From the NCBI GenBank assembly GCA_002786715.1, contig PCTW01000016.1, positions 122,949-155,325 on the forward strand: DNA of 32,377 bases. The letters are read 5' to 3'. Of the stretch, positions 1 through 32,377 are shown piece by piece. A program made the translations under genes and the position numbers. The notes below the pieces were generated by a model, which worked only from the letters and a program-made list of their open reading frames with translations, made no database searches and was not told the DNA's origin. The number at the start of each line of letters is the position of its first letter. Positions within the stretch are counted from its first letter, which is position 1. Source of the stretch: Bdellovibrio sp. CG22_combo_CG10-13_8_21_14_all_39_27. Its GTDB lineage: Bacteria; Bdellovibrionota; Bacteriovoracia; Bacteriovoracales; Bacteriovoracaceae.

Positions 1-1
1 A

Positions 2-1054
2 TCTGGATACACTGTTCACCGCAATTGTGCTTCAGGAATGGAAGCCGTTTCGCAAGCCTTTTTGAAAGTTGCGAGCGGAAGAAGCGAAGTGATTATTGCT
101 GGTGGTGTTGAATCAATGTCTCAAATGCCTCTTCTTTATAATAAAGAGATGACTGAATTTTTTGCGATGATGATGAAGGCCAAAACGTTGGCCGATAAAG
201 TAAAAGTTATTTCAACTTTTAGACCTCCCTATTTATCTCCCGTGATTGCTATTGAGCAAGGACTCACAGATCCTTTCTGTGGATTGAACATGGGGCAAAC
301 GGCAGAATTGCTTGCAAGAGAATTGGGTTTTACTCGTGAGCAACAAGATGAGTTTGCCAACAAAAGTCATCACAAAGCTGTAGCTGCTCAAAAAGCAGGT
401 CGTTTTGTGGATGAAATTGTTCCCATTGTTTTCGGTGCTAAGCTAGACAAGCTTTTGGATATCGATGTTGGTCCAAGAGAGAGTTCGACCGTTGAAGGTT
501 TAGCGAAATTAAAGCCTTACTTTGATCGCAAATCTGGAACTGTGACTGTGGCCAATAGTTGTCCTATTACTGATGGTGGCTCAGCTCTGCTTATTGTTTC
601 TGAAGATGCTCTTAAAAAATATAATTTAAAACCAATGGCCAGAATTATAGATTATCATTTCACAGGTCTTGAGCCTGAGAGAATGGGAATGGGACCTCTC
701 TGTGCTATCGATGGCCTTTTAAAGCGAACAAATATGACTCTCGAACAAATGGACCTCGTAGAAATCAATGAAGCATTTGCCGCTCAAGTCATGGCAGTTC
801 GTCGCGGTCTAACTGATGGGGAAGTTGCTCGTCGCTTTAGAGTTGATAAAGTTCACGGTGATATTCCTGATGAGAAGCTCAATGTTAATGGCGGAGCCAT
901 TGCACTCGGACATCCCGTTGGTTCGACGGGGTCACGTCTCATTGTAACTCTTGCTCATGAGTTAAAACGCAGAAAGGCTAAATATGGTCTTGCTTCGTTA
1001 TGCATCGGGGGTGGTCAAGGTGGGGCCACAATGATCGAAAACTTAATGGTTTAA
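2..1054 (+). CDS. fadI: Acetyl-CoA C-acyltransferase (thiolase), 5' end missing
   Basis: This is a thiolase that cleaves 3-ketoacyl-CoA at the end of each beta-oxidation cycle. The frame is open from base 2, and the first codons already encode the active-site cysteine motif NCASGME. The true start therefore lies upstream of the window, and the first in-frame ATG at 38 is internal. Other family marks are EINEAFAAQ, the catalytic-histidine loop GGAIALGHPVGSTG near the C-terminus, and the second cysteine motif CIGGGQGG close to the end. The extra segment between EINEAFAAQ and the GHP loop resembles FadI-type thiolases rather than short biosynthetic ones. The stop is 13 bases before the FadJ-like gene, so the two form an operon. 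The family call is firm. The FadI subtype is inferred from the partner and this segment. Confidence 0.93.
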   Translation, partial: SGYTVHRNCASGMEAVSQAFLKVASGRSEVIIAGGVESMSQMPLLYNKEMTEFFAMMMKAKTLADKVKVISTFRPPYLSPVIAIEQGLTDPFCGLNMGQTAELLARELGFTREQQDEFANKSHHKAVAAQKAGRFVDEIVPIVFGAKLDKLLDIDVGPRESSTVEGLAKLKPYFDRKSGTVTVANSCPITDGGSALLIVSEDALKKYNLKPMARIIDYHFTGLEPERMGMGPLCAIDGLLKRTNMTLEQMDLVEINEAFAAQVMAVRRGLTDGEVARRFRVDKVHGDIPDEKLNVNGGAIALGHPVGSTGSRLIVTLAHELKRRKAKYGLASLCIGGGQGGATMIENLMV

Positions 1055-1067
1055 GGAGCACTTTTAT

Positions 1068-3194
1068 ATGGCCAATCAAAAAATTAGTTTCGAAGTTAAA
1101 AACAATATTGCTTATGTAGGCTTTGGTTTCAACAGTGACAAGTCGATGACGGTTCTAGATGAAGATACATTGCGAGAGCTTAATGATCTTGTTGATGATC
1201 TTCATACTCGTTCGAAAGAGCTGAAAGGAGTTATTTTTCACACTCATAAAGACCGTTGTTTTCTTGCTGGTGCCGATATTAGCTTAATCGCAGGAATGAA
1301 AACAGAAAGCGAAGGTGCTTATGGTGCTGAACAAGGTCAAAATATTTACAATAAAATTGAAGACCTCTCAATTCCAACTGTTGCATGTATTCACGGCATC
1401 TGTCTTGGAGGCGGAACTGAATTTGCTCTAAGTTGTAAGAGCATCATCGCCTCTGATGATTCTTCAACTCAAATGGGTTTGCCTGAAGTTAAACTCGGGC
1501 TGATTCCTGGTTTTGGAGGAACTTATAGAATGCCAAAACGAGTTGGTTTACCCAATGCTCTTGATCTTATTCTTTCAGGAAAAACAGTTCGTGGAAATAA
1601 GTTAAAGCGCATCGGTCTTGCTGATGAAGTTTATCCAAAAGAGCGGCTTCTCGACATGGCATTACGTCATATGGGGAAGAAATCTTCTAAAAATGGTTTG
1701 GTAAGTCGCCTTGAGAAAATGGCATCAGACAATTTTGTTTCTCATAAAATTATTTTTCAAAAGGCACGCGAGTCTGTCCTTAAGAAAACAAAAGGCTTTT
1801 ACCAAGCTCCTTTAAAAATCCTTGATGTGATGGAATCGGGCTTAATGAAAGGGCGACAAGCCTATCTCACGAGCGAAGCTGAAGCTTTTGGAGAGTTATG
1901 CGTTGGTGAGCAAAGTAAAAATCTTCAACATATTTATTTTTTAACTGAAGAAGTTAAAAAATATCCAGGGCCAAAGGCAACTAAAGAATTACCTGTTCTC
2001 TCTCGTGGAGCAGCTCTTGGAGCAGGTACGATGGGTGGCGGTATTGCATGGTTAATGGCCGATAATGACATGGCCCCCATTATGAAAGACTTAACCAAGC
2101 CAGCACTTGAGCTTGGACTTAAGCAAGCTTCGCAAAACTTTTCAGGAGCTCTTAAACGTAAACGTCTTACTAAAGATGAATATGAAAGAAAAATGAGGTC
2201 GATTAGTGCGCAAACGTCGTTTGATGGCATTCAAAAAACAGACCTCGTAATCGAAGCGATTGTTGAAGATCTCGAAATTAAGAAAAAGGTTTTTGCTGAT
2301 CTTGAAAAATATGTAAGACCTGATTGTGTGGTGACTTCAAACACATCTTCGCTTTCTGTTCAGTCAATGAGTGAAGCTTTCGAACATTCGGAACGTTTTG
2401 CAGGCCTACACTTCTTTAACCCTGTTCACATGATGCCCTTGGTAGAGATTATTTCTCACGATAAGACTTCACCAGAGACTTTAGAAGCTCTTTATAAATG
2501 GGTATTAAAGGTTAAGAAAACTCCAGTCATCGTGAAAGACGGGCCAGGGTTTCTCGTTAATAGAATCCTAATGCCTTATTTAAATGAAGCTGGCTTTCTT
2601 CTCGAAGAAGGTGTTCCGATGAAAGACATCGATGAAGCTTGTTTGAATTTTGGAATGCCAATGGGCCCATGCCGTCTTCTTGATGAGGTTGGCATCGATG
2701 TTGGCGTCAAAGTGGCCAAAATTCTCCATAAGGGGCTCGGCGATCGCGCTCGTAGTTCAGCGCTATCCGCGAAACTTTCTGAAAAAGGTTTCTTGGGTAA
2801 AAAGAGTAAATCTGGTTTCTATCTCTATGATGACGCCGGAAAAGTCATTGGCGAAAATGAGGAAGTGAAGTCATTACTTCCAAAAAGTAAAAAAACAATG
2901 GAAGAAGTCGATATTCAAATGCGAGTCTTTTTGCCAATGATCAATGAAGCTTCGACTATTTTAAGTGAGAAGCTGGTTGAAAGACCTGGTCAAGTTGATT
3001 TGGGTCTTATTTTTGGAATTGGATTTCCTCCTTTCCGAGGTGGACTGCTCCGTTATGCCGATGGTGAAGGAATTGAACGCATCGTTGAAAAGCTCAAAGA
3101 ATTGGCCATTTCTGTAGATAAAGATCGCTATACTCCTTCTGCTCGATTATTAGAAATGATCGAAAAGAAGATGAAGTTTTACGACTATAAATGA
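1068..3194 (+). CDS. fadJ: Bifunctional enoyl-CoA hydratase / 3-hydroxyacyl-CoA dehydrogenase
   Basis: This is a beta-oxidation multifunctional protein of 708 residues, close to the usual 710-730 of FadJ/FadB. The N-terminal crotonase domain (about 1-190) has the oxyanion-hole segments AGADIS and GICLGGGTEF. Its catalytic glutamates are E118 and E140 (LPEVKLGLIPGFGG). The dehydrogenase half begins with the NAD-binding loop GAGTMGGGIA (318-327). It continues with SNTSS and the catalytic-histidine segment LHFFNPVHMMPLVE, then GPGFLVNRIL, and a second C-terminal dehydrogenase domain. The start has a good Shine-Dalgarno (AAGGAG, 9 bases upstream). With the preceding thiolase it forms the trifunctional hydratase/dehydrogenase/thiolase set. 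FadB and FadJ cannot be told apart with certainty by eye. Confidence 0.95.
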   Translation: MANQKISFEVKNNIAYVGFGFNSDKSMTVLDEDTLRELNDLVDDLHTRSKELKGVIFHTHKDRCFLAGADISLIAGMKTESEGAYGAEQGQNIYNKIEDLSIPTVACIHGICLGGGTEFALSCKSIIASDDSSTQMGLPEVKLGLIPGFGGTYRMPKRVGLPNALDLILSGKTVRGNKLKRIGLADEVYPKERLLDMALRHMGKKSSKNGLVSRLEKMASDNFVSHKIIFQKARESVLKKTKGFYQAPLKILDVMESGLMKGRQAYLTSEAEAFGELCVGEQSKNLQHIYFLTEEVKKYPGPKATKELPVLSRGAALGAGTMGGGIAWLMADNDMAPIMKDLTKPALELGLKQASQNFSGALKRKRLTKDEYERKMRSISAQTSFDGIQKTDLVIEAIVEDLEIKKKVFADLEKYVRPDCVVTSNTSSLSVQSMSEAFEHSERFAGLHFFNPVHMMPLVEIISHDKTSPETLEALYKWVLKVKKTPVIVKDGPGFLVNRILMPYLNEAGFLLEEGVPMKDIDEACLNFGMPMGPCRLLDEVGIDVGVKVAKILHKGLGDRARSSALSAKLSEKGFLGKKSKSGFYLYDDAGKVIGENEEVKSLLPKSKKTMEEVDIQMRVFLPMINEASTILSEKLVERPGQVDLGLIFGIGFPPFRGGLLRYADGEGIERIVEKLKELAISVDKDRYTPSARLLEMIEKKMKFYDYK

Positions 3195-4336
3195 CATCGC
3201 CGACTTCCTACTTCTTTCATTACATCATGCACGCAAAGACTCGCCAGAAGCTTTTGTTTCTGGCGATTTTTGGTTTGGTATTATCCAGTTTTGCTCTTAT
3301 TTTTATGCAATCAACCATGGGTGGGCTTCAAGATAAGCTCATGGGACGCTCAAAGCGTATGCTCGGAGATGCTGTCGTTTCAATTGATCAGGTCGACGTC
3401 AAGCCTTATCTTGATCTGGCCCATAAGCATGGCCTGAAGGCGCAAGCTGAATATGAAATTGAACTTTTGATTCGTCATAAAAGTCTTATTAGACCAGTTA
3501 TCGTTCACGGAGTTGATACTGAAAATCCTGATCTGCCTGAAGTTATTCGACATTACAACTTCAAAGAATTACTACTGGCCCGAGATTTGGCCCATCAAAT
3601 TGATGTTGGAGAAGGCAGTCAAGTACAACTCATCTCGCCTTCGCATGTCGATAGTTTTCTAGGAGATGTTCCGCGCTTTACATCCCTGTATGTAGATACT
3701 CTTTTTGTTTCAGATGTTCCTGAAGTTGATATGGCCCATGTATGGGTTCGACATCGCTCTGTGGCCAATTTGGTACGAGTTTTGAAGTTTAATCGCGTTC
3801 GCTTGTGGGGAGATGTGAAGCCATCTTTTATCGAAGCTTTAATTTCATTAGACAGTTCAGCTCAGTTGAAAACTTGGGAACAACTTAATCAAACCCTTCA
3901 TTGGGCCTTAAGACTTGAATCGGGAATGATGATTTTTCTTTTCTCATCTATGACTCTTTTAGTTTCCCTAAGTATCACTACTGGTTTGCTTATCTTTTTT
4001 AATAAAGTGAAAGGCGATTTAGCGGCCATGTGGATTTTGGGGCGATCAGAATCTGATATGGTACTAGGAGCTAGAAGATTTCTTATTCTTTTGAATGTAT
4101 TAGCGAGCATTGCAGGTTTATTTTTTGGATTAGGTGCGCTCTATCTTTTAAAAAGATATGGTACAGAGATTATGCCTGATGTTTTTGTTGATCGAAAAAT
4201 ACCAGTGCTTATAACGCCACAAGGAATTCTTATTTCTCTTTTTGTACCTATTTTTATCGGTACCCTTTTTTCTTGGTGGTCATTGCGTCAATTCAAACGT
4301 GAAGTAAATTTCCTATCTTACGTACGCGGATTTTAA
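3191..4336 (+). CDS. LolC/LolE-like ABC transporter permease (FtsX fold)
   Basis: This inner-membrane protein of 381 residues has the four-helix layout of lipoprotein-releasing and MacB/FtsX permeases. One membrane helix lies near 20-40. A periplasmic domain of about 200 residues follows, then helices at about 245-270, 297-320 and 346-365. The segment LLARDLAHQIDVGEGSQVQLISP (about 128-150) is typical of LolC/E, where it reads like 'GkeLA..L.v..Gd.v.lisP'. The start ATG overlaps the FadJ stop in an ATGA, so translation is coupled. No ATPase partner is encoded next to it, so the NBD must come from elsewhere. It most likely helps extract or export lipoproteins or lipids. The substrate is not visible in the sequence. 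Confidence 0.75.
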   Translation: MTSPTSYFFHYIMHAKTRQKLLFLAIFGLVLSSFALIFMQSTMGGLQDKLMGRSKRMLGDAVVSIDQVDVKPYLDLAHKHGLKAQAEYEIELLIRHKSLIRPVIVHGVDTENPDLPEVIRHYNFKELLLARDLAHQIDVGEGSQVQLISPSHVDSFLGDVPRFTSLYVDTLFVSDVPEVDMAHVWVRHRSVANLVRVLKFNRVRLWGDVKPSFIEALISLDSSAQLKTWEQLNQTLHWALRLESGMMIFLFSSMTLLVSLSITTGLLIFFNKVKGDLAAMWILGRSESDMVLGARRFLILLNVLASIAGLFFGLGALYLLKRYGTEIMPDVFVDRKIPVLITPQGILISLFVPIFIGTLFSWWSLRQFKREVNFLSYVRGF

Positions 4337-4403
4337 TTTTCTTCTTCATTATTCAATGATATTTAAATTTTAGAGAGGTAACATTTTTTAAAAGGAGATT
4401 CTG

Positions 4404-4694
4404 ATGAAGAAGCTTGCTTTCCTGTGCCTCTTTCTCACATCAGCAGTATTTGCTGACACTTCAACTCATGTCGCTTTTGTACGCGCTGACTCAATGGAGT
4501 CATTACAGGTTGCTATTCAAGATGCCATTCCCGAGATTATTAGAGGTCGCTATCGTCGAATGAATGACAATTGCAACTCTGGAACGCGCAAGGTTTATGC
4601 TGTTGAAGTCAACGGTCTTAGATATCGTGTTGATCGTCATGGGAATCTAGAAGCTTATTATTCAGCTGCGATTAAATACAGCTGTAACGATTAA
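4404..4694 (+). CDS. Small secreted protein, unknown function
   Basis: This is a 96-residue protein with a clear Sec signal peptide: basic MKK, a hydrophobic core, and likely cleavage after VFA near residue 17. The mature part of about 79 residues has two cysteines (in NDNCNSG and the terminal YSCND) that could form one disulfide in the periplasm or outside the cell. A strong Shine-Dalgarno (AAAGGAG) sits 6 bases before the ATG. I do not recognise the family. It is followed by a long inverted repeat that separates it from the convergent lipid operon. Confidence 0.75.
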   Translation: MKKLAFLCLFLTSAVFADTSTHVAFVRADSMESLQVAIQDAIPEIIRGRYRRMNDNCNSGTRKVYAVEVNGLRYRVDRHGNLEAYYSAAIKYSCND

Positions 4695-4701
4695 TCTTCT
4701 T

Positions 4702-4755
4702 GGTGCGTGATATTTTTTTTATAGGTCGCATGCCCATAAAAAGGTATCACGCACC
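4702..4755. terminator. 54-bp nested inverted repeat between convergent genes
   Basis: A perfect 11-bp outer stem is formed by ggtgcgtgata at 4702-4712 and its complement at 4745-4755. Inside it a T-run and an A-run (tttttat / ataaaaa) continue the pairing around a small gg/cc core with loop tcgcatg. It fills the gap between a (+) and a (-) gene and is followed by T-rich sequence in the + direction. A bidirectional terminator is the simplest reading. Confidence 0.6.
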
Positions 4756-4757
4756 TT

Positions 4758-5300
4758 TTAGAGTTTTTCTTTGCGAATACCAAATTTGTAGAGCGCAACA
4801 TTTGTTGCGGTATGAACAAATGCGCCTATGGTGACTCCTAAAAGAATTAACGGAGCATCAGGAGTTACAAAGAAATAGTAAAAAAGTGATACACCTAGTC
4901 CACTGTCAATGTGGTCTAGAACAAAGAATAATTTTTTATTTTTTTCACTGGTTTTACCAGGTTCAACTCCCAATCTTCTTTTAATAAAAGAATTAGGAAG
5001 TTCAAATAAGACATAGGAAAAACCGAGCCCGAGACCAAAAAGAACCCAGTGCTCATAAATTCCAATTCGTTGTACCTGTGAGATCAGGTTGTCTAAAAGT
5101 GCGACAGGGAAAATACCTAATAAAGTCCCTAAAGGCATAATAATAAATCCTCTCCATGTCTTATTCTTGCCAAAAGTCCACTTGTGAATTGGAATTTTTA
5201 AAAAGGAAAGCCAATCTTTTTTTACCGCAATCATGTGAATGATTCCACCAATCATGAGTGGGAAACTTAAGAGATAGGCTTTCCAAAAAGTTAATAGCAT
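4758..5300 (-). CDS. CDP-archaeol synthase (CarS, DUF46)-family membrane protein
   Basis: This is a 180-residue integral membrane protein of the CarS family. In archaea these enzymes use CTP to activate unsaturated archaetidic acid to CDP-archaeol, and the bacterial members have no settled substrate. Diagnostic stretches are FGKNKTWRGF (43-52), LPNSFIKRRLGVEPG (101-115) and the LDHIDSGLG segment with D129 and D132. About five hydrophobic helices surround them. The length equals that of archaeal CarS (about 160-180). The ATG overlaps the methyltransferase stop by one base (TAATG), so it is the last gene of a coupled three-gene operon with a fatty-acid desaturase. A role in activating a lipid phosphate is likely. 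An archaeal-type ether lipid is not demonstrated. Confidence 0.8.
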   Translation of the reverse strand: MLLTFWKAYLLSFPLMIGGIIHMIAVKKDWLSFLKIPIHKWTFGKNKTWRGFIIMPLGTLLGIFPVALLDNLISQVQRIGIYEHWVLFGLGLGFSYVLFELPNSFIKRRLGVEPGKTSEKNKKLFFVLDHIDSGLGVSLFYYFFVTPDAPLILLGVTIGAFVHTATNVALYKFGIRKEKL

Positions 5301-6292
5301 TAAGTTGTCTTCTTTTTAAGGATGACTGTTTGCATGGATAGATTTAACCAGCGATGGAGCATATCTAACGGCCAAAAGAGTGCCGTAAAAATGGCATATC
5401 CCCAAAAATGGTTTTCAAGAATAATTCCTCTTCCTTTGTTAAATAAAAAGAGAAAACCAAAATAAAGATAAAAAAGTGGTGGAAAGGCTCCCCAAGGAAG
5501 GTATTCAACAATCTCAAAACCACTGTCTTGAACCATATTTAAAAAATGTTTTTTATCAAAAATGGTTAAATGTTGAGGAGCTTGCACTCCTGGCCAACGT
5601 TTTCCTTGGAGCGGGTAAGTGAGACAGTCAAGTCGAGGTACTTCAATGACAAGATGTCCATCATCTTTAAGGAGTTCTCTTGCCGTTGCTAATGATTTTT
5701 TTGGTTGGTAGCAATGTTCGAGAAAGTGCCACATCGTTATAACATCGAACTTTTGACCTTTAAAATCTTGATCATAAAAAAAACCTAGATAACTATTGAT
5801 TGGAGCGGCTTCAGGATAGTTTGAGAGATCTTTAAAGTCGACGCCCGATACCTTTGTTCCATACTTATGATGCATATGAAGAAGGTAAGTTCCAATCGCA
5901 CATCCAACATCTAGAATGTGTGAATTTGAATCTATCTTTTTATGACGAGTCACGATTTTATCTTTCATTTTATCGTGTTGTGCAATTCCGCGTTTAAATC
6001 CCCAGTCTCTTAGCTTACCTTTGCTTCTTCTATCATGGGCAATGTAATCATCATCGTAAAAGATTTTTATATTATCGCTGTGTACTCTTGGGTTCAGGTA
6101 AACAAATTGGCAATTGTTACAAGTGACGTAACGGAAATTGCCAGTTTTTCCTGTGAGGTCATCTTGTCCAACAAGCAAGGGAGTAAAGTCATCAGTTCCA
6201 CATTGATAGCAAGGAACATATTCAAACTTAAGATCGCTGGGATTATCAAGCTGTTTAAAATTGTCCAATGATTCTTTACTTTGAGATTGCAT
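5300..6292 (-). CDS. Zinc-ribbon SAM-dependent methyltransferase with hydrophobic C-terminus
   Basis: This is a 330-residue class I methyltransferase. A putative zinc ribbon is formed by C28-x2-C31 and C58-x2-C61, followed by FVYLNPRV, an arrangement common in Methyltransf_23-type enzymes. The SAM loop is ILDVGCAIGTYL (about 127-138), and the post-I acidic residue is in VSGVDF. A WHFLEHC motif and KDDGHLVIEVP complete the Rossmann core. Residues of about 270-315 are rich in F, Y, L and W and look membrane-associated, which fits a lipid-linked substrate. It is flanked on both sides by TAATG one-base overlaps, with desaturase upstream and CarS-like protein downstream. The methyl acceptor cannot be read from the sequence. 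Given the neighbours it is probably an acyl chain, lipid head or isoprenoid. Confidence 0.85.
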   Translation of the reverse strand: MQSQSKESLDNFKQLDNPSDLKFEYVPCYQCGTDDFTPLLVGQDDLTGKTGNFRYVTCNNCQFVYLNPRVHSDNIKIFYDDDYIAHDRRSKGKLRDWGFKRGIAQHDKMKDKIVTRHKKIDSNSHILDVGCAIGTYLLHMHHKYGTKVSGVDFKDLSNYPEAAPINSYLGFFYDQDFKGQKFDVITMWHFLEHCYQPKKSLATARELLKDDGHLVIEVPRLDCLTYPLQGKRWPGVQAPQHLTIFDKKHFLNMVQDSGFEIVEYLPWGAFPPLFYLYFGFLFLFNKGRGIILENHFWGYAIFTALFWPLDMLHRWLNLSMQTVILKKKTT

Positions 6293-7254
6293 TATATTTT
6301 TTCTCCGGTTTGTGTACTGTCTTTGAATAAGAGCTCAAGGGCATCCATTTGTTTCACCTTGAGGGCCCAAGGAAGAATGTCGTAGGTTTGGGGAAAGTTA
6401 AAATCATACTGAGGAAAATAATAGGCAGGTAGTGAAGGAAAACAATGATGAAGTTCGTGGCGATTAAAATAAAAGAGAACATAGGCTTCGAGCCAATGAG
6501 GACAACGAAGTGAACGCGTGTACTGGACTTGTTCATAATTCGTATGAGGTTTAAATTTACCATGACTTATTGGCATTGGAATATGATTGTGTTGAGAAAG
6601 CAAAACGATATCCATAAAGGCCAAAGATAAATACAGGCCTAGTCCAAAAGTTAGCAGGAGAGCTGCTCCGAAATAATAAAAAATGAAGCCATAAAAAACG
6701 ATGAGGAAAATGATATTAAGTACAATTCTTTTCCTGAAGTAAGGGTCTTCTATTGTTTGAAAAACGGCCTTGATATTCCAGTAGGTTCCTGCTCGATACA
6801 TAATGGAAAATAGTGGAATCCATAATCTCCAGCACCAGCGATTAAGAAACTTTTGAAAAATATTGAGATTGTGAACTCTCGGATCGACTTGTATTTTTGT
6901 CGTTGGATCTTCATTCTTCCAACCTGCAAGTCGGTGATGTTGTCGGTGAATGGCTTGCCAGCTATAAAAAGGCAGAATGGCGAAAAGGGAAGAGAGATGC
7001 CCAAAAAAAACATTGAGTTTCGTGTCTGGGAGTAACGTATTATGACCGCATTCATGAAGAATGACAAAGTGTTGCACAAAAGCTGTGGCCAAAAGAATTT
7101 GACCGATAAAATAAAATCCGTCTGAACGAAGTGTTAAGTAAAGACCAGAGAATGTGGTGAGGTAAGTAATAATGAGCCAACGAAATCCTAAGCTTTCGCT
7201 AGCGGTAAAGCTTTCAATTCGCTCTCTGGCATTTTGATATTCTTGCCGATTCAT
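6292..7254 (-). CDS. Membrane fatty-acid desaturase/hydroxylase family protein
   Basis: This 320-residue membrane di-iron enzyme has the three histidine boxes HECGH (67-71), HRQHH (103-107) and HELHH (266-270). An extra QHNH lies near 221-224. Hydrophobic helix pairs are placed as expected for FA_desaturase proteins, which introduce double bonds or hydroxyls into acyl chains or carotenoid-like lipids in the inner membrane. It is the first gene of the operon desaturase - methyltransferase - CarS-like, and the next gene starts in its stop codon (TAATG). It is transcribed divergently from the secreted protein at 7322, with 67 bases between. The regioselectivity and the acyl-CoA, acyl-ACP or lipid substrate are not predictable here. 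Confidence 0.9.
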   Translation of the reverse strand: MNRQEYQNARERIESFTASESLGFRWLIITYLTTFSGLYLTLRSDGFYFIGQILLATAFVQHFVILHECGHNTLLPDTKLNVFFGHLSSLFAILPFYSWQAIHRQHHRLAGWKNEDPTTKIQVDPRVHNLNIFQKFLNRWCWRLWIPLFSIMYRAGTYWNIKAVFQTIEDPYFRKRIVLNIIFLIVFYGFIFYYFGAALLLTFGLGLYLSLAFMDIVLLSQHNHIPMPISHGKFKPHTNYEQVQYTRSLRCPHWLEAYVLFYFNRHELHHCFPSLPAYYFPQYDFNFPQTYDILPWALKVKQMDALELLFKDSTQTGEKI

Positions 7255-7270
7255 TGATTTCCAATATTTT

Positions 7271-7279
7271 TGTTATACT
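7271..7279 (+). promoter_or_regulatory. Extended -10 promoter element
   Basis: The sequence TGTTATACT matches an extended -10 (TGnTATAAT, one mismatch). It lies 43 bases before the GTG start at 7322, in the short divergent gap. No convincing -35 is seen at 17 bp, as is common for extended -10 promoters. Confidence 0.45.
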
Positions 7280-7321
7280 TTTATTCTAAAGCTCACTGAT
7301 TTATCATCATAGGGGAAAATT

Positions 7322-8698
7322 GTGCTGATTCGTCTGATATTATTTTTTTGCCTCTCAAATCATCTTCTCGCATCCTCCGTTGATCCTATGCTTGAACCTC
7401 TGAATCAAGAACTGGTGTCCATTGATGATCCACTGAAATATAACGATTTTTTCAATCGTGTTCAGAAATTGTCACTCGAAAACCCAGAGCATGAAGGCTT
7501 ACTGCTTTATTCAAGTGTCGCTCGATTATTACAGAGTATTGAGGGGATTACGTGGCTTGAGGAAGGTTTTTATCGCCAATCTGACTTCCTGTACTCAATT
7601 TTTGTCTCGTTTATGAGGTCGACTTATTCACCAGATTACGTGATTGGAACCCATGTTCGAAAGTATGGACGATATTTTACAGAGCCTCATATGAAAATGG
7701 GCCAGTTTGCGAATCTTTCTGATTTGCAAGATCACTTGATCAAAGTCATCATGCCAGCACTTGATCATTTGATCAGTGTTCTGGATCGTCTTTCACGCAA
7801 AGAAAAAATTGAACTTGTACTTGATCAGCATGTTTTGGTCGGATTCGTCGCTAAAGAGAGAACAACTAACAAAGAAGATTGGTTTTTTATTCCTGAAGAT
7901 GAGCGCTTTAGAATATTGAGGGCTCCTCATTTTGCTTTGATGAAATCTCAAATGGAGCTTTTAGCTGGAGTTGTTAGTTATTTTAGTGCTTACAATTTAG
8001 ACCTCTTTCCCAAATATATCGATTATCTAATTCAGACTGTAACATGGCGATCTTTAAAGAAGATTCTTCTCTTTAGAAAATATGTTGAACCATTAACTAC
8101 CCAAGATAAAGTTGAAGCGCTAAAAAAAGATAAATTTAAAAATTTTCTTACTTTAACAAAACCTTTAATGACTTTAAAGGCGCTTGAGTATTGGCGCAAC
8201 TCCACTCTCTCTCGTAGATTAGCGCTTGAAAAATTTCAGAAGATGAACAGGTCGAGTTCTCAAGATCTTTGGGATGTTGATGAGTTTAAGTGGCGTGCCA
8301 AAACTGAACTGCCCATGCTTCGTTTAAGAGAGGAATTTTTAAATGCTGCCGTTCATGGGGAAGATTATAAAATAACTGTTCCAGCGACTCGCTATACATT
8401 TAAATTGCGACCAAAGCAGCTATTTATGATCACAGATTATAAATCCCTGTTGGCAAAAACGTTTTATGGGGAAGCTCAAAGAAAAACCTGGGAAATCGAT
8501 CATAAGGTCGCTCCTCATCCCCTTTATGGAGAGTTTACTGTGTGGGACTTTAATTACGGAAAACCTGTGACCTATCTAGACCCCACATTTAATTTCTTTT
8601 TACCTGAGGCCAATGATGAGAATTATTTAGAGCTTATTAAGAGCTTAAGACTTTATCCGGCCATTGCACCTTTTGTTAACCTTCTGCCTCTACATTAA
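7322..8698 (+). CDS. Secreted/periplasmic protein of unknown function
   Basis: This is a 458-residue protein starting at GTG with a good ribosome site (AGGGGAAAATT). The N-terminus MLIRLILFFCLSNHLLASS is a signal peptide. The mature chain is mostly alpha-helical in character, rich in charged residues and leucine, with no low-complexity tract. Its C-terminal third has many aromatic and Pro-containing turns (for example APHPLYGEFTVWDFNYGKP). I recognise no domain or catalytic motif. Its last 9 bases overlap the end of the convergent UbiA-like gene. The gene sits exactly between the two lipid-type minus-strand operons, so a role in the same process is possible but unsupported. Confidence 0.8.
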   Translation: MLIRLILFFCLSNHLLASSVDPMLEPLNQELVSIDDPLKYNDFFNRVQKLSLENPEHEGLLLYSSVARLLQSIEGITWLEEGFYRQSDFLYSIFVSFMRSTYSPDYVIGTHVRKYGRYFTEPHMKMGQFANLSDLQDHLIKVIMPALDHLISVLDRLSRKEKIELVLDQHVLVGFVAKERTTNKEDWFFIPEDERFRILRAPHFALMKSQMELLAGVVSYFSAYNLDLFPKYIDYLIQTVTWRSLKKILLFRKYVEPLTTQDKVEALKKDKFKNFLTLTKPLMTLKALEYWRNSTLSRRLALEKFQKMNRSSSQDLWDVDEFKWRAKTELPMLRLREEFLNAAVHGEDYKITVPATRYTFKLRPKQLFMITDYKSLLAKTFYGEAQRKTWEIDHKVAPHPLYGEFTVWDFNYGKPVTYLDPTFNFFLPEANDENYLELIKSLRLYPAIAPFVNLLPLH

Positions 8699-9364
8699 AT
8701 GAATGGCCAGCGAAACAGCTACGAGATAGATGAAAGAAGTGTATTTTTTAAAAGGCGTAGCTATGATGAATACACAAGCGATGGCCACAACAAAGGCCAT
8801 CAGTTCTAATTTCAACATCGCCAGTAAACCTAGTAATCCTAAAAGCACAGAAGAAAATTGAGCAAATACCGGGTAGTGTAAATTCTTATCATCATAGAGA
8901 TCAAAAACAAGCATCGCTAGATAAATCATCAAGCCCGGCAGCAAGGCACCGGTCCCATGAACGATCATTAAAAAAACGGGGTACTTAATAAGACCAACTA
9001 GAGATCGTAAAAGTCTCTTATCATGGGGAAGGAACCGCATAATGAGCAACCAAAGGGCAGTAAAGAGAGCTAGAACGAGTATTTGTTGTAAAGACATTGT
9101 GAAGAAAAAAACTGAAATCCAACAAAAGATAAGAGCTACGAAAGAAGTGAAATTTCTAGTTTGAGTCAGTATTCTTTCTGGATGATGAATCCTGTCCCAC
9201 TTCAAATCGCATAAGTCGTCAAACAATCTAAAAAGATAAATCAAGCAAAAGAGAGTAAGATGCTGTTGGTAACTTGATAGTGGATGAGTGAGCGCAACCA
9301 CTGCTACTAGTGCCAAAATTTTATTTCCATAACGTTGTGAAAAGTATTTAAGCAGATCAGTCAT
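8690..9364 (-). CDS. UbiA-superfamily membrane prenyltransferase
   Basis: This 224-residue polytopic membrane protein is shorter than the usual 280-300. The first aspartate-rich motif is LFDDLCDLKWDRIHHPER (about 48-64, D49/D50/D53/D57), equivalent to the NDxxDxxxDxxxxPxR of UbiA enzymes. The second is VFDLYDD (153-159). These bind the Mg-diphosphate of a prenyl donor. About seven hydrophobic helices are visible. I chose the ATG at 9364 because it forms an 8-base ATGACTGA overlap with the dikinase stop. An in-frame ATG nine codons upstream would give an atypical polar leader. As the last gene of the P450 - dikinase operon, it probably attaches or moves a prenyl or related group. The acceptor is unknown. 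Related families include DGGGP synthase and quinone prenyltransferases. Confidence 0.82.
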   Translation of the reverse strand: MTDLLKYFSQRYGNKILALVAVVALTHPLSSYQQHLTLFCLIYLFRLFDDLCDLKWDRIHHPERILTQTRNFTSFVALIFCWISVFFFTMSLQQILVLALFTALWLLIMRFLPHDKRLLRSLVGLIKYPVFLMIVHGTGALLPGLMIYLAMLVFDLYDDKNLHYPVFAQFSSVLLGLLGLLAMLKLELMAFVVAIACVFIIATPFKKYTSFIYLVAVSLAIHLM

Positions 9365-12020
9365 GCAGTTCGACCACTCCCGTATCTCCATGAACAGTTA
9401 TCTCTTGTCCATCTGTGATAAGCTGGCACGCGCCTTGGACTCCAACAATCGCAGGAATACCAAATTCACGGGCCACAATGGCGCCGTGACTTAACATTCC
9501 TCCGCGTTCAATGACTAAAGCTGAAATCAGAGGAAAGACTGGCGCCCATCCAGGATCTGTTTGCTTAGTAATGAGAATATCGCCAGGTTGAAGTTTTTTT
9601 GCTTCCAATGCCGAATTTAAAATTCTTGCGCGACCCCTTTTGGTTCCTCCGCAGGCAGGTAGACCTTTTAAGTTTTGTTCAGAGTCAAATTGGTCCGATG
9701 CTTTTAATTTAAAAGCACAATTTGGGGTAAAACTCTGTCCTTCAGGTAGTAAAAAGGAATCTGGTGGATTATAGGTTGAGACTTTTTTAAATTGATCTCG
9801 ACGTAGTGTGATCAGATCTCGCAGTCCTTCTTGAAACATTGAAGCACCCGTTAAAAGTTCCGAGACTTCGCGATAGGTAAGGTAAAAAATATCTTGATCC
9901 TGGGTAAAGAGTCCTTCCTCTTTGTAGAACTTATTTAATTCCAAGAGTGTCTTACGAAAGGTTCCATAGAGCATCGTTTGTTTTAAGCGAACTCTTTCTC
10001 GATAGCGAATTCCTTGTGCGGTTGCTGCAACTAAAAATTGAAAGATAACGACTTTAAATGGCCATAGAATAAGATCCCATGGCTTTTTAAATAGAGTAAA
10101 GCTCACTTTCCAGATAAGTAGCCGACGTTCTACCGACTTATGAGCAATTTGTTTTTTGGGTGATTCAATTTCTATTTGCAAATAACCTTGGAGTATTTCA
10201 ATGAAGCCTTCTGGCCTTTCTTGAAAATTAGGTTCAGTAAGCATCAGCTCTCCTGAACAGCGATGGCCCCAATGGATCAGGAACTGATTAAAATTTTGAT
10301 AAAAATCACTAAAGCTTTTGTTGTGAGATATTTCATGCCAAATAGCGTCTGGCTCCTTTTTAAAAAGATCTCTGAGCTCATTAGATGATTTTATTTGTTG
10401 TGATAATTCCCAAATCTTTTGTGGGGGGATCGAGCTCACCACATTTGGTATTCCTTGGAGTAAGGTATTTTTGAGTTCGTCAGAATTTTTAAAGTAGCGC
10501 TTTAAAAAAGAGCCTAAGAGACCATAGCTCATCATGGCCGTGGTATCGGCCAGCGAAGCTTTTTTCCAGCTAAGAAAGCGAATGAATAAGAATTGATGAA
10601 AGAGCTCTTTAAAGTGTTGCCAACGTTCATCGATGGTAGGAAATTTGCGAGAGCTTTCGAGGTGTTCATCAATTTCTCTCTCGAGAGATGCAACTTTTGT
10701 AGGAATAGATAGAATGGTTAATAGTGACACTGTTTTGATGCGCCACAATTCATAAAGTTGGATCAAGAATGAGCGTTTTTCCGATTTATCTATGACTGAA
10801 GTTTCAGTGTCCTTCGGATCACCTACAAAATTATTAAAATAACTGGAGAGTTTATTGCCAAAAGGAAGAGCATGGAGACAAGTATGAATGGATGTCATGT
10901 TGTAATACATACGCGCACCGTGACAGCCGATAATATTTTTTAATTCCCATTCATATTTAAGAAGTCGATTTTCGCGCAGACCGACACTTTTACCCATATC
11001 TCTAAAATAATGATAAAACGATTGAAGTGCGATTGAATAAAGCATTGGAGTTATGGGACGTGGATAGTTCTCATTTACATTTACATTTGACCAGTAAATC
11101 CATTTTTGCTGAGGTTGTGCGGTTGTTGTAATGGGACGAGATTGAACCAAATACAATCGATCTTGAGAATCTACCGCCCACTCAATGTCACATGGGCCCA
11201 TTTGAGATTCCAATTTTAAGGCCAATTTTTTTAATTCATTGATCCACATTTCCTGGCCACTCAGTCCTATTACTTGATCTTTGTATTCAGGTTGCTCTGG
11301 GTCATGGAGAAGAATTGCTGTTGAAGTGTGACGAGGTATTTTAAATGCTCCTGGATTAATTTCTCCAGCAACTAGGCGCTCTGCATGGCCATAACAATAT
11401 TCGACCATCATTTCATCTTTGTTCTGATTCAATGGATTGAGTGTAAATAAGACGCCAGCATATTGCGGACGGATCATATATTGAACTACGACACCCATAC
11501 CCTTAAGAGAAATACTTTTTGATTTTTGATAAAAGAGAACGCGATCTGACCAATATGAAGCCCAGCATTTTTTAAGTGAATCAATCAATTCTTCGTCTGT
11601 GCCTTCAGTTTGATAACTTTCCAACTGTCCTGCAAATGATGATTCTACGCCATCTTCTCCGCAAGCACTTGAACGAACCATGTAGGGTCCCTCCGGAAGT
11701 CGTGCTCTTTGAAAAAGGAGGTCTTCTACGATTGGGGTAGGCACGTGGCCGGAAGTGATAAGTTCTTCAATTTGGAGAGAGGTTTCTTTCAACGATTCGG
11801 GATCGAGGTGATTAGAGATAGCTACTAATTCAGTGATTTTTTCTTTCAAATGATTGTGATCAAGGAAGTAGTCAAAAGCCTTTTTTGTGACAACAACTCC
11901 TGGAGGAATTGGTAATCTGTCTGCAATCATTTGGGAGAGATTAAAAGCTTTCTCGCCACATTCGGTAACATCGATTTCATCCGATAATCTGTGTATCCAT
12001 AAACTATTTGGTTTTTTCAT
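9357..12020 (-). CDS. PEP-synthase/rifampin-phosphotransferase-like ATP dikinase
   Basis: This 887-residue protein has an N-terminal ATP-grasp domain of the PPDK/PEP-synthase type. Visible motifs are GEKAFNLSQM (22-31), VRSSACGED (115-123), ESSFAGQLESY, GVLFTLNP (189-196) and CDIEWAVD followed by VQSRPIT (277-298). A middle region of about 450 residues does not resemble the PEP/pyruvate TIM barrel. The C-terminal swivelling domain carries the phospho-histidine motif GGMLSHG with H845. The order ATP-grasp, substrate domain, His domain, and a catalytic His about 42 residues from the end, match rifampin phosphotransferase (about 865 aa) rather than PEP synthase. Such enzymes convert ATP to AMP plus Pi and put the beta-phosphate on a small molecule. 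Here the gene is coupled to a P450 (ATGA overlap) and to a UbiA protein, so the acceptor is more likely a lipid or isoprenoid alcohol or metabolite. That acceptor is inference. Confidence 0.88.
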   Translation of the reverse strand: MKKPNSLWIHRLSDEIDVTECGEKAFNLSQMIADRLPIPPGVVVTKKAFDYFLDHNHLKEKITELVAISNHLDPESLKETSLQIEELITSGHVPTPIVEDLLFQRARLPEGPYMVRSSACGEDGVESSFAGQLESYQTEGTDEELIDSLKKCWASYWSDRVLFYQKSKSISLKGMGVVVQYMIRPQYAGVLFTLNPLNQNKDEMMVEYCYGHAERLVAGEINPGAFKIPRHTSTAILLHDPEQPEYKDQVIGLSGQEMWINELKKLALKLESQMGPCDIEWAVDSQDRLYLVQSRPITTTAQPQQKWIYWSNVNVNENYPRPITPMLYSIALQSFYHYFRDMGKSVGLRENRLLKYEWELKNIIGCHGARMYYNMTSIHTCLHALPFGNKLSSYFNNFVGDPKDTETSVIDKSEKRSFLIQLYELWRIKTVSLLTILSIPTKVASLEREIDEHLESSRKFPTIDERWQHFKELFHQFLFIRFLSWKKASLADTTAMMSYGLLGSFLKRYFKNSDELKNTLLQGIPNVVSSIPPQKIWELSQQIKSSNELRDLFKKEPDAIWHEISHNKSFSDFYQNFNQFLIHWGHRCSGELMLTEPNFQERPEGFIEILQGYLQIEIESPKKQIAHKSVERRLLIWKVSFTLFKKPWDLILWPFKVVIFQFLVAATAQGIRYRERVRLKQTMLYGTFRKTLLELNKFYKEEGLFTQDQDIFYLTYREVSELLTGASMFQEGLRDLITLRRDQFKKVSTYNPPDSFLLPEGQSFTPNCAFKLKASDQFDSEQNLKGLPACGGTKRGRARILNSALEAKKLQPGDILITKQTDPGWAPVFPLISALVIERGGMLSHGAIVAREFGIPAIVGVQGACQLITDGQEITVHGDTGVVELHD

Positions 12021-13363
12021 GTCAATTTCCTACGGGTCAAAATCAAGGGGACGCCACCTTCAGGTCTTAAACTCACTTGAAATGCAGGTTGAACCGTGTG
12101 TCCTTGAGGTAGTTCAATCTTAAAATGTTGAATTAGAGTTGGGATAATAATCATCATTTCCATTCTTGCGAGCATCTCTCCTGTGCAGGCCCGTGGTCCT
12201 GAGCCGAATGGGATATAGGCCATGGGATGAGCAGGGCGATCGCGATCAGGATTAAATACTTCTGGATCAATCCAGTGTTTTGGGTCGTGATGAATCAGAT
12301 AAGGCGAAATGATAAACACATCGCCTTTTTCAATCGGATGACCAAGAAGATCAGTATCATTTTCACAAATGCGTCCGAGACTCCAACTAGGAGGATAGAG
12401 TCTCATGCTTTCATTAAAGACTTTAGTAAGCTCAGGCATTAAATCCATACTTTCAAGACTAGGAGCTTTAGTGCCGAGAACATTTTTAATTTCATTTTCA
12501 ACAATTGCTAACCATTCTGGATTCTTGGCCAGTAGATAAAGCGTCCAAGATAAAACGGAAGAGGTTGTTTCATGACCGGCAAAGACCATGGTTTTAACTT
12601 GATCGCGCAAGAATACTTCATCCACTTCATAGGGTGCTTGCATAAAAGCATGAACCATATTGTGTTCAGGATCATTTGGGGCGCGCTTTGCTCTTGCAAT
12701 TAAATCATCAATGAGAAAATCGAGAGTTTCAATTGACTGATAGAACTGTTTAAAGATTTTCTTTTTCTTTGGTCCTGGAAAGGCCAGAGCATTGGCCATG
12801 CGCTCGTTTGTTATTTCAACCAGACGAGACAGCTCTCTTTCAACAGTGTCTATCATATGACCAAGATCTTCATTGAAAACTGTTCAGCCCAAAACAGAGA
12901 GAGCGACTTGAGTCATATAGTGGGAGAGTAGCATCGGCTGGTTGGGCTTGAGTTCACGTGAGAGTTGTTCCACTAAATTTTGCGAACATTCTTGAATGAT
13001 CTGATTCCAATGGCCGTGATGGGCCTTGCTAAAAAAGGGTTGAACAACTTTTCGAATCTTCAACCATTGATCACCGTTTTCTGTAAAGACGCCATTGCCT
13101 GTGACTTCAGCAACCAAACGAAAACCTGGAGTATTCTTGGAATAATTACGCGCATCTTTTTTTAAGATGAGTTCAACGGCGTCGAGGTCGGTTAATTGAT
13201 ATGTTCGATTTGATCCCAATTGAAGCTGAACAAAGTCACCATAAGTTTCTTTCATGCGAATCATAAAGGGGTAACGACCTTTGGCGAATTGCCTAAGATG
13301 CCCGGTTAAAAAACCAGTCCATTTATCTTTTGGTGGCACCACAGGCTTCAAAGCTTGAGGCAT
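12017..13363 (-). pseudogene. Cytochrome P450 interrupted by one in-frame TGA
   Basis: This is a complete P450 monooxygenase reading frame of 448 codons, broken only by a TGA at 12886-12884 (codon 160) after ALSVLG. The same frame continues with TVFNEDLGHMIDTVE. The first half has the C-helix WLKIR (W100, R104). The second half has the I-helix AGHETTSS (about 262-269), ExxR as ESMRLYPP (E318, R321), FNPDRD, and the heme loop PFGSGPRACTG with the cysteine ligand at about 393. No other disruption is seen. A good ribosome site (AAGGAC) precedes the ATG at 13363. The final TGA overlaps the dikinase ATG. It may be a recent pseudogene, a sequencing error (CGA or CAA-like codon to TGA), a readthrough gene, or two polypeptides. 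The second half alone would lack the N-terminal fold. Confidence 0.85.
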
Positions 13364-13376
13364 ATTTTGTCCTTGT

Positions 13377-13404
13377 TTGAAATGAGATGTGTTTAAGCGA
13401 TAAT
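13377..13404 (+). promoter_or_regulatory. Promoter for acyltransferase-like gene, with palindrome at -10
   Basis: TTGAAA at 13377-13382 and GATAAT at 13399-13404 are spaced by 16 bp, 41 bases before the GTG at 13445. The -10 is part of the inverted repeat gataa-tt-ttatc (13399-13410), which could be an operator. The region is the shared gap with the divergent P450 operon. Confidence 0.5.
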
Positions 13405-13444
13405 TTTATCAGATAACTGCAAATTGCTCTAAGGGGAAAATATC

Positions 13445-14104
13445 GTGAAGGTAACTGCGAAAGACCGTATTCTAAATTTTATTTGTAAACCGACCTTACC
13501 TTTTTTTCCTTTTTCACTGCTCATTCTCGTCGGGTATTTCCTCTACCATTTTATCGAAACAAAAAACTATCTGTGCTTGGGCATGGCGATTTTAACCCCG
13601 TATCTCGTACCATTGCTTACTTTTCGTTTTCTCCAGTTGATTGCACCGATCAAAGAAGGGCCAAGTTTTTTCGGTGAAGAGAAATTTTCACCTTGGATTA
13701 GTAGTTTTCGTCTGCAGCAAATCTATGTCATGTTTCCAATACTTGAGCGAATGCTTTTCTTTATTCCGAATCTCTATAATCTTTGGCTTCGCGCATGGGG
13801 CTCAAAAATTGGTAAGCGGGTCTATTTTTTACCTGGAGTTGAGGTCGTGGATCGTGCCCATCTGGAAATTGGCGACAACGTCATGATTGGCAACAAATGC
13901 TATTTCTCACCCCATGTGGTTCAAGTCCGTAAGGGCCGTTTCTTTTTGTATTACAAAAGAGTCAAGATTGGTTCAAATTGTTTCATCGGAGCTTTTTCAA
14001 CTTTTGGACCAGGCACCACTGTGCCCGACAATTCTTCTATTCCTTCTGGATCGTATTATACAGTTAATAAATCTGAACCAAGATGCTTGATGCCGGATTA
14101 TTAA
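13445..14104 (+). CDS. Membrane-anchored hexapeptide-repeat (LbH) acyltransferase-like protein
   Basis: This 219-residue protein starts at GTG with ribosome site AAGGGGAAAATATC. The N-terminal 70 residues hold two hydrophobic helices (about 18-35 and 42-65). After a linker, residues of about 118-205 form left-handed beta-helix turns: IGKRVYFLPGVEVVD, LEIGDNVMIGNKCYFSPHV, VKIGSNCFIGAFSTFGPGT. These I/V-G-x-x hexapeptide units are typical of acyl- or acetyl-transferases. No obvious catalytic histidine pairing can be fixed. Related folds occur as terminal domains of NRPS-associated and surface-lipid enzymes. It is divergent from the P450-dikinase-UbiA operon and may acylate its product, which is inference. 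A long hairpin follows. Confidence 0.75.
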   Translation: MKVTAKDRILNFICKPTLPFFPFSLLILVGYFLYHFIETKNYLCLGMAILTPYLVPLLTFRFLQLIAPIKEGPSFFGEEKFSPWISSFRLQQIYVMFPILERMLFFIPNLYNLWLRAWGSKIGKRVYFLPGVEVVDRAHLEIGDNVMIGNKCYFSPHVVQVRKGRFFLYYKRVKIGSNCFIGAFSTFGPGTTVPDNSSIPSGSYYTVNKSEPRCLMPDY

Positions 14105-14130
14105 GTTAATGATGATAAAATTATTAAGAA

Positions 14131-14175
14131 CCTGGATCAAATCGTTTAAACCATGCATAAACGATTTGATCCAGG
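14131..14175. terminator. Perfect 18-bp stem hairpin between convergent genes
   Basis: The arms cctggatcaaatcgttta (14131-14148) and its exact complement (14158-14175) enclose a 9-base loop. It lies between the convergent acyltransferase-like gene and tex. T-rich sequence follows on the minus strand and a weaker T/A-rich stretch on the plus strand, so a bidirectional terminator is likely. The stem is unusually long and perfect. Confidence 0.6.
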
Positions 14176-14186
14176 AGACTTATTTG

Positions 14187-16514
14187 TTATTTAAGTTTGA
14201 GATTTTTAAGTCCAGCAAAAGCATTATTCTTAAGACTTGCGGCCGCAGGAATTTTTACTTCTTGCTGCGGTCTTCCTCCTCTTTGAGGACGTGGCCCAGT
14301 GCTCGCTTCAGTTCTCGGTCCGCGCGCAACACTTTCACCTTTTTTGAGAGACAATGAAATACGATCACGACTTGGATCAACTTCAATCACACGAGCTAAT
14401 ACCTCTTGACCTACTTTTAAAACTTCGAGCGCATTATCGACAAAACGATCGGCCATCTCTGAGACGTGAACCAATCCATTCACTTTAATGCCGATATCAA
14501 CAAAGGCCCCAAACGCCGTAATATTAGTTACTATTCCAGGGTACCATTCACCGGGATTGAGGTCAGTGAGTTTACTAATACCTTTTCTAAATTCAGTCGA
14601 TTTGAATTGAGTGCGAGGATCCTGGCCAGGCGCTTTAAAAGCTTTGACCACGTCGACAAAAGTGAATTCCCCAATTTCATTTTTGAGGGCATTGTCTTTT
14701 TCTAGTGTTGCAATCATGTCTTTTTCGCCAACCAGTTTGGCCAAAGGTATTTTCTTATCGCTACACCATTTTTCAATCACTGGATATTTTTCAGGGTGAA
14801 TTGATGTTTCATCGAGTGGATTTTCACCTTTGTAGATGCGCAAGAATCCTGCCGCTTGTTCAAAGATTTTTTGAGAAAAACGAGGAATTTTTAAAAGTTT
14901 TTGACGATTAACGATAATACCTTTCTCTTCTCTAAACTTTACAATGTTTTCAGCAAGAGTTGGGCCGATTCCAGAAATGTGGGAGAGTAGTGGAGCAGAA
15001 GCAGTGTTGACGTCAACTCCAACAAAGTTCACACAGTCTTCCACCACGCCTTCCAAGCCTTGCTTAAGTTTTGTTTGGTTCACGTCGTGTTGGTATTGAC
15101 CAACGCCAATAGACTTAGGATCGATTTTTACTAACTCAGCTAGTGGGTCTTGAAATCGTCGGGCGATAGAGATTGATCCGCGCACCGTTGCGTCTTTGTC
15201 TGGGAATTCTTTAGCTGCAATTTCACTTGCTGAGTAAATAGAAGCTCCGGCTTCATTTACTAAGGTTGCATGACATTTATCTGCTTTGACTTGATCAACG
15301 TAAGTTTGAACAAATTCTAATGTCTCGCGACCAAAAGTTCCGTTGCCGATGGCAATATGTTCAATTTTAAAATGATCAATCAAGCGTTCAAGAACTTTGC
15401 GAGAAGCTTCAATTTCTCTTTGAGGCTCATGGGGATAGATGACGGTATCAAAGTGAAATTTTCCTGTTTCATCGACGACGACAATTTTACAACCAGTGCG
15501 GATACCAGGGTCAATTCCAAGGACGGCCTTAGTTCCTAGATAGGGCTGAAGAAGCAAGTTTTTAAGGTTTACTTTGAAAATTTCAATCGCTGCTTCATCT
15601 GCCAATTTTTTTAAATCGGTTTTAATTTCAAGATCGAGTGAGGAGTGAATGGCGCCAACAAATGCTTTACGGGCCAGGTTTTTTAAATTTTCATAAGTTT
15701 TGGCCGTCGGAGAAAAATATTTTGCTTCGATTGCTGCGATACCGGCCTCTTCTGGATAAGAGACATCGACTTTTAGAATTTTAAGAGTCATTCCGCGGCG
15801 AAGGGCGAGCACTCTATGTCCAATCTTCGGATCTTTTAAGTCCTTAATCGCCTGAGAGAATTCAAAGTAATCTTTAAATTTGATGGAGTCTTTGATTTCG
15901 TCGGCTTCTTTGCGTTTGCTTGAGGTCAGAGTTGCTTCTCTCCAATAGTCTTTACGAATTTTCTCTTTAAGTTCGATATCGTGAGAAAAGCGTTCGATAA
16001 GAATATGACCTGCACCTTCCATTGCTTCTTGGGCGTTGGTGACTTTGTGCTCTGGATTTAAGAAATCCCCTGCTCGGGCGATCATCTCTTCGATTGATTT
16101 TGCTCCGGCCAAAAGTTCTTCTGCCAGAGGGAGAAGTCCAGCATCTTCTGCCATTTGCCCTTTGGTTTTTTTCTTGGACTTATAAGGTGCGTAGATATCT
16201 TCGAGTTGATTGATAGTTTGCGCGCGCATGATTTGCTTTTCAAGTTCAGGCGTGAGTTTATCCATTTCCTTAATTGTCTTTAAAATATATTCACGACGTT
16301 TTTCACGCTCTAAGAATTCATCGTAGCTATCCTTAATCTGGCGAATCTGTTCTTCGTTAAGTCCGCCCGTACGTTCTTTACGATAGCGAGTGATGAAAGG
16401 AACGGTACATTCCTCGACCAACATAAGAGTTAGAACCTGTCCGACTTGGACAGCAGAAATTCCAGTTTGTTCTGAAGCAAAGACACCAGCTTGTGGGTCG
16501 ATCGTGGCCGCCAT
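14187..16514 (-). CDS. tex: Tex-family S1 RNA-binding transcription accessory protein
   Basis: This is a 775-residue Tex/YhgF homologue, matching the usual 770-800. The N-terminus has the signature VPFITRYRKERTGGLNE. A YqgF/RNase H-like domain begins at about 330 (VLGIDPGIRTG). Helix-hairpin-helix repeats (HISGIGPTLAENIV) follow, and an S1 domain at about 652-723 (WYPGIVTNITAFGAFVDIG) ends in ISLSLK. A basic, Gly/Pro/Arg-rich tail closes the protein. I placed the start at 16514 because AAGGAG lies 9 bases upstream and the protein then begins MAATIDPQ. The frame stays open with ATGs further upstream, but these have no family counterpart. Tex binds nucleic acid and influences transcription and stress survival. 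It stands alone, divergent from the FAD oxidoreductase. Confidence 0.95.
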   Translation of the reverse strand: MAATIDPQAGVFASEQTGISAVQVGQVLTLMLVEECTVPFITRYRKERTGGLNEEQIRQIKDSYDEFLEREKRREYILKTIKEMDKLTPELEKQIMRAQTINQLEDIYAPYKSKKKTKGQMAEDAGLLPLAEELLAGAKSIEEMIARAGDFLNPEHKVTNAQEAMEGAGHILIERFSHDIELKEKIRKDYWREATLTSSKRKEADEIKDSIKFKDYFEFSQAIKDLKDPKIGHRVLALRRGMTLKILKVDVSYPEEAGIAAIEAKYFSPTAKTYENLKNLARKAFVGAIHSSLDLEIKTDLKKLADEAAIEIFKVNLKNLLLQPYLGTKAVLGIDPGIRTGCKIVVVDETGKFHFDTVIYPHEPQREIEASRKVLERLIDHFKIEHIAIGNGTFGRETLEFVQTYVDQVKADKCHATLVNEAGASIYSASEIAAKEFPDKDATVRGSISIARRFQDPLAELVKIDPKSIGVGQYQHDVNQTKLKQGLEGVVEDCVNFVGVDVNTASAPLLSHISGIGPTLAENIVKFREEKGIIVNRQKLLKIPRFSQKIFEQAAGFLRIYKGENPLDETSIHPEKYPVIEKWCSDKKIPLAKLVGEKDMIATLEKDNALKNEIGEFTFVDVVKAFKAPGQDPRTQFKSTEFRKGISKLTDLNPGEWYPGIVTNITAFGAFVDIGIKVNGLVHVSEMADRFVDNALEVLKVGQEVLARVIEVDPSRDRISLSLKKGESVARGPRTEASTGPRPQRGGRPQQEVKIPAAASLKNNAFAGLKNLKLK

Positions 16515-16620
16515 GATCATCATCTCCTTGATACATTGCAGAATATTTGGCAAATTGAACGGATACCTATTGAACAGAATTCGCCATGCTTTTTCAATAA
16601 AAAGTGGCACAATAAAAGTA

Positions 16621-17598
16621 ATGAAAAAATTTGATTTAGTGATAGTAGGCGAGGGAATTAGTGGATTATATGCTGCTTATCTTGCCTTTCGACGTTTTCC
16701 CCAGTGGAATATCGCTCTTATCGCAGATTCCAGCAGGCTTGCGCCTTGCAGTTATCGAACAACAGCAGTGGTTTCACAATCTGGAATTCATCTCGGAGTC
16801 TCACCCCTGGGGGATTTACTTTTTAATGGATTCCAAGCTTTTTGTGAACATGTCGCGAATGATAGACCTGATGGAATTTATTCAGGGACACGCTTTCATT
16901 TAAGTAGCGATGGTTGTGATGCCTTTAAAAAACGCTGGCCCAATGGCCGTCTCCAGCAATTGGCAACACTTAAAAAAGAACTTTTTGTAGAGCAAGAAGA
17001 AACCTTTCTTGTTGATCCTCACGAATACTTAGCTTGGCTAAAGTCACAGATGACAGTTCATTTTTTCACAGGGCTGGTCACTTCTGTTGAGTCGGGGCGG
17101 GTCATTAGTGATCATCTCGATATACTTGGAGATCGCATCTTTTTGGCGAATGGGGCTTATGCTCGTCATACACCCATACAATTAAAATCTCATGCTCCGA
17201 CAAAGAATTATCTCGATGGCAGTCGTGTTGTTCCAGGAAAGTTTGCGCTCTTTCAATTGTGTGATTGGGGAGAGGAGAGTTTTGTCTTATCTCATGGTCA
17301 CGCCAACCTTATTTATCGAGCTTGGTCTGGAGAGGTTTTGATTGGAGGCACGACAAATAAAAATGAGTCTCTCGATGATCAAGGTGAACTGCAAAAGCAG
17401 ATTAATTTTTTTGCTGAATTAGTAAATTTTGATCTTCCGAAAGCAGTTCATGTGGATACTGGTCTTCGTCATAAAGGAATGCAGCGAAAACCGGCGTTGC
17501 TCGAGTTGTCTACTAATGTTTGGGCGTTATGGGGAACATATAAAAATGGATGGTCTCTGCCTCATTTCATGTTGAAAGATTGGATTGAGAAGATTTGA
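16621..17598 (+). CDS. FAD-dependent oxidoreductase (DAO-like)
   Basis: This 325-residue flavoprotein has the N-terminal Rossmann motif DLVIVGEGISGLYAAY (GxGxxG at G10/G12/G15). The DAO-like pattern continues with SYRTTAVVSQSGIH early on and the C-terminal GLRHKGMQRKPAL and LWGTYKNGWSLPH, the region that contacts FAD. I placed the start at ATG 16621, where homology to the Rossmann strand begins. The ribosome site is weak. It is shorter than most amino-acid oxidases (about 370-400). The substrate cannot be assigned. It is divergent from tex, and three tandem 15-bp repeats follow the stop. Confidence 0.8.
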   Translation: MKKFDLVIVGEGISGLYAAYLAFRRFPQWNIALIADSSRLAPCSYRTTAVVSQSGIHLGVSPLGDLLFNGFQAFCEHVANDRPDGIYSGTRFHLSSDGCDAFKKRWPNGRLQQLATLKKELFVEQEETFLVDPHEYLAWLKSQMTVHFFTGLVTSVESGRVISDHLDILGDRIFLANGAYARHTPIQLKSHAPTKNYLDGSRVVPGKFALFQLCDWGEESFVLSHGHANLIYRAWSGEVLIGGTTNKNESLDDQGELQKQINFFAELVNFDLPKAVHVDTGLRHKGMQRKPALLELSTNVWALWGTYKNGWSLPHFMLKDWIEKI

Positions 17599-17643
17599 TT
17601 TTTTGAGCTTCGCTTTTTTGAGCTTCGCTTTTTTGAGCTTCGC
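17599..17643. repeat. Three exact tandem copies of a 15-bp unit
   Basis: The unit ttttttgagcttcgc is repeated at 17599-17613, 17614-17628 and 17629-17643, followed by ttttt. Each unit can form a tiny agc-ttc-gct hairpin next to six T's. It begins immediately after the stop codon of the FAD oxidoreductase and may act as a compound terminator or be replication slippage. Confidence 0.9.
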
Positions 17644-17713
17644 TTTTTAAACTGGCTGATCGGGTTCGTCCCTCGGCGCTTACGCTTCTCGTGACTCACC
17701 CATTTCTCTGCAC

Positions 17714-17740
17714 AAAAAATGTCCCCCGGACATTTTTTTT
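17714..17740. terminator. Hairpin with T/A runs downstream of the tRNA
   Basis: The arms aaaaaatgtcc (17714-17724) and ggacatttttt (17728-17738) enclose a ccc loop. On the minus strand this is a stem followed by a T-run just downstream of the tRNA 3' end, so it is an intrinsic terminator. The T-run on the plus strand makes it bidirectional. Confidence 0.75.
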
Positions 17741-17748
17741 GCAGGAAA

Positions 17749-17825
17749 TGGTGGCTGAAGGCGGAGTTGAACCGCCGACCTACGGGTTATGAATCCGTCG
17801 CTCTCACCAACTGAGCTACCCAGCC
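17749..17825 (-). tRNA. tRNA-Met (CAT anticodon), elongator type
   Basis: This is a 77-base cloverleaf with CCA encoded. The acceptor stem is GGCTGGG/TTCAGCC, ending in two G.T pairs, with discriminator A. The D stem is GCTC/GAGC. The anticodon loop is TTCATAA, with CAT at 17791-17789. The T arm is GGCGG-TTCAACT-CCGCC. The anticodon stem ACGGA/CCCGT has an A31.C39 mismatch at the loop. The body resembles elongator tRNA-Met, and the G-C run of initiator tRNA is absent. A tRNA-Ile2 with CAT (the TilS substrate) is an alternative that cannot be excluded by eye. Confidence 0.88.
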
Positions 17826-17897
17826 ACATTTGCCTATAATCAAGAATTGGCATAATAATAGGGAGAATCGGCCTCGTCAACGGCCAGTTGAGGAAAA

Positions 17898-19211
17898 ATG
17901 ACAGCTAAGTCTTCAAAAGATCAGTCTTTTTATCATCAAAAACGCCTCACATTAGGTGTTGATCAATTTTTGCGCCAACATGACATCGAGAACAGAGGTA
18001 AAAGAGTTGTGGTTGCGGTAAGTGGCGGGCGCGATTCTATGCTCCTCTTGTGGTTGGCCAACCAATTCAAAAATCTTGGGTTTTGTGCCGAAGTCTTAGC
18101 GGCGCACGTTCATCATGGAGTTAGGGCCAATTCTGAACATGAATGGCTTTTAGTAAAAGCATTTTGTACTGAGAATAAAATCCCCTTTTTAGGGCATCGA
18201 ATTCAAGGACTTGATTATTCCACCAAGAATTTTGAAAATGTGGCCCGTAACCAACGTCGCTCATGGTTAAAGTCTTTGCTTAAAGGCGATGATCATTTGT
18301 GGATGGGGCACCATCTCGATGATTCTTTTGAGTGGAGTTTGCTCAATCAACTTCGTTCGGGTGAATTAAAAGCACAAATCGGGATACCTTTAAGAAATGG
18401 TCCCATCGTTCGACCTTTGATGACTTTATCTCGCAAACAAGTTGAAGGTTGGGTTGATTATCTGCATCTGCCATTTACTGAAGACGAAAGTAATTTAGAT
18501 CTGCGGTTTGAACGCAATTTTTTACGCCAAAGAATTGTCTCCACAATAAAAGAGAGGCATCCACAATATTTAAAACATTATGTGCATTCGCATCGTCAAT
18601 TGGCCCATAAGTTTAATCTTCTTTTGGCCACAGCTTCAGATAAAAAAGTAAGGATCTATGATGATCTTATCGGTGGAACATGGATTGAAGTATCTGAGCT
18701 TCAAGATTGGAATTCTCAAGAGCAAAATTTAGCTGAGATCATTTTTCGTTATTCAAATAAATTTCGCGGAAATATTCGCTTGGAATTAACAAAGTTGATT
18801 CAGGCTTTGCAGGCATCAAAACGCGGGCCTCATTTATTTTCGGGCAATGTTCGCGTGTTTATGTTTCATGATCGCGCTTTAGTTGTTGGTGAAAGGCAAT
18901 ATTTGCAGTGGCAAATGCACGATCAGCTTCTCTGTCAAAATTATTCCCTAGATAAAAACTCTCGGGTACCAGACTCACTTCTTTTTTGGGATTCGAAATT
19001 CGCCCAGAGTTCTGACTTTGCTAAAGTCGCGCAAATAAAGAAATCGCTGTCTCTCTTGCCTAAATTCTCCGAACTTCTTTTGCGTCGCGGCTTCATTGTT
19101 TGGTCTGGTCCACGTCTTCAATTTGAACAAAAACGTCAAAAAGTGGGTCAAATCCCTCTGTCTTTAAAAAGTCTTGGCAATCAATTCACCGAAATGACTA
19201 ACATTCCTTGA
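17898..19211 (+). CDS. tilS: tRNA(Ile)-lysidine synthase
   Basis: This 437-residue PP-loop ATPase converts the CAT anticodon wobble C of tRNA-Ile2 to lysidine, so that it reads AUA. The PP-loop VAVSGGRDSMLLL has SGGRDS at 42-47. It is followed by AAHVHHGVRANSEHE, and by MGHHLDDSFEWSLLNQLRSG, the TilS-specific helix region. FLRQRIV and a C-terminal TilS-like domain follow. The length is near the E. coli protein (about 430). The ribosome site GAGGAAAA lies just before ATG 17898. It heads the tilS - ftsH - folP run that is conserved in many bacteria. Confidence 0.95.
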   Translation: MTAKSSKDQSFYHQKRLTLGVDQFLRQHDIENRGKRVVVAVSGGRDSMLLLWLANQFKNLGFCAEVLAAHVHHGVRANSEHEWLLVKAFCTENKIPFLGHRIQGLDYSTKNFENVARNQRRSWLKSLLKGDDHLWMGHHLDDSFEWSLLNQLRSGELKAQIGIPLRNGPIVRPLMTLSRKQVEGWVDYLHLPFTEDESNLDLRFERNFLRQRIVSTIKERHPQYLKHYVHSHRQLAHKFNLLLATASDKKVRIYDDLIGGTWIEVSELQDWNSQEQNLAEIIFRYSNKFRGNIRLELTKLIQALQASKRGPHLFSGNVRVFMFHDRALVVGERQYLQWQMHDQLLCQNYSLDKNSRVPDSLLFWDSKFAQSSDFAKVAQIKKSLSLLPKFSELLLRRGFIVWSGPRLQFEQKRQKVGQIPLSLKSLGNQFTEMTNIP

Positions 19212-19237
19212 TTCTTTGGGGTCCCCCTCTCTATAAT
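19208..19237 (+). promoter_or_regulatory. Promoter upstream of ftsH
   Basis: TTGATT (19208-19213) and a perfect TATAAT (19232-19237) are spaced by 18 bp. The -35 overlaps the tilS stop codon. The leader then contains a small hairpin, gcttcc-gggac-ggaagc (19246-19262), before the AAGGA ribosome site. ftsH can therefore be transcribed independently of tilS. Confidence 0.6.
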
Positions 19238-19286
19238 AGAAGGACGCTTCCGGGACGGAAGCCCTATTTAACGATAAGGAAATTTG

Positions 19287-21212
19287 ATGAAATCTCAGCA
19301 AAAAACACTCGCTCTTTGGTTAGTCGTCATTTTGATGATGGCCTTTGTCGCCAAGGTCGCAACCGAAGGTCGGCAAACTTATAAGAACACAACATATCCC
19401 GAATTTATTCGTGCAGTTGAAGAAAAGAAAATTACAGAAGTTACTTTTCGAGGCAAGAACAGAATTATTGGCAAGTATGCTGATGGTGTTGAAGGCGGTC
19501 AGCGTTTTCAATTGATCGGCGATACTGGTGACATGACTTTTAAAATCTTGCGCGATAACGGCCTTACTCCAGAATATGATGAAGAAGAAAAGCAAACTCT
19601 GTTTGCCTCATTGCTCATCAACTGGGGCCCCATGATTTTCTTAATCGTTATTTTTTACTTTTTCCTTCGACAAATTCAGGCCGGCGGTGGCAAGGCCATG
19701 AGCTTTGGTAAGTCAAAAGCTCGCATGCTTTCTCCCAATGAGAAGAAGGTGACGTTCTCAGATGTTTCAGGTGTCGAAGAAGCGAAAGAAGAACTCAAAG
19801 AAATTGTCGATTTTTTAAAAGATCCAAAAAAGTATACTAAGCTTGGTGGTAAAATTCCAAAAGGCGTGATGCTGGTAGGTCCTCCTGGTACAGGGAAGAC
19901 TTTGTTGGCAAGGGCCGTTGCTGGTGAGGCCGATGTACCTTTCTTTTCAATTTCAGGTTCTGATTTTGTGGAAATGTTTGTAGGTGTTGGTGCTTCACGT
20001 GTTCGCGATCTTTTTGATCAAGGCAAGAAGCATGCTCCTTGTATTATCTTTATCGACGAAATCGATGCTGTCGGTCGCCATCGTGGTGCCGGTCTTGGTG
20101 GTGGTCACGATGAGCGCGAGCAAACATTGAACCAACTTCTCGTTGAGATGGATGGCTTTGAATCTAATGAAGGCGTCATCATCATAGCTGCTACTAACAG
20201 AATGGATGTTCTCGATCCGGCGCTTTTGCGTCCAGGACGTTTTGATCGTCGCGTGATTGTGGGTGTGCCAGATGTTCGCGGACGTCTTGGGATTTTAAAA
20301 GTTCATGCTGGTAAATCTCCCATTGATGAAGGCGTTGATCTTGAAGTTATTGCTAAAGGAACTCCCGGTTTTACTGGAGCCGATCTCGCAAACTTAGTAA
20401 ACGAAGCAGCTCTCAATGCTGCTCGCAATAATAAGAAAAAGTTGGCACTTGAAGATTTTGAGCTCGCCAAAGATAAAGTACTGATGGGACCAGAGAGAAA
20501 GTCGATGGTTATTTCTGAAAAAGAAAAGTTGGTGACGGCCTATCATGAAGCAGGTCACACTTTAGTTGGTATGAATCTTCCTCATACAGATCCTATCCAT
20601 AAAGTTTCGATTATGCCTCGTGGTCAAGCTTTGGGCGTCACTCAAACGCTACCAAATGAAGATATGTTGAATCTTACAAATGACCGTGCTCAAAATTTCA
20701 TATCCTTTTTAATGGGTGGTCGTTGTGCTGAAGAAATCGTTTTCGGCTCAATCACGTCAGGAGCTTCAAACGATATTCAAAGAGCGACTTCACTTGCTCG
20801 TAACATGGTTTGCGTTTGGGGTATGAGTGAAAAAATGGGGCCAATCAATTACCATAAAACGGCCATGCAGCCTTTTGGTAATTCAGATGTTACCGCAGAT
20901 TACAGTGAGAAAACTTCCCAAGAAATTGATGAAGAAATTCATTCTGTCATTGATAAGAACTATAAAATTGCGACTGAAATATTGAAAACCAATCGCGAAG
21001 CTCTCGAACGCGTGGCCCAAGGCTTGATGGTTTGGGAGACTCTCGACATTAAACAAGTCCAAGATCTTGTTGATGGAAAAGATATTGGTGCTCCTTTAAA
21101 AGACAAGCCTACGGGCGGTGATTCAGGTGGAACTCCTAGTCCCGTTTCTGCTGACGCTAAAAAAGATCCTGTAGGTTCTGGTGGCACAGGCAGCGATCCC
21201 GTTCTTGCTTAA
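19287..21212 (+). CDS. ftsH: ATP-dependent zinc metalloprotease FtsH
   Basis: This 641-residue membrane AAA+ protease degrades misfolded membrane proteins and regulators such as LpxC in other Gram-negatives. It has an N-terminal helix (about 8-24), a periplasmic domain, and a second helix near 110-128. Walker A is GPPGTGKT (198-205) and Walker B is IIFIDEID (253-260). The second region of homology is [19 protein letters not shown]. The protease HEAGH is at 420-424. The C-terminus is a Gly/Pro/Ser-rich, probably flexible tail. I chose ATG 19287 (AAGGA 6 bases upstream) over the in-frame TTG one codon earlier. folP starts 7 bases after the stop. Confidence 0.97.
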
Positions 21213-21219
21213 TTGATCT

Positions 21220-22080
21220 ATGTATAATTCGAATTGGCATATTATGGGGGTTATGAATTTAACCCCCAATTCATTTTCAGATGGCAACTGCTTATCGACA
21301 GACGCCGCCATTCAAGAGCGCTTTCAGCATTTGTTTAATAATCAGGTCGAAGCTGTTGATTTGGGTTTTGAATCAACTGCCCCCATGAATGCATCTTTAT
21401 CTCTTGAGCAAGAGCTGGAGAGAGTTCATTCTTTTCTCGACTTAGATTTAAGCTTGCTCTTAAAGTTCAAAATTATTTCCATCGACACCTACAGACTTCA
21501 AGTCGTTGAAACAATTCTTTTAGCTCTCTTAAAGCAAAATTTTTCAGGTCGTTTGTTATGGAATGATATTTCTGGGCAGTTAGATGGAGAGGCGTTATTG
21601 CTTTTGCAAAAGTATTCCAATCTTGATTATGTTTTTTGCCACAATCTTTCTAACTCAAGAGAGACTGGCTCTGCCCATATGACCTACAAATCAAATGGCC
21701 CGCTAGATCTCAAAGCCTATTTTCTCAAGGCCCTCGACCATTTCAAAACGATCGACAGTGATCGCGTTTGGTTTGATCCCTGTTTTGGCTTTTCCAAAGA
21801 TCAAGGCCAAAACATAGAATTGTTGAAGGAGCTTCCTCATCTTATCGCTTCTTTTGGAGATTCCAGACCCTGGGTGGTTGGGCTCTCACGAAAAAGTTTT
21901 ATGCGATCCTTTATCGAAGAAATTGATGGGAATCTTACACGTGAAGAGTTGCTTTCTTACTCTGAGTACTTTCATATACTTGCGATATCTCACTTTCGAA
22001 ATGTTTCTAACCCTTTGTATTTTCGTGTCCATAATCCTTTAGTCGTGACAGTTTCTGATAAATTCTTACATTTGTTCTAA
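21220..22080 (+). CDS. folP: Dihydropteroate synthase (divergent)
   Basis: This 286-residue TIM-barrel enzyme joins 6-hydroxymethyl-dihydropterin diphosphate to p-aminobenzoate in folate synthesis. The motifs are MGVMNLTPNSFSDG (N13), VDLGFESTAP, ISIDTY (D89), LWNDISG, WFDPCFGFSK, VGLSRKSF and a C-terminal FRVHNP (R269, H271). Compared with the family, the loop normally reading ESTRPG is ESTAPM, and DPGxGFxK reads DPCFGFSK. The conserved loop arginine and a glycine are thus replaced. It lies 7 bases after ftsH with no clear ribosome site of its own, so coupled translation is likely. The ftsH-folP order supports the call. Confidence 0.9.
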   Translation: MYNSNWHIMGVMNLTPNSFSDGNCLSTDAAIQERFQHLFNNQVEAVDLGFESTAPMNASLSLEQELERVHSFLDLDLSLLLKFKIISIDTYRLQVVETILLALLKQNFSGRLLWNDISGQLDGEALLLLQKYSNLDYVFCHNLSNSRETGSAHMTYKSNGPLDLKAYFLKALDHFKTIDSDRVWFDPCFGFSKDQGQNIELLKELPHLIASFGDSRPWVVGLSRKSFMRSFIEEIDGNLTREELLSYSEYFHILAISHFRNVSNPLYFRVHNPLVVTVSDKFLHLF

Positions 22081-22182
22081 AAGTTATCTTTTTGCCAGTA
22101 ATTATTACTTACGCTAGGTGTCATCTCTTTCTTATTCAATAACTGGGTTTTATAACACCCATGTTCAAACGAGGGGGAACAG

Positions 22183-23193
22183 ATGAAATTGAAGTTAGCA
22201 GTAGGGATCGTTTTAGTTGCGCAATTGAGTGCACCATTAATGGCCAAAGAGAAAGTAGTCTATGGTGATGACAATAGAGTAAATGCCAATGAATCAACTA
22301 ATGACCTTTTTAAGACATTAGCAAAATCAACGGCCGCAATGATTCCCGTAAGTGCTGTTGAGAAATCAATGGAGGGTATTCTTTCCAAAATTTCAGGTAA
22401 AACATTAAAAGAATCAAATCGTCTCTGTGATGGAGAGAGATTTGAAGCTCAGCAAACAGCGGCGATGTGTTCTGGCTTTCTCGTAGGTCCAGATCTTTTA
22501 GTTACCGCCGGTCACTGTATGCGTGGTGGTCCTGACCTCGCTGATGCAACTGAGTCAAAAAATTTAAATTGCTTAAATAATTACTGGGTGTTTGATTATA
22601 GACAAGATCTGATTGGAGATAATCCAGGTGAAGTTTATGTTAATTCAAAGAGCGTTTATAAGTGTGCCAAAGTGATCAGCCAGGTTCTTGATCAATCAAC
22701 TAAAAATGACTTTGCTCTAATTAAGCTTGAAAGAGTCGTTGAAGATCGTGATCCTTTGAAATTCAGAACTGAAGGTAAAATTGAAGACGCGACTGAAATC
22801 GTTGTGATTGGCCACCCATCTGGATTGCCAACAATTATTTCTGATGGTGCACAAGTAAGAACAAATACTAATCCTTATTTCTTCGTAGCAAACCTCGATA
22901 CTTTTGGTGGAAACTCTGGATCAGCTGTTTTTGATTCAGAAACAGGTCTTGTTGAAGGAATCCTCGTTCGTGGTGAAAATGATTACAAATATAATCCAGA
23001 AAGAGGATGTACAGAGGTTTTTACGTGTGAAAATGATAAGTGTCGCGGAGAAGATGTTACACGTATTACAATGATTCCTGAGCTCGCTCCAGGTCAACAA
23101 CCAGTAGCTCCGGTAGTTGTAACTCCAGTTACTCCGTCTGTTCTTGATTTTCCTTTTTTCATGGGTTCAATTAATTTCGAGGATCTTGAGTAA
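22183..23193 (+). CDS. Secreted trypsin-fold serine protease, copy 1
   Basis: This 336-residue S1/Glu-C-like protease has a signal peptide (cleavage after LMA near 21). The mature start is KEKVVYGDDNR. The catalytic triad is H111 (VTAGHC), D176 (NDFALIKL) and S245 (FGGNSGSAV). Several cysteines (C82, C96, C112, C130, C161, plus a C-terminal Cys cluster before RGEDVTRIT) suggest disulfides. The C-terminus has an extra 35-residue Pro/Val-rich tail not present in the paralogue at 25078. A strong ribosome site (GAGGGGGAA) precedes the ATG. It is probably exported to digest external protein. The segment before the catalytic core may be a propeptide. Confidence 0.92.
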   Translation: MKLKLAVGIVLVAQLSAPLMAKEKVVYGDDNRVNANESTNDLFKTLAKSTAAMIPVSAVEKSMEGILSKISGKTLKESNRLCDGERFEAQQTAAMCSGFLVGPDLLVTAGHCMRGGPDLADATESKNLNCLNNYWVFDYRQDLIGDNPGEVYVNSKSVYKCAKVISQVLDQSTKNDFALIKLERVVEDRDPLKFRTEGKIEDATEIVVIGHPSGLPTIISDGAQVRTNTNPYFFVANLDTFGGNSGSAVFDSETGLVEGILVRGENDYKYNPERGCTEVFTCENDKCRGEDVTRITMIPELAPGQQPVAPVVVTPVTPSVLDFPFFMGSINFEDLE

Positions 23194-23222
23194 ATCTAAG
23201 ATTCTCAAAAAATATCTCTATA

Positions 23223-23263
23223 CGAAGGCCCCTTGCGAAAATGCGACGGGCCTTTGTCTTTTT
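23223..23263 (+). terminator. Intrinsic terminator after protease copy 1
   Basis: The stem cgaaggccc (23223-23231) pairs with gggcctttg (23248-23256), nine pairs with one G.T, and is followed by tctttttag. It separates the protease from the TTG-started VOC gene. Confidence 0.75.
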
Positions 23264-23313
23264 AGCTCTCTCCAATTAAGATAAGGTGTTCATTATTTTG
23301 AGGAGAGTTTCCA

Positions 23314-23706
23314 TTGCAATTACGCCGTTTGCGATTATTTAGTCGGAAGCCAATCGAACTGGCCCAGTTTTTGGCCGAGGTATTTGATTACACTATTCAA
23401 CCTGCTGGTCAGAATGGTTCTATTGAAGTTTCAGGCGAGGATTGGTCATTTTTAATTGATACGGCCAGAGCTGAACACCTTTTTTCCATAGATGGAGAAA
23501 GAGATGTTGAATACGAATTTTTATTGAATTCAGTCGATGACCTCGAAGACTTAGGTCATAAAATAGAATTTCATTTTTATCGCTCTAAAGGCTTAAGTCC
23601 AGGTAAGGATTTAGTTTGGGAGCGCACATCGGATGAGTCTTGTTTTTGGCTGAGAGATCCTGAAGGACGTCGTTGGCGCTTTAGTAGTACGGTGAACGAG
23701 CAATGA
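23314..23706 (+). CDS. Small VOC (glyoxalase/bleomycin-resistance) fold protein
   Basis: This 130-residue protein starts at TTG with a strong ribosome site (GAGGAGAG, 7 bases upstream). The N-terminal LRLFSRKPIELAQFLAEVFDY and the C-terminal FWLRDPEGRRWRFS match the beta-alpha-beta-beta-beta VOC module, with the usual 'DPdG..w.f' ending. The usual metal-ligand glutamate in the last strand is not evident. It may therefore be a non-enzymatic or degenerate member. Its TGA overlaps the dihydroorotase ATG by four bases, so the two are translated together. Confidence 0.65.
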   Translation: MQLRRLRLFSRKPIELAQFLAEVFDYTIQPAGQNGSIEVSGEDWSFLIDTARAEHLFSIDGERDVEYEFLLNSVDDLEDLGHKIEFHFYRSKGLSPGKDLVWERTSDESCFWLRDPEGRRWRFSSTVNEQ

Positions 23707-24977
23707 TTAAAAGCATACAAGGAACATTCGCAACTTCTAAAGGAGTAGCGAAACTTAGAGTCTCTTTTGATGATTCTTCTGAGGTCATTACCGAAGTGAT
23801 TCAAGGTCATCTTCCTCAAGATCAAGTTGATCATCATTTTGATGATAATCATCTGATTTTTTCAAGCATTGGTGATATTCATATTCATGCTCGCGAAGAC
23901 GTATCAGGCAAGCATCTTTACAAAGAAGATTTCACTACCGCATCTCTTGCAGCTATTAATGGTGGAGTGACTCATGTTTGTGATATGCCTAATAACCCTG
24001 TGGCCCCGATTGATGATCAAAGCTATTTAAATAAATTAACACTTGCTTCAACTCATCTTATTCCGATTTTTCTCTATGCCGGGATTGGCCCAGAAACTAA
24101 GCCTCTTTCGTACAAAGTTCCTTATAAAGCTTATATGGGTCCAAGTGTGGGCGATCTTTTTTTTAAGTCACTTGACGATTTAGAAAAAAGATTAGAACTC
24201 TACAAAGGTCAATGGGTCTCTTTTCACTGCGAAGATCCGGAAACTCTTGATCGTGCTCAGTTTGGGAGTGACCATAATCTACGTCGTCCGGTTGATGCTG
24301 AAGTAATAGCGACAAAAGCCGCTTTAAAATTCATTGAAAAATTTGATCTCAATGGAAAACTTTGTCATTATTCCGCGGGCGAGGGTTTACCACTTATTCT
24401 TGAAGCTAAAAAAAGAGGGGTAAAAGTAACTGCTGAAGTGACTCCTCAACATCTCTATTTCAATCAAGAGACAATTCCAACTCATCTTAAAAATTATTTT
24501 CAAATGAACCCACCGATTCGTGGTGAAAGTGATCAACAAATGTTGCTGAATGCTTTAAAGCGAGGAGAATTGGACTACCTCGCGACGGATCATGCTCCTC
24601 ATTCTATGGAAGAAAAAAATAAGGGAACTTCAGGATTAACTGGTTTGGACACTTACGGTGGATTTATGACTTGGCTTCTTTTGGAGCAAAAGGTCTCTCC
24701 AGAGATTTTGTCCAAGGTTTGTTCTGAAAATCCCGGACATTTTGTAAAAGAGTTTCTCAATACTTTTAGAAATCTTAGGCCAAGCTATCATCGCTTAGGA
24801 TCTGGGCCAGGCCTGATTGAGGTTGGTGCTTGGGCCTCATTTTCCGTTCTCAACCTGAAAAGGCCAATAAAGATCAGTAAAAGTGCTCTAAAAACTAAAT
24901 GTGGCCATTCTCCTTTTGAAAATATGACCTTTCCCGGTTCTGTTGAAGCCGTATTTATTGGTGGTAGGAAGTTTTAA
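23703..24977 (+). CDS. pyrC: Dihydroorotase (class I)
   Basis: This 424-residue amidohydrolase makes dihydroorotate in pyrimidine synthesis. It has the metal-binding IGDIHIHAREDVSG (H60, H62), then KEDFTTASLAAINGGVTHV and the MPNN loop. Further motifs are SFHCEDPETL, LCHYSAGEGL, NPPIRGESD, ATDHAPHSMEEK and GLTGLDTYGG. These match class I dihydroorotases (about 420-430 residues). Because some amidohydrolases and non-catalytic PyrC-like proteins share these motifs, allantoinase or a similar enzyme is a weaker alternative. The start is coupled to the VOC gene by an ATGA overlap. A weak hairpin (24998-25017) follows. Confidence 0.9.
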   Translation: MIKSIQGTFATSKGVAKLRVSFDDSSEVITEVIQGHLPQDQVDHHFDDNHLIFSSIGDIHIHAREDVSGKHLYKEDFTTASLAAINGGVTHVCDMPNNPVAPIDDQSYLNKLTLASTHLIPIFLYAGIGPETKPLSYKVPYKAYMGPSVGDLFFKSLDDLEKRLELYKGQWVSFHCEDPETLDRAQFGSDHNLRRPVDAEVIATKAALKFIEKFDLNGKLCHYSAGEGLPLILEAKKRGVKVTAEVTPQHLYFNQETIPTHLKNYFQMNPPIRGESDQQMLLNALKRGELDYLATDHAPHSMEEKNKGTSGLTGLDTYGGFMTWLLLEQKVSPEILSKVCSENPGHFVKEFLNTFRNLRPSYHRLGSGPGLIEVGAWASFSVLNLKRPIKISKSALKTKCGHSPFENMTFPGSVEAVFIGGRKF

Positions 24978-24997
24978 CGCGTCGCAAGTGTAATAAT

Positions 24998-25017
24998 GAC
25001 AGACTTTTTAAGTTGTC
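24998..25017 (+). terminator. Weak hairpin after dihydroorotase
   Basis: gaca(g)actt pairs with aagttgtc around a short T-rich loop, with one bulged g, followed by tattcttt. It may be a weak terminator or part of the leader of the next protease. Confidence 0.35.
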
Positions 25018-25077
25018 TATTCTTTGTCGCAATGAAAAAACAGCACACCTCTAATCGGCAATTGAAAGGGAGTTTCT

Positions 25078-25941
25078 ATGAAAGCATTTATAATTCTGAC
25101 TGTTTCTTTGGTAATGAATACCTCGTTCGCCATGGATAAAGTAATTTACGGAGATGATAATCGTCGCGATATCTATGATACGACGAATTCACTCTATCTC
25201 GAATTGGCCCAATCAACTGCGGCCATGATTGCGCACTCAAAACTGACTGACAAAGGCACTATTACTGAAATCTCAGGAAACACTCTTGAATCTCGTGGAA
25301 TGTGTTCAACAATTCGCTTCTCTCAACAAATCACAGCAGCTAACTGCTCTGGCTTCCTCGTAGGTCCAGATCTTTTAGTTACCGCTGGTCACTGTATTCA
25401 ATCAATGAGCGACTGTGAAGGTTCTGCTTGGGTTTTCGGTTTCGCCGTTAATAACGACGGAGAGAAGGCAACTGAAGTAGCTTCTAAAGACGTTTATAAG
25501 TGTGTTGAAATTCTCGAGCGCAAACTTGATCGTCCAACACAAGATGACTTTGCTCTCATTCGTCTCGATCGCGTTGCTGCTGATCGCACGCCATTAACAT
25601 TTCGCAAGACTGGTAAAATTGCTGATACACAATCAATCGTTGTTATCGGTCACCCAACTGGTCTTCCAACAAAAGTTTCTGACGGCGCCAACGTACGTAA
25701 AAACACAAACGATTATTTCTTTGTGGCCAATCTTGATACTTTTGGTGGCAACTCTGGTTCTGCAGTATTTAACGCTGAGACAGGTGAAGTTGAAGGAATC
25801 TTGGTTCGTGGTGAGAACGACTATGTTTGGAGTGACGAGAATGGATCACGTTGTCGTGTACCTCAACAATGTACAAACGATGCTTGTCGCGGAGAAGACG
25901 TCACAAGAATCACGAATATTAAAACGCTTATGAATATGTAA
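25078..25941 (+). CDS. Secreted trypsin-fold serine protease, copy 2
   Basis: This 287-residue paralogue of the gene at 22183 has a signal peptide ending near SFA (18), then MDKVIYGDDNR. The triad is H105 (VTAGHC), D157 (DDFALIRL) and S226 (FGGNSGSAV). The same Cys pattern and terminal CRGEDVTRIT are present. It lacks the Pro/Val-rich tail of copy 1 and ends soon after that motif. A ribosome site (AAAGGGAG) lies upstream. A 50-base stretch around the catalytic His is almost identical at DNA level to copy 1, suggesting recent duplication or gene conversion. Confidence 0.92.
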   Translation: MKAFIILTVSLVMNTSFAMDKVIYGDDNRRDIYDTTNSLYLELAQSTAAMIAHSKLTDKGTITEISGNTLESRGMCSTIRFSQQITAANCSGFLVGPDLLVTAGHCIQSMSDCEGSAWVFGFAVNNDGEKATEVASKDVYKCVEILERKLDRPTQDDFALIRLDRVAADRTPLTFRKTGKIADTQSIVVIGHPTGLPTKVSDGANVRKNTNDYFFVANLDTFGGNSGSAVFNAETGEVEGILVRGENDYVWSDENGSRCRVPQQCTNDACRGEDVTRITNIKTLMNM

Positions 25942-25944
25942 TAG

Positions 25945-25969
25945 AAAAGGCACTTCGGTGCCTTTTTTG
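25945..25969 (+). terminator. Intrinsic terminator after protease copy 2
   Basis: The stem aaaaggcac (25945-25953) and gtgcctttt (25958-25966) enclose a TTCG tetraloop and are followed by a T-run. This is a classic rho-independent form. Confidence 0.9.
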
Positions 25970-25985
25970 TTTTCTGTCGTATGAC

Positions 25986-26016
25986 AAAAAAGACCCCAGG
26001 GATGGGGTCTTTTTGT
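25986..26016. terminator. Second tandem terminator
   Basis: The stem aaaaagacccc (25987-25997) and ggggtcttttt (26004-26014) enclose the loop agggat. It is strong, with A- and T-runs on either side that would allow it to work on both strands. It backs up the first terminator before the subtilase gene. Confidence 0.85.
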
Positions 26017-26137
26017 TTCTGGACTCCAAAACTCAGTGACTAATCGACCCCAGCTAACTGCCTGATATAAAGTCTCAGTGGACCTTTTGTCCGTCTGGCC
26101 GATGGCATGGTCTGTGCAGGATAATAAGGTACCGGAA

Positions 26138-26157
26138 CAGACTCATGGACGAGTCTG
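26138..26157 (+). promoter_or_regulatory. Leader hairpin just before the subtilase ribosome site
   Basis: cagactc (26138-26144) and gagtctg (26151-26157) form a perfect 7-bp stem with a six-base loop, followed shortly by the GAGGAG ribosome site. A GATAAT hexamer lies about 20 bases upstream. The hairpin could affect mRNA stability or initiation. Its role is unproven. Confidence 0.4.
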
Positions 26158-26174
26158 GTGGTGAGGAGTCAAGG

Positions 26175-27650
26175 ATGACTTGTACCAAAAAAGGCGCCTT
26201 TTTTTTCTTGTGCCTATCTGCCATTTTCAGTTTCAATGTCGAGGCCAAACGCTATATTGTTCGTTATAAAAATAATGAAAGTGGCGGTCGCGTTTCTGCA
26301 TTAAGCAAGCGTGCTCAGCGTTCTATCGTTCATCTTACAAAAAAATCTGAAGTCGATGCTATAAAAAAACAAAGTGATGTGGCCTATATCGAAGAGGATA
26401 TTTATCTTCACGCCAATTATGAGCCAGGTGATAGCAACGGAACTGTTGATCCTCGATATGATGAACAATGGCATTATGGAAATGTAAATGGCCTTAACCT
26501 GCCTCTCGCTTGGGATCTCTCTACAGGCTTAACTTCTCAAGTTGTGGCCGTTGTCGATACGGGTTTTACCGATCACTCTGAACTCTCTGGTCGAATTGCT
26601 TCAAGTGCCGATATGATTGATGATGCAACTTTAGGTCGCGATGGAAATGGGCGAGATAATGATGGCCATGATCCAGGCGATTACAATACTGGTTTTGAAT
26701 CTTGCAGTGGTGGCTCTATGAAAAATAGTAGCTGGCACGGAACCCACGTTCTTGGAACAATTGGGGCCAATGCCGAAAATGGAGTAGGCGTTGTTGGTGT
26801 TAATTGGAAAGCAAAGCTAGTGGCCGTCAGAGTGTTGGGACCTTGTGGAGGCTGGCTTTCAGATATCGCCGATGGTATTCGCTGGGCAGCTGGAGGAACT
26901 GTTGCTGGTGTCTCAAACAATCCTTATCCTGCAAAAGTTATTAATCTCTCGCTCGGTGGCCCTGGTGCTTGTTCAAACACACTTCAAGAGGCCATTGATT
27001 ATGCTCGCTCTCAAAAGTCTGTCGTTGTTGTAGCGGCCGGAAACGATGGCAATAATATGGATTATTATCCTTATCAACCTTCAACTTGTCGTGGGGTCAT
27101 AACCGTTGGCGCCACTGATTCAGGTGGAGTGAAGGCCTATTATAGTAATTATGGGAAAGCTGTTGATGTTTGGGCCCCAGGGGGAACAAGTTTTCAAGGT
27201 GTGCTTTCCCTTGGAAATTCTGGTTCACAAGGACCGATGACTGAAATTTATAAAACAATGGCCGGTACAAGTATGGCCTCTCCTCATGTTTCTGGAGTTG
27301 CTTCTTTAATTCTTGCGGTTAATCCCGATCTCTATCCTAATCAAGTCGAAGGGGCTCTTCGTGAATCGAGTCTTGCCAATGGAGTACTCGATGCAAGAGA
27401 TGCTATAGATATCGCCATGAGCATGACTCCCGATCCTAATTATACGGTTCCTGAATTTAGTACGGGAACAACTCCAGTTTCAACTGCGCCAACTCCCATC
27501 TTTACTTCTGATGATAATGGCGGTGCTTGCGGTTCAGTGATTGATGTTTCTGGTGGTTCTTCAGGCGGTGGGCCTGGTCAATTCATGGTGACTTTGGCGA
27601 TCGGCCTTATGTTAATTGTGATACCTAAAAAATCTTTTAAAAAGAATTAG
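26175..27650 (+). CDS. Secreted subtilisin-family (S8) protease with C-terminal anchor-like tail
   Basis: This 491-residue protease has a signal peptide (to about VEA, 24) and an I9-type propeptide (about 25-78, KRYIVRYKN to VAYIEED). The S8 domain has D128 (VAVVDTG), H188 (SSWHGTHVLG), oxyanion N290 (AAGNDG) and S366 (MAGTSMASPHVSG). The tail has a linker rich in Thr and Pro, then ACGSVIDVSGGSSGGG, a hydrophobic helix (about 470-483) and basic KKSFKKN. This resembles tripartite C-terminal sorting signals. I chose ATG 26175 because GGAG lies 6 bases upstream and the signal peptide begins there. An in-frame ATG ten codons earlier would add a charged leader. The gene is likely exported for external proteolysis. 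Confidence 0.92.
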   Translation: MTCTKKGAFFFLCLSAIFSFNVEAKRYIVRYKNNESGGRVSALSKRAQRSIVHLTKKSEVDAIKKQSDVAYIEEDIYLHANYEPGDSNGTVDPRYDEQWHYGNVNGLNLPLAWDLSTGLTSQVVAVVDTGFTDHSELSGRIASSADMIDDATLGRDGNGRDNDGHDPGDYNTGFESCSGGSMKNSSWHGTHVLGTIGANAENGVGVVGVNWKAKLVAVRVLGPCGGWLSDIADGIRWAAGGTVAGVSNNPYPAKVINLSLGGPGACSNTLQEAIDYARSQKSVVVVAAGNDGNNMDYYPYQPSTCRGVITVGATDSGGVKAYYSNYGKAVDVWAPGGTSFQGVLSLGNSGSQGPMTEIYKTMAGTSMASPHVSGVASLILAVNPDLYPNQVEGALRESSLANGVLDARDAIDIAMSMTPDPNYTVPEFSTGTTPVSTAPTPIFTSDDNGGACGSVIDVSGGSSGGGPGQFMVTLAIGLMLIVIPKKSFKKN

Positions 27651-28021
27651 AATTCTGTACACATAACAAAAATGAATTGATGATTAAAATCAGAACCGGG
27701 AACTCCTTCCGGGTATTCTTGTCCTTCAATTTTTGCAGTCAAAATTTCAAAGCCTTCATTTTTCTGTAATGATTTAAGGACAATTTTTTCACCACTTGTT
27801 TTATTTTTCAAAATCTTTGATGTCTCCGTCATTTCAAAAGAATAAAATTCATCAGCTACAGACTGGCCTGCTTTGATTGTTTCCTTTTCACCAAGTTGTA
27901 CGCTTTCGCCTTTAAGTAGATGTCCTAAGCCAGCAGCATAGGTTGCGCCACAGTTAAGGGGAGTGTTGGCGAAAGTTAAAGTCGAGATAAAAAAAGTTGC
28001 CAAACAAATGATTGTCTTCAT
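27647..28021 (-). CDS. Small secreted protein, unknown function
   Basis: This 124-residue protein has a signal peptide (MKTIICLATFFISTLTFA). Its mature chain of about 106 residues has two cysteines (NCGA near the start, MCTEF at the very end) and is beta-rich in character. I do not recognise a family. A ribosome site (GAGGAGA) precedes the ATG. Its stop overlaps the end of the convergent subtilase by a few bases. Position next to two proteases could suggest an inhibitor or chaperone. That is conjecture only. Confidence 0.75.
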   Translation of the reverse strand: MKTIICLATFFISTLTFANTPLNCGATYAAGLGHLLKGESVQLGEKETIKAGQSVADEFYSFEMTETSKILKNKTSGEKIVLKSLQKNEGFEILTAKIEGQEYPEGVPGSDFNHQFIFVMCTEF

Positions 28022-28090
28022 AAATTTCTCCTCTACTTGTGAAAATAGGACTTTTTGAGTTGGCAGGCAATGGCCTATGTAAAAAGGATA

Positions 28091-29044
28091 TTAAGAAACT
28101 GGGGTTAAAGGTTTTAAGTCTTTGGCGATCCTTTCTAAATTGTCGAAGCAGAGCTGGGCCATTTGTGCCCTGGCTTCTCTGGTCGCTGAACCAATATGAG
28201 GAGTGATGAGAACTCGCTCGATTGAATTAAGGGGAGAGTTTTGAGGTAGAGGTTCAGGTGTCGTGACATCAAGTCCTACGGCGAAGAGATGATCTTTTTT
28301 CAAAACATCAATTAAATCTTCTTGATTCATAATTTCACCGCGAGAAGTATTAATCAGGATGGCATCTTTCTTCATCAGCAGAAGTTCTTTTTGATTGATC
28401 AGGGAACGAGTTTCTGGGGTTAAAGGAGTCATCAGGACAATGACATCACTTTCCTTTAAAAGTTCATGGAGGCTTAAGAGTGTTGCTTGATTCTTTTTTT
28501 CAAAGTCGAGATGGGCCTTTCTATTGTGATAAAGAATTTGCATGTCAAAAGCCCCACGGGCCATCTCAGCAATTCGCTGACCAATACGACCAGCTCCAAC
28601 AATTCCCAGCTTTTTATTCTTTAAAGCAATTCCCAAATGACCCATCGGTTCCCAGCCAATCCATTTGCCAGTTGATACGTCAGGAGCGGCCCTGTGGATC
28701 TGACGAGCACAGTTAAGCATTAGGGCAAAGGTGAGTTCTGCTGTTGCTTCAGTTAAGACGTCAGGTGTGTTGGTGACGATGATATTATGGGCGCGACAAT
28801 AGTCGAGATCGATATTGTTGGTGCCAACAGCGAATTGAGCGATGGCCTTTAAGTTTGGAAGTTCTTTAAGTAATTCTTGATTGATTTTATCTTCTAATGT
28901 CGTCACTAGGGCCCATGCTTCTTTTGCGGTATTGAGAATTTCCGAATGTGTGGGAGCACGCCCAAATTCGAGAGTTTCCAACTGAAAAGGTTGGTTGCTA
29001 TAGGGTAACTGACGGGTTGAGACGACTTTTTTCATAATATCCAT
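28091..29044 (-). CDS. D-isomer-specific 2-hydroxyacid dehydrogenase
   Basis: This 317-residue NAD(P)-dependent enzyme is of the glyoxylate/hydroxypyruvate reductase type. It has FAVGTNNIDL and NTPDVLTEATAE of the catalytic domain. The dinucleotide loop is GIVGAGRIGQ (G150/G152/G155). The active-site residues are R235 (NTSRGE), E264 (TTPEPLP) and H283 (TPHIGSAT). The length is standard (310-330). The basic HNRK after the second strand could favour NADPH. The exact 2-oxoacid is not resolvable by eye. The start at 29044 has an AAGG 4-5 bases upstream, and an ATG three codons later is also possible. It is divergent from the subtilase at 29173. Confidence 0.92.
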   Translation of the reverse strand: MDIMKKVVSTRQLPYSNQPFQLETLEFGRAPTHSEILNTAKEAWALVTTLEDKINQELLKELPNLKAIAQFAVGTNNIDLDYCRAHNIIVTNTPDVLTEATAELTFALMLNCARQIHRAAPDVSTGKWIGWEPMGHLGIALKNKKLGIVGAGRIGQRIAEMARGAFDMQILYHNRKAHLDFEKKNQATLLSLHELLKESDVIVLMTPLTPETRSLINQKELLLMKKDAILINTSRGEIMNQEDLIDVLKKDHLFAVGLDVTTPEPLPQNSPLNSIERVLITPHIGSATREARAQMAQLCFDNLERIAKDLKPLTPVS

Positions 29045-29172
29045 TGTGCCTTTTTTTTTATGACAGGAAAAGTCAGTAGACTGAAACCTATTGTAGATAA
29101 AAAATGATATGTACTAAAAATTTTATATTAATACTCAAGGATGAGTCTCTTATTTTGTTTCAAGGAGGAATT

Positions 29173-30516
29173 ATGAAAAAAGTTCTATTGGCCGCAACAC
29201 TTGCTGTGATTGCATCGGCCCAAGCTGCAACAGTGGCAATTATCGATTCTGGCACTGATATGCAACACAAGGAAATTGTTCCTCACGCATGGATCAACCC
29301 AATCGAAATTCCAGGTAATGATCGCGATGAAGATCATAATGGTTATCAAGATGATATTTACGGTTGGAACTTTGCCGAAGGCAATAATCAAGTTATCGAT
29401 TATAGCTATCTTGGTTTACTAACGGAAGACATCAGAAAGTTTTTTGAAATTCAAACAAAGTATTTCTACGGAACTGCCACGGCAGAAGAAATTCAGTGGA
29501 TGCGTGATCAAGTAAAAGATCAGTCATTCATCAAGCGCATCAGTGCTTATGGAAACTTCATGCACGGTACTCACGTAACAGGCATCGCCATTAAGAATAC
29601 AACTTCAAAAGCTTTGGCGATTAAGTTGATTCCTACTGAAGTGAAGCTTCCTGGACAAAGCCTCTATGAAGGTAAGGGCAATGGTCTCAAACTTAAAATC
29701 TTAAAAGGTTTAATGACAACATTGGCGAAGCAACAAATCGTCATGATGTCTGAAATTGGTGCCTATGTTAATTTTCATAAGGCCGATATCGCCAACGGAT
29801 CTTTCGGAACAGGTTTTGGTCAAGCTAAAATGATTGTTCAAACAATTGCCAAAGTTGTGATGAAAGACATTACACCTGAGCAAGTTGAGGATATGGCCCG
29901 CGTCTTTATGAATACTCTTTTGCTAGAGGGACAAAAATTTGTAAATGCCGCTCCTAAGACTCTTTTTGTTTTTGCCGCAGGTAATGATGGTTCGAACAAT
30001 GATCTCTATCCCACTTTTCCAACCAACCTCGATGCTCCAAACGTCATCAGTGTGGCTGCGACGATGGAAGATATGACAATTGCCCCATTTTCAAATTATG
30101 GAATTAAAGAAGTTGATATTGCAGCTCCAGGCGTAGGGATTTTATCAAGCGCTCCTGGGAATAATTATCTCACTGTGTCAGGAACCAGTCAGGCAGCACC
30201 TTTTGTTGCCAACATTGCTGCTAGAGTTAAAGAGGCCAATCCTGGTTTGACTCCGGCACAAGTGAAGCAAATTCTCCTAAATACAGTGGATAAACGCGAT
30301 TTCTTGGTCGGTAAAGTAACTTCAGAAGGTATGGTTAACGCTGAGCGCGCTATTCGTGCGGGAGAGTTATCTAATGACCTAAGTTTGGAAATGTCAGTTG
30401 ATATTTCCCGTCAAGAAATTGTAGACTCAGGAAGTTATATTACGTTTGGACCTAAGTCTGTTGCCTCAAAAGGGTTTGTATTGCCGCTGCCTAGCAACTT
30501 CGTTATTACACAGTAA
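29173..30516 (+). CDS. Subtilisin-family (S8) protease without a propeptide
   Basis: This 447-residue secreted protease has a signal peptide (about 1-18, ending SAQA), and the catalytic Asp already appears at D25 (AIIDSGTD). There is no room for an I9 propeptide. H131 is in NFMHGTHVTG, N271 in AAGNDG and S339 in SGTSQAAPFV. The D-to-H gap is about 106 residues against about 32 in subtilisin. The insertion is charged (YFYGTATAEEIQWMRD) and probably helical, and a second large insertion follows the His. I chose ATG 29173 because of the AAGGAGG site. An ATG 23 codons upstream lacks one. The gene ends before a good terminator. It is active-looking, with a non-classical insertion-rich form. Confidence 0.9.
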   Translation: MKKVLLAATLAVIASAQAATVAIIDSGTDMQHKEIVPHAWINPIEIPGNDRDEDHNGYQDDIYGWNFAEGNNQVIDYSYLGLLTEDIRKFFEIQTKYFYGTATAEEIQWMRDQVKDQSFIKRISAYGNFMHGTHVTGIAIKNTTSKALAIKLIPTEVKLPGQSLYEGKGNGLKLKILKGLMTTLAKQQIVMMSEIGAYVNFHKADIANGSFGTGFGQAKMIVQTIAKVVMKDITPEQVEDMARVFMNTLLLEGQKFVNAAPKTLFVFAAGNDGSNNDLYPTFPTNLDAPNVISVAATMEDMTIAPFSNYGIKEVDIAAPGVGILSSAPGNNYLTVSGTSQAAPFVANIAARVKEANPGLTPAQVKQILLNTVDKRDFLVGKVTSEGMVNAERAIRAGELSNDLSLEMSVDISRQEIVDSGSYITFGPKSVASKGFVLPLPSNFVITQ

Positions 30517-30542
30517 CGAACTTAGATTTTTGGTCACAAAGG

Positions 30543-30571
30543 GGGAGGTTGGTCAGAGCCTCCCTTTTTTT
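30543..30571 (+). terminator. Intrinsic terminator after subtilase
   Basis: gggagg (30543-30548) and cctccc (30559-30564) form a stem followed by seven T's (30565-30571), reading in the + direction. The T-run touches the stop codon of the convergent methyltransferase gene. Confidence 0.75.
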
Positions 30572-31217
30572 ATTCAATCAGATAACAAACATTTTGAACT
30601 TGTTGAATTCCGGCTTCTACAAATTTTGGACTTATGGCAGTGATCGTCTCACGATAAATTTCTTGCACCTTAAAATCTTTATACAATAGTTCAACCTCAT
30701 CCTTATTAACAGAGAATGGCGGTCCTGGAACTTTTTCTTGCGGGTATTCAAAAGTAACCAATAAAATCTTTGCGCCCAGATTTAAAAACTCACAAAGTTT
30801 TTCCGCATAGTGCTTACGCAGATCAAAAGGTAGGGCCACCATGGCGGCACGATCAAAGACGTAATGAATAGGACTGGTGATATCACTATGAAATTCAAAA
30901 AAATCACCGTTCCAAATTTCAAGCTTCTCGTTTTGATAAACAGTGAAATTGCCTTTCTTGGTTTGTTTGTACTCACGAGGATGTTCTGCTTGAAATTGTT
31001 CGATCGCCAGTTCACTGATTTCAATTCCAGTGACCTTAAGATTTAAATCCTGAAGATAGAGGAGATCTAAGCTTTTTCCACAAAGAGGCAAAAGAACATG
31101 ATCATTTTCATTTATATTAAGCAAAGGAAGGTGTCTTACTAGGTGGGGGGAAGTCTGTCCTTGGTGAAAGGCCGTTCGACCATCTCTCCAAGCTTGTTTC
31201 CAAAATTCTAAATCCAT
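30570..31217 (-). CDS. Thiopurine S-methyltransferase family protein
   Basis: This 215-residue SAM methyltransferase of the TPMT type has FWKQAWRDGRTAFHQGQTSPHLVRHL near the N-terminus. VLLPLCGKSLDLLYL and VTGIEISELAIEQF form the SAM core, YVFDRAAMVALP follows, and the C-terminus is typical. In bacteria these enzymes methylate chalcogen compounds such as selenite or tellurite, or thiopurines. The native substrate is unknown here. The length equals that of the family (about 215). It is convergent to the subtilase gene, and the gap to asnB has no gene. Confidence 0.9.
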   Translation of the reverse strand: MDLEFWKQAWRDGRTAFHQGQTSPHLVRHLPLLNINENDHVLLPLCGKSLDLLYLQDLNLKVTGIEISELAIEQFQAEHPREYKQTKKGNFTVYQNEKLEIWNGDFFEFHSDITSPIHYVFDRAAMVALPFDLRKHYAEKLCEFLNLGAKILLVTFEYPQEKVPGPPFSVNKDEVELLYKDFKVQEIYRETITAISPKFVEAGIQQVQNVCYLIE

Positions 31218-31456
31218 AAATACCCTTTGTTCTAAGTCATCTGGTCAAATATTACCTAGTCGCAGATTAACGAATTGATAATTTGAGCGCAAGTTCGTTG
31301 TTATATTTTAATTAATTCAAAACGTTGGCTTGTGTTTTTTGATATATTCATAAAAATGATCAATTATATAAAATAATATTAAAAAATACCCGATATTATT
31401 GTAGGATTAATTGATTTTGGTGCCGAGGTGGGCATCAACTCGCAAGGAGATAGTAC
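31218..31456. other. Non-coding AT-rich leader between TPMT gene and asnB
   Basis: This 239-base gap has no gene I can support. It is very AT-rich around 31340-31400 and contains the inverted repeat aataatat (31372-31379) / atattatt (31393-31400), which might bind a regulator. A small tgcc/ggca hairpin lies just before the AAGGAG ribosome site. It should hold promoters for both divergent genes, but no hexamer pair stands out. I do not see a riboswitch fold. Confidence 0.5.
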
Positions 31457-32377
31457 ATGTGTGGAATTTTGGCCGTTTACTCTTGTCGTGATGTTCAAGA
31501 AGCTTTGACTCAGAGTCGAAAGCTGTCTCATCGTGGGCCTGATGAATCTGATTGGTATGTAAGCTCAGCCGGGCATATCCTTGTGCACGAGAGATTGAGT
31601 ATTGTCGATTTAGCTTCAGGTAAACAACCTATTCAAGGAACAACTGAAGCACATGTTATTCATAATGGAGAAATTTATAATCATCAGGCCCTTTATCAAA
31701 CATTAAAAACAAAAGTGACACCACGAACTCATTCTGACAGTGAAATCATTGTTCATCTTTATGAGCAAGAGGGTGTGTCCTTTGTTGATAAATTAGATGG
31801 TATTTTTGCTTTCGTCGTCGTTGACGGTGATAAATTTTTTGCGGCCAGAGACGCTATTGGTGTTAAGCCTCTTTTTTGGGGACGCGATGATCACGATGCA
31901 ATTTGGTTTGCTTCCGAGTACAAAGCGCTTCAAGAAGTTTGTTGGGAAATTGATGAATTTCCACCAGGGCACTACTTCACTCCAGAGACAGGTTTCGTGC
32001 AATGGTATCAACCTTCTTGGATGACGGCAGAGCCAACTCAAGATGCGACGGGATTGCGTGAGGCTTTAGTGTCTGCAGTTCAAAAACGTCTTATGAGTGA
32101 TGTAGAGATTGGTGTCCTTTTATCTGGTGGACTTGATTCTTCATTGATCTCTAGCATTGTCGCACGAGAGATGAAGGCCCGTGGAAAAAAGCTGAAGTCA
32201 TTTTCCGTAGGATTCAGTAGTGATTCGCCAGATCTTAAAAAAGCGCGCGAAGTGGCAACCTTTTTAGATACTGAACACCATGAAGTGGTAGTGACTATTG
32301 AGCAAGGGATTCGCCATCTTGAAAAAATTATTTATCATCTCGAAAGTTATGATGTCACAACAATACGTGCATCAACT
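31457..32377 (+). CDS. asnB: Asparagine synthase (glutamine-hydrolysing), 3' end missing
   Basis: This frame stays open from ATG 31457 to the window edge (307 codons). The AAGGAG ribosome site is 11 bases upstream. After the Met is the catalytic Cys2 (MCGILAVYS), followed by SHRGPDES, VHERLSIVDL and NGEIYNH. Together these form a class II glutamine amidotransferase domain. The synthetase PP-loop is LLSGGLDSSL (SGGLDS at 223-228), then SFSVGF. The visible end LESYDVTTIRAST is typical AsnB. It makes asparagine from aspartate, glutamine and ATP. Some AsnB-like proteins work in peptidoglycan or peptide amidation, which cannot be ruled out from the N-terminal half. Confidence 0.93.
   Translation, partial: MCGILAVYSCRDVQEALTQSRKLSHRGPDESDWYVSSAGHILVHERLSIVDLASGKQPIQGTTEAHVIHNGEIYNHQALYQTLKTKVTPRTHSDSEIIVHLYEQEGVSFVDKLDGIFAFVVVDGDKFFAARDAIGVKPLFWGRDDHDAIWFASEYKALQEVCWEIDEFPPGHYFTPETGFVQWYQPSWMTAEPTQDATGLREALVSAVQKRLMSDVEIGVLLSGGLDSSLISSIVAREMKARGKKLKSFSVGFSSDSPDLKKAREVATFLDTEHHEVVVTIEQGIRHLEKIIYHLESYDVTTIRAST

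Follow-up and report, generated by a model that had tools for sequence, protein, structure and literature searches.

The window, by which we mean the whole stretch of 32,377 nucleotides that was analysed, carries two groups of overlapping minus-strand genes with one plus-strand gene between them (Table 1). The first group is the trio of desaturase, zinc-ribbon methyltransferase, and CarS-like open reading frames that a sequence-only reading had singled out, and its coordinates, TAATG overlaps, and Pfam assignments have all been confirmed. The overlaps, at 6292 (desaturase/methyltransferase) and 5300 (methyltransferase/CarS-like), are of one base each and suggest translational coupling; the "stoichiometric" coexpression that had been read into them goes beyond this evidence.

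Table 1. Genes of the two lipid operons and the gene between them, by position in the window
Feature	Position	Strand	Size and basis
CarS-like protein, proposed CDP-lipid synthase	4758-5300	minus	180 aa; PF01864
Zinc-ribbon class I SAM methyltransferase, hydrophobic C-terminal part	5300-6292	minus	330 aa; PF13489
Membrane fatty-acid desaturase-family protein	6292-7254	minus	320 aa; PF00487
Protein without family match, with a signal-like start; lies between the operons	7322-8698	plus	458 aa
Small UbiA-fold membrane protein (UbiA2)	8690-9391	minus	profile match, predicted fold, first Asp-rich motif
PEP-synthase/rifampicin-phosphotransferase-type dikinase	9357-12020	minus	887 aa; PF01326, PF00391
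Cytochrome P450, in-frame TGA at 12884-12886	12017-13363	minus	both halves match PF00067

The desaturase matches FA_desaturase (PF00487) with 87.7 bits against a cut-off of 29.7, and the His boxes HECGH, HRQHH, and HELHH can be read off its translation. The methyltransferase scores 85.3 bits (cut-off 27) with Methyltransf_23 (PF13489), opens with a CxxC...CxxC ribbon in the translation, and is 50% identical to its counterpart in a Crocinitomicaceae operon (Bacteroidota, L154) of the layout described below as Type I. The closest relatives of the desaturase are also desaturases from Type I operons.

In the second coupled operon (8690-13363), the P450 and dikinase genes overlap by ATGA, and UbiA2 probably starts at 9364, giving an 8-base overlap with the dikinase stop. 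The P450 frame is continuous through one stop, and this in-frame TGA reflects a gene that recently became a pseudogene or else an error in the sequence. The plus-strand protein between the operons has no relative in the CarS loci examined.

The dikinase contains PPDK_N (PF01326, 199 bits) and PEP-utilizers (PF00391, 87 bits) and no other Pfam domain; a PEP/pyruvate-binding barrel was not detected by Pfam. Its order of domains, ATP-binding at the N-terminus and phosphohistidine at the C-terminus (SHGAIVARE motif at residue 844) with another region between, is that of rifampicin phosphotransferase (RPH) and the prodigiosin ligase PigC, although its score of 310 is well under the RPH cut-off of 999. 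Annotation as a PEP synthase was considered and rejected, as the barrel was not found and the scores lie under the PEP synthase cut-offs. The nearest dikinases are those of Type I operons.

UbiA2 matches no Pfam family at E≤0.001, UbiA included, and at about 224 aa it is shorter than the UbiA prenyltransferases. However, its profile meets clear UbiA proteins (group E) at E 1.4e-6, and its predicted model, of moderate quality (pLDDT 77), resembles UbiA (4od4, Z 10.6) and the archaeal DGGGP synthase (6m31, Z 9.8), scores that helical bundles can reach by chance. The first Asp-rich motif is shared with these enzymes and kept (R55, D58, D59, D66), whereas the second is not clearly retained.

Some further genes of the region can be recorded here. 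About 4-8 kb beyond the window end, on the same contig, a second dikinase-UbiA pair lies beside an AMP-binding protein (L181:5710-9354); genes nearby code for a protein that resembles DAG kinase, for a DUF3419 protein, and for a reductase domain akin to the Type II aminotransferase fusion (see below). Within the window, two trypsin-like secreted proteins (22183-23193 and 25078-25941) are 54% identical and, with two unrelated genes between them, represent a local duplication, and two subtilisin-like proteases (26145-27650 and 29104-30516) lie near each other.

Family, fold, and motif of the CarS-like protein

The assignment to the CarS family is real, and rests on Pfam, the predicted fold, and a conserved CTP-transferase motif. 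The protein matches PF01864 with 48 bits against a cut-off of 22 (47.5 bits in the genome search), and the CarS of Aeropyrum pernix (5guf) is its sole sequence match in the PDB. A predicted model (pLDDT 93, from an alignment of 52 sequences) likewise finds 5guf as its best structural match, with a Foldseek probability of 1.00 and a TM of 0.73 by target; VIA-align gives Z 13.9 and 2.4 A over 143 residues, the next chain reaching Z 6.3. Among 36 CarS-like sequences of the phylum, collected by profile, no substitution occurs at S104, K107, R108, or D129, and a single sequence lacks D132. A second set (A5) was retrieved via patterns covering FGxNKT and ELPNS, so that invariance of the motif there is partly by construction.

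The likeness to archaeal CarS thus extends to the Pfam family, the transmembrane fold, and the motif S..KR......D..D. The two differ in that identity is 17-21% in structural alignments and the window protein has EL(PN) where the archaeal motif has GD. Moreover, the archaeal equivalog NF003114 is matched with 58 bits, far under its cut-off of 148. Geranylgeranylglyceryl-phosphate (GGGP) synthase was sought as PcrB/GGGPS in this genome and 59 relatives, CarS-bearing ones included, and none scored over the cut-off, while control archaea were positive. Given the equivalog score, the lack of this enzyme, and the presence of a separate standard CdsA (160 bits) in the genome, the CarS-like protein is not an archaeal CarS orthologue.

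In a tree of the family, the branch that parts the single archaeal CarS row from the bacterial sequences is 7.48 changes per site long, and as this outgroup is one partial sequence, the tree can neither date nor root the split. Operon types cluster in the tree. The window protein has no supported position in it; its nearest sequences are Type II members of its own family. The suggested link to archaeal CDP-archaeol chemistry is not supported, in view of the missing GGGP synthase, the low equivalog score, and this long branch.

Bacterial CDP-diacylglycerol synthase, CdsA, belongs to the same superfamily and has the overall reaction proposed here for the CarS-like protein, according to two papers (PMC9385802, PMC7018664). 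Unlike CdsA itself, the window protein has no match to the CdsA profile (PF01148) at E≤0.001.

A recurring cassette and its partners

The window trio and the P450/dikinase/UbiA2 operon together make up a set that is met again, as a single operon, in Bacteroidota and in further Bdellovibrionota. The functional unit is larger than had been supposed, since the second coupled operon belongs to the same set. The CarS-like gene occurs in 45 of 369 genomes of the phylum (21 of 182 genera), in two main layouts. Type I runs [HMGR-kinase fusion] - CarS - dikinase - UbiA2 - methyltransferase - PlsC-like - thioesterase - desaturase, and Type II runs CarS - UbiA - dikinase - P450 - GNAT, plus an aminotransferase/reductase fusion and genes for transport; in some loci of the phylum a phosphatidylserine (PS) decarboxylase is added. 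The window holds Type I parts in two pieces, lacking the HMGR-kinase, PlsC-like, and thioesterase genes, and Type I proteins, those of Bacteroidota included, are the closest relatives of its dikinase, methyltransferase, and desaturase.

Beyond the phylum, a single-sequence scan of named genomes found no CarS relatives and an alignment-based scan found at least 546, among them genes of Photorhabdus, Marinobacter, Hahellaceae, Moraxellaceae, Polaribacter, Kordia, Spirochaetes, Gemmatimonadetes, and Lachnospiraceae. Loci from at least six phyla are represented (Bdellovibrionota, Pseudomonadota, Bacteroidota, Spirochaetota, Gemmatimonadota, and Bacillota); the gammaproteobacterial operon reads UbiA - HMGR-kinase - dikinase - GNAT - AMP-binding ligase - CDP-alcohol phosphotransferase - CarS. 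Some CarS-like genes are partnerless (for example L010, L013, and L047), and in one relative (L014:7990-8442) the match is lost after about 110 residues. Carriage on plasmids gave no tblastn match. No description of the cluster was found by keyword in papers that name CDP-archaeol synthase (PMC9385802, PMC7852524, PMC11868695, PMC7018664) or in work on Caulobacter sphingolipids and on lipocones, a search whose coverage mostly excludes subscription journals.

Of 95 distinct loci, 72 have a dikinase within six genes of CarS, 51 a UbiA protein, 50 a GNAT acyltransferase, 46 an HMGR-kinase, and 33 a CDP-alcohol phosphotransferase. These first four, the dikinase being RPH-like, are the widespread partners; one cassette sub-type has the desaturase and methyltransferase as accessories. 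The per-gene rate for the dikinase is 0.088 at one to five genes from CarS and 0.007 at seven or more, a distance at which partner rates in general drop to zero or near zero. It should be borne in mind that the loci from outside the phylum (up to 80) were retrieved by sequence patterns, and that the neighbourhood profiles were built from phylum loci and the open reading frames called mechanically, so that some partners may have been missed and some starts may be wrong. The cassette UbiA (at least 180 bits) occurs in 31 of the 369 phylum genomes and 30 of these are CarS-positive, though CarS is found in only 45; the Fisher p of 9e-32 for this co-occurrence is uncorrected for genome relatedness, and as locus counts are not independent, related genomes inflate such statistics.

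Gene fusion is the most telling evidence for association. CarS shares one reading frame with a CDP-alcohol phosphotransferase in 8 of the 95 loci and with an AMP-binding ligase in 2, both partners being fused in L151. In addition, a CDP-alcohol phosphotransferase lies at or near CarS in all 29 pseudomonadotal loci sampled, and PS decarboxylase neighbours CarS in 9 loci. The sequence-only reading is partly supported: it rightly saw a CarS-family protein of unsettled bacterial function in a lipid-modification operon, and the lipid role is strengthened by the conserved UbiA, CDP-alcohol phosphotransferase, PS decarboxylase, and acyltransferase neighbours together with these fusions.

In the HMGR-kinase of related operons, an HMG-CoA reductase is joined to an APH-type kinase (L109:1164-3728 and relatives, from gammaproteobacteria), and the catalytic residues of the reductase are kept. 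Several gammaproteobacterial genomes carry the fusion as their sole reductase of this kind or as one of a pair, and no mevalonate-diphosphate decarboxylase scored over the cut-off in the gammaproteobacterial genomes searched that carry it; two flavobacterial genomes possess that decarboxylase along with a second, separate reductase. The fusion therefore probably works towards the product of the cluster itself and not towards the supply of isoprenoids. Our genome has, by family search, one HMGR only, a canonical protein of 459 aa with no room for a fused kinase. A protein query for the fusion also found nothing there, a result that is weak alone because the same query missed the canonical HMGR.

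Of the GNAT partner, this genome has only a distant relative (151 bits to the CarS-operon GNAT), which adjoins a serine-palmitoyltransferase-like gene. The serine-palmitoyltransferase-like, GNAT, and epimerase-like genes stand in a row (L180:8261-11606, contig C79) and resemble the Caulobacter ceramide genes.

A proposed pathway and its alternatives

We consider it probable, though well short of certain, that the CarS-like protein acts in bacteria as a CDP-lipid synthase and belongs to an uncharacterised pathway for a non-canonical phospholipid. The analysis has shown which genes are present and how they are coupled, the fold and catalytic motif of CarS, the conserved neighbourhood with its fusions, a separate CdsA, and no GGGP synthase in the genomes searched. 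In the scheme that we infer, reactions, order of steps, and substrate alike, the UbiA-fold protein and acyltransferases would assemble the lipid, the UbiA-fold protein joining its chains, and the RPH-like dikinase probably phosphorylates a lipid alcohol or an intermediate. CarS, as a CTP:lipid-phosphate cytidylyltransferase, would then add CMP to this phosphorylated lipid, one other than ordinary phosphatidic acid. A CDP-alcohol phosphotransferase would attach the polar head, with PS decarboxylase in some lineages, and tailoring of the chains or the head would fall, in the window, to the desaturase, methyltransferase, and P450.

That the product is a CDP-lipid is indicated by the CarS fusions with CDP-alcohol phosphotransferase and by the PS decarboxylase neighbours. 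No CDP-alcohol phosphotransferase adjoins CarS in the window or in Bacteroidota Type I operons, so in this genome other PF01066 proteins would have to serve. In Caulobacter, the ceramide kinase CC_1160 and the CDP-DAG-synthase-like CC_1161 serve phosphosphingolipids (PMC11324152), a precedent for such a pair of proteins working on a non-canonical lipid. CC_1160 is of a different kinase family from the cassette dikinase, and the parallel drawn with CC_1161 is one of role.

The CTP-transferase superfamily also includes CTP-dependent phytol and dolichol kinases. There is accordingly an outside chance that the CarS-like protein phosphorylates a lipid alcohol, that the dikinase adds a second phosphate, and that the UbiA-fold protein uses the diphosphate as alkyl donor; UbiA proteins do use prenyl-diphosphate donors and are conserved partners alongside the dikinase. 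The fusions and PS decarboxylase neighbours nevertheless indicate a CDP-lipid, and the closest solved structure is a cytidylyltransferase. Bacteria can have more than one CDP-DAG synthase, and the shared superfamily and overall reaction would allow a second ordinary enzyme acting on phosphatidic acid and merely co-regulated with the desaturase and methyltransferase genes. We give this only a small chance of being right: the protein lacks a CdsA-family match, it is present in a minority of the phylum's genomes, and its conserved partners differ from those of the standard pathway. A housekeeping CdsA role is disfavoured by the standard CdsA already encoded.

An archaeal-type ether lipid pathway, making CDP-archaeol or a close relative with UbiA as digeranylgeranylglyceryl-phosphate synthase, might be suspected from the best structural matches of the CarS and UbiA2 models and from the HMG-CoA-reductase fusion in many related operons. 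It is extremely improbable: UbiA is a broad superfamily, the equivalog score is low, and the fused reductase occurs without a mevalonate-diphosphate decarboxylase over cut-off in the gammaproteobacterial genomes searched. With no GGGP synthase over the cut-off in this genome or the 59 relatives searched, we reject archaeal lipid synthesis. The stop in the P450 means that the locus may be partly decayed, and the split of the operon by an opposite-strand gene and the absence of three Type I genes would also suit a remnant whose function has been lost in this lineage, leaving the open trio unused as a pathway. This is very unlikely, as, apart from the P450, all five genes keep an open, full-length frame and intact motifs, and overlaps persist at four junctions.

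Returning to the CDP-lipid synthase, a wider proposal is possible if doubtful: that across six phyla the pathway repeats the late archaeal logic of UbiA-type transfer, CarS-type CDP activation, and CDP-alcohol transfer with non-archaeal blocks, a dedicated HMGR-kinase or aminotransferase/reductase fusion supplying the variable unit, and so makes a new class of membrane phospholipid.

CarS-type and UbiA-type genes found together are normally taken as a sign of archaeal-type lipids. A conserved bacterial cassette of CarS, UbiA, and CDP-alcohol phosphotransferase without GGGP synthase means that such pairs cannot serve this purpose, and hundreds of these genes probably bear misleading annotation names ("CDP-archaeol synthase", "PEP synthase"). 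The cassette is a pointer to a phospholipid, so far undescribed, in genera that can be cultivated, Marinobacter, Polaribacter, and Photorhabdus among them, and its product would be within reach of ordinary lipidomics.

Follow-up and report, generated by a model that had tools for sequence, protein, structure and literature searches.

What does a dikinase of the rifampin phosphotransferase (RPH) type do when its neighbours are a cytochrome P450 and a UbiA-like membrane protein? The question is raised by the window (the whole stretch of 32,377 nucleotides analysed here), in which a preliminary description recognised these three genes as a coupled operon and proposed that they act in the order P450, dikinase, UbiA. 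The gene group is laid out as follows.

4758-5300, minus strand: CarS-like (CDP-archaeol synthase family) membrane CTP-transferase; PF01864 at 1.8e-12, conserved motifs.
5300-6292, minus strand: SAM methyltransferase with an N-terminal CxxC...CxxC zinc-ribbon-like part; PF13489 at 5e-24.
6292-7254, minus strand: fatty-acid-desaturase family protein; PF00487 at 1.4e-24.
7322-8698, plus strand: conserved hypothetical protein with a signal-like N-terminus; same place in the related cluster L037, 39% identity.
8690-9364, minus strand: small membrane protein, probably a degenerate member of the UbiA superfamily; start at 9364 or 9391; motif RLFDDLCDLKWDRIHHPER.
9357-12020, minus strand: small-molecule dikinase of the RPH type (887 aa), composed of ATP-grasp, a diverged middle domain and a swivel domain that bears His845.
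12017-12856, minus strand: cytochrome P450, C-terminal part; haem motif FGSGPRACTG, PF00067 at 5.2e-61, 4-base overlap with the dikinase start.
12884-12886, minus strand: in-frame TGA in the P450, codon 160; Arg (AGA, CGC) in relatives.
12887-13363, minus strand: cytochrome P450, N-terminal part, 159 codons; PF00067 at 1.7e-15, aligned with residues 1-159 of the intact 452-aa P450 of L037.
13445-14104, plus strand: hexapeptide-repeat acyltransferase; PF00132 at 6.1e-13, divergent from the P450, and found after the P450 in other dikinase clusters.

The three central genes do lie on the minus strand with overlapping ends: the P450 stop and the dikinase start share 4 bases (12017-12020). The 8-base overlap first described between the dikinase and the UbiA-like gene holds if the ATG at 9364 is the start, and becomes 35 bases if the longer ORF (ATG at 9391) is used. 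Promoter and terminator scans gave matches at chance level only. The plus-strand gene at 7322-8698 encodes a secreted-looking hypothetical protein without a family, whose same-place counterpart was found in L037 only.

The P450 had been read as one open gene, but that reading ran through a TGA: the frame is made of two ORFs, 12884-13363 (159 aa) and 12017-12856 (279 aa). The haem-binding FxxGxxxC motif is present, and PF00067 covers both ORFs, with its N-terminal part on one and its C-terminal part on the other. The nearest orthologue, that of L037 (genome G081), is a single ORF of 452 aa with AGA at the position of the stop codon, and the P450 of cluster L049 has CGC there. In about 430 kb of this genome, examined in stretches, TGA is a normal stop: 50 of the 200 coding ORFs there end in it, and beyond it the frame stays open for a median of 5 codons. 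Recoding of the P450 stop is thus ruled out, TGA being an ordinary stop here and relatives having Arg at the site; another in-frame TGA checked for recoding sits at the end of its gene. For the same reason the interruption is a nonsense mutation or an error of the assembly, which is a draft with N runs. In this strain the P450 probably has no activity; since the haem motif and the remaining frame are intact, any loss would be recent. One in-frame TGA also occurs in the orthologue of the cluster methyltransferase in genome G290 (L059, G290:C80:3739-4707).

The dikinase, on the other hand, is as first read. ATP-grasp, middle substrate domain and C-terminal swivel domain follow one another in one chain, Pfam places PPDK_N at residues 21-306 and PEP-utilizers at 811-881, and H845 stands 42 residues before the end. 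Among solved structures, those of RPH-Lm are closest in sequence (8e-66; PDB 5HV1/5FBS), and they are also the best match to the AlphaFold model (pLDDT 89), which aligns with RPH-Lm over the full length (Foldseek E 7.5e-41). R674 and E675 align with Arg666 and Glu667 of RPH-Lm, both essential for the second phosphotransfer (PMC4844700). Among 40 dikinase homologues H845 and E675 never vary and R674 hardly does; all three are also kept in homologues from Roseinatronobacter and Streptomyces. The window dikinase is therefore like RPH-Lm and the wider small-molecule dikinases in domain order, fold, catalytic His and acceptor-site Arg-Glu pair, but differs from RPH-Lm by a diverged middle domain, a biosynthetic context and a UbiA partner.

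Having the fold and the catalytic residues of RPH, could the gene simply be a rifampin phosphotransferase, i.e. an antibiotic resistance determinant? We consider this extremely improbable: the protein scores 310 bits against the curated RPH model, whose NCBIfam cut-off is 999, it shares about 22% identity with RPH-Lm when the RIF-active clade A shares >42% (PMC4844700), and its neighbourhood is conserved and biosynthetic. RPH itself was described as belonging to a large small-molecule dikinase family whose substrates are unexplored (PMC4844700). Fold, residues and conserved neighbourhood together place the window protein among the RPH-fold dikinases outside a resistance context, in agreement with the preliminary description. 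HpeHI and phenylphosphate synthase, two-component dikinases with a swivel His, phosphorylate small phenolic hydroxyls (PMC12167813). These enzymes have two subunits and serve aromatic catabolism, whereas the window dikinase is one chain in a lipid-type cluster.

A second comparison is less comfortable. PigC and RedH, related PEP-synthase-like proteins, are ligases of the prodigiosin pathways, so that the kinase activity of the window dikinase is not certain. It could be an ATP-dependent ligase of their kind, phosphorylating one partner for a condensation while a UbiA or an AMP-ligase supplies the other. Its NCBIfam score for PigC (309 bits) about equals that for RPH, it reaches 277 bits for RedH, and the clusters with AfsA, ICMT and KAS genes described below resemble routes to natural products in which a ligase could serve. 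Nevertheless these scores are far under the cut-offs (1300 for PigC and 1350 for RedH, as 999 for RPH), the best solved fold is that of RPH, and the Arg-Glu pair by which RPH handles phosphate is kept. Pyrrole ligase chemistry is not indicated, and we hold the ligase reading to be unlikely.

Which genes, then, accompany such dikinases? We compared 61 dikinases and their neighbours, all from the same phylum as the window. A UbiA-type gene lies within 6 kb of at least 54 of them (49 came from clustering and 3 are fusions to the C-terminus of an AMP-ligase; those of the window and of L083 were recognised by alignment). The fusions are directly upstream of the dikinase, at L120:8679-10949, L127:9477-11963 and L132:9335-11599. 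A UbiA-type family, F1 (about 300 aa), takes in other dikinase clusters the place that the small UbiA-like protein has in the window. It matches UbiA models, carries the motif DExKDxExDxxxxPxRPLPRG and belongs to the UbiA superfamily, the Roseinatronobacter member scoring over the Pfam cut-off and the other members below it. Searched over 143 genomes, the F1 profile gave 71 matches, 56 of them within 500 bp of a listed dikinase, when about 0.14 would be expected, and 61 within 5 kb; as the profile was built from dikinase neighbours, this proportion holds for that UbiA subfamily only, not for all UbiA proteins. Several of the F1 matches without a nearby dikinase are at contig ends. Of 61 P450 homologues, 20 also lie within 5 kb of a dikinase, far above chance (about 0.4 expected), but on the dikinase tree their presence requires at least 7 gains or losses. 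UbiA is thus the tight partner of the dikinase; the P450 is a recurrent but loose one, and optional. The neighbourhood survey that the preliminary description called for so brings out a recurring dikinase-UbiA pair and frequent P450s, but no fixed three-gene unit.

Further partners in dikinase clusters belong to lipid or polyketide metabolism: desaturase, PlsC, thioesterase, CarS, HMG-CoA reductase, DUF3419, KAS-AfsA and MMPL. DUF3419 (PF11899; family F11, e.g. L115:5029-6159 and L161:3835-4935) recurs beside dikinase-UbiA pairs; its recurrence suggests a headgroup transfer step. The family includes BtaA-type lipid headgroup transferases. A second dikinase-UbiA cluster lies in the same genome just downstream of the window (G000:C92:159727-165000; L036:3579-11165). 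It contains a formyltransferase-like gene and an alpha/beta-hydrolase/AMP-ligase fusion resembling OleB-OleC, and its type is the commonest in the phylum sample.

Closer to the window, ten dikinases, its own included, form one clade on the dikinase tree. Their clusters contain the small UbiA-like gene and the methyltransferase in all ten cases, the desaturase in nine, and the CarS-like gene and a PlsC-type acyltransferase in eight each. In the window the methyltransferase, desaturase and CarS-like genes (4758-7254) lie outside the interval of the preliminary description, which missed that they accompany these dikinases more regularly than the P450 does. The methyltransferase is the most conserved marker of the cluster; of 369 genomes of the phylum only 10, belonging to four families, have its orthologue, so the cluster is patchy. 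In four of the ten clusters an HMG-CoA reductase is fused to an APH-like kinase (PF00368 + PF01636). Such HMG-CoA reductase/APH-ecdysteroid-kinase-like fusions are at L039:7653-9965, L040:5207-7537, L042:5308-7593 and L083:6938-9289, and others occur in G012, G043, G105 and G111; this unusual form can stand next to a dikinase where the genome encodes a normal HMG-CoA reductase as well.

These data bear directly on the route first proposed, in which oxidation of a hydrophobic scaffold by the P450 creates a hydroxyl, this hydroxyl receives a phosphate from the dikinase, and UbiA carries out a prenyl or alkyl transfer. The immediate contact of P450 and dikinase in the window, their adjacency in L037, the number of P450s near dikinases in the survey and, in Streptomyces durmitorensis, a P450 directly after the dikinase all speak for it. 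Eight of the ten clusters of the clade nevertheless do without a P450, the P450-hexapeptide acyltransferase pair being confined to the window and L037; in genome G112 no P450 homologue was found at E <= 1e-20, though the rest of the cluster is kept. With the repeated changes on the tree and the interrupted frame in the window itself, this makes the P450-first route quite improbable, and as a general scheme it does not hold: most of the closest relatives do not keep the three genes together. As the P450-hexapeptide pair also ends dikinase-UbiA clusters of the KAS-AfsA type (L049, L133-L135), it looks like a movable tailoring unit.

For the small UbiA-like protein of the window no UbiA match was obtained in NCBIfam or in Pfam, even at E <= 10, where only a chance match to PRA1 appeared. 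Yet it keeps RxxDDLxDxxxDxxxxPxR at a position matching the F1 motif; in 23 aligned sequences R55, D58 and D66 are invariant and D/E164 nearly so, which gives it motif 1 and an acidic residue of motif 2. Its predicted model is a helix bundle, and the top two PDB matches of this model are archaeal UbiA-family lipid synthases, with E values of 0.4 and 1.0 that are not significant. With the UbiA superfamily, including DGGGP synthase (PDB 6M31, 7BPU), it shares the helix bundle and the first motif RxxDDxxDxxxDxxxxPxR, but it has 233 aa or less, its second motif DxxxD is changed, and neither fold nor profile match is significant. Of the UbiA identity first assigned to it, what stands is motif 1, the position and a weak profile and fold similarity; a Pfam match is lacking. 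These features lend moderate support to a shortened, degenerate relative of the UbiA superfamily. As the protein is short, below every curated cut-off and without significant fold match, its transferase activity may have been lost.

Our genome surveys cover the phylum of the window; other phyla were sampled through plasmids. With the window dikinase as query, plasmids gave no match at E 1e-60, although paralogue queries did, and a contig scan returned one distant planctomycete protein as sole match. The alphaproteobacterium Roseinatronobacter sp. S2 has a plasmid with one uninterrupted run of genes for UbiA, dikinase, DUF3419, a GNAT-like protein and an AMP-ligase; one cluster type of the window's phylum consists of these five families too. 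A Streptomyces clavuligerus plasmid has an operon of AfsA, ICMT, dikinase and UbiA-like genes (L184:7024-12401), in which the gene annotated "hypothetical" encodes a relative of F1 UbiA that scores 146 bits and carries both motifs. A plasmid of S. durmitorensis carries AfsA, ICMT, nitroreductase, dikinase, P450 and KAS III (L183:4669-13909) without a nearby UbiA. Dikinase and UbiA are thus a conserved pair in bacteria of at least three phyla.

Our preferred reading, to which we give an even chance, is that the genes at about 4758-14104 serve the biosynthesis of a lipid- or isoprenoid-type compound, the dikinase adding phosphate to a hydrophobic alcohol that a UbiA-type enzyme also handles. The beta-phosphate of ATP would pass to His845, the swivel domain would carry it from the first site to the second, and Arg674-Glu675 would place it on the hydroxyl of a hydrophobic small molecule. 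The UbiA-type transferase would then take up the phosphorylated alcohol, perhaps once the CarS-like protein has activated it with CTP; alternatively, the alcohol phosphorylated by the dikinase could itself be a UbiA product. The methyltransferase and the desaturase would decorate the product, P450 and hexapeptide acyltransferase being optional tailoring enzymes. The data show the gene pairing, the fold and catalytic residues of the dikinase and the accessory status of the P450; the phosphoryl transfer to a lipid-like alcohol and its functional coupling to UbiA are what we infer.

The second ordering within this reading has the shape of archaeal phospholipid synthesis: prenyl transfer by UbiA would precede phosphorylation, the dikinase would work on the resulting prenylated lipid, and the CarS-like protein would convert this into a CDP-lipid. 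In its favour are the CarS-like genes, frequent in the clade and present beside other dikinases, the four fusions of HMG-CoA reductase and kinase, and the nearest folds of the small UbiA, which are archaeal lipid synthases, the matches not being significant. The window CarS-like protein scores over the Pfam cut-off of the CDP-archaeol synthase family (PF01864), but only 58 bits against the 148 of the CarS equivalog; the cluster of G081 has no CarS-like gene; and geranylgeranylglyceryl phosphate (GGGP) synthase (PF01884) is absent from all ten cluster genomes, the controls being positive. With this enzyme absent, the classical archaeal G1P ether-lipid route is not supported, and we find the UbiA-first ordering rather doubtful.

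We found no published description of the dikinase-UbiA pairing in the open-access literature, which is weak evidence of novelty. Tentatively, RPH-type dikinase and UbiA-type transferase might constitute an unrecognised two-enzyme module, present in at least three phyla, for a phosphorylation-dependent prenyl or alkyl transfer making new lipids or meroterpenoid-like metabolites. Whatever its product, the pairing gives the open question of small-molecule dikinase substrates a handle: a defined partner, lipid alcohols as the likely class of compound, and hosts open to genetic work, among them the laboratory species Streptomyces clavuligerus. Many genomes have genes labelled "phosphoenolpyruvate synthase" or "hypothetical" that could be re-read as one pathway.
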